64,000 nucleotides of DNA from Lysinibacillus pakistanensis (GTDB taxonomy: Bacteria > Bacillota > Bacilli > Bacillales_A > Planococcaceae), in assembly GCA_001312325.1 (NCBI GenBank), contig BBDJ01000026.1, positions 1-64,000 of the forward strand. Direction: 5' to 3'. Positions 1 through 64,000 of the stretch are shown here, one piece after another. A program made the translations under genes and the position numbers. The notes beneath the pieces are model-generated. The model did not search any database, was not told the origin of the DNA, and worked only from the letters and a program-made list of their open reading frames with translations. Position 1 is the stretch's first letter, and each line of letters starts with the position of its first letter.

Positions 1-37
1 AAGTTTAACCTACTTTAAATAAAACTCTTCTTTAAGA

Positions 38-863
38 TCACTTCCAAAAATCATCAAATATTGTTATCGGCATATGGCGTTTATGCTGAGAACGTAAATA
101 ATATCCTTCTAATGTATTACGTGCTTCTTCAGGAATAGTCTTTCCCTCTAAATAATCATCAATTTGATCATATGTTACACCAAGTGCTTGCTCATCTGGT
201 AGGGATGGGCGATTTTCCTCTAAATCAGCAGTTTGGTGTTTTTAAATATAAATGTTCTGGGCAATCAAGCGCAGCTAATAATTGCCTACCTTGACGTTTA
301 TTGAGGCGGAAGATGGGCATCAAATCCGCACCCCCATCTCCAAACTTTGTGTAAAAACCCGTAATTGCTTCAGCAGCGTGGTCCGTTCCTAATACGACAG
401 CATTATTCATAGCAGCAATCGCATATTGTGCCTTCATTCGCTCACGTGCCTTTTCATTTCCCTTTACAAAATCACTTATCTGAATTCCCGCATCCGCTAA
501 TGCTTGAACGCTTGCATCGACAGCACCTTTAATATTCACTGTAAAGGCTTTTGTTGGTTTAATATAATCGATGGCATCCTGACAGTCCTTTTCATCAGCC
601 TGAACACCATATGGTAAGCGTATAGCATAAAAAGAATATGTCGCCTCTTCTGACTCCCCATTTAACTCATCAACCGCAAGCTGCGCTAATTTCCCTGTTA
701 ATGTAGAATCCTGTCCACCAGATATTCCCAGAACAAATCCTTTTACAAACCTATATCGGCGGGCATATTCCTTTAAAAAATCAATGGATTTACGAATTTC
801 CTCCTGCACATTAATAGTAGAGTTCACTCGTAATTCCTGAATAATCTGCTGCTGTAAAGTCAT
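38..863 (-). CDS. nadE: NH3-dependent NAD+ synthetase (NadE), one frameshift
   Basis: Last step of NAD synthesis: ATP-dependent amidation of nicotinate adenine dinucleotide, in the cytoplasm. The N-terminal part carries the P-loop SGGQDST of the N-type ATP pyrophosphatase fold near residue 48 and the conserved GTDHAAEA and FGDGGADL segments. The literal frame ends at 225, but a shift at an AA/AAA near 231 restores a C-terminus with [13 protein letters not shown] and stop at 38-40, giving about 274 residues, the usual length for Bacillales NadE (about 272). The start at 863 lies 18 bp after the pncB stop, so the two form an NAD salvage operon. I regard the break as a base-calling error. Confidence 0.95.
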
Positions 864-881
864 TTGTTGTTCACTCCTTCC

Positions 882-2343
882 TTATAATCGATTGACCATT
901 TCACGCACTTCTTCGATATTTCGCATTTTATTGTCCCAACATTTTTGGCTTAAATCGACAGGGTATTCCTCAGGATTCATAGCACGCTTATATTCATCCC
1001 ATAACAATTCTAAATTATTCGCAGCATAATCGCGCATTTCTTCCAATGTTGGATTTTGATAATGGATGGCTCCATTTTTAATTACATGTTGATGTAAGTT
1101 TTTTTTGCTTCGAAGTTTGTAACAAATTTCGAAACAAAGGTATGAACAGGGTGGAACATTTTTATTCGTTCCTCTGCTTGTGGGTTTTCATCCTGCATCG
1201 TAATATATCTCCCTCTGCCTTACCGTTCTTTCGATCGATAATTCGATAAACATTTTTAAGACCAGGTGTCGAAACTTTTTCAGCATTCGCAGAAATTTTT
1301 ATTGTATCTTCTAATTGACCCTCTTCATTTTCGATGGCAACCATTTTATAGACAGCCCCTAAAGCAGGTTGATCGTAAGCTGTAATAAGCTTTGTACCGA
1401 TTCCCCATACATCCACTTTTGCACCTTGTGCCTTTAAGTTTAAAATGGTGTATTCATCTAAATCATTGGATACGATAATTTTGGCATTGTGGAAACCTGC
1501 TTCATCTAACATACGACGAGCTTCTTTTGACAAAAATGCTATATCACCACTATCTAAACGAATGCCAATAAAATTAATTTTATCCCCAAGTTCTTTAGCT
1601 ACTTTAATGGCTGTCGGCACACCTGATTTTAACGTATTGTAAGTATCCACAAGGAACACGCAATCTCGGTGACGTTTTGCATATGCATGGAATGCATCGT
1701 AATCATTTTTATAAGCTTGAACAAGTGCATGTGCATGGGTACCTGAAACTGGTATATGAAAAAGTTTCCCTGCACGAACATTACTTGTAGAAGCAAAGCC
1801 ACCAATAAACGCTGCCCTTGTTCCCCAAATGGCTGCATCCATCTCCTGAGCACGTCTTGTGCCAAATTCCATTGCTGCTTCATTTTTAATAATTTGCTTA
1901 ATACGACTAGCCTTTGTTGCAATTAAAGTTTGGTAATTCACAATATTAAGAAGGGCTGTTTCAATTAGCTGTGCCTCTACTAACGGTGCTTCAATGCGAA
2001 CGATTGGTTCATTAGCGAAAACAAGCTCCCCCTCCACCATGGAGTACATATCTCCTGTGAATCGGATATTTTTCAAATAATCAATAAAGTCTTCTTTATA
2101 GCCTACCTCTTCTCGTAAATAGGTTATATCTGAATCGCTGAAACTAAAATTGCGTAAATAATCAAGCATTCTTTCTAATCCAGCAAAAATGGCATATCCA
2201 TTGCCAAATGGTAATTTTCTGAAATATAATTCAAAAACTGCTTTTCTATTATGTATACCATCCGCCCAATACGACTCTGCCATATTGATTTGGTATAAGT
2301 CTGTGTGCAGTGCTAAGCTATCATCTGCATAGTGTGAACTCAC
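882..2343 (-). CDS. pncB: Nicotinate phosphoribosyltransferase (PncB), two frameshifts
   Basis: Salvages nicotinate with PRPP to nicotinate mononucleotide; NadE immediately downstream completes NAD synthesis. The N-terminus LHTDLYQINMAESYW and the FGTRRAQ, SGTHAHA and RLDSGD segments are typical of the family. The uninterrupted frame stops at 1162, but restoring one T near 1203 and shortening an A8 run near 1100 extends the protein to a stop at 882-884 (about 486 residues, near the 490 of Bacillus homologues). The start is GTG at 2343 with an AAGGGG ribosome binding site six bases upstream. Promoter not firmly identified; TATACT lies near 2381. Confidence 0.93.
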
Positions 2344-2559
2344 AAATAACCCCTTCTTCCGCTTTGATAATTAGTCCTAGTATACACTATATACCCAAAT
2401 TCTTGCGTTTTACATTCTTCTGTTTCAATGTTAGATTTCCTCACATTAATAATCAGAAAATTTAGAACTCGACACATTTTAGACACATATTTTAGTACCG
2501 CTTACATTCCCCCTATAAAAACATTTTACTTAATATATTACGGCAATCGAAACATTATG

Positions 2560-2576
2560 TGTAATATAACATGACA
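2560..2576 (+). promoter_or_regulatory. TnrA/GlnR-like nitrogen box upstream of glnK
   Basis: TGTAATATAACATGACA matches the 17-bp TnrA/GlnR pattern TGTNA-N7-TNACA. Its centre (2568) is about 50 bp upstream of the start expected from the -10 element TTTAAT at 2606-2611, the same spacing as the TnrA-activated nrgAB promoter of B. subtilis. Activation under nitrogen limitation is inferred from that geometry. Confidence 0.75.
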
Positions 2577-2605
2577 TCTATACCAAAAAAAATAATTGCG
2601 TTGTT

Positions 2606-2611
2606 TTTAAT
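2606..2611 (+). promoter_or_regulatory. -10 element of the glnK-amtB promoter
   Basis: TTTAAT (5 of 6 to consensus). No good -35 at 17 bp, as expected of an activator-dependent promoter with the TnrA-like box at about -50. Confidence 0.55.
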
Positions 2612-2656
2612 GCCGTTTTAACATGTAAAATAAATTAACGCAAGGAGCTGGTTTCA

Positions 2657-2998
2657 ATGAAAAAAATCGAAGCAATTATTCGTCCTGAAGTTTTCGGCGC
2701 TGTTAGGGACGGACTTGCACAGGAAGGAATTGCAGGGCTAAGTGTTTCCGAAATTGCAGGCTGTGGACGTCAGCTAGGTCGCACTGGTTTATTCCGTGGC
2801 AACACGTACGAAATTGAATTTTTACCAAAGTTGAAATTAGAAATGATTGTTGATGATGAAAAAGTTGATCCTATTGTGGCCGTAATTTTACGAGATGCTG
2901 CAACCGGCAAAGTTGGTGACGGTAAAATATTCATTTATCCAGTAGAACAGGCAATTCGAATCCGTACTAAAGAAGTCGGCTCAATTGCCGTAGAATAA
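2657..2998 (+). CDS. glnK: Nitrogen regulatory protein PII (GlnK/NrgB)
   Basis: Small trimeric PII signal protein that binds the AmtB channel and, in Bacillus, helps hold TnrA at the membrane. The 113-residue frame is intact and has the T-loop GRTGLFRGNTYEIEFLPK (residues about 41-58) and the ATP-binding B-loop GKVGDGKIF (residues about 84-92). Start is ATG at 2657 after AAGGAG. The stop overlaps the ribosome binding site AAGGGGGA of amtB, 13 bp upstream of its ATG, so the pair is translated as one operon. The TnrA-like box upstream fits nitrogen-limited expression. Confidence 0.95.
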   Translation: MKKIEAIIRPEVFGAVRDGLAQEGIAGLSVSEIAGCGRQLGRTGLFRGNTYEIEFLPKLKLEMIVDDEKVDPIVAVILRDAATGKVGDGKIFIYPVEQAIRIRTKEVGSIAVE

Positions 2999-3011
2999 GG
3001 GGGAATTATAT

Positions 3012-4306
3012 ATGGATGCGGTTCTATTATCGGTAAATTTAGTTTGGGTAATGTTAGGTACAGTTTTAGTATTTTTTTATGCACGCTGGATTTGCAATGG
3101 TTGAGGCTGGCTTTACACGTTCTAAAAACGCGGTCAATATTATTATGAAAAACTTTCTAACGATTTCACTAGGCGGTATTATTTACTTTTTATGTGGATA
3201 CGCAATTATGTTTGGTGATACTGCAGGAGGTTTATTTGGTACAAGTGGCTTTGCTTTACAAGGTGTAGATGATCTTTCCTTCTTTATCTTCCAAACAATG
3301 TTTGCAGCTACAGGCGCAACCATTTTATCTGGTGCGGTAGCTGAGCGTACAAATATTTTTGCTTATATCGGCGTTATTATACTCATGACATTAGTAGTTT
3401 ACCCTGTTGTCGGTCATTGGGTGTGGAGTGGTCAGGGCTGGTTAACAGATCTTGGATTTATTGATTTCGCAGGCTCAACAGTAGTTCACTTAACAGGGGC
3501 TGTAGCTGCATTTGTAGCAGCGGCGATGATTGGACCACGTCTTGGTAAATATGAGAACGGTCGTGTTCATGTCATCACAGGACACAGTATTCCTTTGGGC
3601 TCTCTTGGTGTATTTTTACTTTGGTTCGGTTGGTTTGGCTTTAATGGAGCATCTACCTTAGCAGCTGATCCTGAACTAGTGCCTAGCGTTATTGCCAATA
3701 CATTCTTTGCAGCCGCTGCCGGAGTTGTCGCAACTGCTTTTTATACGAAGTTTCGATATGGACATATTGATGGCTCACTTACATTAAACGGTGCTTGGCA
3801 GGACTTGTCGGCATTACAGCTGGTGCGGCTAATGTTAGTGTTATGGGTTCTATCATCATTGGTTTAATTGCAGCTCCATTACTTGTAGAAGGTGTACGTT
3901 TCATCGAATGGAAATTGAAAGTTGATGACCCTGTTGGTGCCATTGCCGTACATGGAATCTGTGGTATTTGGGGGACTCTCGCAGTAGGTCTGTTTGATAT
4001 AAATGGTCAAGGGTTATTCTACGGTGGCGGCATCAGCTTCTAGGCGTGCAAGCAATTGGGATTATCGCTACCATTGCCTGGGTTAGCATTTCTGTAACAA
4101 TCGGTTTATTTATTATTAAAGCATTTGTACCATTACGTGTTTCTGCAGAGGAAGAAATCGCTGGTTTGGATGTTATTGAGCATGGTACACCAGCCTATGA
4201 ATACCAGGATATTTTCAAAGGCTCTGCCGTTAAAGGTGAAACATTCGCCCATCGTTTAACACATTTTGGAAAAACGCAAACCAATATTCAAGAGGAACAT
4301 GTCTAA
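3012..4306 (+). CDS. amtB: Ammonium transporter AmtB/NrgA, three frameshifts
   Basis: Trimeric membrane channel for ammonium, regulated by GlnK. The true start is ATG 3012 ([15 protein letters not shown]), preceded by AAGGGGGA; a T7 run at 3072-3078 breaks the frame. Two one-T losses near 3797 and 4041 break it again. Corrected length is about 431 residues with about eleven hydrophobic segments. Family signatures visible are [32 protein letters not shown], the [22 protein letters not shown] segment around the pore histidines, and [12 protein letters not shown] hairpin terminator follows at 4321. Confidence 0.93.
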
Positions 4307-4319
4307 TATTTGATATTAT

Positions 4320-4362
4320 AAGAATCTGCATAGCTTCTATAGATGACATGCAGATTCTTTTC
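4320..4362 (+). terminator. Rho-independent terminator after amtB
   Basis: Stem AGAATCTGCA (4321-4330) / TGCAGATTCT (4349-4358) followed by TTTCC. Confidence 0.75.
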
Positions 4363-4469
4363 CTGAATTAATAAACGTGTGGATTTACTGATTATTCCTT
4401 GAAGTCTTACGCTCAAACATGTGATTTTGTTGGAGCAAACTTTTTATTACAACGCATTCTTTATCGAAA

Positions 4470-4979
4470 TCAATTTCTTCCAGCTCTCTCCATTTCAAGT
4501 AAAAATTCTTTCATTGCCAATCCACTCCGAAAACCTGTTAATTTACCATTTTTCCCAATCACACGATGACATGGAATAATCGCCAATATTGGATTAGCCC
4601 CTATTGCACCACCTACCGCTCTTACTGCCTTCGGATTACCTATGCGGTGTGCAATATCAGAATAAGATGCCGTTGTACCGTATGGTAGCTCCATCAGTGC
4701 GTCCCATACTGCTAGCTGAAATGGAGTCCCTTTGATATGTATCGGCAAATCAAATTCTGTAAGCTCTTTATTAAAATAAGCCGTAAATTGCTTAATATAT
4801 GGCTGTAATTTTGCTTTATTCTCTTCAAAGCGAAAGCCTTTAAATGGCTTTTTGGCCCATACTTCTACCTCTTCAAATGATGCATTTGGTGTTCCAATAT
4901 ATACGAGACCTTCATCTGAGGCTACGATATACATATTACCTTGTGCATATGTTAATGTATCTACATACAATACATTCAT
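4470..4979 (-). CDS. ogt: Methylated-DNA-protein-cysteine methyltransferase (Ogt)
   Basis: Suicide repair enzyme that moves the alkyl group from O6-alkylguanine to its own cysteine. The acceptor motif IPCHRVIG is present near residue 138, with the helix-turn-helix DNA-binding segment LPYGTTASYSDIAHRIG and the GFRSGLAMKEFLL C-terminus. I start at the ATG at 4979 (MNVLYVD), which follows an AAGGGGA ribosome binding site at a normal distance; an in-frame ATG at 5003 lies upstream of that site. 169 residues, the usual size, frame intact. It stands alone between two + strand operons. Confidence 0.93.
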   Translation of the reverse strand: MNVLYVDTLTYAQGNMYIVASDEGLVYIGTPNASFEEVEVWAKKPFKGFRFEENKAKLQPYIKQFTAYFNKELTEFDLPIHIKGTPFQLAVWDALMELPYGTTASYSDIAHRIGNPKAVRAVGGAIGANPILAIIPCHRVIGKNGKLTGFRSGLAMKEFLLEMERAGRN

Positions 4980-5090
4980 TTTCCATTCCCCTTCCATTTT
5001 CACAGACTACAAAATGGTAAAATAGCTGTAGCCTTTATTCATTTCATGATAAAGTTATTGTACCTATTAGTATAAAGGAGTTTCAACCGC

Positions 5091-5824
5091 ATGAATATGT
5101 TATACGAGCCTTCTATTCACCTTCAGCAGGTCAGCTTTTCAGCAAATGGCAAGACCATCTTAAAATCGATTACTGGGTCATTCCCTAAAGGAAAAATTAC
5201 CACTTTAGTCGGTCCATCTGGTGCTGGCAAAACAACTCTACTAAAATTATGCAATGGCTTATTATCACCTACAGATGGTCAAATATTAATTGATAATCAA
5301 CCTATTTCTACATATGAACCAACCGCTTTAAGAAGACATGTCGGCATCGCCCTTCAGGCAGCACCTATGATCAACGGGACTGTGTTTGAAAATCTCTCAC
5401 TTCCTCGTTCATTACAAGGAAAAAAAGCTTACAAAAGAAGAAGCCATTCAATATTTACAAGATGTCGGACTTGATCAAAGCTTTTTACAGCGCTCTATAA
5501 ATGGATTATCAGGTGGACAACGACAAAAAGTCTCTATTGCGAGAACGCTTATTAATCAGTCCTCCATTTTATTATTAGATGAAATCACCTCTGCACTGGA
5601 CCGTCAATCTGTCCAGGATATCGAGACACTCATTACTACCATTAACAAAAAAATACAATGTCACAATGATCTGGATTACACATAATTTGCAGCAAGCATT
5701 AACAATTGGGCACTTCACATGGGTCATGATGGATGGTGAACTGATTGAAACAGGAAAAAGCTCTCTACTGAAAGCACCTGTAAATCCACGTGTAGCAGAA
5801 TTTGTACAGGGGGCGAATGTATGA
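5091..5824 (+). CDS. fetA: FetA/YbbL-type ABC transporter ATPase, two frameshifts
   Basis: ATPase partner of a UPF0014 membrane protein; the E. coli pair FetAB exports iron and protects from peroxide. Walker [10 protein letters not shown] is near residue 44, the signature LSGGQRQK near 142, Walker [13 protein letters not shown] near 162. A7 runs at 5420-5426 and 5648-5654 each cost the frame; corrected length is 243 residues. AAAGGAG precedes the ATG at 5091. The stop overlaps the next start as ATGA, so translation is coupled. The iron role is family knowledge, not shown here. Confidence 0.85.
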
Positions 5825-6575
5825 CATTTACAACATTATCTCTGACATTAATTTTTGTTTTTATCCCTCTGCTACTATCAAAAACATTAAATCTTGGACT
5901 TGAAAAAGATACAATTATTGCTACAATACGCTCAATTATTCAACTGCTTGCAGTAGGCTATATCTTAAAATTTGTCTTTGATGCCCAAAGCTTTCTTTAT
6001 ATTTTCCTTATGGTTGCATTAATGATCGTAGTGGCAACATTAAATGCTCGCAAAAAAAGGAGAGGGTATTCAAGGTATCACGTGGAAAATAGCTTTGACT
6101 TTAGTTGTAATCGAAGCTGTCACACAGGGCGTTTTACTCGGCTTTCATATTGTTCCAGCAACTGCACAATATATTATTCCCATTAGCGGCATGCTCATTG
6201 GTAATTCTATGGTATTGTCCATTCTATTTTTAAATCGTTTTACAGCAGAGATTACCAATCGACATGACGAAATTGAATTAATTTTATCACTTGGTGGCAC
6301 GCCTAAACAGGCTATTCATCGACAGCTAATAAATGCTGTTAAAGCAAGTATGATTCCTACAATTGAGAGTCAAAAAAACCATCGGACTCGTTCAACTGCC
6401 TGGCATGATGAGTGGTCAAATTATCGGTGGTGCAGACCCTATACAAGCAGTCCAATTTCAACTCTTAATTATTTTTGCTCTCCTCACAACAGCGACATTA
6501 TCAAGCATAATGATAGGTTTTTTAAGCTATCCTGCTCTTTTTAACAAACGCATGCAAATTCTTGAAATGAAATAA
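5821..6575 (+). CDS. fetB: FetB/UPF0014 membrane permease, two frameshifts
   Basis: Membrane half of the transporter with the upstream ATPase. The corrected protein of 250 residues has about seven hydrophobic segments and the UPF0014 hallmarks: GLEKDTIIATIRSIIQLLAVGY near the N-terminus, IIPISGMLIGNSM in the middle, and LGGTPKQA and LPGMMSGQIIGGADP in the C-terminal half. A7 runs at about 6053 and 6371 split the frame; both read correctly as A6. It is homologous to B. subtilis YjkA. The start ATG at 5821 overlaps the ATPase stop. Confidence 0.88.
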
Positions 6576-6648
6576 CGATTGTGGTGAAATCGATATAACT
6601 TTTATAAATTATGTTATACTAAAAAGAAAAGCAGTGAGGAGAATGACC

Positions 6649-7653
6649 ATGGTATTACGCGATTTTTTCATCCATTTATCTGAAAACCAACTATTAAATA
6701 GTGCTGCAAAAAAATATGGCCTTAAATTAGGAGCACAAAGTGTAGTAGCTGGTACAAATATTGAGGAAACAATTGCAAGCATCAAAGAGCTGAACGCACA
6801 TAATATCTCTTGCACAGTGGATAATTTAGGAGAATTTGTTTCAACTGAAGAAGAAGCAACAAAGGCAAAAGAACAAATCCTCGCTGTTATTGAAGCTATT
6901 CACGAAAATGGTGTCGATGCCCATATTTCGTTAAAACCATCGCAATTAGGATTAGATATCGATGTTGATTTTTGCTACGATAATTTATACGAGATTGTAG
7001 AAAAAGCGGCGGCTTATGATATATTTGTGAACTTTGATATGGAAAACTATGGTCGTTTACAGACATCATTCGATATGGTTGAGGAGCTTTCCAAAACTTT
7101 TAATAATGTGGGTACTGTTATTCAATCATACTTCTACCGTGCAAAAGACGATATCGAGAAATTTAAGGACTACCGTTTACGTATCGTAAAAGGCGCTTAT
7201 AAAGAGCCTGTTGAGGTTGCCTTCCAAGATAAATTAGATATTGATTTAAATTTCATTGAGTTAATCGAATATCATTTACTTCATGGCAAATTCACGTCCA
7301 TTGCAACACATGACCATAATGTAATAGCACATGTAAAACGCTTTGTAGCTGATCATAATATTCCATTAGATAAATTTGAATTCCAAATGCTTTATGGCTT
7401 CCGTACAGACATGCAAAAAGAGCTTGCTAATGAAGGCTATAATTTCTGTGTATATGTACCATTTGGTGAGGATTGGTACGGCTACTTTATGCGCCGTTTA
7501 GCTGAGCGTCCTCAAAACCTTAATCTTGTGACAAAACAAGTATTTACGAAAAAAACAAATACAGTCCTTGCCGTAGCAGCAGGTGCATTTGTTCTGGGAC
7601 GTTTAACAAAACGTAAAAAAATAAGGTCCCACATAAAGAAGCCAGAAGCTTAA
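6649..7653 (+). CDS. Proline dehydrogenase (PutB/FadM family)
   Basis: FAD enzyme oxidising proline to pyrroline-5-carboxylate. The beta-alpha barrel signatures ISLKPSQLGLDID, FDMENYGR, RIVKGAYKEP, IATHDHN and the C-terminal YVPFGEDWYGYFMRRLAERP are visible. I start at ATG 6649 (MVLRDFF), seven bases after AGGAG; ATG 6643 and GTG 6634 are possible alternatives. After the catalytic domain is a hydrophobic stretch TVLAVAAGAFVLGRL with a basic end, unusual for the roughly 300-residue Bacillus enzymes and possibly a membrane tail. The last ten codons run into the terminator stem; if the A7 at 7615-7621 is really A6 the protein ends KRKK at 7624. Confidence 0.88.
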   Translation: MVLRDFFIHLSENQLLNSAAKKYGLKLGAQSVVAGTNIEETIASIKELNAHNISCTVDNLGEFVSTEEEATKAKEQILAVIEAIHENGVDAHISLKPSQLGLDIDVDFCYDNLYEIVEKAAAYDIFVNFDMENYGRLQTSFDMVEELSKTFNNVGTVIQSYFYRAKDDIEKFKDYRLRIVKGAYKEPVEVAFQDKLDIDLNFIELIEYHLLHGKFTSIATHDHNVIAHVKRFVADHNIPLDKFEFQMLYGFRTDMQKELANEGYNFCVYVPFGEDWYGYFMRRLAERPQNLNLVTKQVFTKKTNTVLAVAAGAFVLGRLTKRKKIRSHIKKPEA

Positions 7654-7676
7654 TTGAATAAGCTTCTGGCTTTAGT
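7641..7676 (+). terminator. Terminator after proline dehydrogenase
   Basis: Stem GCCAGAAGCTT (7641-7651) / AAGCTTCTGGC (7660-7670), loop AATTGAAT, then TTTAGTTG. Confidence 0.8.
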
Positions 7677-7741
7677 TGTGGAAATTCAAACTCTGATCTC
7701 TCAAGCACTATTAGAAATTCTTAAAAACGTGTCATAAAAAT

Positions 7742-7780
7742 AATCAGTGGGGATGAAAAAGAGCCTCACTGATTTTTTTA
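7742..7780. terminator. Bidirectional terminator between convergent genes
   Basis: Stem AATCAGTGGGG (7742-7752) / CCTCACTGATT (7764-7774) with T runs on both strands; it serves mainly the - strand gene ending at 7783. Confidence 0.7.
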
Positions 7781-7782
7781 TA

Positions 7783-8333
7783 TTATTCAATATGTAACGC
7801 AATAGTTGAAACAATTGCTTCAGCGGCATATTCCCATTTACCATCAATAAAACTACCTAATTTTTGCCCAAGTTCTTGTATCATTTCGAGCGTAACCGGA
7901 ATATCATTCTTTTGTGCTAATGTAGCAAGAAATGGAGCAGATAAACTTGTCCAACCTCCACGGTCAATTTTAAGCTCTACTTGCTTTACTTCTCCATTTT
8001 CTATATCAATACGGTAGTATAACTGATCATCCGGACGCCAGCTTAAGTGATGAGATATTTGCCCATTTACGACTGTTAAATTATTCTTTTTCGAAATAGA
8101 AGCTGGTTTCACATTAAATTCATGACCTAGTACATTTAATTTTTTTTAATTTCAGGACCGACTAATGCCGCCTGAACAGCTATATCCATATTACTTTGTA
8201 ATGATGTCTCCGTCTCAACTACTGAATCAACCATATCGTTGCTTGCAGCAAAAACGGCTGAAGGATATGCGCTAGTAACGACAAATGTTGTTGCTAATAA
8301 CGCTGTTGAAGTAACTTTCATAATTTTTCTCAT
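7783..8333 (-). CDS. Secreted protein of unknown function, one frameshift
   Basis: Not recognised. The start is probably ATG 8333 (MRKIMKVTSTALL) after a GGGAAGG site; ATG 8345 lies too close to that site. A signal peptide with hydrophobic core TALLATTFVVTSAYPSAVFA ends in an AxA-type site near residue 30. An A8 run at about 8142-8149 breaks the frame; as A6 it joins ...VGPEIKKLNVLGHEF to the rest, 182 residues in total. The mature part has a segment WRPDDQLYYRIDIENGEVKQVELK resembling a beta-rich domain. It stands alone between two terminators. Confidence 0.7.
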
Positions 8334-8429
8334 AATTATTTCCATCCTTCCCGTTAAAATGATTATTTTTTTCTAAATCTTATCATTAATAGTCAAAATA
8401 TACAATATATTAATATATTTTTTTGTAAT

Positions 8430-8475
8430 GACAAAAGGCACTGAATTTAAATAATTCAATGCCTTTTGTCTATTT
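8430..8475. terminator. Strong hairpin terminator between the desR operon and the secreted-protein gene
   Basis: Long stem GACAAAAGGCA (8430-8440) / TGCCTTTTGTC (8460-8470) extended by TGAATTT/AATTCA; it ends the des-desK-desR transcript on the - strand. Confidence 0.75.
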
Positions 8476-8523
8476 TCAACCCATATATTTGTATAGGTAT
8501 AAGGATATTCATTCTTAAGCTAC

Positions 8524-9134
8524 TTATTTATTCCATCCTTTTTCTTTAAAGCGGGCGATGGCTTCAATACGATTCCCAACATTTAATTTTTCTAAAATAG
8601 TGGAGATGTAATTACGAACAGTCCCTGCCGATAAAAATAATTCTGCAGCAATCTCTTTGGTAGTCTTACCTTCTGCAACAAGTGTCAGTACTTGGCTCTC
8701 TCGGTCAGTTAAAGGATTTTCGCTATCATCCTCATAAACAAAATCAACTAGTTCAGGTGCATAAATTCTTTTACCGTCCATAATGGTACGGATGGCACTG
8801 ACCAATTCCTCTATTGGGCTATCCTTTAGCAGATACCCTCGGACACTAGCCTTTCTAGCACGCTCAAAATAACCTGGTCTTGCAAATGTTGTTAATATAA
8901 TCACTTTACAATCAAATCCAGAGTTATGCATTTCCTCTGCAGCGTCAAGTCCAGTTTTCACCGGCATCTCAATATCCATAATACAAATATCAGGCTGATG
9001 CTCAGCTACAAGTGCCAATGCTTCCTCTCCATTTTTGGCTAAGCTACGACTTCCATATCATCCTCCATACTTAGTAAAGAGCGAAGTGCGCCTAATAGCA
9101 TACCCTGATCTTCAGCAATTACAATTCGGATCAT
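8524..9134 (-). CDS. desR: NarL-family response regulator DesR, one frameshift
   Basis: Cytoplasmic response regulator that in B. subtilis activates the fatty-acid desaturase gene on cooling. The receiver domain begins MIRIVIAEDQGMLLGALRSL with acidic ED, the phospho-acceptor aspartate in ICIMDIEMP, and K in YLLKDSP. The C-terminal LuxR-type helix-turn-helix is LTDRESQVLTLVAEGKTTKE. One T is missing near 9047 (..VVA/LAKNGEEAL..), so the uninterrupted frame starts only at 9018; the real start is ATG 9134, 16 bp after desK. Corrected length 203 residues against 199 for B. subtilis DesR. Confidence 0.92.
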
Positions 9135-9150
9135 GTTACAAGCCTCTTTT

Positions 9151-10301
9151 CTATATGTTCTTCAGGTTTTCTTTGACCTTCTGATGCGTAATTGCCACTG
9201 GAATCGACACCGTTAATGTGGTGCCCTCCTCACCTTCAATCTTAAAGGAGCCGTTTATAAATTCTAAACGTTCACGCATTCCCTTTAAGCCATTTCCTGT
9301 CTTCCATGCTTGCTTTTTCGTAATTCCTTGTCCATTATCACGGACTACCAAATATATCTCTTTAAAATTCTGATGAAAGGCAATTTCACATTTGGTAGCG
9401 CCACTATGCTTGATGACATTATTTACAGCCTCTTTTAAACACATCGATAAAACATTTTCTACAAGTGGGGGCACTTGTAATGTTTCTTTATCTCCTTCAA
9501 AAATAAATTCCATTTCAGCAGCCTTCAATATCTGAGAAATGCGCATAAGCTCATCCTCAAATTTTGTTGTTCTCATATCAGAAACTAATTCACGAACCTC
9601 TTTCAATGCAATACTAGCTGTTTGACGAATGTCCTTAATCTCTATTAAAGCCTGTTGTGGATCTCGTTCAATTAGTCTTGATGCTAAGTCACTTTTTAAG
9701 CCAATCATGGATAATTTTTGACCTAGTGTATCATGTAAATCCCGTGCAATACGTTGTCGTTCCTCAAAAACAATTAACTCAGCAATTCGCTCATTAGCCG
9801 TTTCCAGCTGCCCCTCCAAGTTTTCACGTTTATTTTTTTTGAATAAATCGTTAACGGAAGAAGTACTACCGCTAAAATTGTTAGCACAACAAACGGCAGT
9901 TGTGATAAAAATAAGTGTAGCTCCACAAAGAAACCAACACCTGTCGAAATAACCGTAAAGCCAATATGTAATCCATACATAATATAGAAGCCAACTGGTC
10001 TACGAATATTACCAATGAAGAAAGCTGTGAAAATTGATAAATACACATAGCCATACAGTATTGTCATCACGATATTAATGACCATTTCAAAGCTGATCCA
10101 CATATATACAAGGCCGTTTTTCGAATTCATAGAAAATCGATAGAAAATAAAATATAACATTAAAAAGGTAATCCCTATGGATATTTCTAAATAAGATGAT
10201 TTTCTAAAAATAAAGAAAAACGGTAGGAAACAAAAAATAATCCATAAATATATACTGAGCATTGGACTATTCGGAATAATACTGTGCCATTTCCTCAACA
10301 T
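9151..10301 (-). CDS. desK: Thermosensor histidine kinase DesK, one frameshift
   Basis: Membrane kinase that senses bilayer thickness and controls DesR. Four to five hydrophobic segments fill the first 150 residues. The HisKA_3 phosphorylation site is in IARDLHDTLGQKLSMI near residue 190, and the ATPase domain shows the N box NNVIKHSGA, DNGQGI and GLKGMRERL. The frame breaks at an eight-base run at 9832-9839; with six bases the linker reads ..SKNKRENLEGQLETANERI.. and length is about 382, near the 370 of B. subtilis DesK. The gene follows the desaturase and precedes desR, the B. subtilis order. Confidence 0.92.
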
Positions 10302-10404
10302 AATCTCACGCTCTTTCCTACTTTTCCCTTATTATAACAAGAAAATTAATTTTATGCCTGTACATGGCTTTCCTTAGCTTGTCTTCACATAGATAACTAT
10401 TTAA

Positions 10405-10438
10405 GTAAAAACAGCCATCCCTTCAGAAGAGATGGCTA
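10405..10438 (-). terminator. Terminator or attenuator between des and desK
   Basis: On the - strand, AGCCATC / GATGGCT hairpin followed by GTTTTTAC, 15 bp after the des stop. It would lower read-through from the strong des promoter into desKR. Confidence 0.65.
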
Positions 10439-10452
10439 AAAAATTTTTTTTA

Positions 10453-11484
10453 CTAAGCAGCGATACTGCCTTTTGCTTTTCGTTTAATGATTTCATTGAC
10501 ATCCTTAAACGTTACAAACTTCCCTTGATCTTCATCGTATAATTTGTAGCGCAATGATTCTAAGCTTGTACGCAATGTAATCGTTGTTGCTGTATGCAAT
10601 GGTGGTGTTTCATTATGCGCTTTTTCAAGATTATAGTTCGGTACACGTGGAGCTAAGTGATGGACGTGGTGAAAACCAATGTTCCCAGTAACCCATTGTA
10701 ATAGCTTTGGTAATTTATAATACGAGCTTCCTTCAACGGCAGCCTTTACATAATCCCATTCCGAATCATGTTCAAAATATGAATCTTCATACGTATGTTG
10801 AATATAGAATAACCAAATGCCAAGAGATCCAGCTACGAATAATGTTACACCCTGTACTAGTAAAAATGCTTGCCAGCCCATCGTATAGATTAACGTTGCA
10901 CAAAGTCCTGCTATCACAACATTTGTTACATGGGTATTAAGACGTTCCTTCTGTTTTGCATCCTTACGATTAAAACGATTTAATACTAATACCATATATA
11001 ATGGACCTAATCCAAACATAACGAATGGATTACGATAAAAACGGTACCATAATCGTTGACCTTTAGAAGCCTGTAAATATTCCTCTACTGTCATCATATC
11101 AATATCACCGATACCTCGCTTGTCTAAGTTCGAGCTAGTTGCGTGGTGAATTGTATGCTCACGTTTCCATTTTTCATATGGGAATGACGTTAATACTCCT
11201 GTAAAAAGCCAACCCAATCGTTTGCTTTTTTACTTTTAAAAAAATGAACCGTGTGTACAGTCGTGGAAAATTATAAATACCCTTACGACAAACCCAGCCG
11301 AGATAACACTTAATCCAGCTGTTAACCATGGTGAAACATCTACAACCATATATCCAGCAATCCATAGTGCGATTAACGGTACAATCGTATTAATCATTTG
11401 AAAAATACTTTTAGCAGTATCTGATTTCGCAAATGGCGCTACATCTTGGCGCAGTTTTTTTGTTTTTTCTTTATCTGTTGCCAT
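10453..11484 (-). CDS. des: Acyl-lipid desaturase (Des), two compensating indels
   Basis: Di-iron membrane enzyme that desaturates phospholipid acyl chains, delta-5 in B. subtilis. The three histidine boxes are seen: HDCTH near residue 75, HTIHH near 105 and HHVHH near 270, with hydrophobic pairs between them. The frame carries TAA at 11236-11238 and 11230-11232, which vanish if the T7 run is read as T6 and the adjacent A6 run as A7, giving ..GSFFKSKKSKRLGWLF.. without changing the total (343 residues). Start ATG 11484 follows AGAGGGAG. It lies first in the des-desK-desR cluster. Confidence 0.92.
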
Positions 11485-11522
11485 TGTTTTGCTCCCTCTT
11501 TTCTTTTTTTCTTTATGACCTC

Positions 11523-11550
11523 ATCATAAAACATGAGCATAAACTAGCAA
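11523..11550 (-). promoter_or_regulatory. Promoter of des
   Basis: On the - strand, -35 TTGCTA (11545-11550), 16-bp spacer, -10 TATGAT (11523-11528). DesR would bind upstream, but I do not see a confident DesR repeat. Confidence 0.6.
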
Positions 11551-11565
11551 CAGACGCAAACATCA

Positions 11566-11598
11566 TAAAAAGGATATGACATTTGTCATATCCTTTTA
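11566..11598 (-). terminator. Terminator after the GNAT gene
   Basis: On the - strand, AAGGATATGAC / GTCATATCCTT stem (arms 11570-11580 and 11585-11595), then TTTTTATG; it overlaps the GNAT stop. Confidence 0.8.
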
Positions 11599-12093
11599 TT
11601 TAGGTCCAGATAAATGAAGCTGATAAAACACCAGGTCCAGCCATTGTTCAAATTTATAGCCTGCATTCTTTATTGTACCTGCATACTCAAAGCCTAATTT
11701 TTCATGTGCTTTAATACTACCAATATTTTCACCATCAATGCCTGCTACAAGTGTTTTCACACCCTGCTCCTCTGCAATTCGAATAAGCTTATGCATTAGC
11801 TTAGTAGCAATTCCCTTTTGATAATGATCCTTATGCACATACACAGAATGCTCCATCGTATGCTTATAACCAGGATAGGGACGGAACTGACTATAGGTAG
11901 CAAAGCCTGCTACTACACCATTCTCGTCAAAGATAAGGAGAGGATTATGAGAAGCCTGTTGGTCCTTAAACCATTGCAATTTCTCCTCTAACGATTGCGT
12001 TTCGTAACGATAAACAGCCTTACTCGTTAAAATAATATCGTTGTAGATGTCTAAAACCTCAGGTATATCTTTTTCCTCCATGAAGCGTATCAT
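11596..12093 (-). CDS. GNAT N-acetyltransferase (phosphinothricin acetyltransferase-like)
   Basis: Acetyl-CoA-dependent N-acetyltransferase of the Pat/YwnH type; the natural substrate is unknown. Visible are the N-terminal IRFMEEKDIPEVLDIYNDII, the EHSVYVHKDHYQKGIATKLM acetyl-CoA binding strand and loop, and the GFEYAGTIKNAGYKF C-terminus. Start ATG 12093 follows AAGGATG at normal distance; a TTG at 12111 is less likely. 165 residues, intact. It lies 72 bp after metH on the same strand with no clear terminator between, so it may share the yitJ-metH transcript. Confidence 0.88.
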   Translation of the reverse strand: MIRFMEEKDIPEVLDIYNDIILTSKAVYRYETQSLEEKLQWFKDQQASHNPLLIFDENGVVAGFATYSQFRPYPGYKHTMEHSVYVHKDHYQKGIATKLMHKLIRIAEEQGVKTLVAGIDGENIGSIKAHEKLGFEYAGTIKNAGYKFEQWLDLVFYQLHLSGPK

Positions 12094-12165
12094 CCTGTTC
12101 ACATCCTTCAATCAATTATGACAGTTTGGTAATCTATACTTCTATATAAATTTCTTTTTTTAACC

Positions 12166-15100
12166 TTACACATTAAAATAGCGAGCATCTGGATGTGCAA
12201 AGACAATTGCAGAAACAGAAGCCTCTGGTTCCATCATAAAGCCTTCAGTTAAATGAACACCAATATCCTCCGGTTTTAATAAGCCAAACAACTTCTCCTG
12301 ATCCTCTAAATTTGGACACGCAGGATAGCCGAATGAGAAGCGCTGTCCTTGATATTTAGCTGCAAAACGATCACGCATTGTAAAGTCTGTGGCATCTGGG
12401 AAGCCCCATTGATCACGAATTTCCTGATGCATTCTTTCTGCAAAGCCCTCTGCTAATTCTAGTGCTGTAGATTGTAATGCATGGCTTTCAAGGAATTTCC
12501 CATCCTCCTTTAACTCACGCGCCTTTGCCATGACCCCCTGTCCTGCTGTAACAACCATTAGGGCAATATAGTCCATTTCCCCACTCTCAACCGTTTTTAA
12601 GAAATCTGCAAGGCATAAAAATGGTTCCACTTGCTGACGTGGGAAGGTAAAACGCTCAATTTCTGTTTTATTATCTGCTGGATCATAGACGATTACATCA
12701 TCTCCATCTGCCTGTGCAGGGAAAAACTGATACATTCCAGACGGTTTCAACAAATCACTTTTTAAATAATCGTCCACTAAGTCCTTTAATTCTATTGCTC
12801 TTGTGTCTCCCGCATCAAGTAATTGTTGTACTTGCCCCTTCAAACCCAAGTGGTGACCTAGTAAAGTGCGCATGTTTACATAAGGATATAAATGAGATAC
12901 AGAATATTCCTTTTTCACATGTCGCCTTACATCGGCTGGTAAAAATACAGGGGCTTCCTTTACTGTGCGAGCAGGTTTTATAGCTGTTTCTTTTGCAGGG
13001 CGGGCAGCTCGTTTCTCATCTGCTTCTAAACGTTTTTTTACGGGATTCATCAATTTTGGCTAGGAAATCTGCACGTGTTTCTGAACCCATTAAAAGATTT
13101 GCCTGCTCTAATCCTTGCATCGCGTCCTTCGAATAGATGACTGGTCCATCATACTCATCCGCAATCTTAGTTTCTGTAAAACGTCGAGATAATGCTGCAC
13201 CGCCCACTAAAATTGGGACGTCAATCCCCGCTTCTTTGAAATCCTGTGCCGTGATGACCATTTGCTGTGCTGATTTTACAAGTAAGCCTGAAAGCCCGAT
13301 AAAGTCCGGCTTTTCTTTTCGAACAGCTTCAATTAATTGAGCAGGAGTTACTTTGATGCCAAGGTCAACCACCTTATAGCCATTATTGCTTAAAATAATA
13401 TCAACTAGGTTTTTCCCGATATCATGGACATCCCCTTTGACTGTTGCTAGCACCATCTTTCCTTTACCAGCACTCTCTTCATTTTTCTCCATAAATTGCT
13501 CCAAGTGAGCAACAGCAGCCTTCATAACCCCAGCGGATTGTAATACTTCCGCAACAATAAGCTGATTATTATTAAATAGTCGACCAACCTCAGCCATTCC
13601 ATCCATTAATGGACCGTTAATAATATCAAGAGGTGCTTCAAATATTTCACGAGCAGCGTCTAGATCCTCAATAAGACCTTCTTTTGTCCCCTCTAAAATA
13701 TAGTAAGCTAAACGACCTTCTACTGTTTTAGGGATGTCAGCCTCTGTTTTTTTCTTTCTTTTTATCGCGATAAAATCTGTGAATATGGCTAATGTCTCAT
13801 CATTCGTATTAAATAATAAATTATTTGCAAGCTTAATTTCCTCTTCTGGAATGGAAGCGTAGCGCTCTAGCTTTTCAGTATTCACAATCGCATAGTCTAA
13901 GCCTGCCTGTGTACAATGATATAAATAAACTGCATTTAACACCTCACGGCCAACAGGCGGTAATCCAAATGAGATATTGCTGACACCAAGCACTGTTAAT
14001 GTACGTGGCATTTTTTTCTTTGATGAGTCGGATTCCTTCGATTGTTTCTAAAGCAGAACCAATATATTGCTCATCTCCTGTACCTACCGGAAACATTAAT
14101 GGATCAAAGATGATATCTTCTGGTGCAAGTCCCCATTTTTCTGTTAACAAGTAATAGGAACGTTCAGCAATCTCTAGCTTACGATGTCGATCAACTGCCA
14201 TCCCTTGTTCATCTATCGTTCCAACAACCAAAGAGGCACCATATTTTTTCACAAGCGGCATCACAGCATCAAAACGCTCTTCCCCATCCTCTAAATTAAT
14301 AGAGTTGATTATAGCTTTCCCTTGCGAAAATTTGAGTGCTTCTTCGATAACTTTTTCATCCGTTGAGTCTATTACAAGAGGTACTTTCACTTTTTTTCAC
14401 AACCTCCTGCATAAAGCCTCGCATATCTGCTAGTTCATCACGATCAGGATTTGCTAAACAAATATCAATAACATGGGCACCATTCCTTACTTGTGCACGA
14501 GCAATTTCTGCTGCTTCCTCAAATTTCCCATCAATAATTAGGTTTTTAAACTTACGAGAGCCAATTACATTTGTACGTTCTCCAATAAATAATGGACGCA
14601 TAGAATCGTCGTACACTAATGGCTCGATACCCGACACTACATGACCATGAGTTTTCTCAGGTAATTGGCGTGGCTTTTCGTCCTTTAGTACCTCACGAAT
14701 AGCAGCGATATGGGCCGGTGTTGTTCCACAGCAGCCTCCCACTATATTCAGCCAGCCTTTTCTGCAAAGCCTTTTAGCTTTTGCGACAGTGACTCTGGTG
14801 ATTCATGGTAGCATCCTTCCTCGTCAGGTAAGCCTGCATTCGGGTAACAGCTTATATATCCCGTAGAAAGCTCTGCTAATGAACGAATATGGTCCGTCAT
14901 AAATTCTGGCCCTGTCGCACAGTTCAGACCTACAGATAGTGGTTTAATATGCTCGATAGAAATGTAGAATGCATCTATGGATTGTCCTGCAAGTGTCGTT
15001 CCCATTGGTTCAATTGTTCCCGATATCATCACAGGAAGCACTTTGCCAGTCACTTCAAATGCGCGAGATACTCCTAAAGTGCCCGCCTTCACATTGAGCA

Positions 15101-15597
15101 TATCCTGGCTGGTTTCAAGCAACAATACATCCGCTCCAGCTTCAATTAATGCCTTTGCCTGTACATAAAAGTTTTCTTCTAGCTCATCAAAGGTAATTCC
15201 ACCTGTCACTGATAAGGTCTTTGTAGTAGGTCCCATCGCTCCTGCTACAACGTGGCCAATCAGAGGTAGTAAAATCATCCACTGCCTTACGTGCTATTTC
15301 TACAGCACGTTTATTGATTTCCTCTGCTTTTGCTCCCAGATCATATTCATTTAATACAAGTGGAGTACCTCCAAATGTATTTGTGGAAATAATATCTGCC
15401 CCTGCTTCCAAATATTTTCTATGAACCTTTTCAAGCACATCAGGTCTAGTTAGTACAAGATTTTCATTACAGCCATCATATTCCTCGCCACCGAAATCTT
15501 CAGCTGATAAGTTTTCGTTTTGTAGCATTGTTCCCATTGCGCCATCAAGAATTAAAATTCGTTTCTCAAGTTGCTCTTCAATCAAATGCTTAGCCAT
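12166..15597 (-). CDS. metH: Cobalamin-dependent methionine synthase MetH, five frameshifts
   Basis: Transfers methyl from methyltetrahydrofolate to homocysteine through bound B12. Order of domains: homocysteine domain (residues about 1-330) with zinc cysteines in GLNCATGP and GGCCGTTP; pterin domain starting near RPLFIGERTNVIGSRKF; B12 domain with the cobalt-ligating DVHDIGKN near residue 722; SAM-binding activation domain to the end, with WGFPDATDF and RFSFGYPACPNLEDQ. Frame breaks at about 15252, 14757, 14396 (A7), 14012 (A7) and 13032 (A7). Corrected length is about 1,142 residues. It overlaps or abuts the yitJ end and is under the yitJ SAM riboswitch. Confidence 0.95.
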
Positions 15598-17440
15598 TTA
15601 TACTTACCCCTTTTTTTCTGTTCATCCAATTGCTCTATAAATTTCATTAGTTCTAGTGTCATATCATAGCGTAGGAATGGTGTAATGAGGTAAATACCAT
15701 TGAAATATTCTGCGGCTACCTCTACTAATTCCTTAGCAATTGCAATTCCTTCTAGTGTCGCGTGCTCCTTATCCTCACCACAAGCCTTCATCCGTGCTAA
15801 TGCGTTTTCAGATAATTTAATGCCGGGAACTTCATGATGTAAGAACTCCGCACTTTTATAGCTCGTAACTGGCATAATTCCTATATAAATTGGTGCTTCT
15901 AAATGCTTTGTCGCCTCATAAATTTCTACAATTTTTTTCCTTTGTATAGACAGGCTGTGAAATAAAATAATCTGCCCCATGTTCAATTTTCTTTTCTAAT
16001 CGAGATACAGCTCGGTCTAATACACGTACATTCGGATTAAACGCTGCGGCTACAGAGAAATTTGCCTTTTGACGTAGTGGCTTCCCTGAAAAAGATACAC
16101 CTTCATTTAACTGTTTGATTAATTGGATAAGCTCCATTGATGATACGTCATAAACACTCGTCGCCCCTGGGAAATCCCCAACCTTTGTTGGATCTCCAGT
16201 AACCGCTAAAATATCATGAATGCCTAGTGCATTTAAACCCATTAAATGAGATTGCAGCCCAATTAAATTACGATCTCGACATGTAATATGTGTTAACGGG
16301 CGTACCCCATGTGTTTCTTTCAATAATGCGCCCATTGCCACATTACTTATTCTTGGCGATGCTAGGGAATTATCCGCCATCATGACCACATCTGCGCCTG
16401 CCTCATATAATTTTTTTAGCACCTTTAATAAAACCATCGATTTCTAAATGTCTTGGTGTATCCAACTCTACTATAACCGAACGTTGACGTTTTACTTTTA
16501 TATGCAGTGGCTCGAATCTTGAAGGTTCTGCCTCACGTACAATCTCTACTTTCTCAGGCTTCGCTAATTTTTCTTCTACTGGAGATAATTCCTCTAAGTA
16601 TTTTTTTCGCTGCAGCAATATGCTTTGGTGTCGTACCACAGCACCCACCTATTAAACGAACGCCTTGATCTCGAAGTGCTACAGCAGCACGACCAAAATA
16701 GTCTGTCTCTGACTCATAAACAACACGCCCGTCTTCTAAATCTAGAAGAGATGCATTTGGATAGGCAGACATAAATGCCTTCTCAGGAAGTTCTACACCC
16801 TCAAATGCCTGTATCGAATGGTATGGACCTAAACGACAGTTAACACCTACAATGTCAGCACCCAGTGCCTCGAGCTCATGTAGGGCACTATTTAAACTCT
16901 TACCATTTTGCAGCACTCCCGGTTCATGCATTGAAACTTGCGCAATGATTGGCAACTTTGTTTTGGCTCGAAGCATTTTTAATGTTGCTGTTAATTCTTC
17001 AAAATCATAATAGGTTTCAAGTAAAAGGCCGTCTGGATTCCCTGCCAGTAACACAGTTGCTTGCTCTTCAACAGTCGCTAAAATTTCTTCTAAGGTTGCA
17101 TCGCTTTTCCGAATGCCTCGAATCCCCCAATAGTCCCTAAAACAAATTGACCTCCATCTGCAGCTGCTCGCTTGGCAATCGTCATAGCTGCTTCATTAAA
17201 CTGCTGAACACGCGATTCTAATCCGTAACGTGCTAATTTTATAGCATTCGCTCCATAAGTATTTGTTTGAATAATATCGGCTCCAGCTGCTATATACTCT
17301 CTATGAATCTTTTCAATTAATTCTGGTCTTTGAACATTCATTTCCTCATGACAGTACTCCAAGCCATAGCCGTATAATACCGTACCAATTGCACCATCTG
17401 CTGTAAGAACATGCGTTTTTAACTTTTCAAGCAACCCCAT
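15590..17440 (-). CDS. yitJ: Bifunctional homocysteine S-methyltransferase / methylenetetrahydrofolate reductase (YitJ), frameshifted
   Basis: N-terminal homocysteine methyltransferase domain ([17 protein letters not shown]; zinc cysteines GVNCRLGP and GGCCGTTP near residue 262) fused to a C-terminal MTHFR domain ([33 protein letters not shown]). It makes the methyltetrahydrofolate used by MetH downstream. Breaks: one G lost near 17128; A7 for A6 at about 16600, 16420 and 15936; and a run at about 15611 that leaves the stop uncertain (15590 or 15604). Length 611-615 residues against 612 in B. subtilis. Start ATG 17440 follows AGAGGGG. Confidence 0.94.
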
Positions 17441-17474
17441 AAAACTAGCCCCTCTTTCTATTTTTCTATAATAT

Positions 17475-17630
17475 AAAAAGCCTTCTTTAACACAAAGAAG
17501 GCTTTTACGTTTCGTAATTGTTGTTCCTTCTCATCTTCGACCATAGGGTCTTCTGGATTTAGCACCTGACAAAAAGTTGGTTGCTGAAGCGTCATTGGGC
17601 CAGTCCCTCAGCTTCTCTTGATAAGAATTT
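17475..17630 (-). ncRNA. SAM-I (S-box) riboswitch controlling yitJ-metH
   Basis: On the - strand the leader holds the S-box hallmarks: CTTATCAAGAG, AGCTGAGGGACTGGCCC, GCTTCAGCAACC and GGTGCTAAATCCAG, in that order and spacing. It ends in an intrinsic terminator AAAAGCCTTCTTT / AAAGAAGGCTTTT (17476-17506) ahead of the yitJ start. High SAM should favour termination, as for yitJ of B. subtilis. Confidence 0.95.
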
Positions 17631-17658
17631 AGTATGAATTTTTTAAATAATTAAAAGA

Positions 17659-17687
17659 ATCATAACGTTAACAAACGTTTGAGTCAA
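17659..17687 (-). promoter_or_regulatory. Promoter of the SAM riboswitch / yitJ transcript
   Basis: On the - strand, -35 TTGACT (17682-17687), 17-bp spacer, -10 TATGAT (17659-17664), placing the start about 25 bp before the S-box. Confidence 0.8.
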
Positions 17688-17753
17688 GACTATTTCACGT
17701 AACAAAGGATATTTCAAACGAAAAATATAATTTTTTTGTCTTATATTCTGCAA

Positions 17754-19145
17754 TTAAGATAATTTTTCAGCAATATTATCCCCTATTTTTTTACCGTTTT
17801 GAATACAAGCACCTATACCTACACCAAAGTAAGAGCAGCCCGCAATGGATAAATTCGGATAGTTTGTTTCGAGCTCTTGTAATAAGCCCTGTAATGCCTC
17901 ACGATGTGCTAAATCATATTTCGGCATTTGATCAATCCATCTGCTTACATTCACGACACTTGGTTTTTCTTTAATCCCCAAGCTTTTTCTTACATCCTCT
18001 AAGGCAACAACAGATAATTCTTCATCTGTCATCCTACGTAACTTCTCATATGTGGGGTTGATGCTTTTATAGAAGAGTCGAACAAGTAACTGCTCATTTG
18101 CTGAAGTATGCTTCCACTTACGGCTTGTCCATGTCGCTGCATTACAGATTACATCAGAATTATGAGACACAATAAAGCCTGTTCCATCAGCTGGTAATCT
18201 ACTATCGGGTACATCGAATCCTAAATAAATTGTAATAGCGGAGGCAGTATTGAATTGGTCAAAATAACGGTTCAATGTTTCATCCTTTAATAGGTACTGT
18301 ACAGTTTCATTAGGTAATGCTAAAACTACATGATCTGCTTCAATGATCGTATCATTTGCTAAAGTAACTTGGTAGTGATTTCCCTGCTTGTTGACACTAG
18401 TAGTGGTAATTCCCTTTAAAATTTCTACATCAGTTAATGTTTCTTCAAGACGATCAATTAAAGACGATAAACCATTTTTAAATGAAATAAATTTTTTTAT
18501 TAGCAGCTTTTACAAATTGTTCTCGATTTGCGTCAAAACCTTTAATAATACTACCGTACTCATTTTTATAATCGATTAAATAAGGTAATGTCGAGGCAAT
18601 CGACAGTTGATGTAAATCTCCTGAATACACACCTGCTAATACTGGCGCTATTTGGTTTTGAACAAGCTCCTCCCCCAAATAGTACGTTAAAAATTCTCCA
18701 ATTGAGCTGTCTTTTGTAAAGCCTACATTCGGCAATGTCAAATCCTTTAATGCTTCTTTTTTTACCTTCTTCGGATACAAGTGTGCTTTCTTCCAGAGAG
18801 TGAAGGCTCATCGGAATACCGAATGTTGAATCTGCCGGAATCGCATGGAGCTCATTATTTGTGTATATATAAGAAATCCCCGTTTCGTTGTATACCAAAT
18901 CTTGCTTAAAATTAAGCTCTTCAACCAGCTCCATAACACCTTGATGACGGGCTACTATTGAATCTGCCCCTGTCTCCATAATGAATCCCTGTTCGTATTC
19001 AGAGTGCAACTTACCACCTAAATATGTATTTTTTTTCAACAAGCACAAGCCTTACATTTAATTTTTTTTCCTTTACTTGGCGCTGTAAATAATGCATCGT
19101 ACATAAACCCGTAATTCCGCCACCTAATACAACCACTGTTTCCAT
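17754..19145 (-). CDS. hemY: Coproporphyrinogen III oxidase HemY/CgoX, three frameshifts
   Basis: FAD enzyme of the coproporphyrin-dependent heme pathway of Gram-positives. The N-terminal dinucleotide-binding GGGITGL follows METVVV; LGGKLHSEYEQGFIMETGADS is the flavin region; the C-terminus has AGCSYFGVGIGACIQNG. Breaks at homopolymers near 19028-19035 (8 for 7), 18761-18767 and 18492-18498 (7 for 6). Corrected length 462 residues, against 470 in B. subtilis. Start ATG 19145 after AGGGGCGG. Unlike B. subtilis hemEHY it stands alone here. Confidence 0.92.
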
Positions 19146-19230
19146 ATTAACCGCCCCTAATTTTTGTTGTCTTCCTTTAGTATAAACCCTTTTTATTGAA
19201 AATTACGCTCAACCCTTTACAAATTTAGCA

Positions 19231-19266
19231 AAAATGGAGCTATCCAGTGGTGAGGATAGCTCCATT
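19231..19266 (-). terminator. Terminator downstream of hemAT
   Basis: TGGAGCTATCC / GGATAGCTCCA hairpin followed on the - strand by TTTTTGC, about 180 bp after the hemAT stop. Confidence 0.65.
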
Positions 19267-19442
19267 ACTATGACTAAATATGTATCTTTTCATGATGAAA
19301 CAAAAAAATACCCTTGATTTAAAATTCCGGCGATCCACTAGTTAATATTTACTGAAAAACCATTAAACACCATATATCAATGGTTGTTATAGTGTTTATA
19401 GGCTGTAGATTTCGGTTACCACAATAATATCCTTACTCTGAA

Positions 19443-20732
19443 TTAATTTAAGTGTTGGGCAACATTTGCTAATTTCTCAGCTGAATTCGTTACTTCTTCA
19501 AAGGCAATCCCTAGCTCATTAAGAACCTCCGCTATCGCTAATACTTCTTTTTCCATACTATCATTTTGCTCTTTTGCTTCTGTCATCGATTCTAATATTT
19601 TCGTAAATTGCCCTTCTGTTTGAACCATATTTTCCTTGCCAGATATGACCTCTTCTTGAATATTATTAAGAGAGTGTGTTAGCTTATCTGTCCGTTCATT
19701 TGTTTTTTTGTAACAACATGTCTACTGATGTCACAGAATCTTTTGTTTGAATCGATAGTTTTCGAACCTCATTAGCAACTATATTAAAGCCTTTACCCGC
19801 TTCTCCAGCACGGGCTGCTTCTATAGCTGCATTTAAAGCTAATAAATTGGTCTGGTTGGCAATTGTGGTAACAACATTCATAATTGATTCCATTTCTTTT
19901 GACATACCAGTCAACTGTTCAATATTTTCTGTTATATCCTTCAGCAAATCAATAATATTACACATATTTTGTGATTGACTCTTTATTAGTTCTCTTCCTC
20001 TACTGCCTGCTTCTCAGCCTCCGCTGACACCAAAAGTGAGTTTTTTGCAAACTGTTTAATTTCATCTGATTGCTTGCTTATTCGATGAAATGAGTTATTT
20101 GTTTCTTGGGATATTGTAGCAAGACTTTCTGTAGACGTGACGATTTCCTTTTCCACGGCTTCCTTTTTCCGTTCCATATTCTCTTTGTGTTGCTCAACAG
20201 TATTTTCAAAGGCCTCTAATACTAATTGCTGCTCAAAGTTTGAAATTTTAGAAATGGCTCGTATAGTATTAAACTGATCTTTGGGATGATGAATGTGCTC
20301 TTCTACTAAGTCCATGAATGATAAAAATAAATCTTGGAAGGCACAAATATACCATTGTGTTCTTAAACCAATATGAACATGTACTTTAGCAATATTAGTA
20401 CGTCTTCGATAAAATTCATCATCAATTGTGCCGTTAAACATTTCTATAATATGGCGGCCTAGCGTTACTTTTAATTTTTCTACAGAACTGTGACTATTAA
20501 TAATACTTACTAAACTACCCTCAGTTCCTATCATTCTATAAAATCTATCAACAATATCATTAATATTTTCTATAACAAATGGCTGAAAGGCTTTTAAATA
20601 CTGTAAATCCTGCTTTGTTAAATTTAGCATTTCTATTTGCTTGACCATTGACTTGCAATTAGAAACATCCATTTTTACAACATATTGCTGAAGGTCTATC
20701 GCTGCTGTCTTTCTCTGTTTTTGAAAAATCAC
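19443..20732 (-). CDS. hemAT: Heme-based aerotaxis transducer HemAT, two frameshifts
   Basis: Soluble globin-coupled chemoreceptor that senses oxygen. The N-terminal sensor globin (about residues 30-190) includes [27 protein letters not shown] and [17 protein letters not shown], where the proximal heme histidine is expected. The C-terminal signalling tip is [20 protein letters not shown] with [14 protein letters not shown]. One A is missing near 19985 and an A7 at about 19706 should be A6. I choose GTG 20732 (after GAGGG) as start; the TTG at 20780 has no site. Length 429 residues against 432 in B. subtilis. Confidence 0.92.
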
Positions 20733-20780
20733 ACATTTTCCCTCTTTCACGTGTACTTTTGCAAAGCTGAGAAAATCCAA

Positions 20781-21253
20781 TTCCGTTTACAAAAATATAT
20801 ATTTCAAAATGTAAGAAAATAGGTTTAGGTTAATTTCTGTTCAAGTTCTAGTTGAACAAAATCCCAATTATCTTTTAGCCATAGCATGAACTACTCTTTT
20901 CAAAATCACTCATATACCTTATCCATTTTATAAATAGCTGTCAATTTCCTATCATACATTTTTTTACCATTAATTGTATAAAAAGTCCCTGTAGCCAAAC
21001 TATTGGCTTAAAGCAGTAAAAAAGCTACCACTATATCTTTTGGTAGCTAATTTGTATCAACTAATATTTCTTTTGCTTATTTTTTTTGTTTATTTTTCCT
21101 TTGTCTTTATTATCCCTTCACTATATTAATATTTTTACCGTTAGTTCTATGCATTAATATATACCTAAAACAAACAACGAAAACAACCTTTTATACCTAT
21201 AAAACCAAGATGATAATAGAAACTAAATAACTATAATTTTTTTTACGAAAAAT
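20781..21253. other. AT-rich intergenic region
   Basis: About 470 bp with no supportable gene. It holds a - strand terminator hairpin at 21015-21050 and, near 20781, the hemAT promoter region. Nothing else recognised. Confidence 0.6.
21015..21050 (-). terminator. Terminator downstream of the Sel1-repeat gene
   Basis: On the - strand, AGCTACCA / TGGTAGCT stem with TTTTTT after it (arms 21041-21048 and 21023-21030). Confidence 0.7.
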
Positions 21254-22541
21254 TTACATTCCTTTTAATTCATTCAGCAAAACGGCTGCTTCTTCTATTC
21301 CTGCCTCCGCAGCCAGTCCGTACCATTTAATAGCTTCTTTTACATTTCTAGTTATGCCCTCTCCATTATTATAAAGATGCCCAAGCTGTAATTTTGCCTC
21401 TGAGTCTCCTTGAAGAGCAGCCTGTTTAAACCAATGAATTCCTTTCTCAATATTACGTATACCCGTTAAACCTTGACTCCAAATAAACCCCAAATCATAA
21501 AATGCGTCTACATGGTATTGCTCTGCAGCTCTTTCATACCAATATAAACCACGATTCACATCTCGGGGCTGACCTAATCGCCCCTCAAAACAGATTCCGC
21601 CAAGCCTATATTGTGCTTCAACATAGCCTGCTTCGGCAGATTTTTTTATAATAGAAGTATGCGTGCTCCTCATCAATGTCGACACCTAACCCTTGCTCGT
21701 AAATTATTCCAAGAGTAAACATTGCTTCAGCAACACCCTGCTTGGCAGCGAAGTCAAACCATTTCTTCGCAAGAAGGATATTTTCTGATACTCCTTCACC
21801 GTTAAAATACATATCCGCCAAGTTATTCGCCGCATCTGGATGCCCTTGCTTTGCTGCCGCCTCATACAATGAAAAAGCTCTGCGATAATTTTCCTGTACA
21901 CCTATACCTTCGAAATAAAAATTCCCAAGTTCATATTGTGCATCGGCATGCCCCTGCGATGCTGCTAATTCTAACCATTTTAAAGATTTTTCAGGCTGAA
22001 AACAGGAGCTTTCACTTGCACTATAATATTCTCCAAGCTGAAACTGTGCTTCTGCATCTTGTTCTTCTATTGACTCTTTATATAAATCAATAATGCCCTC
22101 ATGATCTAAATCTTCTTCATCAAATGCTTCAAACTGCTTATCTTGATTGATAAAATACCATTCCAATACATCGATTACATCGTCAGCAACCTCGTTACAA
22201 TAGGCTAACTTCTCAAGTGAAGAAATTTGCCAAATTAAAATATAAATAGGGAGTGGAATCGCTTCACGCAGTAAATCATCATACTCAGCTAAAAGCGTTA
22301 AGACATTTTCCTGTATTGATTGTGTCTGCTCTGGATGAACAATTTGTAAATGGCGTTGTTGATTTTTTTTTAAAAGTCCAAGCACAACTTGATACAGCAT
22401 TTTATGCAAGGCTGTTAATGACACTTCTTCAAATGTTAGCAATTTGATGTTTTGTGCAAACCATGTACCTTGAGTCTGCGTGAGCATTAGTAAGGATTCA
22501 ATTCGCTTTTTATTTCGTTCAGCTAAAAATTGTCCATACAT
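21254..22541 (-). CDS. Sel1-like (TPR-type) repeat protein, one frameshift
   Basis: Solenoid protein likely used for protein binding; the partner is unknown. The first 160 residues are non-repetitive and helical. From about residue 165 at least seven Sel1 repeats follow, each with the A-x-x-x-L/Y-G-x-x-Y/F and G-V-x-x-x-x-x-A-x-x-W/Y-Y pattern, for example AQYELGNFYFEGIGV and AKLQLGHLYNNGEGI. The frame breaks at an A7 run near 21643; the corrected protein has 428 residues. Start ATG 22541 after AAGGGGGG. No signal peptide, so cytoplasmic. Function cannot be assigned. Confidence 0.85.
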
Positions 22542-22562
22542 TCGTTTCCCCCCTTGCATTAT

Positions 22563-22603
22563 AAAAAAACCGTCTTGCCAATATTATATGGAAGACAGTT
22601 TAA
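22563..22603 (-). terminator. Terminator after the membrane protein gene
   Basis: On the - strand, AAACTGTCTT / AAGACGGTTT hairpin (arms 22592-22601 and 22567-22576) followed by TTTT. Confidence 0.7.
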
Positions 22604-22609
22604 AATTGA

Positions 22610-23324
22610 TTACACATACGTTCTTAGTATTAACCCAATGAATAATATGGTAACTAAAAAAACATATTTATGAGCCCATTTATACATGTTTAATAAACGA
22701 GAAAAGGCAGTCTTTGAGTCAATTCCTTGCGCATGTTTATCCATCATGCCTTTGAAAATGCCATATTTTTTTCAGTATTCATTGATTGATCTTCCATTAT
22801 TATCGTTTGAGTAGATATTTGATATACTTCCACCATAAAATATTTCATGGTATAGGCTTCCAATACTTTTTCTGTTCCCTGAACGACTAGCTGAAAACGG
22901 GGTACTTTATCACCAATTAGCCTGATCTCAGGTCCATAGCGAATAGATGTAAAATGATAGACTATTGCAAATGACATTATACTTTTGTATACAAACATTG
23001 TATAACCAAAAATTAAAAACGCATAGAAAAAAAAAGTTTATACCAAATTTCATATAATCATAAATATCACAAATACATACCAAATCATCATGAACAATCG
23101 ATAAAATAAACATAATGCTCGAAAACTCCCCCAAGTATAATGATGAATCCCATCTCCAAGACAACTCCCTGATTATCTGGTAGCAATAAAGGGTACTGAA
23201 TGATGATTGCTCTTGAAATATATAAACCTAATTGCCCTAGAACTACTGCATTGAAAAAAGCGTCTTTTTCTGTTGTATATAATAGGAGGAAAATTGCTGT
23301 TAATAGCATCAATGTTTGTATCAT
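22610..23324 (-). CDS. Polytopic membrane protein of unknown function, three frameshifts
   Basis: Not recognised. Literal frames give only fragments, but shortening G5 near 23121, a nine-base T run near 23032 and an A run near 22771 joins them into one protein of about 236 residues. It starts MIQTLMLLTAIFLLLY at ATG 23324 with GGAGTGAGACG before it. About five hydrophobic segments are seen, including GLYISRAIIIQYPLLL, SSIMFILSIV, INFFFYAFLIFGYTMF and a C-terminal VFLVTILFIGLIL, with a soluble loop RFQLVVQGTEKVLEAY. The reconstruction rests on continuity of coding, not on a known homologue. Confidence 0.55.
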
Positions 23325-23501
23325 CGTCTCACTCCATCCTATTGTCTTTATACCCTTTCTGCTGACACTGCTTATTCAAATTTGTCGTTATTTCTAAATT
23401 AATGACGGCTATTATTTTATTTTTTTGAAAACGTTCATGTAAAATTAGTTGTAAGAACTAGTTTATGACAAAATGAAAAATTATATTGGAGGAATTAAGT
23501 A

Positions 23502-23972
23502 ATGAAAAAAAATTCTTGCCGCTATTTTTGTAGCGACACTGATGTTTGCGACTGTTGGGGCAACATTATTTGTTTCTGATACACCAACTGCAGAAGCTAA
23601 ATCCTATAAATCGGGGAAAAAAAGGCTTTACAAACAATAATAATAGCTCAAATATCCAAAAATCTCAGGACAAATCTAAAGATCAAAATAATGCAACAAC
23701 AAATAAAAACAATACAACATCTACAAACAAAACAGATACAGCAGCAAAAAAAAGGTGGCTTCCTTTCTGGTGGTCTTATGAAAGGTCTAATGCTGGGTGG
23801 TTTAGCTGGTTTGTTATTTGGTAGCCTCTTTAGCGGTATGGGTTTGTTAGGTAATATTTTAGGTTTATTAATTAACGTTGCAGCAATTGCAGTCATCATT
23901 ATGCTTGTCGTAAAAATTATCAATATGTTTAAAGATAAGAAGCGTAAAGAGGAAGCACAATGGCACAAATAA
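23502..23972 (+). CDS. Exported glycine-rich membrane protein, three frameshifts
   Basis: Hypothetical. Reading each of three seven-to-eight-base A runs (23505-23512, 23620-23626, 23747-23754) one base shorter gives 155 residues: signal peptide MKKILAAIFVATLMFATVGA with cleavage after TAEA, an Asn/Thr/Lys-rich low-complexity linker (residues about 35-80), then a glycine-rich GGFLSGGLMKGLMLGG segment and a membrane span LLINVAAIAVIIMLVVKII with a basic end. This resembles the N-terminal part of Tim44-like proteins of Bacillales but lacks that domain. RBS GGAGG precedes ATG 23502. It overlaps the next gene by 13 bp. Confidence 0.7.
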
Positions 23973-24247
23973 TTAATGAACAAGATATTATTAATGCTAT
24001 ATGCTTATCACAGGCATATTATAAAAATATTCGCCCAGAAGAAGTGCTTGTAGAGCTAACCTACGATGATGATACAGGCTTTGGTGCTGAAGTTGAAGTG
24101 AATGGACAGATAGAGTTATTCAATACAGCAGCGATGATTGGTGCATTACGCGTATGGATTAAAGATGTCCTACATGGTGATCCATTTTCAACTGGTATCG
24201 AGCTTGTATTAGATGATGAGGAAGGCATTATTGCTAGATTGTCGTAA
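23960..24247 (+). CDS. YxcD-like DUF2653 protein
   Basis: Small acidic cytoplasmic protein of 95 residues, intact. The segment NEQDIINAICLSQAYYKNIRPEEVLVELTYDDD and the regular acidic ends match the YxcD/DUF2653 family as I know it; function is unknown. Its ATG at 23960 lies inside the end of the upstream membrane-protein gene (13-bp overlap) after GAGGAAG, so the two are probably translationally coupled. A strong terminator follows 8 bp after the stop. Confidence 0.8.
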   Translation: MAQIINEQDIINAICLSQAYYKNIRPEEVLVELTYDDDTGFGAEVEVNGQIELFNTAAMIGALRVWIKDVLHGDPFSTGIELVLDDEEGIIARLS

Positions 24248-24254
24248 ATAAGTT

Positions 24255-24292
24255 AAGCGGTACAATAAATCCTTTATTGTACCGCTTTATTT
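24255..24292 (+). terminator. Terminator after the DUF2653 gene
   Basis: Perfect 15-bp stem, AAGCGGTACAATAAA (24255-24269) / TTTATTGTACCGCTT (24273-24287), then TATTTATG. Confidence 0.85.
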
Positions 24293-24297
24293 ATGTT

Positions 24298-24480
24298 AAA
24301 CATGTTTTTTTATCTGTTTCTTTTTGTCGTCATCAATTGTAAAATCGACTACTGAACGTCCTAGCATTAATAACATCCCCGGTCCCAGCTATTAAAACCA
24401 GTTGTGTACAGTCCTGTCAAAACCCCTGTTGGAATTAAATTAGCCCAGCAAAATACAAGGCATCAAGCCCATTTCAGTAC
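24298..24480 (-). pseudogene. Possible damaged 3' fragment of a membrane protein gene
   Basis: On the - strand, short open stretches in two frames read as NLIPTGVLTGLYTTGFNSW and then LGRSVVDFTIDDDKKKQIKK before a TAA. The pieces look protein-like and end as a real C-terminus would, but I cannot join them or find a start; several indels or a true remnant are both possible. No function assigned. Confidence 0.3.
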
Positions 24481-24495
24481 AAAACATTTGCTAAT

Positions 24496-26114
24496 TCAAA
24501 ATAAATCGCTAAAATTAACAAATATTTTCGCTGCATGGCTACGCTTCGTTGAGGATTCTGGTAAAAATTTACCATCACTACCTGTAACAATGCCAAGCTC
24601 ATATAGCATAGTAATCGCATGCTTTGTTTCTTCATTGTAGCCAGCAATATCCGTAAATGGCGTACTTCCTTTCATTACATATGGTTTCTTTTGTTGCAGT
24701 TCATAGGCTCGGCTAATCATTAATGCTAGCTGAGCACGAGTAATTGGCTGCCCTGGGTTAAATTTTCCATCTGTTCCCTTTATAAGTCCATTTGTATACG
24801 CAGCTGCAATTTCAGACTGCGTTTTTGCATCATAGTTTGAAATATCCGTAAATGGTGCCTGTTTCTGCGTTGTTAAGCCTAAGCTTCTGACAAGTATAGA
24901 CGCAGCCTGTGCACGAGTTACATTCTGTTCAGGTCTAAATGTTCCATTGGCATAGCCTTTCATAATACCTACTTTAGCAGTTTTTTTGAATAAACTCCTT
25001 TGCCCAATGATTCTCTATATCAGTAAAGCTTGAAGCACCCCCTAATGAAAAAGTTATAGTTGGACTTTGTACGCTTTCATTGCCTGCAGCGTCTACTGCT
25101 TTTACAGCGACAGTATATGCCGCATGATCAGCTAAATGTTCCAACGTAATTGTCGTTGTGTCGGCATTTTGCGTTGCAGTTAGCTCACCATTGACATAAA
25201 CTTTGTAGCTTTGCACGCCTACATTGTCTGTAGCCTTCTGCCAATTTACCTGCACAGATGTATTATTTTGAATAGTTGTACTGATCACTTTTGATACATC
25301 CCATAATGAGCTTGCTTTAATTGCTGGTAAAAATGCCTCATTTGCAACTGCCATATAACCAGCTTCACTTAAATGTATATTTTCTGGATTTGGTAAATAG
25401 CTTGGCACGTCTTTTGCCACAATATCGTATGTCGGAACAAATATACCTCCAGCCTTTTCAACAGTTGCTTTTATTGTGGAATTTACCGTAGTCAATAATA
25501 ATTTAAATTGTTTTTGTAAATCCTCACTATAGTAAGGGAAGGAATTATAATAACCCATCACATAAACCTGTGCGTTCGGATTTAGTTTTTTTAATTTCTG
25601 CTAAAATAGCAGTTATATTTTTGACTGCATCTTGCGAAGCCTTTAAGATTGCCACTGCATTAATACCTGTTGTTTGAGATTCCTTTAAAATTGGTATTAA
25701 ATCATTGGCGCCTGCTGTTAAGGTAATAATTTCTGCCTCCTTAATAGACGTACGAAGCTTTACCTGTTCATTTGGATAACCAAAGCCAACCACTGGCTTC
25801 TCGACATCATTTTGTAAATCTTCCAATACGTTTTTCGTAGTATAGCCTGTATAAGCAAAGCCCTTATTATATGAAGTAATGAGTCCCTCTTTCTGTAAAG
25901 CCTGTGCAACAAAATCGGCATACCCTAATCCGATAATCCCCACTTCATTCATACCATGGGCCAATGAATCCCCTAGTGCTACATAATCTACCTGAGTCAC
26001 CCAGCTCGGTGCAATAATATCTCTTTGCTCTTCAGCATTAGCACCTACTGGCACTAATAACTGCAATGCTAGTACACTACTAGCTAAAAATTGAAATTTC
26101 TTTGAAAATTTCAT
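24496..26114 (-). CDS. SLH-anchored SGNH/GDSL hydrolase, two frameshifts
   Basis: Secreted lipase/esterase-like protein tethered to the cell wall. Signal peptide (MKFSKKFQFLASSVLALQLL, cleavage after ANA). The SGNH fold shows block I DYVALGDSLAHGM near residue 43, GANDL (block III) near 140 and the catalytic NIHLSEAGY (block V) near 265. A fibronectin type III domain follows (residues about 290-385), then three SLH domains (FTDIENHWAKEFI, FTDISNYD, FTDIAGYN), which bind pyruvylated wall polymers. A7 runs near 25590 and 24982 should be A6; corrected length 538. Start ATG 26114. Confidence 0.88.
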
Positions 26115-26195
26115 ACCCTCACTCCTTCAACATCTACTGATTACTATTTTAATAGATGAAGGTTAAAAAAAGGGTTAAATAAGAACAAGCATTTT

Positions 26196-27371
26196 TTAGC
26201 TTCTATTCAGATTGAATTTTTCCGTATATACCCCACCACCAACTTCAATTGCTAATTGACCTGTTCTTGCCAAATCAATCATCTTGGCAATTTTCGGTGG
26301 AACGATTTGTTCAAGCTGTTCTAGTGAGATGCGATGCAAAATATTCATCTCTGTACCAAAGGCATTTACTAATCGGTCCATCGTTTTTGGTCCTAAGCCT
26401 GGAATAAAATCCAATGGAACTTGATGAATATAGGGTGGACGAACACGTTGATTAACAAGGTGCTCTGACAACTCCTGAATACGTAAAGCGACTCCTTTTA
26501 TAATTTGCATACTGTTGCATTTTGGACAGACAGTCGTCATATTGTCTAGCTGTTCGCCACACTTTGCACAGACTGTTTGATGGTACTTACCAAGTAAAGG
26601 ATTTAAACCATAATTAGCCGTTATTGCTCTCCCTTGCTGCTCTTGAAGTGCCAATTGCAATTCAGAAAAATTGGCATCAGTTAATCGTAATTTTTGATAT
26701 TCCCGAGCAATCTTCCCAAGAGAGTGTGCATCAGAATTGCTGACAAATGGATAGGCTTGGAGCTCCTTAATATTGTTTACCATGTAGGTATCCGAGCTTA
26801 ATCCCAGTTCAATTGCGTCTATAAGCTGTGGATCGAAAACTTCTGTTAAACTTCGTTGCACGCCTTTACCAAACAGACTTTTAAATGGCGTAAATACGTG
26901 TGCAGGAATAAAAAGTCCACTTAACTCATAAACTTTCTGTTGTAGCGTTCGTGCATCACAATATATTCGCTGAGAGCTTAAGTGGATATTTTTCATATGA
27001 TTTGACATCCAAGTGGAAAACTCTCTCATCAGATTAAGTGTTGGGAAATAGGCAAGCACATGGATAGGTCCTAAACAATTCTCATCATAAATCTCTATTT
27101 CACTTCCTGGGATCAGAGTTGTTTCCTGATAGCGTAGACCCCCTTGTTCCAGTTCCTTGAGTAAACCTTGTTCCATCATCCATGTCATCTCTTCTATTAC
27201 TTCTGGAGAATGGCAATCAATTATTCCAATCATATCAAGACCCTTTCTTGCACTAGCAGTCTCTAAAATATTTGCTAATGTTAACGTTTTACTGCCTGTA
27301 ATTTTAACAGCACGTCCATTAAAGGTACGTCCAATATGGATATGTAAATCAGCATAAAATTCTTGCATCAT
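26196..27371 (-). CDS. EndoQ-like PHP-domain nuclease (TIGR00375 family)
   Basis: Intact 391-residue protein. It starts with a PHP metal site, ADLHIHIG, with further metal ligands in GIIDCHSP, PAHVFTP and VSNSDAHS. A four-cysteine zinc finger CAKCGEQL...CPKCNS lies near residues 265-285, and a helix-hairpin-helix-like segment FIPGLGPKTMDRLV near 330. This architecture is that of endonuclease Q, which in archaea and some Bacillales cleaves DNA 5' of deaminated bases. Activity here is inferred. AGGGAG precedes ATG 27371. A dispersed repeat begins about 25 bp upstream of the start. Confidence 0.85.
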   Translation of the reverse strand: MMQEFYADLHIHIGRTFNGRAVKITGSKTLTLANILETASARKGLDMIGIIDCHSPEVIEEMTWMMEQGLLKELEQGGLRYQETTLIPGSEIEIYDENCLGPIHVLAYFPTLNLMREFSTWMSNHMKNIHLSSQRIYCDARTLQQKVYELSGLFIPAHVFTPFKSLFGKGVQRSLTEVFDPQLIDAIELGLSSDTYMVNNIKELQAYPFVSNSDAHSLGKIAREYQKLRLTDANFSELQLALQEQQGRAITANYGLNPLLGKYHQTVCAKCGEQLDNMTTVCPKCNSMQIIKGVALRIQELSEHLVNQRVRPPYIHQVPLDFIPGLGPKTMDRLVNAFGTEMNILHRISLEQLEQIVPPKIAKMIDLARTGQLAIEVGGGVYTEKFNLNRS

Positions 27372-27396
27372 TAAACTTCACTCCCTTTATTTCTTC

Positions 27397-27530
27397 AATT
27401 ACGCCATAGAGTAATTGTGTCCTGATTTTTTTTGAGCTTGCCCGAAAAGCTCCTCTTCAAAATCTGTGCATCCGCCGGGGCTTTATGTTGATTCAACTGG
27501 TGCATATACATCTGTTGAATCAACATAAAA
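27397..27530. repeat. Dispersed intergenic repeat, copy 1
   Basis: Begins TTCAATTACGCCATAGAGTA and contains AAAAGCTCCTCTTCAAAATC, shared with copy 3 at 35265. It ends in a hairpin of 16-bp perfect arms (27482-27497 and 27514-27529), the last part TGTTGAATCAACATAAAA resembling the ends of copies 2 and 3. Confidence 0.7.
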
Positions 27531-27571
27531 CAGAAAAACCCCACATTGCTGCAAGGTATCTCTTTTGTTCA

Positions 27572-27749
27572 TTATGATGGATGGTTGTTATGCGTGCCAT
27601 TATTTGCTTCAAAGGCACCTGAGCCCTGAGATGACATTGAAGAGGAGTCATAGGCCACTAATGTCACGCCAATTTTCTTTTCCAGTTCGTTAATTTTTTT
27701 CAAGCTGCTGTTGATCTAATTGTGCAAACTTAATCTCTTCCACTATCAT
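27572..27749 (-). CDS. Small hypothetical protein, one frameshift
   Basis: Too short and broken to show as an uninterrupted frame. From ATG 27749 (AAAGGA before it) the reading MIVEEIKFAQLDQQQLEKI continues through an A7 run near 27703, read as A6, to ...NELEKKIGVTLVAYDSS and ends NNHPS at 27572, 58 residues. The helical N-terminus and clean codon use on both sides of the run support a real gene. No function recognised. It lies upstream of the EndoQ-like gene on the same strand, with repeat copy 1 between. Confidence 0.6.
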
Positions 27750-27825
27750 CAAATCCTTTCATCCATAAAGTTCCCCGAGAAAGTGTTATTTATGCATATC
27801 AATAATCTTTCAGACCTGAGTTTTT

Positions 27826-27968
27826 CATGCTCCTCAAAAAGCCCTTCAACTTCAAAATTCGTAACATCCATCGGGGATTTTATCTTGACTTCTGCACCTA
27901 TTGCTTCGCTTTGAATACAATACATTTGTTGGTTTCGCAAAGTAAAGATTTGCTGAATCAAGATAAAA
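27826..27968. repeat. Dispersed intergenic repeat, copy 2
   Basis: Shares CTTCAAAAT...ACATC-ATCG with copy 3 and ends GTAAAGATTTGCTGAATCAAGATAAAA, 25 of 27 bases identical over the shared end to copy 3 at about 35415-35441. It lies directly upstream of the TetR operator and overlaps the small gene's promoter region. Confidence 0.65.
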
Positions 27969-27969
27969 A

Positions 27970-27986
27970 TGACTGACTATCAGTCA
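27970..27986 (+). promoter_or_regulatory. TetR-type operator upstream of the regulator gene
   Basis: TGACTGACTATCAGTCA, a 17-bp palindrome with arms TGACTGA/TCAGTCA, six bp before the -35. An operator with identical arms stands before the SMR pump genes. Confidence 0.8.
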
Positions 27987-27992
27987 TTTTCT

Positions 27993-28021
27993 TTGACTTT
28001 ATTTCAACTATTTTGTAACAT
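27993..28021 (+). promoter_or_regulatory. Promoter of the tetR gene
   Basis: -35 TTGACT (27993-27998), 17-bp spacer, -10 TAACAT (28016-28021). Confidence 0.75.
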
Positions 28022-28053
28022 ACTAATTAAGCAGGACAAAAGCGGGGGATTTC

Positions 28054-28633
28054 ATGTCAAAGGAAGAGAAAATTATTCAAGCTGCAATTGAAGTTTTTCG
28101 TGAAAAGGGAATTGAAAAGACAAAAGTTTCGGATATCGTCAAAGCTGCAGGTATCGCACAAGGGACATTTTACCTTTATTTCCCATCGCGACTTTCAGTC
28201 ATGCCGGCTATTGCGAAAGTTATGGTTGAGAAAATAATTGCTGCCATTAAAGAAGGAATTTCCTTACAGGAACCTTTTGCAAAGCAGCTTGAAAAAGTAG
28301 TCGATATTGTTTTTTTCACTAACTGAAGACTATCGGGATGTATTTGCCCTTATCTACGCTGGTATTACTCAAACTGAACATATGAAAGAATGGGAAAATA
28401 TTTATGCGCCCTATTACGAATGGATGAATAATTTCTTATATGAGGCTCAACAGCAAGGAATAATTCGTCCTTCATTAAATACTACTCGATCTTCTAAGCT
28501 TATTATTGGATTAATAGAATCTGCAGCTGAGCAAATTTACTTGTATGATGACAGTGAAGAAGAAACCATCAAAATGCAAAAGCTTGAACTCCTTGACTTT
28601 TTACATCATGCACTTGGCTTACGTCACACATAA
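28054..28633 (+). CDS. TetR-family repressor of an SMR efflux pair, one frameshift
   Basis: One-component repressor. The N-terminal helix-turn-helix reads KIIQAAIEVFREKGIEKTKV then AAGIAQGTFYLYFPSR, typical of TetR. The ligand-binding half follows a T7 run at about 28311 that should be T6; corrected length 192 residues. ATG 28054 follows GGGGGA. The next two genes encode an SMR pair, and matching palindromes lie before both transcription units, so autoregulation plus control of the pump is likely. The arrangement is like B. subtilis yvdT-yvdS-yvdR. Confidence 0.88.
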
Positions 28634-28658
28634 GTGGCGTTCTTTTTCACACTATAAA

Positions 28659-28675
28659 TGACTGAATGTCAGTCA
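28659..28675 (+). promoter_or_regulatory. TetR-type operator upstream of the SMR genes
   Basis: TGACTGAATGTCAGTCA; arms identical to the operator at 27970-27986. Confidence 0.8.
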
Positions 28676-28706
28676 TAAATATGATTAAACGAAAGGACAT
28701 TGAACA

Positions 28707-29060
28707 ATGAAAAAAAGATTGGCTGTATGTTGGACTAACAAGTTTATTTGAATTATTTTGGATTTTTGGCTTTAATACCGCATATTCTTGGTGGCATTGG
28801 ATTATTATCATAGCTTAATCGCTACGGACTTCCATTTCTTATCGAAAGCATGTGAAAACCTACCTACTGGCACAGTTTATGCGATCTTTGCTGGGGCAGG
28901 AACAATTGGTACCACATTAATGGACATTTTCATTTTTGAAGGAGAGTTTAACACTATGAAAGCGATTTTTATGTTTATTTTAGTTCTAGGGGTTATTGGT
29001 CTTAAATTAGCCGATAACACTGCTAGAGATCATGATGATAAGAAAGGAGCTAATGCATAA
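28707..29060 (+). CDS. Small multidrug resistance (SMR) protein, subunit 1, two indels
   Basis: Four-helix drug/proton antiporter subunit of the YkkC/YvdS type. Corrected reading: MKKDWLYVGLTSLFELFWIF with the membrane-embedded glutamate conserved in SMR pumps, TGTVYAIFAGAGTIGTTLMD in helix 3 and KAIFMFILVLGVIGLKL in helix 4, 117 residues. The A run at 28710-28716 is one too long and one T is missing near 28816; the two cancel. RBS GAAAGGA. Its stop overlaps the next start (TAATG). Confidence 0.87.
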
Positions 29061-29375
29061 TGGGCTGGTTACTTGTATTATTAGCTGCCGTATCAGAAAT
29101 TATCGGGGTGGTAGGCTTACGCTTCTACAGTCAGAAAAAAAACGCTTCGTAATTTATTTATATATGTGGGTGGGTTTGGGTTATCCTTTGCGCTATTATA
29201 TGCCTCCTTTAACTATTTACAGTTAAGCATCGCCTATGTTGTATGGATTGGTATTGGGACTGTTGGGGCTGTCCTTGTAAATATTATATTTTTCGGCGAA
29301 TCCAAAAACCGTACCCGTTTGATTAGTATCGTTGCCATTATCATTGGTGTAGCAGGTTTAAAAGCCATATCTTAA
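29060..29375 (+). CDS. Small multidrug resistance (SMR) protein, subunit 2, one frameshift
   Basis: Partner of the preceding gene; paired SMR proteins work as heterodimers. It begins MGWLLVLLAAVSEIIGVVGL with the helix 1 glutamate, and has AYVVWIGIGTVGAVLVNIIF in helix 3. An A8 run at about 29137 should be A7; corrected length 104 residues. It shares the A of the upstream TAA stop with its ATG and has AGAAAGGAG before it. Substrate unknown; quaternary cations or guanidinium are possibilities from the family. Confidence 0.87.
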
Positions 29376-29475
29376 TTTATTTTGCTGCTAGCTTCGGTAG
29401 AATTTATTAATAATGTTTGCAGTAAATGAAGCATTTTCCTCCATTAACCACAGTCCTATTAATGATAAACAACAT

Positions 29476-29508
29476 GGCGTATCCGTACTAAGTGATACGC
29501 CTTTTTTT
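29476..29508 (+). terminator. Terminator after the SMR operon
   Basis: GGCGTATC (29476-29483) / GATACGCC (29494-29501), then T7. Confidence 0.85.
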
Positions 29509-29515
29509 CATACTA

Positions 29516-30309
29516 TCAATATTTTAATATTTTCCTTGTATATTGCTCCGATACATACGTTAAATACGGCTTACCTGTAAGAGGATGAGTTTGTATATCG
29601 GCATAAACACCAAATACATCTTGTAACAATGCTGGTGTAAGCACTTCTTCCGGTGTACCAAAGCAAACGATTTGACCTTGCTGTAAAACATAAATTTGAT
29701 CGCAGTACATCGCCGCAATATTTAGGTCATGCAAAGCAGCAACAACGGTTAAATGCAAAGTTTGAATTAAATCCATTAGCTGTAATTGATGCTGTATATC
29801 TAAATGATTTGTTGGCTCGTCTAAAATAAGTATCTGTGCTTGCTGAGCAAGTGCACGTGCTACCATCACCCGTTTTTTTTCTCCACCTGACAAAGAGCTG
29901 AAGCTACGTTTTTCTAAATGTGTGATACCTGTTTGATTTAATGCATCCTTCACAATTTGAAAATCTCGTTCTTGATCAAGCTCCAATAGTTTTTTTGTGA
30001 GGTGTTCTTCCCATACTCACTAAGTCATGTACTGTAAAGTCAAATAAAACCGGTGTTTCTTGACTTACTACCGCCAAATTTTTAGCAATGTTTTTACTTG
30101 ATTGCTTAAAAATATCCTGCTCATTTAACAGAACCGTACCATTTTCAGGCTTTAATAGGCGGTACATATTTTTTTAATAAGGTTGACTTCCCGCTACCGT
30201 TTGGACCAATTAGCCCAACAAATTGCTTTTCCCTTATTTGCATACTAACCTCATGTAATATGCGTTGATCCTGAATGGAATAGGATACCTGCCTTGCTTC
30301 TAATGTCAT
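29516..30309 (-). CDS. btuD: Cobalamin ABC transporter ATPase (BtuD-like), two frameshifts
   Basis: ATPase of a FecCD-type importer. Walker A GPNGSGKST near residue 34, signature LSGGEKKR near 137, Walker B ILILDEPTNHLDI near 157, H-loop ALHDLN. A7 runs near 30173 and 29988 are read as A6, giving 263 residues. Start ATG 30309 is 4 bp after the permease stop. The B12 riboswitch ahead of the operon identifies the cargo as cobalamin rather than siderophore. No substrate-binding protein gene (btuF) is adjacent. Confidence 0.88.
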
Positions 30310-30313
30310 AGGT

Positions 30314-31361
30314 TTAATCTCCTTCACCGAAAGAATAATTATTACGGCGCAGTAGCCAAATGAAAAATGGTCCTCCACAAAAAGCAGTAATAATTCCAAT
30401 CGGCATTTCTTCAGGAGCTATCAAAATTCGAGCAATCGCATCTGCCCAAACTAAAAAAATACCTCCTAATAAAGCACTAATTGGTATTACATATTTATAG
30501 TTAGAACCTACAATTATGCGAACAATATGTGGAATAATTAAGCCAACAAATCCAATAGAGCCGCTTACTGCAACAAGCACACCCGTTAATAAAGATACTA
30601 GTAGGATAAGCTGTAAACGAAACTGTTGGATATTGACGCCTAATGTAACTGCCGCCTCTTCCCCAAGCAATAATAAATTTAAATGACGATAATGGAGCCA
30701 CAGTAAGGCAAACACGACGATGAAAATGGCTGTAGGAATAATTATATTACTCCATTTTGCACCAGCCAGACTTCCAAGCATCCAATACATAACTGCCTTA
30801 ATTCCACCCTCTTGCTTTGCCATCATTAAAATAAAATTCGAAATAGCAGATAAAATAAACGATACTGCCATTCCAGCAAGTAAAAGTCTAAAGACAGATA
30901 TTTTTCCTCCAACACGAGCAAGGAAAAACACTAACAATATGGCAAGTAGTGATCCTAAAAATGCAGATACTGAAAGAGCAAAAATTCCTAGGAATGAAAA
31001 TGCACCTAAAATAATAACAGCTGTAGCACCGACTGTTGCCCCTGAAGATATTCCTAATATGTATGGTTCAGCTATAGAATTACGCACAAGGGCCTGTATA
31101 GCTGCTCCTGCAATTGCTAAGCCTGCTCCTACGATGGCAGCCAACAAGACGCGTGGCACCCGAATTTGCCAAATGATAATTTCTTGCGAGCGACTCCAAT
31201 CCTGCTCTATAAAATTTTGGACGATTGGAATTTTGGACAGGATAACCTGCCACACATAAAGTGGTGTGATGGAAACAGATCCAACCATAACAGCCAAAGT
31301 CATAGAAATGATTAGAATTAGAAACAGAGACAGTGATAATAGTATAAATTTTTTTATTCAT
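30314..31361 (-). CDS. btuC: Cobalamin ABC transporter permease (BtuC-like), one frameshift
   Basis: FecCD-family permease of about ten membrane helices. Hallmarks are RVPRVLLAAIVGAGLAIAGA, NSIAEPYILGISSGA, GFVGLIIPHIVR and MPIGIITAFCGGPFFIWLL. The uninterrupted frame begins at 31303, but the real start is ATG 31361 (MNKKFILLSLSLF) after TAGGAG; an A7 near 31350 should be A6. Corrected length 348 residues. It follows the cobalamin riboswitch directly. Imported B12 would serve MetH encoded 15 kb away. Confidence 0.9.
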
Positions 31362-31404
31362 ATGTATAATACTCCTAATCAACCGTAATAGATATGAAGC
31401 AATA

Positions 31405-31700
31405 AAAAAAGAGTATTTCATGCATAGTATGCATAGAAATACCCTAGAATCATCAACAAAGTCAGAAAGATTTCCTTCTATTATCCGTAAATGCGTTCAT
31501 CCTCGTGGGCATTACAACTATCACTAAATGGCAGGTCTCCTGGCTTCGAATCAACGTTTTATGATTACCTTCCCGTTCCTTAAACAGTGGCTAAATCATC
31601 ATAAAACTCCTCATTACAGTTGCGGGACAGCGTCGGATTTTCACCGACTTCCCTTTTAAGTGACACTTTGTATAAGATGTCACACCATTAGTATCCAAAC
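31405..31700 (-). ncRNA. Cobalamin riboswitch controlling btuCD
   Basis: On the - strand the conserved core is complete: GGGAAGTCGGTGAAAATCCG, CGCTGTCCCGCAACTGTAA, the B12 box AGCCACTG, GGGAAGG and GAAGCCAGGAGACCTGCC, in canonical order. The expression platform is an intrinsic terminator (GGGTATTTC / GAAATACTC then T7, 31405-31443) just before the permease ribosome binding site. B12 should switch import off. Confidence 0.95.
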
Positions 31701-31756
31701 TATTAAAATTATGACGATTCTATCATACATTTAAGTAGTTAGTCTATTAATTATCA

Positions 31757-31792
31757 TTGAGTTAACCTAATATAAATTACGGGTTGACACAA
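31757..31792 (+). promoter_or_regulatory. BirA (biotin repressor) operator of bioY
   Basis: TTGAGTTAACC (31757-31767) and GGTTGACACAA (31782-31792) form inverted half-sites 14 bp apart, the BirA pattern of Firmicutes. The right half overlaps the -35. Confidence 0.8.
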
Positions 31793-31812
31793 ATATTTTA
31801 TTTTCATACACT
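31784..31812 (+). promoter_or_regulatory. Promoter of bioY
   Basis: -35 TTGACA (31784-31789), 17-bp spacer, -10 TACACT (31807-31812), overlapped by the BirA half-site. Confidence 0.75.
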
Positions 31813-31843
31813 ATTAATAACTTTAATAGACAGGAGTGAAATT

Positions 31844-32439
31844 ATGGCAACAGTTGCAGAACACTCTCATCATAGATTAAGAACAGTAGATATTGCCTAT
31901 ATTGGATTATTTTCAACATTAATGATGATTGGTGCAAATATTACTTCTATTGTCCCTTTCATGTCTGTAGGCGGAGTCCCCATCACATTGCAAACTTTCT
32001 TTGCTATATTAGCTGGACTCGTTCTTGGTAGTAGAAAGGGTGCGCTTGCTTGTACGGTATATATGTGCATTGGCTTAGCTGGTGCACCTGTATTTGCACG
32101 TTTTGGTGGCGGCTTTGGACAAATCTTGAGCCTACATTTGGCTTTATTGTCACATTTATTTTAGCTGCATTTATCGCAGGACTGATTGTTGAGCGTAGCG
32201 GAACAAAGAAAAGCTATATTGTTGCTGCAGTAATTGCTACAGCTATTAATTATTTACTAGGGACAAATTGGATGTACTTTGCTTATAAGCTATGGGCTAG
32301 CGCTCCAGATGCTTTTAATTATAAGATGGCCTGGCTTTGGATGATGCCACCTTTGCCAAAGGATATTATTTTAGCAGTCTTTGCTGGTATTTTTGCGCAT
32401 CGTCTACAAAGGATATTAAAAATAATACCAATAAAATAG
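31844..32439 (+). CDS. bioY: Biotin transporter BioY, one frameshift
   Basis: Membrane S-component for biotin uptake, able to work with or without ECF ATPases. Six hydrophobic segments; the signatures VPITLQTFFAILAGLVLGSR, CIGLAGAPVFARFGGG and GTNWMYFAYK are family-typical. One G is missing near 32129 (QILEPTFGF). Corrected length 198 residues. Start ATG 31844 after AGGAG; an upstream in-frame start at 31784 would place the promoter inside the gene and is rejected. Control by BirA follows from the operator. Confidence 0.92.
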
Positions 32440-32550
32440 TTGAATTCTTAAAACGCCAATCCTACTAGATGGTGTATTTCTTTTAATCCTTCCATTATTT
32501 CTGCACATTTATTTGCTACATTAGGTGTAAATAGTGAGGAGGAATAAAGG

Positions 32551-33126
32551 ATGAAGATAAAAAGAAGTTGGTTTATTAGTTTCCTAACAGTAATTACTTT
32601 ACTAGCGTTATCAGCTTGCTCTGACAAGACAGAATCAGGAACTAAAAAGGACAATGACATTGAGCAGAATACAAAGATGGATCATTCAACAATGGACCAT
32701 TCTAGCTCGGGTGAGGTGCCCGTAGCGTTGAAAACTGCCGTAAACCCTAAATTTCCAGTAGGAAGCACAGCTATTATTACCGATGGACATATGGAAGGTA
32801 TGGAGGGAGCAAAAGCAACAATTGTAGGCGCATATGATTCTACTGCATATATTGTCTCCTATGATCCAGTTACAGGTGGTCAGCGTGTAGAAAATCATAA
32901 GTGGGTTATTCATGAGGAATTGATTAATCCAGATTTAGCTCCATTAGCCTCTGGCACTGAGGTTAAGACAAATGCATCTCATATGACGGGCATGGAAAAT
33001 GCGACTGTTCGGATTGATAAAGCAGTCCAAACAACTGTTTATATGATTGATTATACAGCTACTACAAATGGAGAGTCTGTAAAAAATCATAAATGGGTAA
33101 CTGAGGACGAACTAAAAGCAGAATAA
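32551..33126 (+). CDS. ydhK: YdhK-like lipoprotein (DUF1541)
   Basis: Intact 191-residue lipoprotein: signal peptide with lipobox LSAC at residues 20-23, a Met/His-rich stretch (KMDHSTMDHSSSGEV) that could bind metal, then two DUF1541 repeats (residues about 70-125 and 130-190), each with a GMEGA/GMENA motif and ending HKWV. Strong GAGGAGGAA before ATG 32551. Relatives are often near copper-handling genes, so a metal role is possible but unproved. It converges on a two-component system. Confidence 0.85.
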   Translation: MKIKRSWFISFLTVITLLALSACSDKTESGTKKDNDIEQNTKMDHSTMDHSSSGEVPVALKTAVNPKFPVGSTAIITDGHMEGMEGAKATIVGAYDSTAYIVSYDPVTGGQRVENHKWVIHEELINPDLAPLASGTEVKTNASHMTGMENATVRIDKAVQTTVYMIDYTATTNGESVKNHKWVTEDELKAE

Positions 33127-33132
33127 GCCGCT

Positions 33133-33165
33133 GAACCTCTGCAGACTTCTAGCAGAGGTTCTTCT
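33133..33165. terminator. Bidirectional terminator between ydhK and the two-component system
   Basis: GAACCTCTGC (33133-33142) / GCAGAGGTTC (33152-33161). Confidence 0.75.
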
Positions 33166-33865
33166 AGCTTCTAAGCTCTAAAGCATTTCTTCCTGCCGAC
33201 TTAAGCCATTTATAGCCAAGCCCCCAAACAGTTTGTAAATAATCATCAGCAGGAAAACCACTTTTCCGTAGTTTCTCTCGTAAATTACGTACATGTGAAT
33301 CAATTGTTCGATCCTCTATCGAATCATTGTAACCCCATACAGTATTAATAAGATGCTCCCTAGTAAAAACCTTATTTTGATGCGCTAAAAATAAGGCTAG
33401 CATCTCAAATTCCTTAGGCGTTAAGGGTATTTCCTTCTGTCTAAAACACACTTCAAAGGATTCCTTGTTTAAATGTAATCCCTCAAACGACACAATATTT
33501 TCATCACTTTTTGCCCTCCTTAGAACAGCATTAATACGTGCTAGTAACACTTCTTCATCGAAGGGTTTCAGAATGTAATCATCTGCTCCTAGATTTAGCC
33601 CTTTTACCATATCAGTATGCTCCCCTTTTGCTGTTAGCATGATGATGGGCACATCCCAAAATTTCCTTATTTCTTTACAGACCTGCCAACCATCCATTTC
33701 TGGCATCATGATATCTAAAAGTACCAGATCTACATGATTTTCTTCTAAATAGATCAGAGCCTCCTGAACGGATACCATTTCCTTACATGTGAAAACAGGC
33801 TCTAAATAAAGCTTAAGCAAGTCTAACATTCTAGGTTCATCATCAATGAGTAGTATTGTTTTCAT
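33164..33865 (-). CDS. OmpR-family response regulator
   Basis: Intact, 233 residues. Receiver domain with acidic DDE at 7-9, phospho-acceptor in VLLDIMMPEMDGW near residue 52 and K in ILKPFDEE near 101. The winged-helix DNA-binding domain has LTPKEFEMLALFLAHQNKVF, VWGYNDSIEDRTIDSHVRNL and VWGLGYKW. It overlaps the 3' end of the kinase gene by 23 bp, so the kinase is translated first, the reverse of the common order. The signal is unknown; convergent ydhK is a possible target. Confidence 0.9.
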   Translation of the reverse strand: MKTILLIDDEPRMLDLLKLYLEPVFTCKEMVSVQEALIYLEENHVDLVLLDIMMPEMDGWQVCKEIRKFWDVPIIMLTAKGEHTDMVKGLNLGADDYILKPFDEEVLLARINAVLRRAKSDENIVSFEGLHLNKESFEVCFRQKEIPLTPKEFEMLALFLAHQNKVFTREHLINTVWGYNDSIEDRTIDSHVRNLREKLRKSGFPADDYLQTVWGLGYKWLKSAGRNALELRS

Positions 33866-35239
33866 GCTTTTTGACTCCTTTAAACGTTAAGATAAAAGAT
33901 GTTCCTTTATTTTCTTTACTCTGGGCTGTTATTTCCCCTCCATGCGCCTGAACAAGCTCTTTTACAATTGAAAGCCCCAGTCCAACGCCCCCTAAAGCAC
34001 GACTACGAGATTTTTCAACACGATAAAATCGTTCAAAAATATGAGGTAAATCCTTTTTGGGAATTCCCTTTCCAGTATCTTTAACGAGTATAGATACTAA
34101 ATCGTCCTGTCTTTTTGCTATGACGGAGATAACGTCACCTGATGAACAATATGATAAAGCATTTTTGAGGAGATTCATTAATATTTGTTCCAGTCTTGCA
34201 GCATCAGCCATTAAAGTTAATCCTTCTTCGCAATGAACGTTAAAATGCAGCTGTTTTTCTTGAAATGCAGGACTCAATTTCCCTCTAATATTTTCCAAAA
34301 ACTCATTCAATTGAAGACATTCTTTTTCAATAATAAAGGAGTTTTCGTCCATTTTAGCTAGTTCAAATAATTCCCTTATTAAATGTGAAAGCCGATTTGT
34401 TTCTTCTATAATAATACCTAAATATTTTTGCCGATCCTGCTCCGTCAAATTACGTTTATAGAGAATATCCGCATAGCCTTTTATAAAAGTTAAGGGCGTT
34501 CTAAGCTCATGGGCAATGCTTGATAAAAAAATCTTTTCGATCCTGTCTTAAATGATTCAACTCATCTGATAAATGCTGAATTGCTATAGCAAGATCACTT
34601 AGTTCATCCCTACCGTTCGAAGAAAGTGTCACGGAAAAGTCACCATTACTCATTTTCATAGTAGCTTCTTTCATCTGAATTAAAGGGTGAGCTAGCTTTC
34701 TAGATAAAACAATAATGACAGCAATGGTTACAAGACCTGAAACAAATCCAACAATTAAAAAAATGCTTATTTAAGCGCTCCATTAATGCATGGATTGAAA
34801 CTGTATTTTGAAACATAAAAACATATCCAACTGTACTCTGCTGCTTTTGAATTGGACTAATGGTTGCAATATATTTTTCATTTTGCCAATGACGCTGCAG
34901 TATTTCCCCATTATAAGGAACAGTATTCTCTAATTGATTTATATAATCTTTGATTTCAGGATGTGGGTTTGAAGACGCCAGTATTTTTCCTGATATATTT
35001 GTAATAACTACATCTGTATCTTCCTCTGACTCCATTAATACAATATGAGCTAGGGTCTCCTTGTCAAAATTTCGCTCTAATATTGTTCTATGAGAGTTTC
35101 CTCTTGCCTGCAAGCTTGTTAGTTCCTCTTCAACCCTTAAATTGGTTAAAGAAGTATGTAAAAAGAACATCATAAATGTTTCAATGCAAAATAATGTAAT
35201 AAAAAAAATGATTCCAAGCTTTAGTGAAAGTTTTCTCAT
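33843..35239 (-). CDS. Sensor histidine kinase, two frameshifts
   Basis: Membrane kinase for the overlapping response regulator. N-terminal membrane helix (LGIIFFITLFCIETFMMFFL), an extracytoplasmic sensor of about 130 residues, a second helix (FLIVGFVSGLVTIAVIIVL), HAMP region, the phosphorylation motif SSIAHELRTPLTFIKGY near residue 245, and an ATPase domain with NLLKNALSY, VKDTGKGIP and GVGLGLSIV. T7 runs near 34762 and 34530 should be T6; corrected length 464. Start ATG 35239 with a weak GGTGGG site. Ligand unknown. Confidence 0.88.
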
Positions 35240-35264
35240 TTGCTACCCACCATTTTGAGATTTC

Positions 35265-35445
35265 ATCAATTATGCCTCAGTGTAATCGTGTTCGGAGTTT
35301 TTCGAGCTCTCTCGAAAAGCTCCTCTTCAAAATCCATGACATCTATCGAGTGCTTTGAGCCAACGTGATGTTGGTCACTAAGCCGTGTGTTGTTGTCACT
35401 ACGCCTTCGCTCAGTAAAGATTTGCTGAATCAAGTTAAAAGTATA
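35265..35445. repeat. Dispersed intergenic repeat, copy 3
   Basis: Begins TCAATTATGCCTCAGTGTAA, includes CGAAAAGCTCCTCTTCAAAA and GTGATGTTGGTCACTAAGCC, and ends TTTGCTGAATCAAGTTAAAA. Internal pieces match copy 1 (27397), copy 2 (27826) and copy 4 (42946). It starts 26 bp upstream of the kinase start. Confidence 0.75.
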
Positions 35446-35538
35446 ACGTTAAAATGTGAAGATTTCATGCAGGAGAACAATATTTTTAATCGAACAATCT
35501 CTTTTAACGCTGTTCCAGAGTTTTATTCGTTTCAGCAG

Positions 35539-35580
35539 AAAAAAAGTCCTGTAAGTATACCCCATACTTACAGGACTTTC
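35539..35580 (-). terminator. Strong terminator after the azoreductase gene
   Basis: Perfect 16-bp stem (35543-35558 / 35564-35579, AAAGTCCTGTAAGTAT) with T7 on the - strand. Confidence 0.85.
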
Positions 35581-35589
35581 TTTATATTC

Positions 35590-35702
35590 AACTCACCACC
35601 TATAGAGCTGGAAGACTTCTGTATCTGCCACTACAGCTATGCTTACACGCATAAAATATCTGCCGCTATGCTTTCGATACAAAAAACATTTGTTGAAAGA
35701 AG
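35590..35702. repeat. Dispersed repeat module between azoreductase stop and terminator
   Basis: CTCACCAC-TATAGAG...GACTTCTGTATCTGC...GCTATGCTTTCGATACAAAA then ACATTTG-TGAAAGAAGTTAAA. The same module is at about 43289-43376. It begins at the corrected stop of the azoreductase gene. Confidence 0.7.
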
Positions 35703-36246
35703 TTAAACGTATTTTTTTTGCCCAGTTTAAGAAGTTATCGATAACTAAATCAAGGAATTTTACAGTACCTTCATCTGTTAGATTACCTTCTGCATCAAAT
35801 TTTGTGTGCACAGCACCAATATAAACATCATTCCCACTAAGTAATGGTGAATTAATACCTGGGGAGAATAAAATATCTCTCAAATGTAATTGTGCTTTAA
35901 CAGTACCAAGGTTCCCCATCGATGCACCCATAATAATAGATGGTTTTCCAATCATTACTTTGTCTACACGAGATAACCAGTCAATTGCATTAACCATCAC
36001 ACCTGGTACAGTACCATTATATTCAGGTGTCACCCAAAGCACTGCATCTGCAGCTTTCACTTTTGCTTTAAAATCAAGCACGGCTTGTGGTGCATCATTT
36101 TCAATATCTTGATTATACATTGGTAACTCATTTAAGCTTAAAACCTCAAGTTCAAACTTCTCAGCATATTGTTTTTGAATAAACTTAGCTAACTGCATAT
36201 TATAAGATTCTTTTCGGATACTACCTACGATAGCTACTACTTTCAT
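35703..36246 (-). CDS. NADPH-dependent FMN reductase / azoreductase, one frameshift
   Basis: Flavodoxin-like quinone or azo reductase. VAIVGSIRKESYNMQLA is the phosphate-binding loop and VLWVTPEYNGTVPGVMVNAIDWLSR the flavin-binding segment. The literal frame runs on into the repeat to 35593; with the eight-base run at 35711-35718 read as seven the protein ends ..NFLNWAKKYV at 35703, 180 residues, the usual size. Start ATG 36246 after AGGAGG. It is the last of four co-directional genes beginning with mhqR, which supports a role in quinone detoxification. Confidence 0.85.
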
Positions 36247-36313
36247 GATGTTATTTCCTCCTAAAATGTCTATTATTCTTAGTATTTGTATAGCAATTCT
36301 ATTTTATACCATG

Positions 36314-36934
36314 TTAATAATAAGTGGCAAATTCTTCAACCGGCTTACGATAACCTCGTAAACGACGACTGCTTTCTTTTTCCTTACCTATTGTTATCAT
36401 AAGTGCAATTTCATGTGTTTCTGGCACATTAAAAAGTTCACGCATTTTTTTCATTATCAAACCCAATCATTGGGCAAGTGTCCCAACCGCGATTTTTTTG
36501 CAGCAAGCATAAATAACATGGCTGATAATGAAGCATTACGAATCGCCTCGTCCTTCATAAAATCCTCGCCACGATCTTCATAAAATTTAGTATTCTCTGC
36601 TACAATTTCTTCTAATTCGCTAGAGGTAATTATACCTAAATCCACCATCCCTTGAGTTAGGTTAGCCGTGTTTTTATAGGCCTCTTTATCACCTAATACT
36701 AGAATCACCCCAGATGCTGAATGTACCTTATATTGACCAAATGCTGCCTCTCTTACTTTTTCCTTCATCTCTTCATCTAACACAACGATATAGTTAGCAT
36801 GTTGTAAGTTAAAAGCCGATGGAGCAAGCTTAACATCCTCTAAAATAGGGCGTATGTCTTCTTCAGTCATCTTAACGTCCTTCAAAAAAATTATTAGCTG
36901 AACGACGCTTATCAATTAGTTTGGAAAATTCCAT
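36314..36934 (-). CDS. mhqN: Nitroreductase MhqN-like, three frameshifts
   Basis: FMN-dependent nitroreductase, in B. subtilis part of the MhqR quinone-stress regulon. Corrected reading starts MEFSKLIDKRRSANNFL at ATG 36934 and includes VKLAPSAFNLQHANYIVV (flavin contact), GVILVLGD and RGWDTCPMIGFD, with the C-terminus SSRRLRGYRKPVEEF. Seven-base runs near 36889, 36497 and 36447 should be six. Corrected length 205 residues against 206 for MhqN. It lies 85 bp after mhqO. The reaction here is inferred from the cluster. Confidence 0.88.
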
Positions 36935-37019
36935 TTTTAAACCCCCAATGCAGTTATGTAAATCCATCCAGTAAACAACTTATTTCTGTTACTGGATGAA
37001 TTAGTATTACTCATATTCT

Positions 37020-37993
37020 TTATCGAACTTTTTTTGTACTTCTTACAGTGTCAATAGGACGAACGAGTTCTTCAATCTGAGCACGCTTTGGCTCTAAAAA
37101 TGGTGGCAATGAAAGTTTTTCACCTAAAGTTTCATAAGGCTCATCCCCCATAAATCCTGGCCCATCAGTGGCTATTTCAAATAAAATTTGTGGGGCTACT
37201 CGTGCATAAAGTGATTCAAAGAAGTGACGATTAACATAACCAGAAGTATGGAAGCCGAAGCTATCAAATCGTTCAGTCCATTCGTTCAACACAGCGCGAT
37301 CCTCTACTCGGAATGCGGCATGATGAACTGTACCAAAGCCTTGACGTGCTAAAGGTAGAACACTGTTGTATTCAACAACAAGTTGAGCACCGTTGCCTCC
37401 CTCTCCTACCTCAAATAAATGGAAATCTCCTTCCTCAGCAATTTCAGTAAAAAGCATCACCTTTTCTAGCACATCTTTGAAATATTTAAAATTAGCAACT
37501 CGAACAAATACTGGCCCTAATCCTGTTATTGCATATTCCAAAGGGATTGGTCCATCTTTCCATGGAGTCCCAGATGCAACACCATTATTGTGCTCATCAG
37601 AAATAAGTTGATATTGCTGATCGTCGAAATCAACGAAAGATAAAGTTTTCTTACCAAATTGTTCTTTAATGCCAGTATGATTAACCTGTAATCGGTCAAA
37701 ACGTTTCACCCAATAGTCCAAAGCGGCATCCGTTGGTACACGGAAGGAGGTTTTTGAAATCTCATTTGTTCCATGCACGCCTTTTGGAATGTTCGGAAAA
37801 TCAAAGAACGTCATATCTGTACCTGCGTTGCCCTTATCATCCGCAAAGAATAAATGATATGTTTGAATGTCGTCCTGATTAACTGTTTTTTTCACTAAAC
37901 GCATTCCTAACACAAAAGTAAAAAAAATTTATAATTTTCTTCGGCACTACTAGTAATTGCTGTAACATGATGAATCCCTTTTAAATGATTCAT
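37020..37993 (-). CDS. mhqO: Ring-cleaving dioxygenase MhqO-like, one frameshift
   Basis: Vicinal-oxygen-chelate (glyoxalase-fold) dioxygenase proposed to open quinol rings. The N-terminus MNHLKGIHHVTAITSSAEEN holds the first metal histidine; VHHAAFRVED and the ILFEIATDGPGF segment supply the others. Start ATG 37993 after GGAGGG. A run of eight T at about 37921-37928 breaks the frame; family sequence (..FF-T-x-VLGMRLVKKTVN..) requires six, so here the excess is two bases. Corrected length 323 residues. An MhqR operator lies just upstream. Confidence 0.9.
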
Positions 37994-38009
37994 TTAAAAC
38001 CCTCCTATT

Positions 38010-38025
38010 ATCTCGATTTCGAGAT
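38010..38025 (-). promoter_or_regulatory. MhqR operator in front of mhqO
   Basis: ATCTCGATTTCGAGAT: perfect 7-bp arms ATCTCGA/TCGAGAT, matching the B. subtilis MhqR box (ATCTCGAATTCGAGAT) in 15 of 16 bases. Confidence 0.85.
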
Positions 38026-38041
38026 ATTAATGTAAATTTGT

Positions 38042-38478
38042 TCATTTATTAATCGCATTAAAACCAATCTTCTTTAAAGATAGAATCATTGTTTCCAGTT
38101 CTTCAGGGTCTAATACTTCAAAAATTTCATTAATTTTTTTGTTCATGCTTCGGGAAAATCTCTTCCAATAAAGCCCGTCCCTCATCTGTTAAAAAAAATA
38201 TAAGTGACACGGCGATCCTTCGCACAAGCAAATCGATAGACATAGCCTTTTTGTTCAAGCTTATCAATAACATAGGTAATACTGCTACTTGCAATTAATA
38301 TTCTCTTTCCAATCACTTGAATCGGTTGTTCCCCACGATGGTATAAAAATTCAAGCACTGAAAATTCGGTTTGATTTAAATCATATTGTAGTAAATCTCT
38401 TCTTGTTGCTTCCTGAATCGTTTGATATGCACGGAACAAGACCGTAAAAGCCTTTAAATTACGATTGTCTTCCCTCAT
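38042..38478 (-). CDS. mhqR: MarR-family quinone-sensing repressor MhqR, two frameshifts
   Basis: Repressor of quinone-detoxification genes. Winged-helix MarR fold: LNQTEFSVLEFLYHRGEQPI, recognition helix region ILIASSSITYVIDKLEQKGY, wing AKDRRVTYIFLTDEGRALL. The literal frame stops at 38182; reading an eight-base T run near 38197 as seven and an A7 near 38136 as six continues it to a stop at 38042, 144 residues against 145 for MhqR. Start ATG 38478 after AGAGGGAG. It heads a co-directional mhqR-mhqO-mhqN-azoreductase cluster and has an operator upstream of itself. Confidence 0.9.
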
Positions 38479-38513
38479 ACCACTCCCTCTTTCTATTTAC
38501 CTCGAATTTCATT

Positions 38514-38529
38514 ATCTTTAATTCGAGAT
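38514..38529 (-). promoter_or_regulatory. MhqR-like operator in front of mhqR
   Basis: On the - strand ATCTCGAATTAAAGAT, 14 of 16 matches to the MhqR box; supports autoregulation. Confidence 0.7.
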
Positions 38530-38618
38530 AATAATAACATATATTTCTTTATACGACAATTAATTTGTTTTACTCAGAAATTGACTTTCCCCTTTATAGC
38601 ACTACTTACTTCTAAGAA

Positions 38619-38655
38619 ATAAAATCCAGCCATTAATAGATAACTGGATTTTAAT
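38619..38655 (-). terminator. Terminator after the YusW-like gene
   Basis: AAAATCCAG (38621-38629) / CTGGATTTT (38644-38652), then TATTTC on the - strand. Confidence 0.65.
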
Positions 38656-38677
38656 GAATGAATTCAGTCTGCATCAT

Positions 38678-39139
38678 TTACTTTAGACGTTTAAATTCTT
38701 TTTCATTCCCATCAACAAATTCTACTTCAATCTCAATTGATTGGAAGTCCTCTGCAATATGGAATACGGAAATAACCTGATCTATTACTTCATCATTTGG
38801 TGTAGTGGAATCAAACATCAGCTGCTTAAAAAGAGGTTCCAGCTTCGTATAAGCTGCATCTCCCTGAAGATTTTCATTATTTCGGGTATCCTGTAATTTT
38901 GCTGCTATGCCGGACTTTTTATTTTCGTATTCAGCTTCATAGGAATCTGTCGCAGAATAGTCAACATCCAACGAAAACTCTAAAAAATTGAAGGGTACTT
39001 GATCTGTTGCGGTATCTCCGACTTGTTGATTATTTTGTTGAACTGGAGCATTTGTCGGCATATCTTGCGCCTTTTCTTTTGTACAGCCATAGAGCGCGAT
39101 AGTCGTAAAAAGAATAGCCATAAAAAATTTAATTCTCAT
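38678..39139 (-). CDS. YusW-like lipoprotein
   Basis: Intact, 153 residues. Signal peptide MRIKFFMAILFTTIALYGC with lipobox ALYGC places it on the outer face of the membrane. After a Gln/Asn-rich linker the domain FNFLEFSLDVDYSATDSYEA...YENKKSGIAA matches the YusW family as I know it. Start ATG 39139 after AAAGGAG. Function unknown. It stands alone between the mhqR cluster and the YcdB/SLH gene. Confidence 0.8.
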   Translation of the reverse strand: MRIKFFMAILFTTIALYGCTKEKAQDMPTNAPVQQNNQQVGDTATDQVPFNFLEFSLDVDYSATDSYEAEYENKKSGIAAKLQDTRNNENLQGDAAYTKLEPLFKQLMFDSTTPNDEVIDQVISVFHIAEDFQSIEIEVEFVDGNEKEFKRLK

Positions 39140-39190
39140 CCTTACACTCCTTTCTTCTGTTATTATTTCACCTTTGTTTAAAATTAACCC

Positions 39191-39230
39191 AAAAAGGGTA
39201 TCTCCAATAATTAGGAGATACCCTTTCTAT
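39191..39230 (-). terminator. Terminator after the YcdB/SLH gene
   Basis: AAAGGGTATCTCC (39193-39205) / GGAGATACCCTTT (39213-39225) with T5 on the - strand. Confidence 0.8.
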
Positions 39231-39232
39231 TT

Positions 39233-41456
39233 TTAAAAGAAGCGACTGTTATTACCTTCGCCAATAGCTTTAGCTAATCGCATTGTTGAAACAGCTAAAT
39301 CTGCATATGATACTTTCTCAGTAGCGTTGAAGTTATTTTGCTGTGCATCTATTAATCCCATTGCACTTGCTAAAGCCACATAGCCAGAGTATGCTGGATC
39401 AATTGAGCCTGCATCAGCAAAGTTTAATTTATAAATATCGCTATGCTTAGCAGCTTTCTCTAAGCCTAATACACGAATATACCATTCTGCAAGCTCTTGA
39501 CGAGTCAACGTTGCATCAACATCAAATCGATCTGCTGGCTTTAAAACACCCATTCTCACGGCTTCTTCAACTACTCCATATAATGGATGGTTTTTATCAA
39601 TATTTGTGAAGGATTGCTTTTCATCACCTTCTCCATATCCACCAAAATAGCCATATGTGAGAGATTTAAGCAAAATTTTTAGTGCTTCTCCCTTAGTCAC
39701 GCCAGTATCAGCATTAAAAGTAGCTGGGTCTTTAATCTCTAACACATTTTGACTAACCAAATAATTTAACTCTTTTGCTGCTGTAGGATGTGAAATCAAT
39801 GGTTGCTCTTTTTTTATCCTCAATATTAATTAACCACTCACCAGTAGTTGCATCAATTTGATTAAGTAAATTACCACCATAAGTTGGTGAATACACTAGA
39901 TCATAATGATTCTTATCCTCACCACTTTGTTTAGCGTATTGCAATTGTAATTTAAGTGCCTCACGATAAGATTCTTTTGCTTTATCAGCAGAAATCGCCT
40001 TATCTACAGATGGCCAATTATCGATTTTTTGGTTAGAAATATACAATGAACGTAATGAGCCATCAGAACCAATACTTACAGATATTTCATCTCCTACACA
40101 GCGATATCATTTACAACACGCGGGAATGAGAAGTAATATTCTTTACTATAATCAGCTAATACAGCATCCTCTAATGGTTTAGAATAATTATGCACATAGG
40201 AAGGAGCCCATTGCTTTAAGTATTCAATCGCCTTGTTCAATGCTGCATCCTTAGAAATGGTTGTAGTCTTATCATTAGACTTTACGAAATCTCTAGTTAA
40301 ATCATGGTATTGAATAATTTCGCCTGTTGCCTTATTTAATTCAAATGAGGAGCCTATGCCACCATTATCATACACATACGTATAATTTACAGAGTAAATT
40401 GTTTCCCCATTTTGGTTTTCTCTTTCATCAATCATATCAATTTGTAACTTAGCTTTATCAGGATCAACCTTTAAGAAGGATTTTGCAAATTCTTCTACTT
40501 CAGCTAATGTCATACCCTTCTTTCTTGGTTCAAGCGGTTGTGAGGATAGCTTTTCTACGCGTTTTACTTTCGGTACCTGTGCCGAGAAGCCATTCACTGT
40601 TTGCCATTGACCATTTAAAGCATGTACCCCATTAAAGCCTATTGCTGGTGCATAAACAAGCTTCACTTTACGCTGATCTGTTTCGAAATCATAATCGACA
40701 GTGTAACGCAATTCAACTGCTAAATTATCACGAATTTGAGCAAGAATATCCGCTTCAGTCTTCTTCTGCTCTACACTATCAAATGTTGCCTTACTAAGAG
40801 GCTCTGTATTGCGATAAACACTTGTAATTTCGCCATTCGCAAGGACTTCAATAGTAAAATATTGCTCGCTGATTGCCACACCATTTTGAGTTGGTGAATA
40901 GACAAACGAATAAGCAATTGGCTGTGATAATGGTCTGCTCATATTAAAATAGGAGTCAGAGCCAGTACCATTTTCCTGAAGTTTGTAGTTTTCAGTATTT
41001 GGGAATTTAGCTAAGAATTCCTTTGCAATTTTTTTGTGCATCAGCTTCAGAATACTTTGCTGGATACATTGCATCTGAAATATCAGAAGGCTGATAATAG
41101 AAATTCTCTAGTTCTAAATCGTCTCCCTTAAATGTGAAGCTACCATAAATCTCCTTACCATTCACAGTTTTATGGAAGCTTATATCATAACGAATTGTTG
41201 TATCATCTGTATAGTAGTGTCCGCTTCCTACATTTAAATCTTTCTCTGTTAAGAAATTAAACTTATCTGGGAATATTGCATGCAATTTATTGATAAGCAT
41301 ACTCTTCGTGACTTTTGTCTCCGTTGAAGCTACTTGAATTTCAATTCTCTCTGAAGATTCCTTTACATTGGCAGATGCTTGTGAAATTGGTGAAAGTACC
41401 CCGACAGTAAATGCTGTAGATGTTAGTATAATACCTAACTTTTTAAACTTACCCAA
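39233..41456 (-). CDS. Secreted YcdB/YcdC-domain protein with SLH-like C-terminus, three frameshifts
   Basis: Large cell-surface protein of about 740 residues. Signal peptide MGKFKKLGIILTSTAFTVGV, cleaved after ASA. Repeated YcdB/YcdC (PepSY-like) units fill residues about 45-500, seen in the paired phrases ISFHKTVNGKEI, YSFVYSPTQNGVAIS and YSVNYTYVYDNGGIG. The C-terminus has SLH-type segments (NIDKNHPLYGVVEEAVRMGV, FADAGSIDPAYSGYVALASA) for wall attachment. Breaks: A7 near 41030, a lost base near 40100, A7 near 39815. Start ATG 41456 after GGAGGG. Processing or germination roles are speculative. Confidence 0.85.
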
Positions 41457-41532
41457 AATATCCCTCCTAGAAAACTATTTACCATTTATTATAATATACA
41501 TTTCCAAATTTGGAAACGATATTTACAGAATA

Positions 41533-42853
41533 TTACCGCTTAAAAGAAAATTGAATAGTTATTTTTTTCACCACATCGAAATTGGAGCCTATTAATAACC
41601 AATTTTGTGGGAATGGTAAACCTAGCTTCCAATAACCCACTCCTCGAAGTTTATATCTCTTTATTAAATCGAATTTGGCTTGAATAGATCTTGCATCTTC
41701 AAACCAAACAACATGTGCCCTGCCCTGTTCATCATAGTATTCAAAGAAAGGAGCTTGGGCTCTCCTATCATACTGAATAGCTGCATTATATTTTTTAGCA
41801 ATTTCAATAGCTCTTTGCGGACTAACTGCTTCGGCAATAGGACCTCCTTGTACAAAAGGCAGTGTCCAGTCATAGCCATATAAATTTTGTCCTAGAATAA
41901 TTTTATTTCTAGGAATTTCACTAATAGCATATTTAACAACTGCCTCTACCTCAGGAAGTGGAGATACTGCCATAGGAGGACCAGCAGAATATCCCCATTC
42001 ATAGGTCATTAACATCACAAAGTCCACGATTTCTCCATGTGCTCTATAATCATGTGCCTCTGTCCAAGGACCACGCTCACTTGCACTCGTTTTTGGCGCA
42101 AGTGCTGTGGATACTGTGTACCCTTGTGGATGGAATCTACTTACAGCTCTTCTTAAAAAAATTGTTATACGCTTCACGTTGATCCCCTGGCAAATTTTCA
42201 AAATCAAAATGGATATCTTTAATGCTCCCTAAACGCCTTGCCTCTTCAAGAATATTTTCGAAAAGCAAATCCTGTACAGCTGTACTTTGAAAAATATCTC
42301 GTGCTAAATCACCACTAAAGCTAAAATTCTCTAAATTTGAGATAACCATTGCTAAGGAGGCTCCTGTATCATTAGCAATTTGCGTCACACCCTGACTTGG
42401 TGGTTTTTTAAGTGTCCCATCCCGCCTTGCTTCATAGCTAAATAAAGCAAGATACGTTAAAAATGGTCCTGCTTCTCTAGCCTGACTCAATAATGGCTCG
42501 CTAACAGATGTTCCTCTCGGCTCCAAATATGCCAAAGTTTCAGCTCTTGTTTTAGGTGGAGATGGAATATATAGTCGCACCCCAACAGATAACGGCTGGT
42601 TTGGATTCATATTGTTGACCTGTGCAAGTGTTGCATAATTAATACCGAAGCGCTGACCAATGGACCATAAACTATCTCCTGGCTGCACATAATAAAAGCT
42701 TCCGATAATCGGAATAACAAGAGCTTGCCCTACGACTAGTCGATTTGGCTCTGGAATTTGATTGGCATCTACTATACTTTGAACCGTTGTCCCATACGCC
42801 TGTGCAATCCCCCATAAAGACTCCCCAGCTCGTACAACATGTATTTGAATGAC
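41533..42853 (-). CDS. LysM + glycosyl hydrolase 18 spore-wall hydrolase (YaaH/SleL type), one frameshift
   Basis: Two LysM domains (HVVRAGESLWGIAQAYG and YYVQPGDSLWSIGQRFG, residues about 5-100) precede a GH18 domain with the catalytic DXXDXE-like IHFDFENLP near residue 225. This is the layout of SleL/YaaH N-acetylglucosaminidases acting on spore cortex. A T7 near 42160 should be T6. No ATG/GTG/TTG fits the strong AAGGAGG at 42858-42864: SleL proteins begin M-I-Q-I, and here the codon before ATT CAA ATA is GTC (42853). ATG 42874 lies upstream of that site. Corrected length about 439 residues. Confidence 0.87.
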
Positions 42854-42945
42854 ATTGCCTCCTTCAAGCGTCATGAAATCATACCTATAAAGCTTATGAA
42901 ATAAGGAAGGAAAAGATGCCATTGCTCTTTCGAAACAGGTTTCTA

Positions 42946-43376
42946 TCAATTATTCCTCGGCATAATTGCGTCCGAAATCGACTTTGTGTAACGTAGTGGC
43001 AGCAACATGTTGTTTTTCTGTGCGAAAGCGTAGTGCTAACGTAGCGGCAGCAACATGTTGTTTTTCTGTGCGAAAGCGTAGTGCTAACGTAGCGGCAGCA
43101 ACATGTTGTTTTTCTGTGCGAAAGCGTAGTGCTAACGTAGCGGCAGCAATATGATGTTGGTCACTCAGTCGTGTGTTGTTGCTTTCGCACAGATAAATTG
43201 CCACAGGACGTGCGTTCTTAGACTGAGTTCCTCTATTCCAGTGGATGTTTGGACACCCTCTGAAAAGAAGCTTAAATTCACATTCATCTCACCACGTATA
43301 GAGGTGAGAGACTTCTGTATCTGCTGCTGCCGCTATGCTTTCGATACAAAAAAACATTTGCTGAAAGAAGTTAAAA
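42946..43376. repeat. Dispersed intergenic repeat, copy 4 (long, with tandem insert)
   Basis: Begins ATCAATTATTCCTCGGCATAA like copies 1 and 3, contains the 48-bp tandem array (42990-43150), then ATGATGTTGGTCACTCAGTC-TGTGTTGTTG as in copy 3, and the CTCACCAC...GAAGAAGTTAAAA module as at 35590. No supportable gene lies in this 430-bp stretch. Confidence 0.75.
42990..43150. repeat. 48-bp tandem repeat, three units plus a partial fourth
   Basis: Units at 42990-43037, 43038-43085 and 43086-43133, then about 17 bp of a fourth. Each starts AACGTAGYGGCAGCAACATG and ends GTGCGAAAGCGTAGTGCT. Units 2 and 3 are identical; unit 1 differs by one base. Confidence 0.95.
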
Positions 43377-43391
43377 AAAATCCTTCACCGA

Positions 43392-43935
43392 TTACTGTGA
43401 AGGCATGCTGTATTTATAATATTTATGACACGCTCGAAAATAGAATACAAAGAAGAAATAAGCAACCAACTGTAGCACGGAACCTATAAAATGAACATTC
43501 TCTCGCATACTTTCTTCAACATTCATTGAAAATGCTTGTATAACGAAGCCGCATAGCATCAATGCTATATATGTCTGATAGGTTTTAAATGTCTTAGCTT
43601 CAAGTGGCTTATTATAATGAATGTGTAATAATAATTGAAAAACACAATACATAAAAATGATAAATAAAAATTGCATAAACTGTATTCCAATGTCCCCCAG
43701 TATCTTATAACCTAGCCATTGATCTAGCTCCACAAAGAATGACAAGACTGCCAAAATAATTGCGAAAGTTTTCGTCCAACGCTTTAAGTTATGAAAGGAC
43801 GGCAACAGGTGAATACCATATATAAAAGATAGATAACCAATAAAATCTGGAAATATATCTGGTAATCCGAAAAAAACTTGAATCCATATAAACAAAAGAC
43901 ACACCATTCACTATATATTCGTAGGGCTTTTTCAT
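43392..43935 (-). CDS. Membrane protein of an ECF sigma operon, one frameshift
   Basis: Unrecognised polytopic protein of about 180 residues with five or six hydrophobic segments (VCLLFIWIQVFFGL, FAIILAVLSFFVEL, FMQFLFIIFMYCVFQLLL, YIALMLCGFVIQAF, LQLVAYFFFVFYF). The clean frame begins only at 43907, which has no ribosome binding site; ATG 43935 (MKKPYEYIV) follows GAAGGAGATG and shares its A with the upstream TAA, so I take it as the start and place one frameshift near 43907. It is the third gene of the sigma/anti-sigma operon; its role there is unknown. Confidence 0.65.
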
Positions 43936-44491
43936 TATTTTACATCTCCTTCAATTGCTTTCACGAGGTAGTTATCCTGTTCCTTTAGAATCTCATCTAA
44001 ACGTTCTTGCATATTCGTAAATGATCCAATCATTTTGTTATCATCATAGAATTCGCTATAGCTTGGTTCTTCAATATTTTGATTCTCTGCATATAGTAGA
44101 TTTCCGACCCATGCTAAAAAGGACAGTGAAAACGTTAAATAGACAAGTCTTCCTTTTGTAAGCCCCTTATAATAAACGAACAGTATAAATAATAAGAGGG
44201 CAAGCATTAGGAAAACACATAATATATTCGTAAGATTTTTCTCCTGATTAATGGTTAATAGTGCTGCGTTTTTCAGGTTGATTGATTGCCCTGTACCAAT
44301 TATGAATACAAATAATAGAACAGCTAGCGTCACTGGAATGGTTAATATTGTCGCTATAGAAAATCGTTTTATCTTCTTTATAGGAGTTTTTTTCAAGGCT
44401 CTGACGCAATTGCTTTGAGAAATCTATATTTGGATCTTTATCAGGACGTTTTTTTTAGTGCGTCAAATAACTCATAATCACGTTCTTCCAT
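43935..44491 (-). CDS. Putative membrane anti-sigma factor, two frameshifts
   Basis: Corrected start MEERDYELFDALKKRPDKDP at ATG 44491, a cytoplasmic N-terminal segment like those of anti-sigma factors of Bacillales, then two membrane spans (ATILTIPVTLAVLLFVFII and ILCVFLMLALLLFILFVYY), a third weaker one, and a C-terminal soluble tail. An eight-base T run near 44453 should be seven and a seven-base run near 44393 six; 184 residues. Its ATG overlaps the sigma factor stop as TGATG, a coupling usual for sigma/anti-sigma pairs. Function is inferred from position and topology. Confidence 0.75.
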
Positions 44492-45000
44492 CAATCGTCC
44501 CTCCCTACTTTTTTTCGAAGCCTTGTCATTGCCCGATGAAAATCAACACGTACCTTCACTTCCGAAATGCCCAAAATCTCAGCGGTTTCTTGAATCGTGT
44601 AGTCTTTTAGCATTCTGCAAATAATGATTGTTCGATCATGTGATTTTAATGTCATTAACGCCTCTTGTACTATTTGCCATTGCTCATTTTTCTCTATAAA
44701 TTCCAGAGGCTTTGATACTTCTTTCAATACCGGCTGCCAGCTAAGTTTTTCTATTAAAAGTCTCTTTACTTTTTCCCTTCTATGTATATCTACTGCTGTA
44801 TTTCGTGCAATTGACAATATCCAAGTTTTTACTTTATCCATATCCCTTAAATTATTTAACTGCTTCATCACCTTGAAAAATGTCTCCTGTGTAATATCCT
44901 CTGCCTCTTCTCTACTATTTGTATAATAAAGCGCAAAATGATACACATCTAGATAAAAAGAATCGTACAAATGTTCTATTTTTACTAGACTCTTATCCAA
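44491..45000 (-). CDS. ECF-family RNA polymerase sigma factor
   Basis: Intact, 169 residues. Region 2 (YHFALYYTNSREEAEDITQETFFKV, then KVKTWILSIARNTAVDIHRR) and region 4 (SHDRTIIICRMLKDYTIQET then EILGISEVKVRVDFHRAMTRL) are typical of ECF sigma factors, nearest to the SigX/SigM group by eye. Start TTG 45000 with GGGGTGAAG before it. It overlaps the anti-sigma gene and is preceded by an ECF-type promoter that could be its own target. The regulon is unknown. Confidence 0.9.
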   Translation of the reverse strand: MDKSLVKIEHLYDSFYLDVYHFALYYTNSREEAEDITQETFFKVMKQLNNLRDMDKVKTWILSIARNTAVDIHRREKVKRLLIEKLSWQPVLKEVSKPLEFIEKNEQWQIVQEALMTLKSHDRTIIICRMLKDYTIQETAEILGISEVKVRVDFHRAMTRLRKKVGRDD

Positions 45001-45032
45001 AGCTTCACCCCACTTTCTACACTCAGAAATAA

Positions 45033-45058
45033 GTCGCTACAACAAATAATTCGTTACA
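45033..45058 (-). promoter_or_regulatory. ECF-type promoter, probably autoregulatory
   Basis: On the - strand, -35 TGTAAC (45053-45058), 16-bp spacer, -10 CGAC (45033-45036), the AAC...CG pattern of ECF sigma promoters. Confidence 0.7.
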
Positions 45059-45156
45059 CTTTTCCCACTTTTTTTTTATATAACTAGCGTAAAATGCCTT
45101 ATTCTTTTCATGATTTACTCTCTTGTATAATGAAATTACTGTAAGGAGGTGTTAGT

Positions 45157-45577
45157 TTGCGTTTATTTTACCAGCAAAAAACAATTGGAAAAAAAGTCGC
45201 GTAAACTTCAAAAGATTGCATTTACAATTGAAGAGCCTGTCTATACCTTGAAAGAATTACTACTACAGCTCGTCACACAGGAGGTTCAGAATTTTAACGA
45301 AAAGGCGTTGGATACACCGCTTCATATTTATCTAACTGAGGAGCTATTAGAGGATGCTGTTCATCATGGCAAGATACATTTTGGCGAAAAAAAAAATGCC
45401 ACTGTTCAGTCTTTAGAACAGGCTAAATCGACAGTGATTCAAGCTTTTGAAGATAAACTGTTTTTAGTAGTCCAAAATGAGGAGCAATTAAATTCACTTA
45501 CAACACCACTAACAATTCAAGAAGATGACGTTTTTACTTTTATAAAATTAACGATGCTAGCAGGACGAATTTGGTAA
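45157..45577 (+). CDS. Small protein of unknown function preceding the DUF4132 gene, one frameshift
   Basis: Not recognised. I start at TTG 45157 (MRLFYQQKTIGKKSRKLQKI), six bases after AAGGAGG; the run at 45189-45195 should be A6. Corrected length 139 residues, soluble, rich in Glu, Gln and Leu, with helical segments EEPVYTLKELLLQLVTQEV and SLEQAKSTVIQAFEDKLFLV. An A10 run at 45386-45395 is in frame as written. The stop is 11 bp before the start of the 1,700-residue DUF4132 gene, so they form a two-gene unit and may act together. Confidence 0.75.
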
Positions 45578-45588
45578 GGAGGAATCCC

Positions 45589-48500
45589 ATGACACTTTCT
45601 CATGAACAAAAACTACAATTTCAAAGTAAAATTGATACCGCACCATCTGCTATTCAACCAATAGCTACAGCATTGCTTCAATATATGGATACACGTGATT
45701 ATATTATTGAGCAGCAAATTGCTGATTTGAAAATCTCAACACTTGAGGAGCTATTTACAGGTCCACTAATTGATGTACTAACACTCTTTTCTTCACAGGA
45801 ACGAGCACAAAATATTAAGAAGCTGGCATTACGTTATGATACAGCAATGTTTCAGACTGGTATTTTGCGTAGATCGTTTCGTTCCGCTCAACCAGTACAG
45901 GATCACCTTTTTCAATGTCTGCAATTAATTGAAGAAATGCTAACATTTGAAGAAATCAATTTACAGGAATTATTGACGAACCACGATCAATATGAGCATG
46001 GTACATATCCTAACTATAGCTCCTATGTGATGAAGCAAGAGAATATAAAGGTAATGCCATTTAATGTTTTTGAGCAATTGCTTGCTGAGGAGCTATCATT
46101 ACAAAACCCAGCTATTGAGGAAGCTATTGAAAATATCCTATTTGATGAACATCAAAGTAGCTTTTTTTGGCTATCCACTAATACGAGGGATTTTTAAATC
46201 AACCAATAGTCGCCTGCATGAAGCACTTGGAAAGCTATTAGTTGCGGCAGCAAGGCAAGAGGGGCTACGTCAAGCTATTGTTGAGAATATCGATCATGGT
46301 ACCTTAGATGCACAGCTTACAATCATGAAGCTTATTCAAGAGCACCAGCTAACTCGCTTCTCCTCGGTTATTCGTGCTGTCGATACTTGGATGGGACTTG
46401 GCTATAATAGCTTTGAAAATCAAAAGATTACAGAGGAAGTCTTGTCATTAGCGATTCAAGCTATTGAAAACGACAATTTCACTAAGGAGTTACTGCAAAG
46501 CGAGCGAACAATAGATATTTACGTGGCACTCTGGGCAATTTCTACAAAAGATTACATGCAGCTTGATATGGTTTTGCCAGAGTTGCTAGGACGCCAAAAG
46601 CATGTCCAGCTTACAACACTTGCGTTCTTAAAAAAATTTAGGAAAAACTTCCTTTACTGCACAATATGTCAAAGATATTATTTTAACAACAAAGGATATT
46701 GAGCTCTTTACTTTTGCTTGGGGGAATTTCCTCCATGTAAATAACTATATTAACAGTGAATATGCTAGGGATAACGATTGGTCTAAAGATTTACAAACGT
46801 ACATGCAAGAAAATACACAGCTTCAAAATATTGAATATCCGCTATTTAATCAGCTCGAATGGGCAAAGAGTGAGGTTTCAAAGGATGGTCTAACAATTGC
46901 AGGAAAACCCCTATCCTTCGTATATGCGCACATATCTTTAGAGGACATTATTTCAACACAAATTATTTTGGCCCATCATTTACAGGATGAAGAATTATTT
47001 CAACGTATTATTGCGAATGCGGATGCCTACTCACCTACTAGCAGAATTGGACTTCTTAATATTTATTGCCTTGATAATTCTACACAAGGAAAGCGCGATT
47101 TTCTATTTAGCTCTTTACGAGACCGAAGCTCTATTAATCGTTCCCTCGCGCTCAAAAAGATACAGCTATTAACACCTACTGATCATGAAATTTTAAAAAT
47201 TGAGGATCTTTTAGCAAATAAATCTGGCTCACTTCGTAAAGAGGCTATTTCTCTCTTAAAGCTACAGTCACAAGAGAAAATATTGCAAAGTGCCGAGCGA
47301 CTTATACAAGACAAGAAGCAATTAAAAAGACTTGGTGGACTTGAGTTGTTATTAGAAGCCTCAAAAGAATATCACTTATCAAATGAACAAATTACAGCTT
47401 TATGCAAGACGCTACCAAAAGTTACTGCAACAGAGCAAGTGCTTTTAGATCAATTGTTAACAAGCGATATTCCAGAATATAACGAGGAAAATGGCTTTGG
47501 CTTATATACACCACACCCGCCTATTCAATACCAAAACATTTCTAATATCGATATCAAGGTAGACGGTGAAGAGGCATGGAAGCAGCTAATTCCAATTTAT
47601 TTGCAGGCACAAATGCCACTTGAGAAATTTTTTTGACTATGATGTTCATAAACTTTTAGCAAAGCTTGAGCGACTGATTCAATTAATTGATGTTCATGCT
47701 CATTATGAGTATGAGACATACCAGTGGAATGATACTCTAATGACAACAACCTTAGGACAAGACTATAACGTTATAGCCTCCAAAAAAAGAGAATAGTAAA
47801 AACGCTAGTCTTGACGTCCATCCAATACCTGAGGAAATCATACAGTGGATAAAAGAAGAAAAATTCAGCACAGAGGATTTAGCTTATTTCAACTTTTATA
47901 GTAATCTGTCTCAATACCCTGCTGTCCACGAAATTAGCGAAGCAGCACACGCTCTTATCGCTCCAATCCTTAACTATGCACAAATTAAAGAATATATTGC
48001 TAAGTTCAATGCGTTAAAGCATGAGCAAACACTGGATCGAATTTTTACTGTGCTTTCACAGGATTTAGACAATTTGTCTGGGGAGCAGGAGCTTCATAAA
48101 CAAGCAGTCGAACTTTTAGAACAACATTCACAAGGGTTCAATGTTTTCGAGCAAGCAATTGGTATAATGCTTCAGCTGCTATCTCAAATACCACCTGAAC
48201 AGTGGAAGCTCGAAGTAAGAGATAAGGGGTATTATTATTATCGTTCGACTTCCACTATAGTAGATTTAGATGTAATCGATGCCTTTGTTGATAGATGCTT
48301 CTCAGGCTATACGACGTATGGCGAATATGTCAAAATGCTCGCTATTAACGAAGAATTAACAAAGCGCATGCAAAAGGAACAGTTTAGCCCAAGTGTATTT
48401 AATTTAAGCCTATTCCAATATTTAGATGCCCTTCAAGCAGGATTATTCACACAGGATCATTTATTTGAGGCCATTTTCACGAATACATTAGCTTCTGAGG

Positions 48501-50688
48501 TATTGATAGCACCTAATAAATTAATCGAAAAGTATCAAAAGTCATTTGAAGATTTATCGACTCTTCTTGCTATACGTGAGCAGGCAATCAAGCGAATTTT
48601 AGAAATTGAGCTTAAGCGCGGCGATATTCCTACTGCCGTAACGAAGCTTGCAAGCAGTATATCCTATATAGAAGGTATTGATTATTTCTTTAAAATTTTA
48701 CAGGCACTTGATGGAGAAAAGCTTGCTCGGGGCTATATTTGGCAGGCAGAAACGAAAAAGGATGTTTTCTCACGTCTTCTTGCAAACTGCTATCCTAAAA
48801 AAAAGAGGAATCCGCACAGCAGTTAAAAGATGCATGGGAAAAAAACAGATATTTCAAAAGAGCGATTAATTGAAGCAATGATGTATAACCAGCATTGGAT
48901 CGATCTAGTTAGTGAAGTAATTGGCTGGGAAGGCTTAAAAGAATCTGCATGGTACTTTATCGCCCATACAACCGACTACTTATCGGATTTTGCTAAAGAT
49001 CAAATTGCCCTCTTCTCAAGCATCACTTCCGACGATTTCCGAGATGGGGCATTTGATTTAGGTTGGTTCCAAAGTGCCTATCAAACAATTGGTGCAAAAA
49101 AATTTCAAGCTTGTTTATGATGCCGCAAAATATGCATCAGAAGGAGCAAATCATCGTCGAGCACAGCTTTATGCCGATACTGCAATTGGAAAACTCAGTC
49201 CAAAGCCATTAATGAAAGAAATACAAGATAAACGTAATAAAGACAAGCTTCGTGCACTTGGTCTTATCCCATTAAAGAAATCAGATGAAAAGGATGCTCT
49301 AATACGTTATCAGTTTATTCAACAATTTTTAAAGGAAAGTAAGCAATTCGGAGCCCAACGTCGTGCAAGCGAAGCACGAGCAGCAAGTATTGCACTTGAA
49401 AATCTAGCACGCAATGCTGGTGATGGAGAAACAACAAGATTTACATGGCGAATGGAGCTATCCGCCTTTCATGAAATGAAACATTTATTTGAAGCACAGC
49501 AAATCGAACATATTACGGCTCATTTGCAGATTAAAGATGATGCTGATGTGGAAATTATCGTGACAAAGGATGGAAAACTTCTTAAAAATATCCCAACAAC
49601 ATTGAAGAAAAATACACAGGTTATTGCATTACAAGAGGCACGAAAAGAGTTGAAGGAGCAATATAAACGAGCACGGCCAGCGCTTGAACAGGCAATGGAG
49701 TTAGAAACAGTCTTCCATGCTGAAGAGCTCATCAATTTATTAAAGCATCCGATCCTAGCTCCTCTTCTACAAAAGCTTGTCTTTAAAAGCGATGTGTATA
49801 TAGGAATGCTCACTGCAGAGGGCATAAGGCTACTATCAGGTGACATCATTTCACTTGCACCAACGACAACATTAAAAATTGCCCATCCATATCACCTACT
49901 TGAAAGTGGTCAATGGCGTCAATGGCAGGCTTATATGTTTGAGCACAAAATAAAGCAACCGTTTAAGCAAGTGCTCCGTGAGCTATATGTGATAAATGAA
50001 GATGAAAAAGGGCAAAAAAAGATCATTCCGCTATGCAGGACACCAAGTAAATCCATCTCAAACGGTAGCCCTTTTAAAAACAAGAGGCTGGCAAATTAGT
50101 TATGATGAAGGACCTCGTAAAGTGTATTATAAGGAAAATATTGTGGCCTCGTTATATGCACAGGCAGATTGGTTTACCCCAGCAGAAATTGAAGCGCCTG
50201 CAATTGAGGGTGTTTATTTCTATAATCGTTTAACTGGCAAAAGCATAGTCTTAGATGATATTCCTGCAGCAATTTTCTCTGAGATTATGCGAGATATCGA
50301 TCTCGTTGTTAGTGTTGCGCATGTTGGTGGTGTAGATCCCGAGGCAAGTCATTCTACAGTTGAAATGCGTAGTGTGATTGTGGAAGAATTAACAAAGCTA
50401 TTAAAACTTACAAACGTAGAAGTGAAAAAACAGCATGCTCTTATTGAAGGTAAACTTGCTAGCTATTCACTACATTTAGGTAGTGGTGTTGTCCATCAAA
50501 TGGGTGGATCAATGATTCCAATAATCGCTGTACAAGCGCAGCATCGTGGACGTATTTTCCTACCAATGGTGGATGATGACCCTCGTACAGCCGAAATCAT
50601 GTCGAAGCTATTACTACTAAGTGAAGATACTAAAATTAAGGATCCTGCCATTTTAGGGCATATCCGTAGCTATGAACAACAGCGTTAA
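45589..50688 (+). CDS. Giant DUF4132-family protein (YehI/MolR-like), eight frameshifts
   Basis: About 1,696 residues when eight runs are corrected (near 46170, 46633, 47632, 47770, 48800 by two bases, 48841, 49100, 50018). Mostly helical and probably HEAT-like over the first 1,200 residues. The C-terminus has the family core: MELSAFHEMKHLFEAQQIEH, AHPYHLLESGQW, KQPFKQVLRELYV, RYAGHQVNPSQ, VVSVAHVGGVDPEASHSTVE, LGSGVVHQMGG and QHRGRIFLPMVDDDP. These match the DUF4132 family (E. coli YehI, MolR) as I know it; biochemical function is unknown. No signal peptide. Start ATG 45589 after AAGGAGGA. Confidence 0.85.
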
Positions 50689-50716
50689 CCTGTGCACACA
50701 AACAACTGGTAACATT

Positions 50717-50752
50717 TTAAAGTGCCCTCCTTGAACATTGGAGGCACTTTTA
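50717..50752. terminator. Bidirectional terminator between convergent DUF4132 and TOPRIM genes
   Basis: AAAGTGCCCTCC (50719-50730) / GGAGGCACTTT (50740-50750) with one bulged C; T runs on both sides. It directly abuts the corrected TOPRIM stop. Confidence 0.8.
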
Positions 50753-51484
50753 TTGTACATCAGATTTTATCATTTCAAATAACAACGGGACATTGGTTCC
50801 TCTTTGCAATGAATGACAGCCATCCATTAAAAATGCCCAGCTTTTTTTTCATTTTTTTCTCTATATGGCAGCTCTTGACTAACTGGTAGAAATCCCCTTA
50901 AATACTCCTCAATAGTACCGGTGAGATTTTCCATAAAATCATCCGCCTTATGCACTTTTTCTGTTGGAATTTCATTGCGCTCATTCCATAGTACATGTTC
51001 TAAGTTCGTAGAAAAATAAAATAGTTGATAGGGTACTTTTAAACGGTTAATGCTGAAGTGGTCATTCGCCACTAAGATCCTAGCATTATTCGCTTTCATT
51101 TCATTACGTTGCTCAATTTGCTCTTTGCGTTTATCCGAATTCACTAAGATTGCATCCTCCGTATAAAACAAATTTTGCTCGATATCCTCCTTCACCTTAA
51201 CAAATTCTGGTGCAATAAAGCAGCCATCTGCATCTGTGATATGAACAACAGCCGTTAAATCCTTTGCTAAAAATTTATATTTATTTAAATAGCCCTGGAT
51301 TACTTTAACAACACTATTTTTGATATTTGGGATACGCTTATTGGCATCCCATTTTGTCAAAATATCCTCACGCTGAACGTCAAAGCGAATCATTGAGTTT
51401 GCAAAGTATTCATCTAAATAATCCTCTAAGATAATCTGCTCTGTCTGTCCCTCAACAATAATTAGGAGAATTTTTTTTAGTCAT
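50750..51484 (-). CDS. TOPRIM-like (RloB/OLD-type) protein of a two-gene system, three frameshifts
   Basis: Corrected start MTKKILLIIVEGQTEQIILE at ATG 51484: VEGQTE is the TOPRIM/OLD acidic motif 1, and VVHITDADGCFI near residue 90 supplies the DxD motif. Two runs near the C-terminus (about 50850 and 50841) should be one shorter, replacing the literal end by ..SLQRGTNVPLLFEMIKSDVQ with its stop at 50750 beside the terminator; 243 residues. The ATG overlaps the ATPase stop by 8 bp. ATPase + TOPRIM pairs include AbiL, PARIS (AriA-AriB) and OLD-like defence modules; nuclease activity is inferred. Confidence 0.78.
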
Positions 51485-52815
51485 GCTGCACACCTGCTTT
51501 TCTAAATGCACGCTTCATTTTAAATGATTTTGTTTCCTTATAAACTTCCTCATCCTGACCACCAAGCTGGATAGCACGTAGGTAAACATCCCTAGCATTA
51601 TTTACTTCCTTTATTCCTTTTAGCTGTATATAGCGGTGATCTTCATTTGTTGTTGTAAACCATAAATTTTTAATGGCTAGCACCTCTAACACACGTAAAT
51701 TATGAGATGTAAAGATAAGCTGACCTTTTCCATCCTCATCTATCACTGTTAACAACTCACCTAACAAATATTCAAAAACACCAGAATCTAATTCATCAAT
51801 AACGACACATGCATTAGGATTGTTGTATACCGCAATAAGCAAGCTAAGGACAGAAATAATTTTTAATATCCCCTCTGACTCCGTACGAAGCGGTAATTCA
51901 CGTTTTCCCCGCTTGGATAAAAATTCAAAACGAACCCCTTTTGCCCCACTATCCATCATTTGTTTCGTAATAACATTAATTTTTATGGTCAGACCTGGGA
52001 TCATTGCTGACAATACTTGATTACTTTGTTCGACAACCTCACATAACACATAGAAGGTCTCTTCTGGCAATACTGCTGGTCCCTTTAAATCATATGGTAT
52101 TAAACCTCTAGTTCTCTCTAAATGGATACTAAAGGGCATGATTCGCTCCTCAAACAATGGTGCGATATTTTGATTATTGATAACATGAAAATCTTGAGTA
52201 AAATCAATCGCTATATTTTGAAGAAGCTCCATCTCCAGCTCCGAAAGCTGTTCTTGTAATAGAGGCTTTAAATCTTTATGGAAAATAAATGACATATATT
52301 GTCTTCTAGCTAATTGCTGTACAACTAGCAATTGAATACGTGCTTGTTCATTCAAATCAGTCAGTTTAGCATTACGTAGCTGCACATCATCATCTGTAAC
52401 AGCAATTAGTATCTTCGTACGTTTACCCTTGTCATTTTCCCGATACGTAAGTCGTTCATGAACTGTGTATAGTCGATACTCATCCTCTTTTAGCTCTACA
52501 TAATAATTGACAAAAAAATGTACCAAACTGATTTTCCACAAGAAACTCAAAATCTATGCTAGCCTTACCCTCTCCTGCCATCACTAAGTGTTTTTCTTGT
52601 ACAGGTAATTTCACCTCTGCTATCCAGCCTGAAATTAGTGCTTTCAATATACTGAAGGCATCGACAATCGTTGTTTTACCTGAACCATTCTGTCCATATA
52701 AGCCTACAACATTGGCCTGTAAAAATGACTCGAAATTTACTGCAATGGAAATCTCACCGTGACGAACATTTCGTAAATTATGCAATATTATTTTCTTAAT
52801 CTTGATAATTGCCAT
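51477..52815 (-). CDS. AAA/ABC-type ATPase (AAA_15/RloA-like) of a two-gene system, one frameshift
   Basis: SMC/ABC-like ATPase of 445 residues. Walker A GLYGQNGSGKTTIVDAFS near residue 38; signature-like LRTESEGILKIISVL near 315; Walker B CVVIDELDSGVFEYLL near 340; H-loop/switch TSHNLRVLE near 375. The region between is a helical lid rather than a long coiled coil. A T7 near 52516 should be T6. Start ATG 52815. It overlaps the TOPRIM-like gene. Such overcoming-lysogenization-type pairs usually sense phage and abort infection; here that is inference. Confidence 0.82.
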
Positions 52816-52948
52816 TATGCAAACACCCTTTTTTTTCTTATTATAATGAAAATCAGTATATTTTATAACAATTTCAATTTTAAGTATACTCGTCTAAAAA
52901 CTAGTGGAATTTTGAATATAGGCATAAAAATAAAGAAGGTGTGTTTCA

Positions 52949-53174
52949 TTGGCATATGTTACTCCCGACAATTTTAATCAACAATTTTATTCTGGTATAA
53001 AAGAATTTGGGTACTCTCTACTGGCACTAATCAAGGCAATAACAGATTTTTGAATCAGAAGGAAGAACTGATGATGAAATCCTGTTAAATATAGGGACAG
53101 TAGAGGTCAATCAAATAAGGGACAGCCTCTATCCCCTCCTCAGCTACATAATAGCCGGGGCTTACCAGGAATAG
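52949..53174 (+). CDS. Small hypothetical protein, one frameshift
   Basis: From TTG 52949 (AAGAAGGTG before it) the reading LAYVTPDNFNQQFYSGIKEF continues to ...LALIKAITDF; shortening the T5 near 53045 to T4 leads on to ESEGRTDDEILLNIGTVEVN and ends YIIAGAYQE at 53174, 74 residues. Coding-like composition on both sides of the break supports it. No function recognised; it is divergent from the ATPase/TOPRIM pair. A hairpin terminator follows. Confidence 0.5.
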
Positions 53175-53743
53175 TGTCTGGCATTTTAGGGAACTCAAGA
53201 TCCAATAAAAATGCTTTCTACTAGTTCGTTTTAAACTAATGGAAAGCGTTTTATAAAAATAGGCTATATGCTTCACCTATTTCTATCATAATAATATTTG
53301 TAATTGAAAAGACCCAATTTAAAAAATAAAAGATGTTTTTCACCTATAATTTAATTCTTAAAATCAACTTCATGAATGTTACTTCTTATAATTAAATATT
53401 TAAAAATTAATAAAATTTTATAAAAATATCAACACGAAACAGTTATTCTTGTACTATTATACCTGTTTTCAAAATTTTATTTTAAAGATCATAAGTCGAA
53501 ATAGTAAGTTTTTTTGGGTTGTGAATCATTTTTTTTGGCAGTATAGTTGTTTAATGTCAGGGGATGTTTGGATTATTTTCCATTCATAAATATTTTAATA
53601 AAAAGGTATACATATCTTCCACGAAAATTACATCAGGACTGCCAAATGTAATGTTCTCTACTATTTACTTTTGACCATCTCAGCTGTGAATGTCTATTTT
53701 TTTACTTAAAATATGTTTTGTATATAATTATAGGAGGAAGAAC
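53175..53743. other. AT-rich intergenic region
   Basis: About 570 bp. It contains a hairpin terminator at 53207-53257 and the leader of the chemoreceptor gene (AGGAGGAAG at 53731). The rest is very AT-rich with no supportable gene or RNA. Confidence 0.6.
53207..53257 (+). terminator. Terminator after the small hypothetical gene
   Basis: AATGCTTTC (53210-53218) / GGAAAGCGTT (53241-53250) with inner CTAGTT/AACTAAT pairing, then TTATAAAA. Confidence 0.6.
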
Positions 53744-55493
53744 ATGAAGAAAAGTAAGAAACAGCACATGTCAATCAGTAGAAAATTAACAACTATTGTA
53801 ATAAGTATTTTACTACTATTCGGATTAGTCAATCTAGGTCTTTCATATTATATAGTAAAGAATAGTAATTTAAAAGATATGAATCAATCTCTTTTCGATA
53901 AAGGAATGGTCTTAGCAAAGTCAATAGACCTAAAAACATTGCAATCTGTTATCAAGGAGCCTAATGCTAGCAATCCAGATGTTCTTCGTTTAACAAAAGA
54001 AATGGACGCTATAAACGATCACTCGGATATTATCACAAATCTATTCCTTATAACAGTCGATGGAAAAAAATATAAACGCGCCTGTTCTATCTTCGAGCGT
54101 ACTGGATTTTGGGGCAGAGTATAACCAAGATATGATAGCTATGGGCTTATCAGATGACTTTTTAGCGAGAATTAAAGAAGTCTTTGAAACAAAAGAAGCG
54201 ACCGCTACGAGCATTTATTCAGATGAGTATGGTAGCTATAAAACAGGCCTTACACCAATTTTGGATGAAAACGGAACAATTTTAGCTGCATATGCAATTG
54301 ACTATGATGTTTCAATGGTAACGGCTAAGGCGATGACAGAGGTATCATGGATTCTTTTAGTGACAATAATTTTCTTAATTGGTTCATCCATTGCTGTTTA
54401 TACAGTTTTAAAAAGAAAATTAACACCGATTCAACATCTCTCCCTACAATCTAAAAAAAGTGGCAGATGGTAATTTAGAGCTAGAGCCTTACCTGTGATA
54501 TCAACAGACGAAGTGGGCCTTCTTACAGAAAACTTTAATTCCATGATTGAAAATTTGAAAGCAGTTATTAAAAGCACTACAAATGTTTCAGCACGTGTTT
54601 CGAACACTGCCAATGTATTATCTACAAATATGCAAGAAGCAACAGATTCATACAATAGTGTAGCCTCATCGATGCAAGAGATTGCAGGGGGCGCTGATTT
54701 ACAAGTCCAAAAAGCAAAAGAAAGCTCGATTACCATTGAGGAAATGAGCATAGGTATTCAACGAATTGCCATGACTTCCAACAAAATATCGGAATCTTCC
54801 ATTCAAGCATCTGAGGAAGCTGAAAAAGGAAATGACTCGACAAATAAATCTGTGGCTCAAATGAATGCAATTAGTAAAGCAGTGAATCAATCAGCAGCAT
54901 CCGTAAAAATGCTTGGCGAACATTCAGGAAAAATTGAAGAAATCGTGGGTATTATTACTGGTATTGCCTCCCAAACAAATTTACTGGCATTGAATGCAGC
55001 CATAGAAGCAGCACGTGCTGGAGAAGCTGGAAGTGGCTTTGCTGTTGTAGCTGACGAAGTACGCAAGCTTGCTGAGCAATCTGAGGCATCCGCTCGCGAA
55101 ATTTCCACACTTATCTCACATATTCAGCATGATACAAATACATCTGTAAACGTGATGATGCGTGCTGTGGAGGAAGTGGATAATGGTTTAGTCATGATCA
55201 ATGATTCTGAGAAGTCATTTAGTCATATATTAACTTCAATCCACCATGTTACTGGACAAATACAAGAACTATCCGCAACAATAGAGGAAATGGCAGCCGG
55301 CATGGAGGAAGTAACCTCCGCTGTAAAGGATATGGAAGATTTCTCTGTGAGTTCAAGAGATAATACACGAGCAGTCGCTGAAACTTCCTCTTCTCAACTG
55401 AATACCGTACAAAGAGTTTCTGAAGAAGCACAAGTATTAACTGATTTGTCCAGCGAATTATTAAATGTTGTTAACACATTTGTCTTGAAATAA
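53744..55493 (+). CDS. Methyl-accepting chemotaxis protein, three frameshifts
   Basis: Transmembrane chemoreceptor of 582 residues. First membrane helix [19 protein letters not shown], an extracytoplasmic sensor of about 140 residues, second helix [20 protein letters not shown] near residue 205, HAMP domain (about 225-275), then the signalling coiled coil with tip [20 protein letters not shown] and the adaptation region [21 protein letters not shown]7 runs near 54066 and 54454 should be A6; one T is missing near 54491. Start ATG 53744 after AGGAGGAAG. Ligand unknown. A symmetrical hairpin follows. Confidence 0.92.
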
Positions 55494-55529
55494 AAATGAA
55501 ATGAGGCTTTCTATAAGCAGGTTCTCAAT

Positions 55530-55560
55530 ATCCCGCAGATTTATGAAAATCTGCGGGAGT
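55530..55560 (+). terminator. Hairpin terminator after the chemoreceptor gene
   Basis: CCCGCAGATTT (55532-55542) / AAATCTGCGGG (55547-55557); only a weak T tract after it. Confidence 0.6.
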
Positions 55561-55609
55561 TAATCGCTAAAATCTATTTTTAATATTCGGATAATAGGAG
55601 TTGTTATGA

Positions 55610-58600
55610 TTGAATAATACACGAGATTTTAATATTTATTTATCACATCATCAAACACAACTATTTGAGCACCAACTGCCCGTCTCTCAGTGTACAGAAC
55701 TGTTAAATGAACAGGATTTACTAGCATACCAAGCATTAAATCAAACTAAAGCCGATTACGATACACAAATCACAATACCTGAAGTCTTTTATCAGGTTGC
55801 ACACCAGTTTGCTGATAAGATTGCACTATCCTTCGAACATGGTACGATGACCTATCATCAACTAAATGAACAATCTAATCAAATTGCTCATATGTTAATA
55901 GACAAGGGCCTGCAAAAGGGAAATTTTGTAGCTATTATAATGGAGCGCAGTAAGGAAACAATTATTAGTCTTCTAGGTGTACTAAAAGCAGGTGGTGCCT
56001 ATGTTCCCATTGATCCAAGCTATCCACAAGAACGGTGCCAATACCTTTTGAACGACACTAGTGCTCCATATGTATTGACGAAAGATGAACATATAAACTT
56101 ACTGAAACAACTCATACATAATGATGAACAACCTCGATGGTGTTGACCGTCAATCAGAAGGATAGTTTTACAAAAGAAAATATCCACAGCGATCTACACC
56201 CATCCGATTTAGCCTATATTATTTATACATCTGGATCCACAGGTAAACCAAAAGGTGTCATGCTCAAACATGAGGCTGTTATTAACTTAATAACAGATAA
56301 TCAGAGAATTTACCAATCCACTAAAGATGACGTCTATTCTCAGTTTATCTCCTACAGTTTTGACCCTTCAGTCACAGAAACATTTACGGCTTTTTTTTCA
56401 GGTGCAAGACTACATATGCTCACAAGTATTGAACGTCTATCCATCGAAGCATTTGCGAATATGATTGCACGGGAAAAGATTACTACCGCAACAGTACCAA
56501 ATGCTTTCTTTACACAGCTTGCCACATATCTACCTGTAGAATATCAAGAAAAATTATCGACTCTTAAATATTTATCAGTCGGCGGTGAAGCACTAATGCC
56601 CGCTGTTGTACAAAGATGGCAAGAGAAATTCGGTAAAAATACTGAAATTGTTAATGTTTATGGACCAACTGAATGCACAGTGTTATCCTCCTACTTCAGG
56701 ATAAAAGATACGATAACAGACAATCAGGGGAGTATGCCAATTGGTAGACCGATTGCCAACTATGAAATGTATATTGTTAATAGCAATCATCAGCTTTGTC
56801 CAATCAATGTCACAGGTGAATTATGTATTGCAGGCATTGGTTTAGCAGCAGGTTATTTACACCAGCCTGAAAAAAACAGCCGAGGTTTTTGTTCCACATC
56901 TATTCAAAACCGAGGAATTGATGTATCGAACAGGCGATTTAGTTCGTTTATTGCCAAGTGGTGTCATTGAATTTATTGGACGGAAAGATTCCCAAATTAA
57001 AGTTAGAGGATTTCGTATTGAGCTTGGGGAAATTGAAGCTGTATTAAGTAATTTCCCTAGCATACAAGAGGCAATCATTGTAGCGAAGAAAAAGGCTGAT
57101 GGAAATAATAGTTTATTAGCCTATTATACTGTGTCAGGCGGCATGCAAATAGAACAAATGGCCATTAGAGAGTATTTATCAAATAATTTACCAGAATATA
57201 TGGTTCCTGAGCGATTCTTTGAATTACCAGAAATGCCTCTGTCTCCAACAGGTAAAATTGACAGAAAGCAATTACTGGAGATAGAAGAAACTACCTCTCT
57301 AAGTAGCAAATATGTAGCCCCAGAAAATGATAGACAGAAATTACTAGCTAAGGCATGGGAGTACGTACTTGGTGTAAGACAAGTTGGCATTCATGATAAC
57401 TTTTTCCACATCGGTGGACATTCGTTGAAAGTTTTAGAGATTCTTGTACAAGTGAAGAGGCATATTCCCTTCTTAAAAATACAGGACTTCTTCCAATATC
57501 AAACTATTGCAGAGCTTGATTATTACATTCGTAACTATCAGTTTGAGAATCACGAAAATCCCAAGATGACTTCGACTGCCCTATTAAAGGAATTAAAGGA
57601 GCCGAACTCCCTACCAGTTTCAAAAGTAGTAAAACCATTACCGATGAACACTGTTTTACTAACTGGCGCAACTGGCTTTTTAGGAAGTCATGTATTATAC
57701 GAGCTGCTAATGACAAGAAATGTACAGGTTTACTGTCTCATTAGACCTAATGCACGTATATCCCTTGAAGAAAAGCTTAATGATACTATGCAATTTTATT
57801 TCGGAGATAGTATCACTGCACGTTTGAAAGATCGAGTGACAGTAATACAAGGAAATTTAGGACATCAAAGGCTGGGTTTATCTAACAAAGATGAGAATGC
57901 CATTATTAATCAAATTGATGCAATTATCCATTGCGGAGCAGACGTAAGACATTTTGGTGCAGCGGAACAATTTAATGATGTTAACGTTGAGGGTACTAAA
58001 TATTTGTTGGAACTAGCTAAACGTAAAAAAAGGTATTCATTTCCATTATGTTTCAACAATGGGGATTCCAGAGGAGCTTGCCGCAAATAATTGGGGGCCC
58101 AATGAAGCACAAGGTAATTTTAATTATGACTATCAGCTCAACAATGTTTATACGCAAAGTAAGCTAGAGGCTGAGAATCTCGTACGTCAGGCCAGCAAGC
58201 TTGATATTCCTATATCCATCTATCGTGTTGGGAATTTAACCTGTCATTCTGAAACTGGTAAATTCAACGCAATATCGACGACAATGCTTTTTATCGTATG
58301 ATTAAATCCATGCTTTATTTAGGTAAGACTCCTATTGCTCATTGGCACGTTGATTTTACACCAATTAATTATGCAAGCCAAGCGCTAGTGGCTCTCGCAA
58401 GTCAGCCTACTTCAAACGGACATGTATTCCATTTATGTAACCCAACTCCGCTACGTTATCTAGACTTTATTGACGTGATTAAGGATATTGGCTATGAGCT
58501 TGAAACTGTGACTGCTCAGGAATATACGAATTGGCTTTTATATAACGAGCATACAGAGGAAGCACAGGCGTTTTTATCATTAGCCATTGCACAGCTAGAA

Positions 58601-58774
58601 GGTGATGGAGCAAGTGATTCACCATTTATTTTTAATTGCGATAAAACACAAGCATTTTTAGCACATACAGAGATTTCATGTGCAGTGCCCAATGCAGCCT
58701 TTATTCGCAAGATGATTCATTACGGCATAAAAATGGAGTACTTCCCTGAGCCAGAGTCTATAAAAATCATATGA
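55610..58774 (+). CDS. Single-module nonribosomal peptide synthetase, A-T-R, four indels
   Basis: Adenylation-thiolation-reductase enzyme of 1,054 residues without a condensation domain. A domain: A3 YIIYTSGSTGKPKG near residue 203, SFDPSVTETF (A4), NVYGPTECT (A5) near 348, YRTGDL (A7) near 437, GRKDSQIKVRGFRIELGE (A8), PTGKIDRK (A10). T domain: FFHIGGHSLK near 600. R domain: TGATGFLGSHVLYELL near 685 and YTQSK near 847. It should load an acyl or amino acid and release it reductively as aldehyde or alcohol. Breaks near 56136, 56874, 58029 and 58263 cancel. Start TTG 55610 after AGGAG. Confidence 0.88.
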
Positions 58775-59427
58775 AGATTAACAAAGTATACTTATTTGCG
58801 TTACCTCTTGGTCAACAACTGGTACAAGCAGAATGGAATACGCTTTTCCATCCGCTATCACTGGCAGAGCAACATAGAATTTTACAATATAAGCATTGGC
58901 AGGACAGGCAAAGAGCCTTATTAGGAAACACGCTTATTCAATGGGCGCTTCAAAAGGTCCTCGGCAATTACCCAATTCAAATGAAAAGAGATGCTAACGG
59001 ACGTCCATATATAATAAGTGATAATTGGAAAGGCGATATAAATCTATCACATTCGGGAAAGTGGATAGTCGTGGCACTAACTACAAAGGGGCGCGTCGGA
59101 ATTGATGTAGAAGAAATAATACCTTTGAGTGAAGAGGTCATATTTTCTGCAATGACACAGGCTGAATTAGCTATAGTTAATTCAGAAGACAATCCCAATC
59201 GATTACAAGCCTTTTATGAGCTATGGACATTAAAGGAAGCCATCTTTAAAACAGGTCTATTTTTGAATTCCTCGCCTCATTTGATAGATACAAGTACTAT
59301 AAATAACAACCTTACTACTCGGTTAATCTATCTTGATAAGCAGCATCCCGTTTCTATTTGTTGGGATAGTATGCTTACACATTTATCAATCATAATATTG
59401 AATAGAAACCAATTACTGATTCATTAA
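58771..59427 (+). CDS. 4'-phosphopantetheinyl transferase (Sfp type)
   Basis: Intact, 218 residues. Activates carrier domains by attaching the CoA phosphopantetheine arm. Sfp motifs: NLSHSGKW near residue 92, GIDVEE near 111 with the magnesium-binding acidic residues, and FYELWTLKEAIFK near 150. Its ATG overlaps the NRPS stop (ATGA), so the enzyme is made together with the A-T-R protein whose T domain it should modify. A terminator follows the stop. Shorter C-terminal region than some homologues but within the family range. Confidence 0.93.
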   Translation: MKINKVYLFALPLGQQLVQAEWNTLFHPLSLAEQHRILQYKHWQDRQRALLGNTLIQWALQKVLGNYPIQMKRDANGRPYIISDNWKGDINLSHSGKWIVVALTTKGRVGIDVEEIIPLSEEVIFSAMTQAELAIVNSEDNPNRLQAFYELWTLKEAIFKTGLFLNSSPHLIDTSTINNNLTTRLIYLDKQHPVSICWDSMLTHLSIIILNRNQLLIH

Positions 59428-59429
59428 AA

Positions 59430-59474
59430 ATAGGAATAGCCACTAGAAAATTTCTAGCGTGCTATTCCTTTAAA
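59430..59474 (+). terminator. Terminator after the NRPS-PPTase operon
   Basis: AGGAATAGC (59433-59441) / GCTATTCCT (59462-59470) with inner CTAGAAA/TTTCTAG, then TTAAAAA. Confidence 0.8.
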
Positions 59475-59504
59475 AATTGGGGATTAACCTTCTTGCCCCT
59501 TCAC

Positions 59505-60516
59505 TTATTTAAATAAATCTGGATACATTTCTTTTGCTAAAGCTTCCATACCGTCAATTGTATTATAGCCATAGCCAAACATGTAATTATAATCTACAAT
59601 ATAAATTTGTTTATTTTGAATAGCCTTCATGCTTGAAAGTTTAGGATTGGTATAAATTTCTTCCCGCACTTTTGTAAGATCTGATCCATCCCAGTTTGGT
59701 AGAATTAAAACATCTGGATTTGTAGCAATTAAAGTCTCGATGCTAATATCACCTGTTTCATCCTTAAAGATATTATCTAGTTTAATCATATTAAAAGCAT
59801 CGTTAAAGAATGATTCACCATGTGCTGACCATACGAAAAGATCTTTTGGATCATTCGTATGCAAATAAGCAAATGTTTTGTGCTCTTTAATGCTCTCTAA
59901 TTTAGTAGAGATCGTCTTTTGTCTATCTTTTAATTCCTTAATAAAGCTAGCTGCTTTGTCTTGAACATTAAAAATTTCTCCAACATTCTCTATATCTTTG
60001 TAGATGGATTCATAGGTTCCTCCTGTTATAGAAGATTCTAAAACATATGTTTTAACGCCCATATCATTAAGAGAATCTACAGTACCTACACCCCATTCAG
60101 CATTATCAAATAATCCACCCCGTCCAAAAACTAAATCTGGATCAGTTCCTAATGCAACCTCTTTGCCAACATATCCATCGCTTAAAATATTTAACTTTTC
60201 ATATTCTTTCTCTACAGATGTATCAGGTGCACCAAAGTTTGCACCAACTCCAACAATTTTGTCCCCTAGGCCTAAGTGTAATAATAGTTCTGCTGCTGGG
60301 CGTGTGTTAGCCATAATTCTTTCAGGTGCTTTATCGAATTTTTGTTCTTTCTTTTCCCAAGTTGATCCACCTTCAGCCTTTGTATAGTTTTCTATGGTTA
60401 GTGGATAATGTTCATTCGCTTCTGATTCCTCAGATGTATTTTTTTGCTGTGCCACCGCAAGCTGTTAACAGTAACATAGCTGCTAAGCTCATTCCTACTA
60501 ATAATCTCTTCTTCAT
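59505..60516 (-). CDS. Iron-siderophore ABC transporter substrate-binding lipoprotein, one frameshift
   Basis: FepB/TroA-like binding protein, 336 residues. Signal peptide MKKRLLVGMSLAAMLLLTAC with lipobox LTAC lies upstream of an A7 run near 60447 that should be A6, so the uninterrupted frame starts only at 60455. Visible are PERIMANTRPAAELLLHLGL, VALGTDPDLVFGRGG, VLESSITGGTYESIYKDI and NPDVLILPNWDGSDL. Start ATG 60516 after GGAGGG. Last gene of a permease-ATPase-binding protein operon behind a Fur box. The exact siderophore is unknown. Confidence 0.88.
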
Positions 60517-60527
60517 TTATAACCCTC

Positions 60528-61291
60528 CTAAAATCCATATGCAAAGCTTAATCCATTCGTCACTGGATTAGTAAATGTTTGGCACTTTATTTGATATAAA
60601 GCTTCTATTGTATCAGGTGTTAAAACTTCCTCTGGTGTACCATGCGCATAAATTTCGCCATCTTTCACTGCGTAAAGATAATCACAATAATGTGCTGCCA
60701 TCTCTAAATCATGAAGAGCTGCAAGAACGCCTATATTTAATTCCTTCACACAGGATAAAATTTCAATTTGATAGCGGATATCTAAATGATTGGTCGGTTC
60801 ATCCAATATCATAAATTTAGGTTGCTGTGCAATCGTTCTTGCTAAAATAACCCTTTGCTTTTCCCCACCTGATAACGATAGATAACTGCGATCCTTATAA
60901 TCTTGCAAATTTGTACGTTTCAGCGCTTCCTCAACAATTCCATAATCATGCTTCGTGTCTGACTCTAACATTTTCTTATGCGGAGTTCTGCCTAATAGCA
61001 CCATCTGATGCACAGTTAAATCAAAATGCATTTCATTAAATTGCCCTACTACACCTAAGTGCTGAGAAATCTTTTTCTCTGGACTTTTTAAAACATCTAA
61101 ATCATCTAAAAAAACCATGCCATTTTGCGGCGAAATACTTTTATAAATACTTTTCAATAAAGTCGACTTTCCGCATCCGTTTGGTCCGATTAAGCCCACA
61201 AATTGTTGCTTTTTTTACATGAATAGAAACGTTTTTAACAATTTCTTTTTTTGCCTATCTTGACTTCCATTTCCTTCGCAATTAATTCCAT
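60528..61291 (-). CDS. Iron-siderophore ABC transporter ATPase, two frameshifts
   Basis: FepC-type ATPase of 253 residues. Corrected start MELIAKEMEVKIGKKEIV at ATG 61291; Walker A GPNGCGKST near residue 38, signature LSGGEKQR near 138, Walker B MILDEPTNHLDI near 158, H-loop ALHDLE. A7 runs near 61252 and 61212 should be A6. Its start is 4 bp after the permease stop, and it is followed 11 bp later by the binding-protein gene. Expected to respond to iron with the rest of the operon. Confidence 0.9.
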
Positions 61292-61295
61292 TGTT

Positions 61296-62377
61296 CTACC
61301 CTCCGAAGTTGTAACCTTTTTTTTACAATCATGTAGATAAATAATGGTGATCCAATGACAGAGGTAATGATTCCTATAGGTAATTCAACATTTTGGATTA
61401 AAGTTCTAGATAAAATATCTGCCCAGATCATAAATAATCCTCCTAACAGTAACGTCCCCAACATTAAGCGTTTATGATCTGCACCAAAAATACCCCTTGT
61501 AATATGGGGAATAATTAAACCAACAAAGCCAATCATTCCCGCATAGGCAACCATAGTTCCTGCTATTAAAGAAGTAAGAATCATATATAATTTTCGATAA
61601 ATACTTAAATTGATTCCTAATGTAATAGCTGATTCATCACCTAATAGCATTGTATTTAATATACGGTGTTGGAAAAGAAATAACGCTGCACCTATCACAA
61701 CGACAACTGTTAAGATTGGTGTCTTGTCCCAGCTAGCAGTGGCGAGACTCCCCATTGACCAAAATGTAACAGCTTTAATGGCATCCGTATTTTTAGCAAA
61801 AAAATATCATAAGGCTTGAGAACGAGCTACATAACGCCCCTATTACAACTCCTGATAATACGAGTTTAATGGAGGTTGCTTTACCACCAATACTTGATAA
61901 AAGAAGAACGGCCATCGATGTCAACATTGCACCTGCAAAAGCACCAAAAGCTACACCAAACTGAGCTAGGAACGCACTACCACCAAAGCCAATTAGAATG
62001 GCGAAGGTTGCACCCAATGTTGCACCTGAAGAAATGCCCAAAATATATGGATCAGCAAGCGGATTTTGAACAATCGCCTGCATGACCACCCCACATAAGG
62101 CAAGTCCAATACCAATCAATAAGGCAAAAACCACACGAGGCATTCTTACCTGCAAAATAATATTTAAATACGATTGATTTTGAATATGATCAAGTGACCC
62201 TAACTTTCCATTGGTAATCGTATGTAAAAGAATATCCATAGATTGCTTGAACGGAATACTAACCTGCCCTATTGATACGGATAACACAGCAGATAATAAA
62301 ATTGCACCAATGATAAGTAAGATCATGACATAATACATGTTACCTTTGCCTATTCTCTTAGCATCCTGTTTATCCAA
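61296..62377 (-). CDS. Iron-siderophore ABC transporter permease (FecCD family), two frameshifts
   Basis: Permease of about ten membrane helices, 359 residues corrected. Hallmarks: RMPRVVFALLIGIGLALCGV, NPLADPYILGISSGA, GMIGFVGLIIPHITRGIFG, LPIGIITSVIGSPLFI. A T7 near 61802 should be T6; an eight-base run near 61319 should be seven, giving the end VKKGYNFGG with its TAG at 61296. Start TTG 62377 with GAGGTGAAATC before it. One permease gene only, so a homodimer is expected. The Fur box at 62411 lies in its promoter. Confidence 0.9.
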
Positions 62378-62410
62378 GATTTCACCTCTATCTATAACAT
62401 TTCTCTTTAA

Positions 62411-62425
62411 TGATAACGATTATCA
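62411..62425 (-). promoter_or_regulatory. Fur box of the siderophore transporter operon
   Basis: TGATAACGATTATCA, a 7-1-7 inverted repeat with 14 of 15 matches to the Bacillus Fur core TGATAATNATTATCA, 34 bp upstream of the permease start. Confidence 0.9.
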
Positions 62426-62505
62426 TTTTCAATATGTATTGTAAGTGATAATTTATTGAAAAACAACAGGAAAATTAATTTAATAGCTTTCTCCATGTTC
62501 AATCA

Positions 62506-62553
62506 GTACAAAAAAAAGCCTGTTCTCAAATTATAAATTTGAAAGCAGACCGT
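62506..62553 (-). terminator. Terminator after the coiled-coil protein gene
   Basis: GCCTGTTCTCAAATT (62518-62532) / AATTTGAAAGCAGAC (62536-62550), imperfect, with T8 on the - strand. Confidence 0.65.
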
Positions 62554-62559
62554 TGATTT

Positions 62560-63036
62560 TTAAATTTTTATATCTACCGCTGAGCTAGAATTATCCTGAC
62601 TTGTTGGTTCGCTTATTTCTTCAGATATACCTGACTGTTGCTTATTTTGACTCTCCTCATCCTCAGACAATTGTTTGTACTCCTTTGGATCCTCTTTGGG
62701 TATACGCATAGTCAGCGCTTTCCCATATAATGCTGGGTCATGCTTGACTAAAAATTGATGATCCTTCGTTGGAACTTTATCTCCAGAGGAAATACGTCTT
62801 GCAATTTCTAAACATGTTGTATAAATTTTTAATGCGTCTTCCTCTGCCTTCATTCGCTCCTTAGCAGCCTCAGTTTCTCTCTTTAGTTGCTCTGCTATTT
62901 TTTTTTGCCTTTCTAGTTCTTGCTCCCTCTTTTGCTTCTGCATCAATTGTTTTTCCTCTTCAGCTACATGTGTTGCTGACTTCGCTAGTTTATGATCAGT
63001 GACTGGCTGATGATATTGGTTATATTCAATGCGCAT
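62560..63036 (-). CDS. Coiled-coil hypothetical protein
   Basis: Intact, 158 residues, cytoplasmic. Residues about 22-75 form a highly charged helix rich in Lys, Glu and Gln (EEEKQLMQKQKREQELERQ), likely coiled coil; residues 80-115 include ARRISSGDKVPTKDHQFLVK and HDPALYGKALTMRIPKED, a compact segment seen in small Bacillales proteins of unknown function; the tail is acidic and disordered. Start ATG 63036 after GGAGG. Function unknown. Confidence 0.8.
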   Translation of the reverse strand: MRIEYNQYHQPVTDHKLAKSATHVAEEEKQLMQKQKREQELERQKKIAEQLKRETEAAKERMKAEEDALKIYTTCLEIARRISSGDKVPTKDHQFLVKHDPALYGKALTMRIPKEDPKEYKQLSEDEESQNKQQSGISEEISEPTSQDNSSSAVDIKI

Positions 63037-63182
63037 CTATATTCCTCCTTTCAATATTAAAAGAGCTTCTTACTTTAATATTCGGTAAAAACCATATCAA
63101 ATGAACTACAAATTTAGATATTTTGTCAGTTAGTAACTAAGAGGAATCCATAAACTCTTAAAAAAAGATGAAGAAATGAAAA

Positions 63183-63222
63183 ATGGCTTCTCAAAAGTTT
63201 ACACAACTAATGAGAAGCCTCA
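63183..63222 (-). terminator. Terminator after groL
   Basis: GGCTTCTCA (63185-63193) / TGAGAAGCC (63211-63219), followed by ATTTTTC on the - strand. Confidence 0.75.
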
Positions 63223-63300
63223 ATTAAAATCCATTATATTATCAAAATGTTAGCATTTCGCCTTTTATTTACCCTTTATATTAAGGGCTAAAGCGAGTGA

Positions 63301-64000
63301 TTACATCATGCCAGGCATACCCATACCGCCCATATCAGGCATTCCTGGAGCTGCTGGTTCTGGAATATCTGCTACAACTGCTTCTGTTGTTAAGAATAGT
63401 GCTGCTACAGATGCTGCGTTTTGTAGAGCTGAGCGCGTTACTTTCGCTGGGTCTACTACGCCCGCTTCAATCATATTCACCCATTCACCTGTTGCTGCGT
63501 TGAAGCCTACACCGATTTCTTCACGTTTTAGGCGGTCCACGATGATTGAGCCTTCAAGTCCAGCGTTGTTCGCGATTTGGCGAACTGGCTCTTCTAAGGC
63601 ACGTAGAACAATTTTCACACCTGTTGCTACATCGCCCTCTTCTGCCTCTGCAACTTTTTCAACAGCTGCATACACGTTAAGAAGTGCAGTACCACCACCT
63701 GATACGATACCTTCTTCAACAGCTGCACGAGTTGAGTTAAGTGCATCTTCAATACGAAGTTTACGTTCTTTTAACTCAGTTTCTGTTGCAGCACCAACTT
63801 TGATGACTGCTACACCACCTGCTAATTTTGCAAGGCGTTCTTGTAATTTTTCTTTATCGAATTCTGAAGTTGTTTCAGCAAGCTGAGCACGGATTTGACC
63901 AATGCGGCCTTCAATTGCATCTGCACCGCCAACACCTTCTACGATTGTTGTATTGTCTTTTGTTACAACCACTTTCGCAGCGCGACCAAGTGATGTAATA
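63301..64000 (-). CDS. groL: 60 kDa chaperonin GroEL, 3' part (runs off the window)
   Basis: The C-terminal 232 or so residues of GroEL; the gene continues beyond position 64000. Typical segments are [50 protein letters not shown] and [16 protein letters not shown], ending in the Gly-Met tail GGMGMPGMM. No frameshift in this part. GroEL with GroES forms the ATP-driven folding chamber. The groES partner and CIRCE operator would lie outside the window. Confidence 0.97.

Follow-up and report, generated by a model that had tools for sequence, protein, structure and literature searches.

We identified, on the minus strand of a 64,000-nucleotide stretch of a Lysinibacillus pakistanensis contig (BBDJ01000026.1, positions 1 to 64,000; here referred to as the window), two overlapping genes; sequence, structure models and conserved residues support their assignment as an ATPase and a TOPRIM protein. 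Among ATPase-TOPRIM pairs this one is a distinct member, unusual for its core status in the genus. We read it, with moderate confidence, as a bicistronic module of an ATPase sensor and a TOPRIM nuclease that resides in Lysinibacillus and probably is still immune in function. ATPase-TOPRIM pairs are known mainly as defence cargo that is gained and lost. Every examined Lysinibacillus genome carries this one while its relatives are still mobile, so that the locus raises the question, and permits a test, of whether a defence module that was once mobile has taken up a resident role; a copy on a Lysinibacillus plasmid makes a direct comparison with the chromosomal copy possible. A literature search, with most subscription papers beyond its reach, found no publication on this pair.

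Gene layout and sequence quality

The first-pass annotation had described an ATPase gene overlapping by 8 bp a gene with TOPRIM motifs. Inspection of the window confirmed this arrangement and all the motifs named (Table 1). The ATPase is read in two overlapping frames, the first with GQNGSGKTT and the second with VVIDELDSG, and the partner frame, which reads VEGQTE and DAD, is open from at least position 51480 down to 50827. The ATPase stop codon lies at 51477-51479 and the partner ATG at 51482-51484; the partner frame is broken directly behind this ATG and again near its end.

Table 1. Features of the locus (feature, window positions, strand, basis)
ATPase gene, ABC-type	51477..52815	minus	445 aa in G001, where the gene is intact; two window frames, 52480-52815 and 51477-52550
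TOPRIM nuclease-like gene	50750..51484	minus	243 aa in G001, where the gene is intact; start and stop codons assigned from similarity to G001
8-bp gene overlap	51477..51484	minus	window sequence and intact G001 copy
Putative promoter of the pair	52840..52880	minus	blocks conserved across an alignment of 31 Lysinibacillus copies: TTGTTATAAAAT-like block and TATAAT-like element
Putative terminator, inverted repeat	50720..50749	.	separates the pair from the convergent DUF7737-ending gene; by eye

Both genes are intact in the genome nearest to the window (G001, locus L001), with which it has 75% of the sampled 31-mers in common. The window frames were 97% (ATPase) and 98% (partner) identical to this copy, which ruled out chance open reading frames. 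The 243 residues initially given for the partner are the length of the G001 protein and could not be seen in the broken window frame, while the suspicion that indels hide its C-terminus was borne out, and such breaks recur along the contig. Over about 20 kb aligned with G001, we counted 40 frame-changing indels, 33 of them near homopolymers of ≥4 nt (a raw count, without a background rate); five fell at 50750-52830, four of which were inside the two genes. Since these indels are spread over the contig, the frame breaks look like consensus errors rather than decay of the pair, and decay specific to the pair was ruled out by their occurrence along the whole aligned 20 kb.

A consensus scan did not report the pair of conserved upstream blocks, and promoter-like sites were no commoner than in shuffled sequences. 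Control by a DinR-type box was rejected, as the box consensus used was unmatched in the 220 bp upstream of the 32 Lysinibacillus loci. The inverted repeat at the 3′ end of the pair was seen by eye in both the window and G001 and was absent from the output of the same consensus scan. Convergent with the pair is a giant DUF5724/DUF4132/DUF7737 gene (46803-50688), which encodes 1702 aa in G001 and is frame-broken in the window. On the other side, in the interval that separates the ATPase gene from the chemotaxis receptor gene (52968-53690), 25 of the 32 genus loci hold a small proline-rich gene, coat-like by eye, on the strand opposite to the ATPase; for the window and the G001 locus, a script detected no such gene.

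Distribution in Lysinibacillus and among mobile relatives

Each gene was present as a single copy in 32/32 Lysinibacillus genomes. The two adjoined in all of them, with the 8-bp overlap seen in the window recurring in 31 copies and the genes one base apart in the remaining one. A common neighbourhood, defined as at least 3 of 18 clusters within the 20 kb around the pair (15 kb for G003), surrounded 31 of the 32 loci; the exception, G013, shared none of the 18 clusters. Since any one cluster was present in between 7 and 28 of these loci, the neighbourhood is common but not rigid, and the gene order at the locus differs in G010. The neighbouring genes that Pfam could assign are of ordinary kinds: a chemotaxis receptor, an adenylation/reductase enzyme with a phosphopantetheinyl transferase, periplasmic-binding and ABC transport proteins, a LysM-GH18 glycosidase, a sigma factor, the DUF5724/DUF4132/DUF7737 giant, a MarR regulator, a nitroreductase and a chaperonin-type protein. 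Four of the 20 neighbour representatives had no Pfam match, and a PADLOC scan of 10 of the 20 gave nothing at E ≤ 0.001. A defence island around the pair was ruled out by the ordinary Pfam neighbours together with the negative scan of these ten. Patchy presence and variable location, the hallmarks of mobile defence, were thus not found in Lysinibacillus; the pair is a core locus of the genus with no PADLOC match among the ten neighbours scanned, which is the pattern that the first-pass annotation had named as speaking against its proposal of an antiphage module.

The evolution of the two genes matched this residency. For both the TOPRIM and the ATPase gene, pairwise distances correlated with those of rpoB (Mantel r of 0.90 and 0.92, respectively), with none of 2000 permutations as high, among 29 of the 32 genomes (G013 was dropped, and G010 and G029 were without an rpoB locus). 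Median dN/dS was 0.073 for each gene, compared with 0.016 for rpoB, when calculated only from genome pairs with dS of 0.05 to 1.2 (91 TOPRIM, 93 ATPase and 402 rpoB pairs); seven neighbour clusters gave 0.046-0.219. As a contrast, of the same 32 genomes, 7 had an hsdR match above the cut-off and 12 had one at E ≤ 0.001. The GajA control matched 32/32 genomes at E ≤ 0.001 through short fragments, P-loops among them, and 10/32 at better than 1e-8, a cut set post hoc; it was so unspecific that hsdR alone serves as the patchy contrast.

Outside the genus, the picture is patchy. The TOPRIM profile matched 56 of 261 genomes of the taxonomic family, comprising the 32 Lysinibacillus genomes and 24 of the 229 others (the matches in G077 and G201 are fragmentary), and 205 genomes were without the pair. 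Two small genera are complete (5/5 and 3/3 genomes), the former with the pair in a constant neighbourhood of its own, unlike that of Lysinibacillus. A Sporosarcina-like genus carries the pair in 10 of 68 genomes, with one copy broken by stops. Among 398 genomes drawn from the class, 12 were positive, 5 of those being Lysinibacillus. In an ATPase tree of 54 rows, 31 Lysinibacillus copies grouped together (support 99/92), and the G013 pair, which occupies another place, grouped with two other genera, g37 and g42 (support 100/99). Copies from genus g42 fell into two parts of the tree. The foreign lineage and place of the G013 pair and the split of g42 indicate that horizontal exchange continues.

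Carriage by plasmids or phages was found for relatives of the pair. Relatives of the partner occurred in 3 of 72,556 plasmid records and 1 of 50,697 phage records, each beside an ATPase gene. The copy on the L. capsici plasmid pFN9A (L161:7650-9720), which is typed as non-mobilizable, encodes a TOPRIM protein at 46% identity and lies beside VWA, AAA and S16 protease genes, upstream of conjugal-transfer genes. The partners on a Paenibacillus plasmid and on a Ruminococcus plasmid, the latter near an integrase, were 29% and 28% identical, and that of the Clostridioides phage pCD1602_4 (L162:6608-8678), from an unannotated record and with the ATPase gene adjoining, was 28.5% identical. The genes overlap by 8 bp on pFN9A, 11 bp on the Paenibacillus plasmid, and 8 bp on both the Ruminococcus plasmid and the phage. 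A search of viral contigs by short exact patterns returned 162 pattern stretches and no relatives. With these plasmid and phage relatives, the family as a whole is broader than the resident branch in Lysinibacillus and more mobile; across Bacillota it has a patchy distribution and is in part mobile.

The two proteins and related defence systems

The product of the first gene is a Rad50/OLD-type ABC ATPase in which the Walker A, Walker B and H-loop residues are intact; its single match among sequences of solved structures was SMC (E value of 2.4e-4). The second gene encodes a stand-alone protein, predicted to be a TOPRIM nuclease, with OLD-like two-metal residues. In an alignment of the query with 60 of 77 listed homologues (A1), E11, D84 and D86 were invariant in all 61 members and E15 was present in at least 90%. 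The E-x3-[D/E] and DxD metal ligands named for OLD-type TOPRIM nucleases in PMC7049728 are therefore present in the partner. A second alignment (A2) comprised the query, 8 of 120 listed homologues and 23 loci. In the structure check suggested at first pass, the best match of the partner model was the TOPRIM portion of the OLD protein of Thermus scotoductus. A viral structure library yielded one match at E ≤ 0.001, with a TM score of 0.25; absence of a family from these structure lists does not count against it. The Foldseek list for the TOPRIM model, which gave no firm lead, included the PARIS chain 8ux9_A (E value of 0.057, TM of 0.18), and the TOPRIM profile had three matches among solved-structure sequences, the best at only E 0.097. 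The TOPRIM family falls below every Pfam and NCBIfam cut-off and its PADLOC matches are weak, so surveys based on such models may miss it.

The suggested comparison with defence models was only partly rewarding: the ATPase matched models labelled AbiLi and AriA, but the partner matched none labelled AbiLii or AriB, and the definitions of OLD and Gabija do not describe the pair. PARIS also consists of a separate ABC ATPase (AriA) and TOPRIM effector (AriB); however, the partner had no match to an AriB-labelled model at E ≤ 10, and the Lysinibacillus pair, unlike PARIS, is a core chromosomal locus. Class 1 OLD proteins and Gabija GajA join an ATPase head to a TOPRIM fold, as is predicted for the pair. 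OLD proteins of classes 1 and 2 are single polypeptides, whereas the Lysinibacillus pair is made of two genes in 32/32 copies, and no helicase that could represent the UvrD-like GajB of Gabija was recognised by Pfam among the 20 neighbour representatives. PADLOC proposed HEC-01A for the ATPase (E 1.2e-17) and HEC-01B for the partner (E 9.5e-5), the latter over residues 4-36 only. The HEC-01B model (PDLC04188) matched 26/61 partners at E ≤ 0.01; both are candidate models only, and the HEC-01 label was not found in the PADLOC server paper. The initial impression that the small partner fits no single subtype thus held for AbiL (see below), OLD and Gabija.

Proposed function and alternative readings

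We propose that the ATPase would oligomerise, bind the nuclease and keep it inactive. Phage, other invading DNA or damage would act as the trigger by which the nuclease is freed or activated, and the activated nuclease would cut nucleic acid and so stop phage growth or the cell. Restraint of the nuclease and sensing of the trigger are most likely the tasks of the ATPase, by analogy with two systems: for PARIS, PMC12409363 describes a hexameric AriA that keeps AriB sequestered and a phage protein that brings about its release, and AAA ATPase antitoxins paired with TOPRIM_OLD toxins are reported in PMC10440598. A defence-type ancestry is supported by the AbiLi-like scores of the ATPase and by the three plasmids and one phage that carry pairs with this layout; this part of the original defence proposal stands, while the core locus does not suit it. 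The resident locus argues for a standing function, and the mobile relatives and patchy sister genera argue for immunity. The Lysinibacillus branch is a vertically inherited chromosomal resident and is probably still immune in function.

Alternatively, the pair may have been recruited for chromosome maintenance, the cell cycle or sporulation and have lost its immune role in Lysinibacillus, a possibility that we take seriously but consider rather improbable. Its model is Cran1 of Sulfolobales (class 5 OLD), also an OLD-type ATPase/TOPRIM protein inherited vertically within a lineage, for which PMC12796447 reports vertical inheritance, no antiviral effect in the assays made and recruitment for the cell cycle. 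The presence of both genes in all 32 genomes and of their neighbourhood in 31, the distances that track rpoB, the dN/dS values within the range of the neighbours, the conserved upstream blocks and the complete occurrence in two small genera are all consistent with such a housekeeping role. However, Cran1 is a single archaeal two-domain protein, whereas the Lysinibacillus pair is bacterial, consists of two genes and has relatives on plasmids and a phage. Moreover, the Sporosarcina-like genus mostly lacks the pair and has one copy with stops, G013 carries another lineage at another place, which suggests that the module still moves, and its absence from most genomes of the taxonomic family fits poorly with an indispensable function. 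We suggest, with considerable doubt, that a mobile anti-phage module was domesticated in a Lysinibacillus ancestor and now serves permanently to regulate the cell or guard its genome, as a bacterial counterpart of archaeal Cran1 built on a TOPRIM family unrecognised by Pfam and NCBIfam and only weakly by PADLOC.

That the pair is a diverged member of AbiL/RloAB is improbable. AbiL (AbiLi/AbiLii) and RloA/RloB are likewise two genes for an ATPase and a small TOPRIM-type partner, and the ATPase of the window pair is AbiLi-like (PDLC02335, E 2.5e-27; profile-profile match of 99.1% with proteins from the loci that gave AbiLii matches). The query partner, however, matched no AbiLii model at E ≤ 10, and AbiLii models matched only 8/61 members of its family at E ≤ 0.01 (best 3.4e-4). 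Against 9 AbiLii-type proteins, the partner profile aligned over 40 columns (64%), with the first motif region alone in common, and an AbiL-type pair elsewhere on the G001 chromosome scored 3e-76 (AbiLi) and 1.5e-25 (AbiLii). We therefore rejected AbiL membership: the ATPase is homologous, but an AbiLii/RloB-type TOPRIM partner was not found. Most improbable is an addiction toxin-antitoxin pair that acts by post-segregational killing with no gain to the host. The AAA antitoxins of TOPRIM_OLD toxins mentioned above and the copy on a Lysinibacillus plasmid would agree with it, but chromosomal persistence and purifying selection on both genes suggest a host benefit.

The AbiL/RloAB-type pair of G001 (L170, C1 at about 949-951 kb) has counterparts with closely similar partners at L172, L173 and L174, which makes four Lysinibacillus genomes in all; model scores refer to L170 only. 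The same ABC-transporter gene follows the pair in L170 and L174, and none is listed in the 1.5 kb covered for L172 and L173. G013 carries a different AbiL-type pair (L168), its partner being 27% identical. AbiLii models matched 14 of the 398 genomes drawn from the class, including all 5 Lysinibacillus genomes there, and the AbiL-type pair of L170 may be core too.
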